Assembly: GCA_003453735.1 (NCBI GenBank)
Contig: DMNE01000502.1
Span: 20,068 to 32,918, forward strand
Length of the DNA: 12,851 nt
Direction: 5' to 3'
Source: Nitrospiraceae bacterium
GTDB lineage: Bacteria > Nitrospirota > Thermodesulfovibrionia > Thermodesulfovibrionales > UBA9159
The notes beneath the pieces are model-generated. The model saw only the letters and a list, made by a program, of their open reading frames with translations. It ran no database searches and was not told where the DNA came from. Each line of letters starts with the position of its first letter. Position 1 is the stretch's first letter. Positions 1-12,851 of the stretch are shown here, piece by piece. The position numbers were made by a program, and so were the translations under genes.

Positions 1-318
1 AGAATCCCAAAAGGGTTTTACGGATCTCAGCGACTGCAGAGGAAGGTTCACTACTGGCTACAGGGCAGGATCCGGAAGTATACGAAGTACAAGGCTCACG
101 CACGCAGTATCCGTTTCATCAGGTACTGAACCTGAGGTACTTCCCAGTATGCCTATGACGGCTCAGGGAAGGTCCACCGGACCGGCAGGTTTTCTCCGGA
201 GGACAGACGAGACAATACTGACCTGAGGCTTCAAACAACATCGCGGTCAGATAGATACTGGATCAGCGAGTATGTGAGAAATGGCAACGTCTGGGCAGAA
301 AAGCTCAATTCGTCTTGA
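1..318 (+). pseudogene. decayed 3' end of an IS200/IS605-type tnpB
   Basis: Reading frame 1 gives a basic stretch ending in WLQGRIRKYTKYKAHARSI, then Y-stop-T-stop, then GTSQYAYDGSGKVHR. This matches, from memory, the C-terminal part of TnpB proteins of the type that carries a V-N-P-R-G-T-S-x-Y-A-Y-D-G-S-G segment instead of a four-cysteine zinc finger. TGA stops lie in frame at 127-129 and 133-135. The expected RuvC-III segment N-T-D-L is in frame 1 (catalytic Asp codon 220-222), but the following A-S-N-N-I-A-V-R is in frame 3 (about 228-251), and R-Y-W-I returns to frame 1. At least two compensating frameshifts are therefore present. The frame ends at TGA 316-318 and the 5' part lies outside the window. 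TnpB is an RNA-guided nuclease of transposons; this copy cannot make an intact product. Strand and family are fairly certain, the exact subfamily is not. Confidence 0.72.
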
Positions 319-504
319 GGGACCCAAAGCTCCCTGCTGGCACTAAGACATTTACAGGTATTTGCTTCGCTCATTCGCCTCGTGTGGTTGCTTCCCAGAA
401 AATGCTTTGCGCTTGCGCCCTCTCCACGTCAGCGCTGTTCCAGAAAAGGAACCCCCATTGTAACGGCGTTTCTGCAATTTAGCGGGAGGATGTCCTGTGG
501 ATAC
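319..504. other. non-coding spacer between the tnpB remnant and gltA
   Basis: No credible gene is visible. The first bases may hold the transposon right end: CTCAA/TTGAG (304-308 with 315-319, six-base loop) and AGGGA/TCCCT (318-322 with 331-335) form two short overlapping hairpins next to the tnpB stop. A further hairpin, GTTCC/GGAAC (437-441 with 448-452), has no T-run after it. I see no target-site duplication or left end. Confidence 0.4.
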
Positions 505-532
505 TTGGGATTGCCTTTGCTATACTTATAAT
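505..532 (+). promoter_or_regulatory. sigma-70 type promoter of gltA
   Basis: TTGGGA (505-510), 16-base spacer, TATAAT (527-532). The predicted transcript starts near 539 and leaves a leader of about 48 bases with GGAGGA at 575-580. Because the promoter lies upstream of the ATG at 587 but inside the 5' extension of the reading frame (GTG at 497), it argues for the ATG as the true start. Confidence 0.55.
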
Positions 533-586
533 GAAAAGGGGAAATGTTTCCGTAAACACTGTATCAAAGCATCCGGAGGAAGAAAA

Positions 587-1768
587 ATGACCGAGCCCAT
601 TCGTATAAAAAATATCGGCCTGCGGGGAGTTACGGTAGCGGACACGAAAATCAGCTTTATTGACGGCGAGAAGGGGATTCTTATTTATCGCGGCTATCGG
701 ATAGAGGAGCTGGCGCAGAACTCGTCATTCGTCGAAACAGCCTACCTCCTTCTGAATGGGGCGTTGCCGAATAAGGAACAGCTTGCGGCATTCAACCGGC
801 AGATCGCAGCTGCGCGGCACGTGCCGGACTTCATCTTCGAAAGTTTCAAGCGGTGGCCCCGACATGCTCACCCGATGGACGTACTGCAGGCCTCCATCCC
901 ACTGCTGGCCATGGCTGACCCTGATCTGTCAGTCGACACGAGAGATGCAGATGTCCTCAAGTCCGTGAGGCTGATAGCCCGTCTGCCTGCACTCGTAGCT
1001 GCCTGGCACAGGATACGGAAGGATTTAGAACCCCTGCCCCCGGATGATACCTTATCACACGCAGGCAATTTTTTATGGCAACTCTCGGGAGTCAAACCAG
1101 ATGAAGAGATAGCCCGCGACCTTGACATCTGCCTGATCCTCCATGCGGATCACACGTTCAATGCCTCCACCTTTGCCTGCCGTGAGGTAGTCTCGACCCG
1201 GGCGCATATGTACGCAGGGGTTGCAGCCGGAGTCGGCGCCCTTTCCGGAAGCCTGCACGGCGGTGCCAATGCCGAGGCAATGAAAATGCTTCTCGAGCTG
1301 CAATCCCAGAAGGACATAGCCGGATGGGTGAAGAAGCAGTTGGATCAGGGTAAAAAGATAATGGGCATGGGCCATGCCGTCTACAAGACCACAGATCCCA
1401 GGGCCAAATTTCTCAAGGAGATTTCCTATCAGTTAGGGAAAAAGCTTCATCAGGAACAGTGGTACGAGGTGTCAAACCGGTTAGAAGAGACGGCGATTAC
1501 TGAATTTGAGAAAAGAGGGAAAATGACGATTAAGCCGAACGTCGATTTCTACAGTGCGCCTGTCTACCACATGATGGGGATACCGACAGACCTGATGACA
1601 CCTGTCTTCGCCACATCGAGAATTGCCGGCTGGTGTGCCCATATCATCGAAGAGAAATTCGCCGAGGCACAGGAGAAGCCAGCACTCTATAGGCCCAAAA
1701 GCGAATATGTGGGTAATTACTGCGGCCTGATGGGTTGCTCCTATGAACCTATCCAGAGCAGACGGTAA
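587..1768 (+). CDS. gltA: citrate synthase
   Basis: A 393-residue type I citrate synthase, which condenses oxaloacetate with acetyl-CoA to citrate in the cytoplasm as TCA-cycle entry. The N-terminal segment GEKGILIYRGYRIEEL is typical. The catalytic triad is visible: His224 in LHGGANAEA, His263 in GMGHAVYK and Asp320 in PNVDFYSAP. His186/His189 (HADH), Arg272 (TDPRA) and Arg345 (ATSRIAGWCAH) match substrate-binding positions. The residue after His263 is Ala, as in the eukaryotic GHAV form, rather than the Arg of many bacterial enzymes. The length fits bacterial short-form enzymes. The ATG at 587 is chosen because GGAGGA lies 6 bases upstream and a promoter sits between it and the earlier in-frame GTG. 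Malate dehydrogenase follows after 87 bases, supporting a TCA role. A 2-methylcitrate synthase is the main alternative, but no prp genes are nearby. Confidence 0.95.
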   Translation: MTEPIRIKNIGLRGVTVADTKISFIDGEKGILIYRGYRIEELAQNSSFVETAYLLLNGALPNKEQLAAFNRQIAAARHVPDFIFESFKRWPRHAHPMDVLQASIPLLAMADPDLSVDTRDADVLKSVRLIARLPALVAAWHRIRKDLEPLPPDDTLSHAGNFLWQLSGVKPDEEIARDLDICLILHADHTFNASTFACREVVSTRAHMYAGVAAGVGALSGSLHGGANAEAMKMLLELQSQKDIAGWVKKQLDQGKKIMGMGHAVYKTTDPRAKFLKEISYQLGKKLHQEQWYEVSNRLEETAITEFEKRGKMTIKPNVDFYSAPVYHMMGIPTDLMTPVFATSRIAGWCAHIIEEKFAEAQEKPALYRPKSEYVGNYCGLMGCSYEPIQSRR

Positions 1769-1774
1769 AAAAAG

Positions 1775-1840
1775 AATGGAACAGCCGCCCAGAAGGCACC
1801 CGTTGCTTCACGAGGACTTTACTCTATCACCCGTTCCATT
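1775..1840. repeat. 8-bp inverted repeat in the gltA-mdh spacer
   Basis: AATGGAAC (1775-1782) and GTTCCATT (1833-1840) are perfect inverse complements separated by 50 bases. The right arm ends directly against the predicted -10 hexamer of mdh. It could be a binding site for a looping regulator, a weak gltA 3' hairpin, or chance. No T-run follows. Confidence 0.35.
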
Positions 1841-1846
1841 TATAAT
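1818..1846 (+). promoter_or_regulatory. candidate promoter of mdh
   Basis: TTTACT (1818-1823), 17-base spacer, TATAAT (1841-1846). The expected start is about 1852-1853, only 3-4 bases before the ATG at 1856, so the transcript would be almost leaderless. No SD sequence precedes either possible ATG. Confidence 0.5.
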
Positions 1847-1855
1847 ATGACAGCT

Positions 1856-2782
1856 ATGAGAAAAAAGGTCTCCATACTCGGTGCCGGGAATGTCGGTGCT
1901 TCTATTGCTCAGCTTATAGCCCGTGACGGGATAGCAGATATTGTTCTTTACGACATCGCGGAGGGTCTCCCCCAGGGGAAAGCCCTTGACCTTGCTGAGG
2001 CATGTCCTCTCTGGAACTCATCGGTCTCCGTGAAAGGGACAAACAGTTATGACGACATTGCTCATTCTGATATCCTGGTGGTCACCGCAGGTTTTCCGAG
2101 AAAACCGGGAATGAGCAGGGATGATCTTCTTCAGGCAAATGCCGATGTGGTAAGACATGTTGTAGGAGAGGCATCGAAAAAATCTCGTCACGCTTTCATC
2201 ATCGTCGTTACTAACCCTATGGACGTCATGGCACAGCTCGCTTGGAAGATCTCAGGATTCGACCATCAAAAGGTCCTCGGCATGGGCGGAGTCCTCGATT
2301 CAACAAGGTTCAGGACATTTGTATCGCTTGAACTGGGGGTATCAGCCGTTGATGTTGAAGCCCTTGTCATGGGAGGGCATGGGGACCAGATGGTCCCCAT
2401 GCCCCGCTTCACCACAGTGAAGGGTGTTCCCATAACAAAAATGCTATCCCCCGCAAAGATCACCTCGATCATTGAAAGAACACGAACCGGAGGAGCTGAA
2501 ATCGTTTCTCTTCTTAAAGCGGGAAGCGCCTATTATGCGCCTGCAGCTGCAACATACCAGATGATACGAGCGATAGTCTTTGATGAACGGAGAATCCTCC
2601 CCTGTGCAGCATACCTCACTGGACAATACGGTGTAAGGCACATCTACGTCGGTGTGCCGGTTGTTCTCGGAAAAGACGGCATCGAACAGGTGATAGAGTT
2701 AGAATTGAACGAGCAAGAAAAAAAGGATTTCGATAAATCTCTTTCGGCGGTCACAGCCCTCTTAGAAAAAATAGCCATTTAA
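1856..2782 (+). CDS. mdh: malate dehydrogenase (NAD-dependent, LDH-like)
   Basis: Interconverts malate and oxaloacetate with NAD(H), supplying the substrate of the citrate synthase encoded just upstream. 308 residues from this start. Rossmann motif GAGNVG at 9-14 and Asp33 (LYDIAEG) for the NAD ribose. The loop TAGFPRKPGMSR carries Arg82 where lactate dehydrogenases have Gln, so malate rather than lactate specificity is expected; Arg88 follows. Asn120 (VTNPMD), the Asp148/Arg151 pair (VLDSTRFR) and catalytic His175 (MGGHGDQM) complete the active site. An ATG at 1847 would add three residues (MTA), but it lies directly on the predicted -10 hexamer, so 1856 is preferred if that promoter is used; if the mRNA comes only from gltA, 1847 remains possible. 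Neither start has an SD sequence. ndk follows after 18 bases, probably in the same transcript. Confidence 0.95.
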   Translation: MRKKVSILGAGNVGASIAQLIARDGIADIVLYDIAEGLPQGKALDLAEACPLWNSSVSVKGTNSYDDIAHSDILVVTAGFPRKPGMSRDDLLQANADVVRHVVGEASKKSRHAFIIVVTNPMDVMAQLAWKISGFDHQKVLGMGGVLDSTRFRTFVSLELGVSAVDVEALVMGGHGDQMVPMPRFTTVKGVPITKMLSPAKITSIIERTRTGGAEIVSLLKAGSAYYAPAAATYQMIRAIVFDERRILPCAAYLTGQYGVRHIYVGVPVVLGKDGIEQVIELELNEQEKKDFDKSLSAVTALLEKIAI

Positions 2783-2800
2783 ATTATTGCGGAGGAGATC

Positions 2801-3214
2801 ATGGAAAGGACCCTGTCCATTGTTAAGCCCGATGGCGTTAAAAAGAATGTTGTCGGAGAAGTGATTTCGAGATTTGAAAAAAAGGAGTTAAAGATATCAG
2901 CACTGAAGATGCTGCTCCTCTCAAAGGAGGAGGCACAGAGATTTTATGTCGTCCATAAAGAACGCCCTTTCTATGGGAGTTTGACTCATTTCATGTCTGA
3001 AGGTCCTATTGTCGTCATGGTGGTGAGCGGTGAAAATGCCATAGCAAAGGTGAGGGAGATCATGGGTGCAACAAATCCTAAGGATGCCGCTCCCGGAACG
3101 ATCAGAGCAGATTTTGCGTCGGATATAGAGCGCAATATTGTCCACGGCTCCGATTCTCAGCAATCCGCTGCGTATGAGATTCCCTTCTTTTTCTCTTCGT
3201 TAGAAATCCTGTAA
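2801..3214 (+). CDS. ndk: nucleoside diphosphate kinase
   Basis: Transfers the gamma-phosphate of ATP to other NDPs via a phosphohistidine, balancing NTP and dNTP pools. 137 residues, the usual bacterial length. Visible hallmarks: the N-terminal strand [12 protein letters not shown] with Lys9, Arg85, the [14 protein letters not shown] segment (89-102) and the active-site His115 in [16 protein letters not shown] at about 2791-2797 sits well before the ATG. The gene lies 18 bases behind mdh with no recognisable promoter between them, so mdh-ndk is probably one transcript. The C-terminal tail ([11 protein letters not shown]) is hydrophobic but within normal variation. Confidence 0.97.
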
Positions 3215-3266
3215 CGACACACAATCGTGAGAGGTAATGTGTAATGTCGATGTGGTTCGTCATCGA
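3215..3266 (+). other. two mutually exclusive hairpins after ndk
   Basis: CGACACACA (3215-3223) can pair with TGTGT and GTCG (3238-3242 and 3246-3249) around a 3-base bulge, starting right after the ndk stop. TCGATG (3247-3252) can instead pair with CATCGA (3261-3266) around an 8-base loop. The arms share bases 3247-3249, so both cannot form fully. A C/T-rich, G-poor stretch follows (about 3268-3325), which would suit Rho loading. Termination is inferred, not shown. Confidence 0.35.
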
Positions 3267-3326
3267 TATCCCTTGTTCACTCTTGTCGTGCTCTCTTTTC
3301 CTTCTTTGTTTATGCCCTTCTCCCGG

Positions 3327-3355
3327 TTGACTTTCGTTATGAAAAGCAGTATCAT
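3327..3355 (+). promoter_or_regulatory. sigma-70 type promoter of clpC
   Basis: TTGACT (3327-3332), 17-base spacer, TATCAT (3350-3355); five of six matches in each hexamer. The predicted start is about 3361-3362, at the first bases of the SD sequence AGGAGG (3361-3366), giving a leader of only about 12 bases. No CIRCE or CtsR-type operator was recognised nearby. Confidence 0.6.
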
Positions 3356-3373
3356 TAAAAAGGAGGACGTAGA

Positions 3374-5812
3374 ATGTTTGAGAAGTTTACGGAGAGAGGC
3401 AGAAAGGTAATCATCTATGCGCGGGAAGAAGCCGAGAAAAGGCAGAATGATTACCTCGGAACAGAACATCTTCTCTTAGCCCTTCTGAGAGAAGAAGAAG
3501 GGCTTCCTGTGGCAATACTCAGAAAAATGGGTCTTACCATAGAAGACCTCTTTATGGAAATTGAGAGAAACCTACCTTCGGGCACTAATATCCTGACCTT
3601 TGGGGACATCCCGTTTACCCCGCGCGCCAAAAAGGTTCTGGAATTAGCGGTTGAAGAAGCGCGACTCCTCGGACACAATTATATCAGTAGCGAACACCTT
3701 TTACTCGGCATCATCCGGGAAGAGGAAGGAATAGCAGGAAAAATCCTAAGAAACTTTGGCGCGAATCTCTTGGGCGCCCGCCAGTTAACCATCAACCTTT
3801 CCCTGAGAAACCAGAGCCAAGTGAAAGAAAAGAAGAGTACAACGCCTGCCCTCGACGAATTCGGCCGCGATCTGACCCAACTGGCAAAGGCGGGAAAACT
3901 CGATCCCGTAATCGGCAGGGAGGACGAGATTGAGCGCGTCTTACAGATACTGGGAAGAAGGATCAAAAATAATCCTGTTGTTATCGGTGAACCTGGCGTG
4001 GGGAAAACAGCGATTGTGGAAGGCCTTGCGCAGAACATCGTGTCCGGCGATGTTCCTGACAACCTTTTAGGCAAGCGCATTGTCTCCCTTGATCTCGGCG
4101 CGCTTATCGCTGGCACAAAATACAGAGGACAGTTTGAAGAGCGCCTCAAAATCGTTATGAAGGAAATAACACAGTCTGACAATGTAATCCTTTTCATTGA
4201 TGAATTGCACACTCTTATTGGTGCCGGAGCGGCAGAGGGCTCTGTCGATGCGTCCAGCATGCTGAAGCCTGCACTTTCTCGCGGCGAGATCCAGTGCATC
4301 GGTGCGACCACGCCGAACGAATATAGAAAATACATCGAAAAAGACAAGGCAATGGAGAGAAGATTTCAGCCGATTTACATTCATTCGCCCTCTCTTGAAA
4401 CAACGGTGCACATCCTCAAGGGCTTAAAATCAAGATACGAGACACACCATAGAGTAAAGATAAGCGAAGAGGCAATTGCCAATGCGGTCAACTTGTCCGA
4501 CCGGTATATTTCCGACCGGTACCTGCCCGATAAGGCAATAGACGTTATTGATGAAACCGGTTCGCGAATTAAATTGAAACGATCTACCCCGCCGACGGAA
4601 CTGAAGGACATGGAACAGGAACTCATGCGGATCTCCAGAGAAAAAAACCTTTACGTCAAACTTCATGATATTGATAAGGCATCTGTCATCCGCGCAGAAG
4701 AAGAGAGACTGAAGAGACAGTACGACCAGATGCAAAAACGGTGGAAAGAAAACATGAACAAGGAAATACCCATAGTTACCCCTGACGATGTCTCATATAC
4801 CGTCTCAAAAATGACGGGCGTGCCCTTGTTTAAGCTGGAAGAAAGGGAGTCGGAAAAACTGATACGTATGGAAGATGCGATTCATGAAAGGATCATAGCC
4901 CAGGACGAAGCTATTAAGGTGATATCCAGGGCAGTACGTCGGTCACGGTCAGGCCTGAAAGACAGGAAAAAACCTATTGGGACTTTCTTCTTCCTCGGTC
5001 CAACCGGTGTCGGAAAAACAGAGCTCGCAAAGGCCCTTGCTGAGTTCCTTTTCAATGACGAGAACGCACTCATCAAGATCGATATGTCAGAGTATATGGA
5101 GAGGTTCAATGTTTCGAGGTTGACGGGAGCACCCCCTGGCTATGTCGGTTACGAAGAAGGTGGTCAACTCACCGAGAAAATACGGAAGAGGCCATACTCG
5201 GTTGTTCTTTTCGATGAAATCGAAAAAGCCCACCCAGACGTCTTTAACATACTTCTGCAGGTTCTTGATGAAGGCGTCCTCACCGACAGTTACGGCAGAA
5301 AAGTGGACTTTAAAAATACCGTCATCATTATGACGTCGAATCTCGGGGCCCGGATCATAGAAAAAGCGACCCCCCTCGGCTTTCACAAGGGCACATCGGA
5401 CGACATCTACCAGAAGATAAAAGACAATGTTCTCAATGAACTCAAGAAGACTTTTAATCCCGAATTCCTCAACCGGGTGGACGAGATGGTCGTCTTCCAT
5501 CCCTTAGAAAAAGAACATCTCATATCTATCATAGACTTGCTGGTCGCCGAGTTGAATAAGCAGCTTATCGAGCGGGAGCTTTTCATAGAAGTGGATCAGT
5601 CAGTCAAAGAATGGATCATCGCCAAATTCTACCAACCTTCATACGGCGCAAGACCTATGCGAAGAGCAATACAGAAGACCATCGAGGATCCGCTCGCAGA
5701 GGACTTACTCAAAGGCAGGTTTAAGGGTCCTCTGCGGATTAAGGTCATCCTTGAGGTGGATACCCCGGTCTTTATCGGGGCTGAAGATGCGGCCTTGCTG
5801 TCGGTTAACTGA
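3374..5812 (+). CDS. clpC: ATP-dependent Clp protease ATP-binding subunit, ClpC type
   Basis: A class I (two-ring) Hsp100 AAA+ unfoldase that feeds proteins to the ClpP peptidase. 812 residues. Two Clp N-terminal repeats (about 3-70 and 78-142: TEHLLLALL and SEHLLLGII). D1 ATPase: Walker A GEPGVGKT (205-212), Walker B ILFIDE (272-277), arginine fingers near ERRF (328-331). A coiled middle segment at about 405-465 contains RAEEERLKRQYDQMQKRWK, as in ClpC. D2: Walker A GPTGVGKT (542-549), Walker B VVLFDE (610-615), sensor 1 Asn656, sensor 2 GAR (758-760). The LGF tripeptide (668-670) is the expected ClpP-docking loop, which separates it from ClpB. The start follows AGGAGG by 7 bases. The usual Firmicute partners ctsR, mcsA and mcsB are absent here, so regulation must differ. 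ClpA is the alternative name, but the middle segment favours ClpC. Confidence 0.93.
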   Translation: MFEKFTERGRKVIIYAREEAEKRQNDYLGTEHLLLALLREEEGLPVAILRKMGLTIEDLFMEIERNLPSGTNILTFGDIPFTPRAKKVLELAVEEARLLGHNYISSEHLLLGIIREEEGIAGKILRNFGANLLGARQLTINLSLRNQSQVKEKKSTTPALDEFGRDLTQLAKAGKLDPVIGREDEIERVLQILGRRIKNNPVVIGEPGVGKTAIVEGLAQNIVSGDVPDNLLGKRIVSLDLGALIAGTKYRGQFEERLKIVMKEITQSDNVILFIDELHTLIGAGAAEGSVDASSMLKPALSRGEIQCIGATTPNEYRKYIEKDKAMERRFQPIYIHSPSLETTVHILKGLKSRYETHHRVKISEEAIANAVNLSDRYISDRYLPDKAIDVIDETGSRIKLKRSTPPTELKDMEQELMRISREKNLYVKLHDIDKASVIRAEEERLKRQYDQMQKRWKENMNKEIPIVTPDDVSYTVSKMTGVPLFKLEERESEKLIRMEDAIHERIIAQDEAIKVISRAVRRSRSGLKDRKKPIGTFFFLGPTGVGKTELAKALAEFLFNDENALIKIDMSEYMERFNVSRLTGAPPGYVGYEEGGQLTEKIRKRPYSVVLFDEIEKAHPDVFNILLQVLDEGVLTDSYGRKVDFKNTVIIMTSNLGARIIEKATPLGFHKGTSDDIYQKIKDNVLNELKKTFNPEFLNRVDEMVVFHPLEKEHLISIIDLLVAELNKQLIERELFIEVDQSVKEWIIAKFYQPSYGARPMRRAIQKTIEDPLAEDLLKGRFKGPLRIKVILEVDTPVFIGAEDAALLSVN

Positions 5813-5829
5813 CATACGTAGGTCAGTTA
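5806..5829 (+). terminator. 8-bp hairpin spanning the clpC stop codon
   Basis: TAACTGAC (5806-5813) and GTCAGTTA (5822-5829) form a perfect 8-bp stem with an 8-base loop. The stop TGA (5810-5812) lies inside the left arm. No T-run follows, so this is not a classic intrinsic terminator; it may mark the mRNA 3' end or protect it. Confidence 0.35.
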
Positions 5830-5931
5830 GAATCACCACGGATCTCCGAACTCTCAACCAGTGGCCTATTGCGTTTGTCAAAGGCGTGAGCAGGGGGAAA
5901 GAGGCTAGTCTCTGGGAAAGGAACTAACGCG

Positions 5932-6462
5932 TTGAAGGCCAAAGGTATTATCTTGATGGTTATCTTCCTCTCAGGCCTGATTGTCCTCTTTTTTGGGATT
6001 AGGAGAGAGGAGACGTCCCGACGACCATCCGCAACGGTAGGTTTGGATGCACCAGAAGTGGTTTTACGCGATGCATCAGGGAAAGCCTTCACCCTCGCAG
6101 AACTGAAAGGCTCTGTCGTTTTCGTTAACTTTTGGGCATCATGGTGCGAGCCGTGTAAAGAGGAAATTCCTTCCATACAAGGTATGTACAACCATTTTAG
6201 AAATGACGGGCAATTCCGCATGCTCACCATTCTCTATAAGGATGAGTCGCAGACGGCCAGAGCCTTTCTAAAAGAAGGCAATTATGATTTCCCCGTTTTG
6301 ACGGACACTGATGGCCGTTCAGCGATGTCCTATGGTGTGACGGGCGTCCCCGAGACCTATATCGTGGACAAGAAAGGGATTCTCAGGGAGAAGATTATCG
6401 GTCCTGCTGACTGGACTTCTCCTCAAGCGATTACTCTCATAGCAAACTTAATCAAAGAGTAA
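5932..6462 (+). CDS. membrane-anchored TlpA/ResA-like thioredoxin
   Basis: A 176-residue extracytoplasmic thiol-disulfide oxidoreductase. An uncleaved N-terminal membrane segment (about 5-22, GIILMVIFLSGLIVLFFG) after two lysines implies an N-in anchor with the catalytic domain outside. The AhpC/TSA-Redoxin-type fold starts at about 36 (VGLDAPEVVLRDASGKAF). The active site WCEPC has Cys72 and Cys75, and the cis-proline is in TGVPETYIVD (Pro140). Such proteins reduce apocytochrome c or other envelope disulfides; the substrate here is unknown. The start is TTG at 5932, chosen because AAAGGA lies 9 bases upstream and because the in-frame ATG at 5956 would remove the charged residues before the membrane helix. 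It is followed after 9 bases by the DUF4416 gene, probably co-transcribed. I see no good promoter in the 119 bases upstream. Confidence 0.88.
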   Translation: MKAKGIILMVIFLSGLIVLFFGIRREETSRRPSATVGLDAPEVVLRDASGKAFTLAELKGSVVFVNFWASWCEPCKEEIPSIQGMYNHFRNDGQFRMLTILYKDESQTARAFLKEGNYDFPVLTDTDGRSAMSYGVTGVPETYIVDKKGILREKIIGPADWTSPQAITLIANLIKE

Positions 6463-6471
6463 ACCTGCCCA

Positions 6472-7008
6472 ATGGGGAAACCCGCCCCGCCAGAGACCTC
6501 TCTCCTGTTCGTCGGAACGCTCTACCGAAAGAAACAGTACTTCTTAGAAGCGAAGGAGAAACTCCAGAAGCAATTTGGAGAACCCCTGATGGAGAGTCCT
6601 TGTCTCCCCTGGGATTACACTGATTACTATCGGAACGAACTCGGCTGGCCGATTACAAGGACATTTCTCTTTTTCAGGGATACCATAAATCCGGGGGATC
6701 TTGCTGATATCAAATTGACAACACATGAGATAGAATATCAGCTGTCTGAGCACGGCAAGAGGAACGTCAATCTCGATCCCGGTTATCTTACTCGCTCTAA
6801 GGTGGTCCTTGCATCAACAAAGAACTATTCCCATCGAATATACATCGGCAAGGGAATCTATGCGGAAGTCACCTTAATATACAACAAAGGGAAGTACCGT
6901 CCGCACCTCTTTACCTATAGGGATTACGCAAGCGACATTGTTACGGAGATCTTCGAACAAGCACGGGCTTTCTTAAAAACAGCAGAATCTGTCCACAGGT
7001 GCAAATAA
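6472..7008 (+). CDS. DUF4416 family protein of unknown function
   Basis: A 178-residue protein that I recognise as DUF4416. The order of conserved pieces fits: the N-terminal G-K-P-x-P-P with LLFVGTLY, then PWDYTDYYRNELG (about 44-56), FLFFRDTINPGDLADIKLTT, NVNLDPGYLTRSKVVLAST (about 98-116), HRIYIGKGIYAEVTLIY (about 121-137) and a late TYRDYAS. The density of Asp, Tyr, Arg and Lys in these blocks suggests a binding or catalytic site, but no activity is established that I know of. There is no signal peptide or membrane segment, so it is probably cytoplasmic. The start ATG lies 9 bases after the upstream thioredoxin gene and lacks a clear SD sequence, suggesting coupled translation. The family occurs, as I recall, mainly in Nitrospirota, Desulfobacterota-like and related bacteria. 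Confidence 0.85.
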   Translation: MGKPAPPETSLLFVGTLYRKKQYFLEAKEKLQKQFGEPLMESPCLPWDYTDYYRNELGWPITRTFLFFRDTINPGDLADIKLTTHEIEYQLSEHGKRNVNLDPGYLTRSKVVLASTKNYSHRIYIGKGIYAEVTLIYNKGKYRPHLFTYRDYASDIVTEIFEQARAFLKTAESVHRCK

Positions 7009-7138
7009 TCCCGTTGTCGCCGCGTGCTGTCTATGATCACGCCATACGGCAATAGTCATGATCCAAGTTTGCCTCTTGAGATTCCTCTTCGTCATCTCCC
7101 TACTTGGTTCTGTTGCGGTTTCCATTTGCGCTTCCCTT

Positions 7139-7167
7139 TTGACAAGCCTACCCAGTATTGTTACAAT
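7139..7167 (+). promoter_or_regulatory. strong sigma-70 type promoter of the LOG-family gene
   Basis: TTGACA (7139-7144, perfect), 17-base spacer, TACAAT (7162-7167, five of six). The predicted start is at about 7172-7174, all A. A7174 is itself the first base of an ATG. A GCGGA/TCCGC hairpin (7178-7182 with 7186-7190) would lie at the very 5' end of the transcript. The promoter excludes the TTG at 7158 as the start of the downstream gene in this transcript. Confidence 0.7.
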
Positions 7168-7173
7168 GTGCAA

Positions 7174-7206
7174 ATGCGCGGAGTGTCCGCCACTCAAACA
7201 CGATGA
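7174..7206 (+). CDS. possible leaderless 10-codon mini-ORF before the LOG gene
   Basis: ATG at 7174 coincides with the predicted transcription start and opens a frame encoding MRGVSATQTR. Its TGA stop (7204-7206) overlaps the ATG of the next gene (7203-7205) in an ATGA arrangement. The next gene has no SD sequence, so ribosomes finishing this mini-ORF could restart on it. The same frame is open further upstream (to 7024), but that part would precede the transcript. Nothing shows that the peptide itself has a role. Chance remains possible because the frame is so short. Confidence 0.35.
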   Translation: MRGVSATQTR

Positions 7207-8234
7207 AACTCCATTTTACCCGAACGAACGGCCTGGTGGATGAGGCTATAGACCATCTCATGGAACTTGCCGATGAGATTCATTCCCCTGGACTTGTCCG
7301 CGAGATGATTCTCGCCGCACTGAAGGCTGGTCAGGAGGAAGAGGATAAAGCAGACCTCAAGCTCATGAACACGACTATGAAAGAAATGCGTTTTACGGCA
7401 AAGGTTTTCGGCCCTTACCACAACAAGCGAAAAGTGACCGTTTTCGGTTCTGCCAGGACAATGCCCGGAGAGAAGCTTTATCAGATAGCGCGCCTTTTAG
7501 GCAAAAGGATTGCTGAGGACGGATACATGGTGATCACAGGAGGCGGCCCTGGCGTTATGCAGGCGGTCAATGAAGGTGCCGGGCCGGAACATTCCTTTGG
7601 GGTAAAGATTCGTCTTCCCTTTGAGCAGAAGCCCAATCCGGTGCTTGAGGGAAATCCCCGTCTCATCATCTATAAGTACTTTTTCAACCGAAAGGTGGCT
7701 TTCCTCAAAGAGGCTCACGCGGTCGTTCTCTGTCCCGGAGGATTTGGCACTCTTGACGAGGCGATGGAAACCCTGACTCTTGTTCAGACGGGGAAGCGAG
7801 ACCCGTTGCCGCTTATTCTCCTTGACGAGCCAGGTGGTACCTACTGGTCTGGATGCCGCCGCTTTTTTGAGGACGAACTTCTAGCGCAGGGCTTTGTCAC
7901 GAATGCTGATTTTTTACTATTTGAGCAGACTGACTCAGTGGACGAAGCATTACGAGTGATCAATCGGTTCTATCGTCGTTACCATAGCCTGCGATATGTC
8001 GATGGCCGATTAGTCATCCGGCTCACATCGCCCATAGACGAGGAATCTGTTGCAAAGCTCAAGGACACTTTTTCGCATATCTTGATACCCAAGGGTGATA
8101 TCTTCCTCTCGGGTATGCTCCCCGCTGAGGCTGATGAGCCGGAAATTGCGGATCTTCCAAGGCTCATCATGGATTTCGACCGTAAGAACTTCGGTCAACT
8201 GAGAAGACTTATCGATGTCATCAACGGATTCTGA
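7203..8234 (+). CDS. LOG family (TIGR00730) Rossmann-fold protein, long form
   Basis: A 343-residue protein of the family once labelled lysine decarboxylase and now known to include nucleoside-5'-monophosphate phosphoribohydrolases (plant LOG, bacterial PpnN). Core at about 76-235: KVTVFGSARTMPGEKLY, GYMVITGGGPGVMQAVNEGA (108-127), a conserved Arg/Lys cluster around FNRKVAFLK, and the signature PGGFGTLDEAMET (178-190). The GGGPGVM and PGGxGTxxE motifs are both intact, so a phosphoribohydrolase-like active site is plausible; the substrate is not known. It exceeds the compact family size (about 190) by a helical N-terminal part (about 1-70) and a C-terminal part (about 255-343, YVDGRLVIRLTSPID and on). 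The ATG at 7203 is preferred because the promoter lies downstream of the only earlier in-frame start (TTG 7158). It has no SD sequence and overlaps a mini-ORF stop. It converges on the TPR gene. Confidence 0.9.
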   Translation: MKLHFTRTNGLVDEAIDHLMELADEIHSPGLVREMILAALKAGQEEEDKADLKLMNTTMKEMRFTAKVFGPYHNKRKVTVFGSARTMPGEKLYQIARLLGKRIAEDGYMVITGGGPGVMQAVNEGAGPEHSFGVKIRLPFEQKPNPVLEGNPRLIIYKYFFNRKVAFLKEAHAVVLCPGGFGTLDEAMETLTLVQTGKRDPLPLILLDEPGGTYWSGCRRFFEDELLAQGFVTNADFLLFEQTDSVDEALRVINRFYRRYHSLRYVDGRLVIRLTSPIDEESVAKLKDTFSHILIPKGDIFLSGMLPAEADEPEIADLPRLIMDFDRKNFGQLRRLIDVINGF

Positions 8235-8251
8235 TCCTCGCCGTATCTGGA

Positions 8252-8276
8252 CAGCAACAGCCCGCTGGCTGCTTTT
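8252..8276 (+). terminator. candidate terminator between convergent genes
   Basis: CAGC-AA-CAG pairs with CTGGCTG (8252-8260 with 8265-8271): 7 bp with a two-base AA bulge and a four-base loop, followed by CTTTT. It lies 17 bases after the LOG stop in the 54-base gap to the converging TPR gene. The T-run is short, so strength is uncertain. Confidence 0.4.
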
Positions 8277-8288
8277 CATCTCTTCGCA

Positions 8289-8735
8289 TCACAACCTGAG
8301 ACCCATTCTCCCAAGGATAATTCCAAGATATTTGTTCACTGGATTGTTCCTCTTCAAGAAGGGAATTATCGGGGTCTTCCGCGTTCCCAGTTTATTCAAC
8401 TCCTCAGAGATCTCTTTATTTTCTTCACACCGTAATCCATCCCTGAAAATTCTTATTGCATCGCCCTTCTTCCGGGCAAGGAGATAGATTTTACCGAGAT
8501 TGAAATAGTGAACCGAATTTTTGGGTTCTCGTGCTATCGCCTTCTCGCAGAGGGTTTCCGCCAGTTGGAACTGACCCCGTTCTTTTGCGACGCAAAAGGC
8601 AAAATAGGTAGAATACAGAGGGTTATCCTCAAGCTGGACTGCCTTTTCAAAGGCAGCCAGTGCGGCGAGGGTGCTGCCTTCCGCCAGGGCGTCTAATCCT
8701 TTGCGAAAGAGTCTCTCTGCATCGTTCTCTGCCAT
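8289..8735 (-). CDS. small TPR repeat protein
   Basis: A 148-residue cytoplasmic protein built almost wholly of about three tetratricopeptide repeats: residues 5-37 (AERLFRKGLDALAEGS, AFEKAVQLE), 40-73 (YSTYFAFCVAKERGQF, AETLCEKAIAREP) and 74-107 (HYFNLGKIYLLARKKGDA, FRDGLRCEEN). TPR units bind other proteins, so an adaptor role is likely but the partner is unknown. The C-terminal tail, with PIIPFLKRNNPVNKYLG (122-138), is basic and proline-rich and seems a fixed feature of related TPR proteins. The start ATG at 8735 is chosen over an ATG at 8768 because a near-consensus promoter (8747-8775) covers the longer form. The transcript would begin only 4-5 bases before the ATG and has no SD sequence. 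Its 3' end converges on the LOG-family gene. Confidence 0.85.
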   Translation of the reverse strand: MAENDAERLFRKGLDALAEGSTLAALAAFEKAVQLEDNPLYSTYFAFCVAKERGQFQLAETLCEKAIAREPKNSVHYFNLGKIYLLARKKGDAIRIFRDGLRCEENKEISEELNKLGTRKTPIIPFLKRNNPVNKYLGIILGRMGLRL

Positions 8736-8746
8736 GACCAAACAAA

Positions 8747-8775
8747 AGTATATTGTACTATCAACCACCTGTCAA
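8747..8775 (-). promoter_or_regulatory. strong promoter of the TPR gene
   Basis: Read on the minus strand: TTGACA (8775-8770, perfect), 17-base spacer, TATACT (8752-8747). The predicted start is 8740-8739, leaving 4-5 bases before the ATG at 8735, so the mRNA is nearly leaderless. Confidence 0.65.
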
Positions 8776-8915
8776 GGTCTTAGCTACCGGAAACCGGAAA
8801 AAGCATCTGAGAACTCAAGCTCTCTTGGCTATAGCGTCAGAATCTGCAAGAACTTTATGGCAGAACACCATCCAGCGGAATAAACCACAGGGGTGAGTTC
8901 CCAGTCAGTGAACCT

Positions 8916-9022
8916 TGCAGGGAGCGATCTCCTGCATTATATCGATATGACGGTTCGCGTAAAATGAACTACGGTCAAATATGCGTTTGGAGTTCAGGAG
9001 CGATATCCTGGAACTCCAAACG
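8916..9022 (-). other. hairpin cluster downstream of khpA
   Basis: This lies in the 308-base gap between the TPR gene and khpA, which otherwise shows only the TPR promoter. Hairpin 3 (8984-9022) is 16 bp with one bulge and loop GCGATA; its 12-bp outer stem is perfect. Hairpin 1 (8916-8936) is 8 bp with one bulged base and loop CGAT. A weaker hairpin 2 lies between them (8948-8977). Plus-strand tips GGAGCGATCTCCTG (8921-8934) and GGAGCGATATCCTG (8997-9010) differ at one base of 14. Hairpin 3 starts 21 bases past the khpA stop and may end that transcript, although only a TTT follows it on the minus strand. A small structured RNA is an alternative. Confidence 0.5.
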
Positions 9023-9043
9023 GTATGTCATTGTGTCGTATTA

Positions 9044-9274
9044 TTATTCGAGGATTTCAAGCACGCAGCGTTTACCTATCTTTGTGCCGGCTGCCCCTAG
9101 GATCGTTCTCATCGCACGGGCGGTCTTGCCCTGTTTCCCGATTACTTTTCCAAGATCAGTCGCTGCCACCCTCAGCTCAAAAACAGTGGTTTTTTCCCCG
9201 TCCACTTCCTTGACAGCAACCTCCTCAGGTCTGTCAACGAGAGCCTTCGCCATCGCTTCGACCAAATTTCTCAT
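9044..9274 (-). CDS. khpA: KH-domain RNA-binding protein KhpA
   Basis: A 76-residue single-KH protein (YlqC/KhpA family) that binds RNA, in Gram-positives as a partner of KhpB/Jag, with roles in small-RNA interactions and cell growth. The N-terminus [19 protein letters not shown] is the family pattern, and the KH signature GxxG is GKQG at 46-49 in [17 protein letters not shown]. Length is normal. Two ATGs are possible: at 9280 it would overlap the rpsP stop by four bases (ATGA) but sit only 3 bases after GGAGG; at 9274 GGAGG is 9 bases away, so 9274 is preferred. The gene is next to rpsP, its usual neighbour, but rimM, trmD and rplS, which often follow in this cluster, are missing; a hairpin cluster follows instead. 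Confidence 0.92.
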
Positions 9275-9276
9275 CT

Positions 9277-9543
9277 TCATCCACCTCCATGCGAGTTCTG
9301 AGCCGTCTCAAGACCAGCTCTGTGTAAAAGCTTCTTCGCGACAACCGTAGGTTGAGCACCCTTTTCTAACCAGTATCTCGCTCTCTCCAAGTCGATCTTT
9401 GTCTCTGCTGAACCCTTTTGGGGATTATAGGTTCCGAGGATCTCTATAAAAGGTCCGTCCCTTCGCGCCCTTGAGTCCGCAACGATCATCCGGTAGAACG
9501 GCTTCTTGTGGGCACCTATTCTTGTTAATCTGATCTTAACCAA
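9277..9543 (-). CDS. rpsP: 30S ribosomal protein S16
   Basis: An 88-residue S16, a small-subunit assembly protein. The sequence (M)[39 protein letters not shown] and the later [20 protein letters not shown] match the family end to end. The start is TTG at 9543, because the family begins M-V-K-I-R and because AGGAGG lies 7 bases upstream; an ATG 27 bases further out would put the SD sequence inside the gene. The C-terminal HGGG ends at TGA 9279-9277. It follows ffh after 68 bases, which contain no strong promoter (TTTACT-17-TAAACT is at best weak), and it precedes khpA closely. Confidence 0.96.
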
Positions 9544-9611
9544 TGATTCACCTCCTTGTCCCGTGTACATAAAAGTTTAATATATTTCTGCATGAAAGTA
9601 AAGATAAGCGC

Positions 9612-10931
9612 CTAAAACGGAAGGATCTTGGGCATGCGCATCCCTTTTTTGCCCTTGAACATCTTCAACATCTTCTTCATCTCAAGATACTGTTTGATCA
9701 CTCGATTGACATCCGCAACCGTTGTGCCGCTGCCGGAAGCGATTCTCCTTCTCCTGCTTCCGTTGATAACGCTGTGATTCCTTCGTTCTTCCCTCGTCAT
9801 GGAATTAATAATCGCCTCTATCTTTACAAACTCTCGTTCGTCCACCGAGACATTCTTCACCTTACCGATTCCTGGAATCATGTTCAAAAGATTCTCCAAG
9901 GGTCCCATACTGCGGAGTTTCTTCATTTGCTCTTTCAGATCCTCGAACGAAAACGACTCACCGAATATCTTCTCCTGAAGCTTTTCCGCCTCCCTCTGAT
10001 CAAACGCCTTTTCTGCCTGCTCGATGAGGCCCAAAATATCCCCCATCCCGAGTATTCTCGATGCTATTCTATCGGGATAGAATGCTTCGAGCATATCAAT
10101 CTTCTCACCCATTCCGATAAACTTTATCGGTTTTCCGGTAACGGCCCTGATTGAGAGGGCAGCACCTCCCCTCGCATCGCCGTCCATCTTGGTGAGGATT
10201 ATCCCATCAATACCTATCACATCGTTAAAATTCTTCGCACTATGCACCGCGTCCTGCCCCGTCATGGCGTCTGCCACAAACAGCGTTTCCTTGGGAGGTA
10301 CCTGCGCCTTTATCTCTTCTAATTCCTTCATGAGGCTGTCATCGACATGGAGCCTCCCCGCAGTGTCAAGAATCAGCACATCTCGCGCATCAAGCTTCGC
10401 TTTCCGGAGAGCCTCCCCGCAGAGTTGTACGGGGTTCTTCGTCTCTTGAGAATAAAAGACTGGGACATCTATCTGTTTGCCAAGCGTTATTAACTGCTCA
10501 ATGGCAGCAGGACGCTGCAGGTCTGCAGCAACAAGCATCGGCCTCCTCCCCTCGCCCTTAAAGAGCCTCGCAAGCTTAGCAGAGGTTGTAGTCTTTCCAG
10601 AACCGTGAAGACCGACCATCATGATGATTGTGGGCGGATTGGGAGAAAGATGTATCTTACTGCCCGTACCGCCCAGCAGATCACACAGTTCCGCGTAGAC
10701 TATCTTGACAACCTGCTGACCAGGGGTGAGGCTCTCGAGAACTTCCTTGCCGACAGCCTTCAGCTTTACATTCTGCACAAAGTCCTTCACAACCTTGAAA
10801 TTTACGTCTGCTTCGAGAAGTGCGAGACGCACCTCCTTCAAGGCTGTGTCAATATCCTCTTCCTTGAGGATACCCCTGCTCCGTAATTTCTTGAATATGG
10901 ACTCGAGTTTTTCGCTCAGCGCTTCGAGCAT
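9612..10931 (-). CDS. ffh: signal recognition particle protein Ffh
   Basis: The SRP54 GTPase, which binds 4.5S RNA and signal sequences of nascent membrane proteins and delivers them to FtsY. 439 residues in the standard order: N domain (1-85), G domain with GLHGSGKTT (107-115), DLQRPAA, DTAGR (189-193) and TKMDGDARGG (247-256), then the methionine-rich M domain (about 329-439). The M domain carries the RNA-binding segment GSRRRRIASGSGTT (391-404) and a Lys/Met tail. Its ATG overlaps the stop of the upstream resA-like gene by one base (TGATG), so translation is probably coupled; only a weak GAGAGG lies upstream. rpsP follows, a common ffh neighbour. I looked for the 4.5S RNA apical motif in this window and did not find it. 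Confidence 0.97.
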   Translation of the reverse strand: MLEALSEKLESIFKKLRSRGILKEEDIDTALKEVRLALLEADVNFKVVKDFVQNVKLKAVGKEVLESLTPGQQVVKIVYAELCDLLGGTGSKIHLSPNPPTIIMMVGLHGSGKTTTSAKLARLFKGEGRRPMLVAADLQRPAAIEQLITLGKQIDVPVFYSQETKNPVQLCGEALRKAKLDARDVLILDTAGRLHVDDSLMKELEEIKAQVPPKETLFVADAMTGQDAVHSAKNFNDVIGIDGIILTKMDGDARGGAALSIRAVTGKPIKFIGMGEKIDMLEAFYPDRIASRILGMGDILGLIEQAEKAFDQREAEKLQEKIFGESFSFEDLKEQMKKLRSMGPLENLLNMIPGIGKVKNVSVDEREFVKIEAIINSMTREERRNHSVINGSRRRRIASGSGTTVADVNRVIKQYLEMKKMLKMFKGKKGMRMPKILPF

Positions 10932-11437
10932 CAGAGCAGCCTCTCTATGTCGTTGGAAAGGTTCTCAGTGAGGCCGGGAACAAATCCGCTGACCCTCTTC
11001 ACCACATTGCCATTCTTATCGATGAGAAACAGCGCCGGGATACTGCTTACGCTATAGAGCATGCTCGCCTTTGTGTCGTCAATCAGAACAGGATAGATAA
11101 TAGGTTGTTCCTTCATGAACGAAACTATGGCGGAAGCGGCGTCGCCTTCGCTATCCAGAGAGATGCCGAGCACGACGAGCCCCCTGTCCTTATACCTTTT
11201 ATAGAGTTCGTTCAGCTCCGGTATCGATTCCCGGCAGGGGGGACACCATGTGGCCCAGAATTCCAGGAGCACTACCCTTCCCCTGAACCCCGCTAGGCTT
11301 ACCTTGCCCCCACGCATATCCCTGAGCGTAAAGTCAGGCGATTTATTTTCTACGCCACTAGGGCTTTTCTCTTTGGTACAGGATGCAGCAAAGAGGACGA
11401 CAGTGATCGCACACACTGCCACGAAAAGCTTTTTCAT
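10931..11437 (-). CDS. ResA/TlpA-like thioredoxin lipoprotein
   Basis: A 168-residue thiol-disulfide oxidoreductase on the outer face of the cytoplasmic membrane or in the periplasm. The N-terminus MKKLFVAVCAITVVLFAASC looks like a lipoprotein signal with Cys20 as the lipidated residue; the -3 position is Ala rather than Leu, a weaker lipobox. The Redoxin/TlpA fold begins with KSPDFTLRDMRGG. The active site WCPPC has Cys65 and Cys68, with the cis-proline in SSIPALFLID (Pro134). Members reduce apocytochrome c or other envelope proteins; the substrate cannot be told from this context. Upstream in-frame ATGs at 11455 and 11452 would add six or five residues, and AGGTG fits the 11452 start by spacing; 11437 is chosen for the classic signal peptide, so the start is uncertain. 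The gene lies behind trxA and overlaps ffh by one base. Confidence 0.88.
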   Translation of the reverse strand: MKKLFVAVCAITVVLFAASCTKEKSPSGVENKSPDFTLRDMRGGKVSLAGFRGRVVLLEFWATWCPPCRESIPELNELYKRYKDRGLVVLGISLDSEGDAASAIVSFMKEQPIIYPVLIDDTKASMLYSVSSIPALFLIDKNGNVVKRVSGFVPGLTENLSNDIERLL

Positions 11438-11494
11438 ATGCCCTGCAATCATCATTCACCTGCCTGGTTTAAAAAAGAAGATATATGTATCCTG

Positions 11495-11821
11495 TTACGA
11501 AGTGAGGAGGGAATCAATCTTTGCCTTCAGCTGCGGTTTGGGAACAGCACCAACAATCTGATCCACTTTCTGGCCGTCCTTAAAAAAGATAATGGTAGGT
11601 ATACCCATAATCTTATATCGACTGGCAATATCCGGGTTCTCGTCGGTGTTTAATTTTGCCACCTTCACTTTGCCGGAATATTCTTTTGCAAGTTCTTCTA
11701 CGGTCGGCGCAATCATCCTGCACGGGCCGCACCACACCGCCCAGAAATCCACCATCACCAGCCCCTGGCTGATCTCTCTATCCCATGTCGAACTAGTCAC
11801 CTCAACTATACCTTCTGCCAT
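11495..11821 (-). CDS. trxA: thioredoxin
   Basis: A cytoplasmic 108-residue thioredoxin of standard length that reduces protein disulfides and is recharged by thioredoxin reductase. Buried Asp25 (VMVDFWAVW), active site WCGPC (30-34), Lys56 and Asp60 (VAKLNTDEN), and cis-Pro75 in MGIPTIIFFKDG are all in place. The ATG at 11821 has AGGAGG 5 bases upstream; a longer frame from 11866 would run through the -10 region. It is the first gene of a minus-strand series trxA, resA-like, ffh, rpsP, khpA. A promoter with both consensus hexamers lies 29 bases before the start and is divergent from thrS. Confidence 0.97.
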   Translation of the reverse strand: MAEGIVEVTSSTWDREISQGLVMVDFWAVWCGPCRMIAPTVEELAKEYSGKVKVAKLNTDENPDIASRYKIMGIPTIIFFKDGQKVDQIVGAVPKPQLKAKIDSLLTS

Positions 11822-11838
11822 AAAGACCTCCTCACAAA

Positions 11839-11855
11839 TATAATTTTTAATTATA
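11839..11855. repeat. AT-rich palindrome over the trxA -10 and start site
   Basis: TATAATT-TTT-AATTATA is a perfect 7-3-7 inverted repeat. It contains the whole -10 hexamer (11855-11850 on the minus strand) and the predicted start site near 11843. It could be an operator, although A/T-rich promoter DNA gives such palindromes by chance. Confidence 0.35.
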
Positions 11856-11879
11856 GGGAGCGCCATGAACTTTTGTCAA
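11850..11879 (-). promoter_or_regulatory. consensus promoter of trxA
   Basis: On the minus strand: TTGACA (11879-11874), 18-base spacer, TATAAT (11855-11850); both hexamers are perfect. The predicted start is about 11843, giving a 22-base leader with AGGAGG. Confidence 0.75.
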
Positions 11880-11932
11880 CGCAAATACCGCTTTTCGAAA
11901 CAGAGCTTCACCTGCACCGCCTGACAAAGCTG

Positions 11933-11962
11933 TTGAAATGCAAAAAGAAAATCAGGTAATAT
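11933..11962 (+). promoter_or_regulatory. candidate promoter of thrS
   Basis: TTGAAA (11933-11938), 18-base spacer, TAATAT (11957-11962). An overlapping TATAGT (11960-11965) is closer to consensus but poorly spaced. The start would be about 11969-11972, leaving a leader of roughly 20 bases that contains GGAGG. Confidence 0.45.
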
Positions 11963-11975
11963 AGTGCCTGATTTT
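11948..11975 (+). repeat. inverted repeat around the thrS -10 element
   Basis: AAAATCAGG (11948-11956) and CCTGATTTT (11967-11975) are perfect inverse complements; three more pairs form beyond a one-base bulge (11945-11947 with 11977-11979). The ten-base centre holds the candidate -10. As DNA it could be an operator; as RNA, if transcription starts further upstream, a hairpin directly before the SD sequence. Confidence 0.45.
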
Positions 11976-11979
11976 TCTT

Positions 11980-11984
11980 GGAGG
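11980..11984 (+). promoter_or_regulatory. SD sequence that fixes the thrS start at ATT
   Basis: GGAGG lies 7 bases before the ATT at 11992, in the thrS frame. No ATG, GTG or TTG lies at a usable distance: the first in-frame ones are TTG 12025 and ATG 12028, 40 or more bases away. Confidence 0.6.
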
Positions 11985-11991
11985 TTCTGAC

Positions 11992-12851
11992 ATTAAGATA
12001 CGATATGCAGATGGCAGTGAAGAATTGATGTCCCTTGCTGAGATGGAGAAAAAGCTCAAGGAGCTCAATGCCATAGCCGTCAAGGTCAACGGCGATCTGA
12101 AAGATTGCTCGTCATTGAAGAATCTCGGAACTGACGACAGCGTAGAACCGGTCTCCCCTGATTCAGAGGAAGGAAGGGAAATTTATCGCCATAGCACCTC
12201 TCACATTATGGCACATGCGGTGAAAGAACTTTTCCCTGAAGCAAAACTTGCCATAGGTCCAGCAACGGAAGACGGGTTTTATTACGATTTCGATATAGAA
12301 AAACCGCTGTCACCCGAAGATGTGGTCAGAATAGAACAGAAAATGGAGGAGATCATACAGAGTGGTCATCCTTTTCACCGCACGGTCATGAAGCGGCAAG
12401 ACGCTGTCGCGCTCTTCCGCAAGACGGCGGAGGATTACAAGGTTGAATTGCTGAAGGAGATACCGGATGAGGAGATCTCCCTTTACGAAGAAAACGGTTT
12501 TGTGGATTTGTGTCGGGGCCCTCATGTCCCGTCGACCGGATTCATTAGGGCCTTCAAGCTCCTGAGCGTTGCGGGGGCGTATTGGCGGGGAAATGAGAAG
12601 AATAAAATGCTTCAACGCATTTACGGCACTGCGTTTTCAAAGGAGAAAGACCTCAAGGAATATCTGGCCTTTCTCGAAGAGGTCAAGAAGAGAGACCACA
12701 GAAAGCTGGGAAAGGATCTCGATCTCTTCAGCATCAGTGACGATATCGGTGCCGGGCTGATTCTGTGGCATCCCAACGGCGCGGTCATCAGACGGGCAAT
12801 AGAAGACTTCTGGAGGGAAGAACATGCAAAGGCGGATTACAGTATCCTCTT
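11992..12851 (+). CDS. thrS: threonyl-tRNA synthetase, 5' part (runs off window)
   Basis: Charges tRNA(Thr) and hydrolyses Ser-tRNA(Thr) in trans of synthesis. The first 286 codons are visible. A TGS-like N-terminal domain (about 1-60: KIRYADGSEELMSL, AVKVNGDLKDCSSL) is followed by the N2 editing domain. The editing-site residues are present: His67 and His71 in RHSTSHIMAHAV, Cys174 and His178 in VDLCRGPHVPSTG. GAYWRGNEKNKMLQRIYGTA (195-214) leads into the catalytic core, which begins at about 240 and continues beyond the window. The best start is ATT at 11992, 7 bases after GGAGG. The frame closes upstream at TAG 11962-11964, and the next usual start (TTG 12025 or ATG 12028) has no SD sequence and would cut the first TGS strand. 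The gene is divergent from trxA. The synthetase call is very firm; the start is inferred. Confidence 0.94.
   Translation, partial: MKIRYADGSEELMSLAEMEKKLKELNAIAVKVNGDLKDCSSLKNLGTDDSVEPVSPDSEEGREIYRHSTSHIMAHAVKELFPEAKLAIGPATEDGFYYDFDIEKPLSPEDVVRIEQKMEEIIQSGHPFHRTVMKRQDAVALFRKTAEDYKVELLKEIPDEEISLYEENGFVDLCRGPHVPSTGFIRAFKLLSVAGAYWRGNEKNKMLQRIYGTAFSKEKDLKEYLAFLEEVKKRDHRKLGKDLDLFSISDDIGAGLILWHPNGAVIRRAIEDFWREEHAKADYSIL

Follow-up and report, generated by a model that had tools for sequence, protein, structure and literature searches.

The window analysed here is a stretch of 12,851 nt (G000:C38:20068-32918) from a draft bin of 4.66 Mb (88.45 % complete, 5.53 % contaminated, 540 contigs). At its end lies the first part of thrS, encoding threonyl-tRNA synthetase (ThrRS), preceded by a Shine–Dalgarno (SD) motif, an in-frame stop codon and a promoter-like site (Table 1). 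A two-base NN gap was located inside thrS just past the window end, and beyond this gap the contig continued with the rest of thrS followed by infC, rpmI, rplT, pheS and pheT, with names assigned by sequence.

Table 1. Positions of the features surrounding the start of thrS in the window
Feature	Position	Strand	Basis
Promoter-like TTGAAA - 18 nt - TAATAT, possible thrS operon promoter	11933..11962	+	9 of 12 matches
TAG stop, in thrS frame, 5′ of thrS start	11962-11964	+	sequence read
Shine–Dalgarno GGAGG, 7 bases before thrS start	11980-11984	+	sequence; conserved in relatives
ATT (AUU), thrS start codon	11992-11994	+	sequence + start rules + relatives
thrS, threonyl-tRNA synthetase, cut by window end	11992-12851	+	Pfam tRNA_SAD

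The letters of the window matched the original prediction, which had read an SD followed after seven bases by an ATT start codon. The order was GGAGG, TTCTGAC, ATT and then AAG ATA CGA TAT GCA GAT GGC, and the open frame ran TGC CTG ATT TTT CTT GGA GGT TCT GAC ATT AAG ... GAA TTG ATG. The SD is strong and its spacing normal, and it was kept in relatives. From the upstream stop onward, no in-frame ATG, GTG or TTG occurred before a TTG at 12025, which was followed by an ATG at 12028. A CTG was present in the same frame at 11968, 5′ of the SD.

The promoter-like site ends 29 nt before the ATT. Such sites are expected by chance at ~0.7 per 300 bases, and three were found. Among 63 relatives, the best promoter-like site scored 9.3 of 12, compared with 8.0 in simple shuffles, and the distance from the end of the -10 element to the thrS start had a median of 38 nt (<50 nt in 43/63, at least 50 nt in 20/63). 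If the site in the window is used, the thrS leader would be ~20–25 nt, which is a guess. A perfect TTGACA-18-TATAAT promoter-like site was also observed on the minus strand at 11850-11879, for the divergent thioredoxin gene.

Post-transcriptional control of synthetase genes is exemplified by the ThrRS operator of Escherichia coli thrS and by T-box leaders, the former being a structured leader before the SD that is bound by ThrRS. No Rfam family was matched at gathering scores anywhere in the window, and on this basis a T-box leader and a known leader RNA before thrS were both rejected. For a translational operator of the E. coli type there was likewise no Rfam match, and the promoter-like site suggests a short leader, as predicted from sequence. 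The control proposed below would share with these systems a synthetase gene regulated post-transcriptionally, but it differs from them in the absence of an Rfam match in the window and in a leader that seems too short. The plainest place for control is the thrS start codon itself.

Start codons of thrS among relatives

Starts were assigned by mechanical rules, with ambiguous rows judged by eye, and many of the genomes were bins. The codons ATT, ATC and ATA (collectively AUH) were accepted as AUH+SD when located 4–11 nt behind an SD-like motif. The phylum, of Nitrospirota type, was assigned from named relatives and from the thrS tree. The same-order set, drawn from the window's own order, presumably Thermodesulfovibrionales, comprised 68 genomes (60 scorable 5′ ends of 61 genomes plus 8 further genomes). 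The outside set comprised 132 loci, consisting of 56 of 102 matching genomes from other classes of the phylum (L153-L208), 74 named loci (L038-L111, among them the Nitrospirota record L040) and two loci from the same class.

Comparison of orthologous thrS 5′ ends, whose alignment the original prediction had proposed as a check, indicated that ATT, ATC or ATA behind an SD was kept in most same-order relatives. AUH+SD was found in 61 of the 68 genomes, and the scanned frame was free of canonical codons in 29 of these but contained one in 32; eight of the 61 were ambiguous by eye (L009, L014, L031, L115, L134, L140, L141 and L151). The trait was not seen in seven of the 68. Six of these (L015, L017, L025, L130, L144 and L150) had canonical starts only, and the seventh, L016 from the window's own family, was undecided by the start rule, possibly ATG by eye, and entered the tree in the canonical state. 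In the thrS tree, six named records (L032-L037, with Nitrospirae or Nitrospira in their titles) fell inside the order, and for one of these the part of thrS that was compared matched G172 exactly. All six had AUH+SD, four without a canonical codon. The AUH start of thrS is thus clade-conserved (61/68 plus 6/6, with 7/68 not showing it). A thrS fragment from G002, outside the 68-genome count, also read by eye as GGAGG followed by ATT AAG ATA.

AUH+SD without a canonical codon occurred in 33 of 74 genes inside the order (29/68 plus 4/6) versus 0 of 132 outside. These counts bear out the AUU start of thrS first suggested from the window alone. AUH+SD beside a canonical codon was found in 22/132 outside loci as well as in the 32/68 inside, so the looser state alone is weak evidence. 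Canonical starts only were found in 109/132 outside loci. Of the two loci in the same class, L145 has ATG and L146 was the one outside locus with neither start type.

The thrS tree was a quick reconstruction from 113 proteins, with residues before ~50 left out and with part of the outside loci included. Same-order rows grouped at 93 % SH-aLRT, together with L145, L146 and the outside row L052. With 59 AUH and 45 canonical rows scored and nine ambiguous rows left out, at least eight changes of start state were counted, indicating that the AUH trait has been lost or gained repeatedly. A single gain followed by several losses would fit the tree, without being proved by it.

Identification of the thrS start codon

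A stricter SD rule was passed by 63 of the 74 thrS loci of the order, and the 63 AUH starts picked in this way were used to compare the possible start sites. In 48 rows of the TGS type, codons 2–9 after the AUH varied mostly at the third position (1.16, 1.13 and 1.65 bits by codon position), a pattern that was absent before the SD (1.86, 1.72 and 1.74 bits). This protein-coding constraint opposes a true start further downstream, at TTG 12025 or ATG 12028, which would give a shorter ThrRS. No canonical codon precedes these two in the open thrS frame, and Pfam was indecisive on the point because no TGS domain was called in the window ThrRS from either start. The position of the first NTG downstream of the AUH was scattered among the 63 relatives, from 4 to 74 codons. 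In the window, TTG 12025 had no SD by the mechanical rule and ATG 12028 had by eye no GGAGG-like motif ahead of it. With coding constraint 5′ of both codons and neither position conserved, a start at 12025 or at 12028, the latter named as an alternative in the original prediction, was rejected as highly improbable.

A start upstream at another codon, such as the CTG at 11968, would make the ATT an internal Ile codon. Outside the order, Ile is indeed often found near the equivalent place after an upstream ATG. Within the order, however, stop codons separate the SD from the AUH of thrS in L030, L114, L124, L133 and L149, and an in-frame stop lay within five codons upstream in 11 of the 63 picked starts. 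No NTG separated the upstream stop from the AUH in 41 of the 63, in 25 of which the next 20 codons or more were free of NTG as well, and the coding pattern described above does not extend before the SD. Codon choice also differed, as the start position was ATT in 42 loci, ATC in 15 and ATA in 6 (n=63), whereas internal Ile codons of the same thrS genes were 40 % ATA, 32 % ATC and 28 % ATT (binomial P=2.6e-10, relatedness ignored). The upstream reading was rejected because in relatives these stops interrupt the frame ahead of the AUH, and is even less credible than a downstream start. A sequencing or assembly error at the ATT, the former an alternative named in the original prediction, would find some support in the completeness, contamination and fragmentation of the bin and in the NN gap after the window, but can be dismissed almost entirely, since the same arrangement is conserved in many separately assembled relatives, including the single-contig genomes G010, G017, G020, G026 and G128.

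The TGS domain was judged missing where the match began only after ~residue 37 of the query. In ThrRS apparently lacking TGS, SD and AUH were kept in L021, L022, L027, L035, L114, L120, L127, L129, L135-L137, L143 and L149, and the residues behind them differed. In L025, L130, L144 and L150, also apparently without TGS, ATG was found instead of AUH. Together with L141 and L151, these loci place apparently TGS-less ThrRS in several families of the order.

Other members of the thrS operon served as controls. Among 36 loci given, rpmI started with ATG in 35/35, and rplT with ATG in 34/35 and GTG in 1/35. The pheS gene had NTG in 30/30 but no detected SD; it therefore tests the SD rule little, and rpmI and rplT were used instead. 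By comparison with relatives, the true start site of thrS in the window is a codon other than ATG, GTG or TTG. Judged from sequence, thrS in the window and in most of its order starts at AUU, with AUC or AUA in some relatives.

Non-canonical starts in infC and hflX

The original prediction had also directed attention to the start of infC beyond the window. This gene lies directly behind thrS and begins in the window's genome with GGAGG, six bases and then ATA AGT AAG GAC. The ATA (L002:2906-2908; contig 33905) follows the TGA that ends thrS by three bases, and the infC SD runs up to that stop. The identity of infC was confirmed by its IF3 domains in Pfam. Under an SD-based rule, the 74 same-order infC starts were ATA in 66, ATC in 6, ATT in 1 and TTG in 1. 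AUH was likewise found in 46/53 loci of the phylum's other classes, the remaining seven being without an SD, and in 50/56 named loci of other lineages, with four lacking an SD, one TTG and one ATG. As AUH is the expected behaviour of infC, this gene serves as a positive control. Within the same genomes, AUU was favoured in thrS and AUA in infC. The only TTG infC of the 74, in L124 (G010), accompanies a thrS whose ATT directly follows a stop codon, so the start types of thrS and infC do not always go together.

A complete relative, G017, was screened for AUH+SD starts without canonical codons. Over 1.2 Mb, three of 1036 gene-like ORFs were flagged (infC, hflX and one weak match), and a looser rule gave 29 matches. 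A wider rule applied to 2.0 of 2.37 Mb (1900 ORFs) gave 16 strict and 11 loose matches, with thrS of G017 among the loose ones because of an NTG five codons downstream. Among the screen matches, infC, hflX and thrS are those backed by sequence comparison. Two further ORFs, tsaE-like at G017:C1:1832261 (minus) and plsC-like at 310616 (plus), both named by eye, have possible ATA and ATT starts, respectively, and relatives were found for both.

HflX splits 70S ribosomes and is thus a sensible partner of IF3, and the HflX GTPase domains were found by Pfam. For the 33 same-order hflX loci (L299-L331), 29 had AUH+SD only, three had AUH+SD together with an NTG and one (L308) had ATT without a listed SD; the copy in the window's own genome starts with ATA (L315, G000:C286). 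Outside the order, loci from the rest of the phylum (L332-L353) comprised 21 in other classes (11 with AUH+SD only, eight with both, one ATG and one ATT without a listed SD) and a sole same-class locus, with ATG. For other lineages, 41 named genomes were searched and 37 matched, and 20 of 30 loci were viewed (L354-L373). By eye, AUH stood at the start, within ~15 codons, in 12/20, mostly Deltaproteobacteria by title, canonical starts were seen in 6/20 (L362, L364, L368 and L370-L372), and L357 and L373 were ambiguous. The AUH start is more widespread in hflX than in thrS.

Possible control by IF3

The best reading of these sequences is that thrS would be a new member of the IF3-discriminated start class, which includes infC, pcnB, sigR and ccpN. 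We consider it probable that thrS, starting at AUU, AUC or AUA, is subject to IF3, which would hold ThrRS low and couple thrS with infC. The start site of thrS, conserved in this clade and in many genomes without a canonical alternative, and the AUH start of infC were established by sequence comparison; the repression of thrS by IF3 and the homeostatic coupling are what we infer from known IF3 biochemistry. An IF3-sensitive thrS, as suggested in the original prediction, fits because infC behind it starts with ATA, because the hflX start is alike, and because AUU and AUA belong to the IF3-discriminated class (PMC5472188). In vitro, the full-length fraction obtained from AUU (CAU anticodon, fMet) is reported to have dropped as IF3 was raised (PMC10158994).

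In such a mechanism, the strong SD would recruit 30S subunits to a start codon whose match with the initiator tRNA is imperfect, this tRNA presumably inserting fMet at the thrS AUU. IF3 would reject such complexes, and ThrRS synthesis would be kept low. ThrRS synthesis would go up once free IF3 became scarcer in proportion to 30S subunits. With the ATA of infC under the same rule, thrS and infC, the two leading genes of the operon, would respond to IF3 in concert.

It is also conceivable, though unlikely, that the AUU is real but static, fixing ThrRS at a low and constant level, with IF3 varying too little to regulate. Non-canonical starts strongly cut synthesis in reporters (PMC13009471), and E. 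coli pcnB, whose translation is reported to be limited by its AUU (PMC1780047), offers a precedent for static attenuation. Against this, the partners infC and hflX are translation factors, and a chance set of weakly expressed genes is unlikely to look so; moreover, infC is autoregulated via such a start elsewhere (PMC5472188).

Under IF3-sensitive initiation, thrS is perhaps part of a small IF3 regulon. More tentatively, and in our view somewhat short of probable, IF3 may be a global regulator acting via the start codons of a regulon of infC, hflX and thrS, all of them AUH. The reach of this regulon would differ between its members, with infC nearly everywhere, hflX in much of the phylum and in several Desulfobacterota-like genomes, and thrS in this order. 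Were IF3 to drop in proportion to 30S subunits, the levels of IF3, of ThrRS and of HflX, the GTPase that splits ribosomes, would then rise together.

The closest known system is the autoregulation of infC by IF3, with AUU in E. coli, ATC in Streptomyces and AUA in Staphylococcus aureus. As in infC, thrS has an AUH codon behind a strong SD, in the same operon and with order-wide conservation. It differs from infC in that its product is a tRNA synthetase, so that control would be exerted by another protein rather than by autocontrol, and in that its AUH start occurs in one order and favours AUU, whereas that of infC is nearly general and favours AUA. E. coli pcnB, where AUU limits expression, resembles thrS as an AUU-start gene other than infC, but thrS is a neighbour of infC and its AUH is conserved order-wide. 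Streptomyces sigR also combines a non-canonical start in a gene other than infC with a strong SD and clade conservation; unlike thrS, it encodes a sigma factor, starts with GTC and has had its repression by IF3 shown by experiment (PMC5472188). S. aureus ccpN (AUA) and cvfC1 (AUU) share with thrS an AUH start and have an extended SD with genus-level conservation, but were found by ribosome profiling and reporters and have unrelated functions (PMC13009471). AUU starts have further been proposed for lepA in two species, with infC and pcnB given as the two shown cases (PMC1780047). Among the open-access matches listed, titles and abstract starts mentioned no AUH-type start of thrS or hflX, which is weak evidence.

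According to PMC5472188, annotation misses non-canonical starts of this kind. If the present reading is true, annotation that admits canonical codons alone would assign incorrect N-termini to both ThrRS and HflX in the lineages concerned. The thrS gene offers a simple test of whether IF3 controls any regulon beyond its own gene. An order-wide AUU, AUC or AUA start on a synthetase gene that neighbours infC, with a counterpart in hflX, would link the capacities for aminoacyl-tRNA synthesis by this enzyme and for ribosome splitting to how much IF3 is available.
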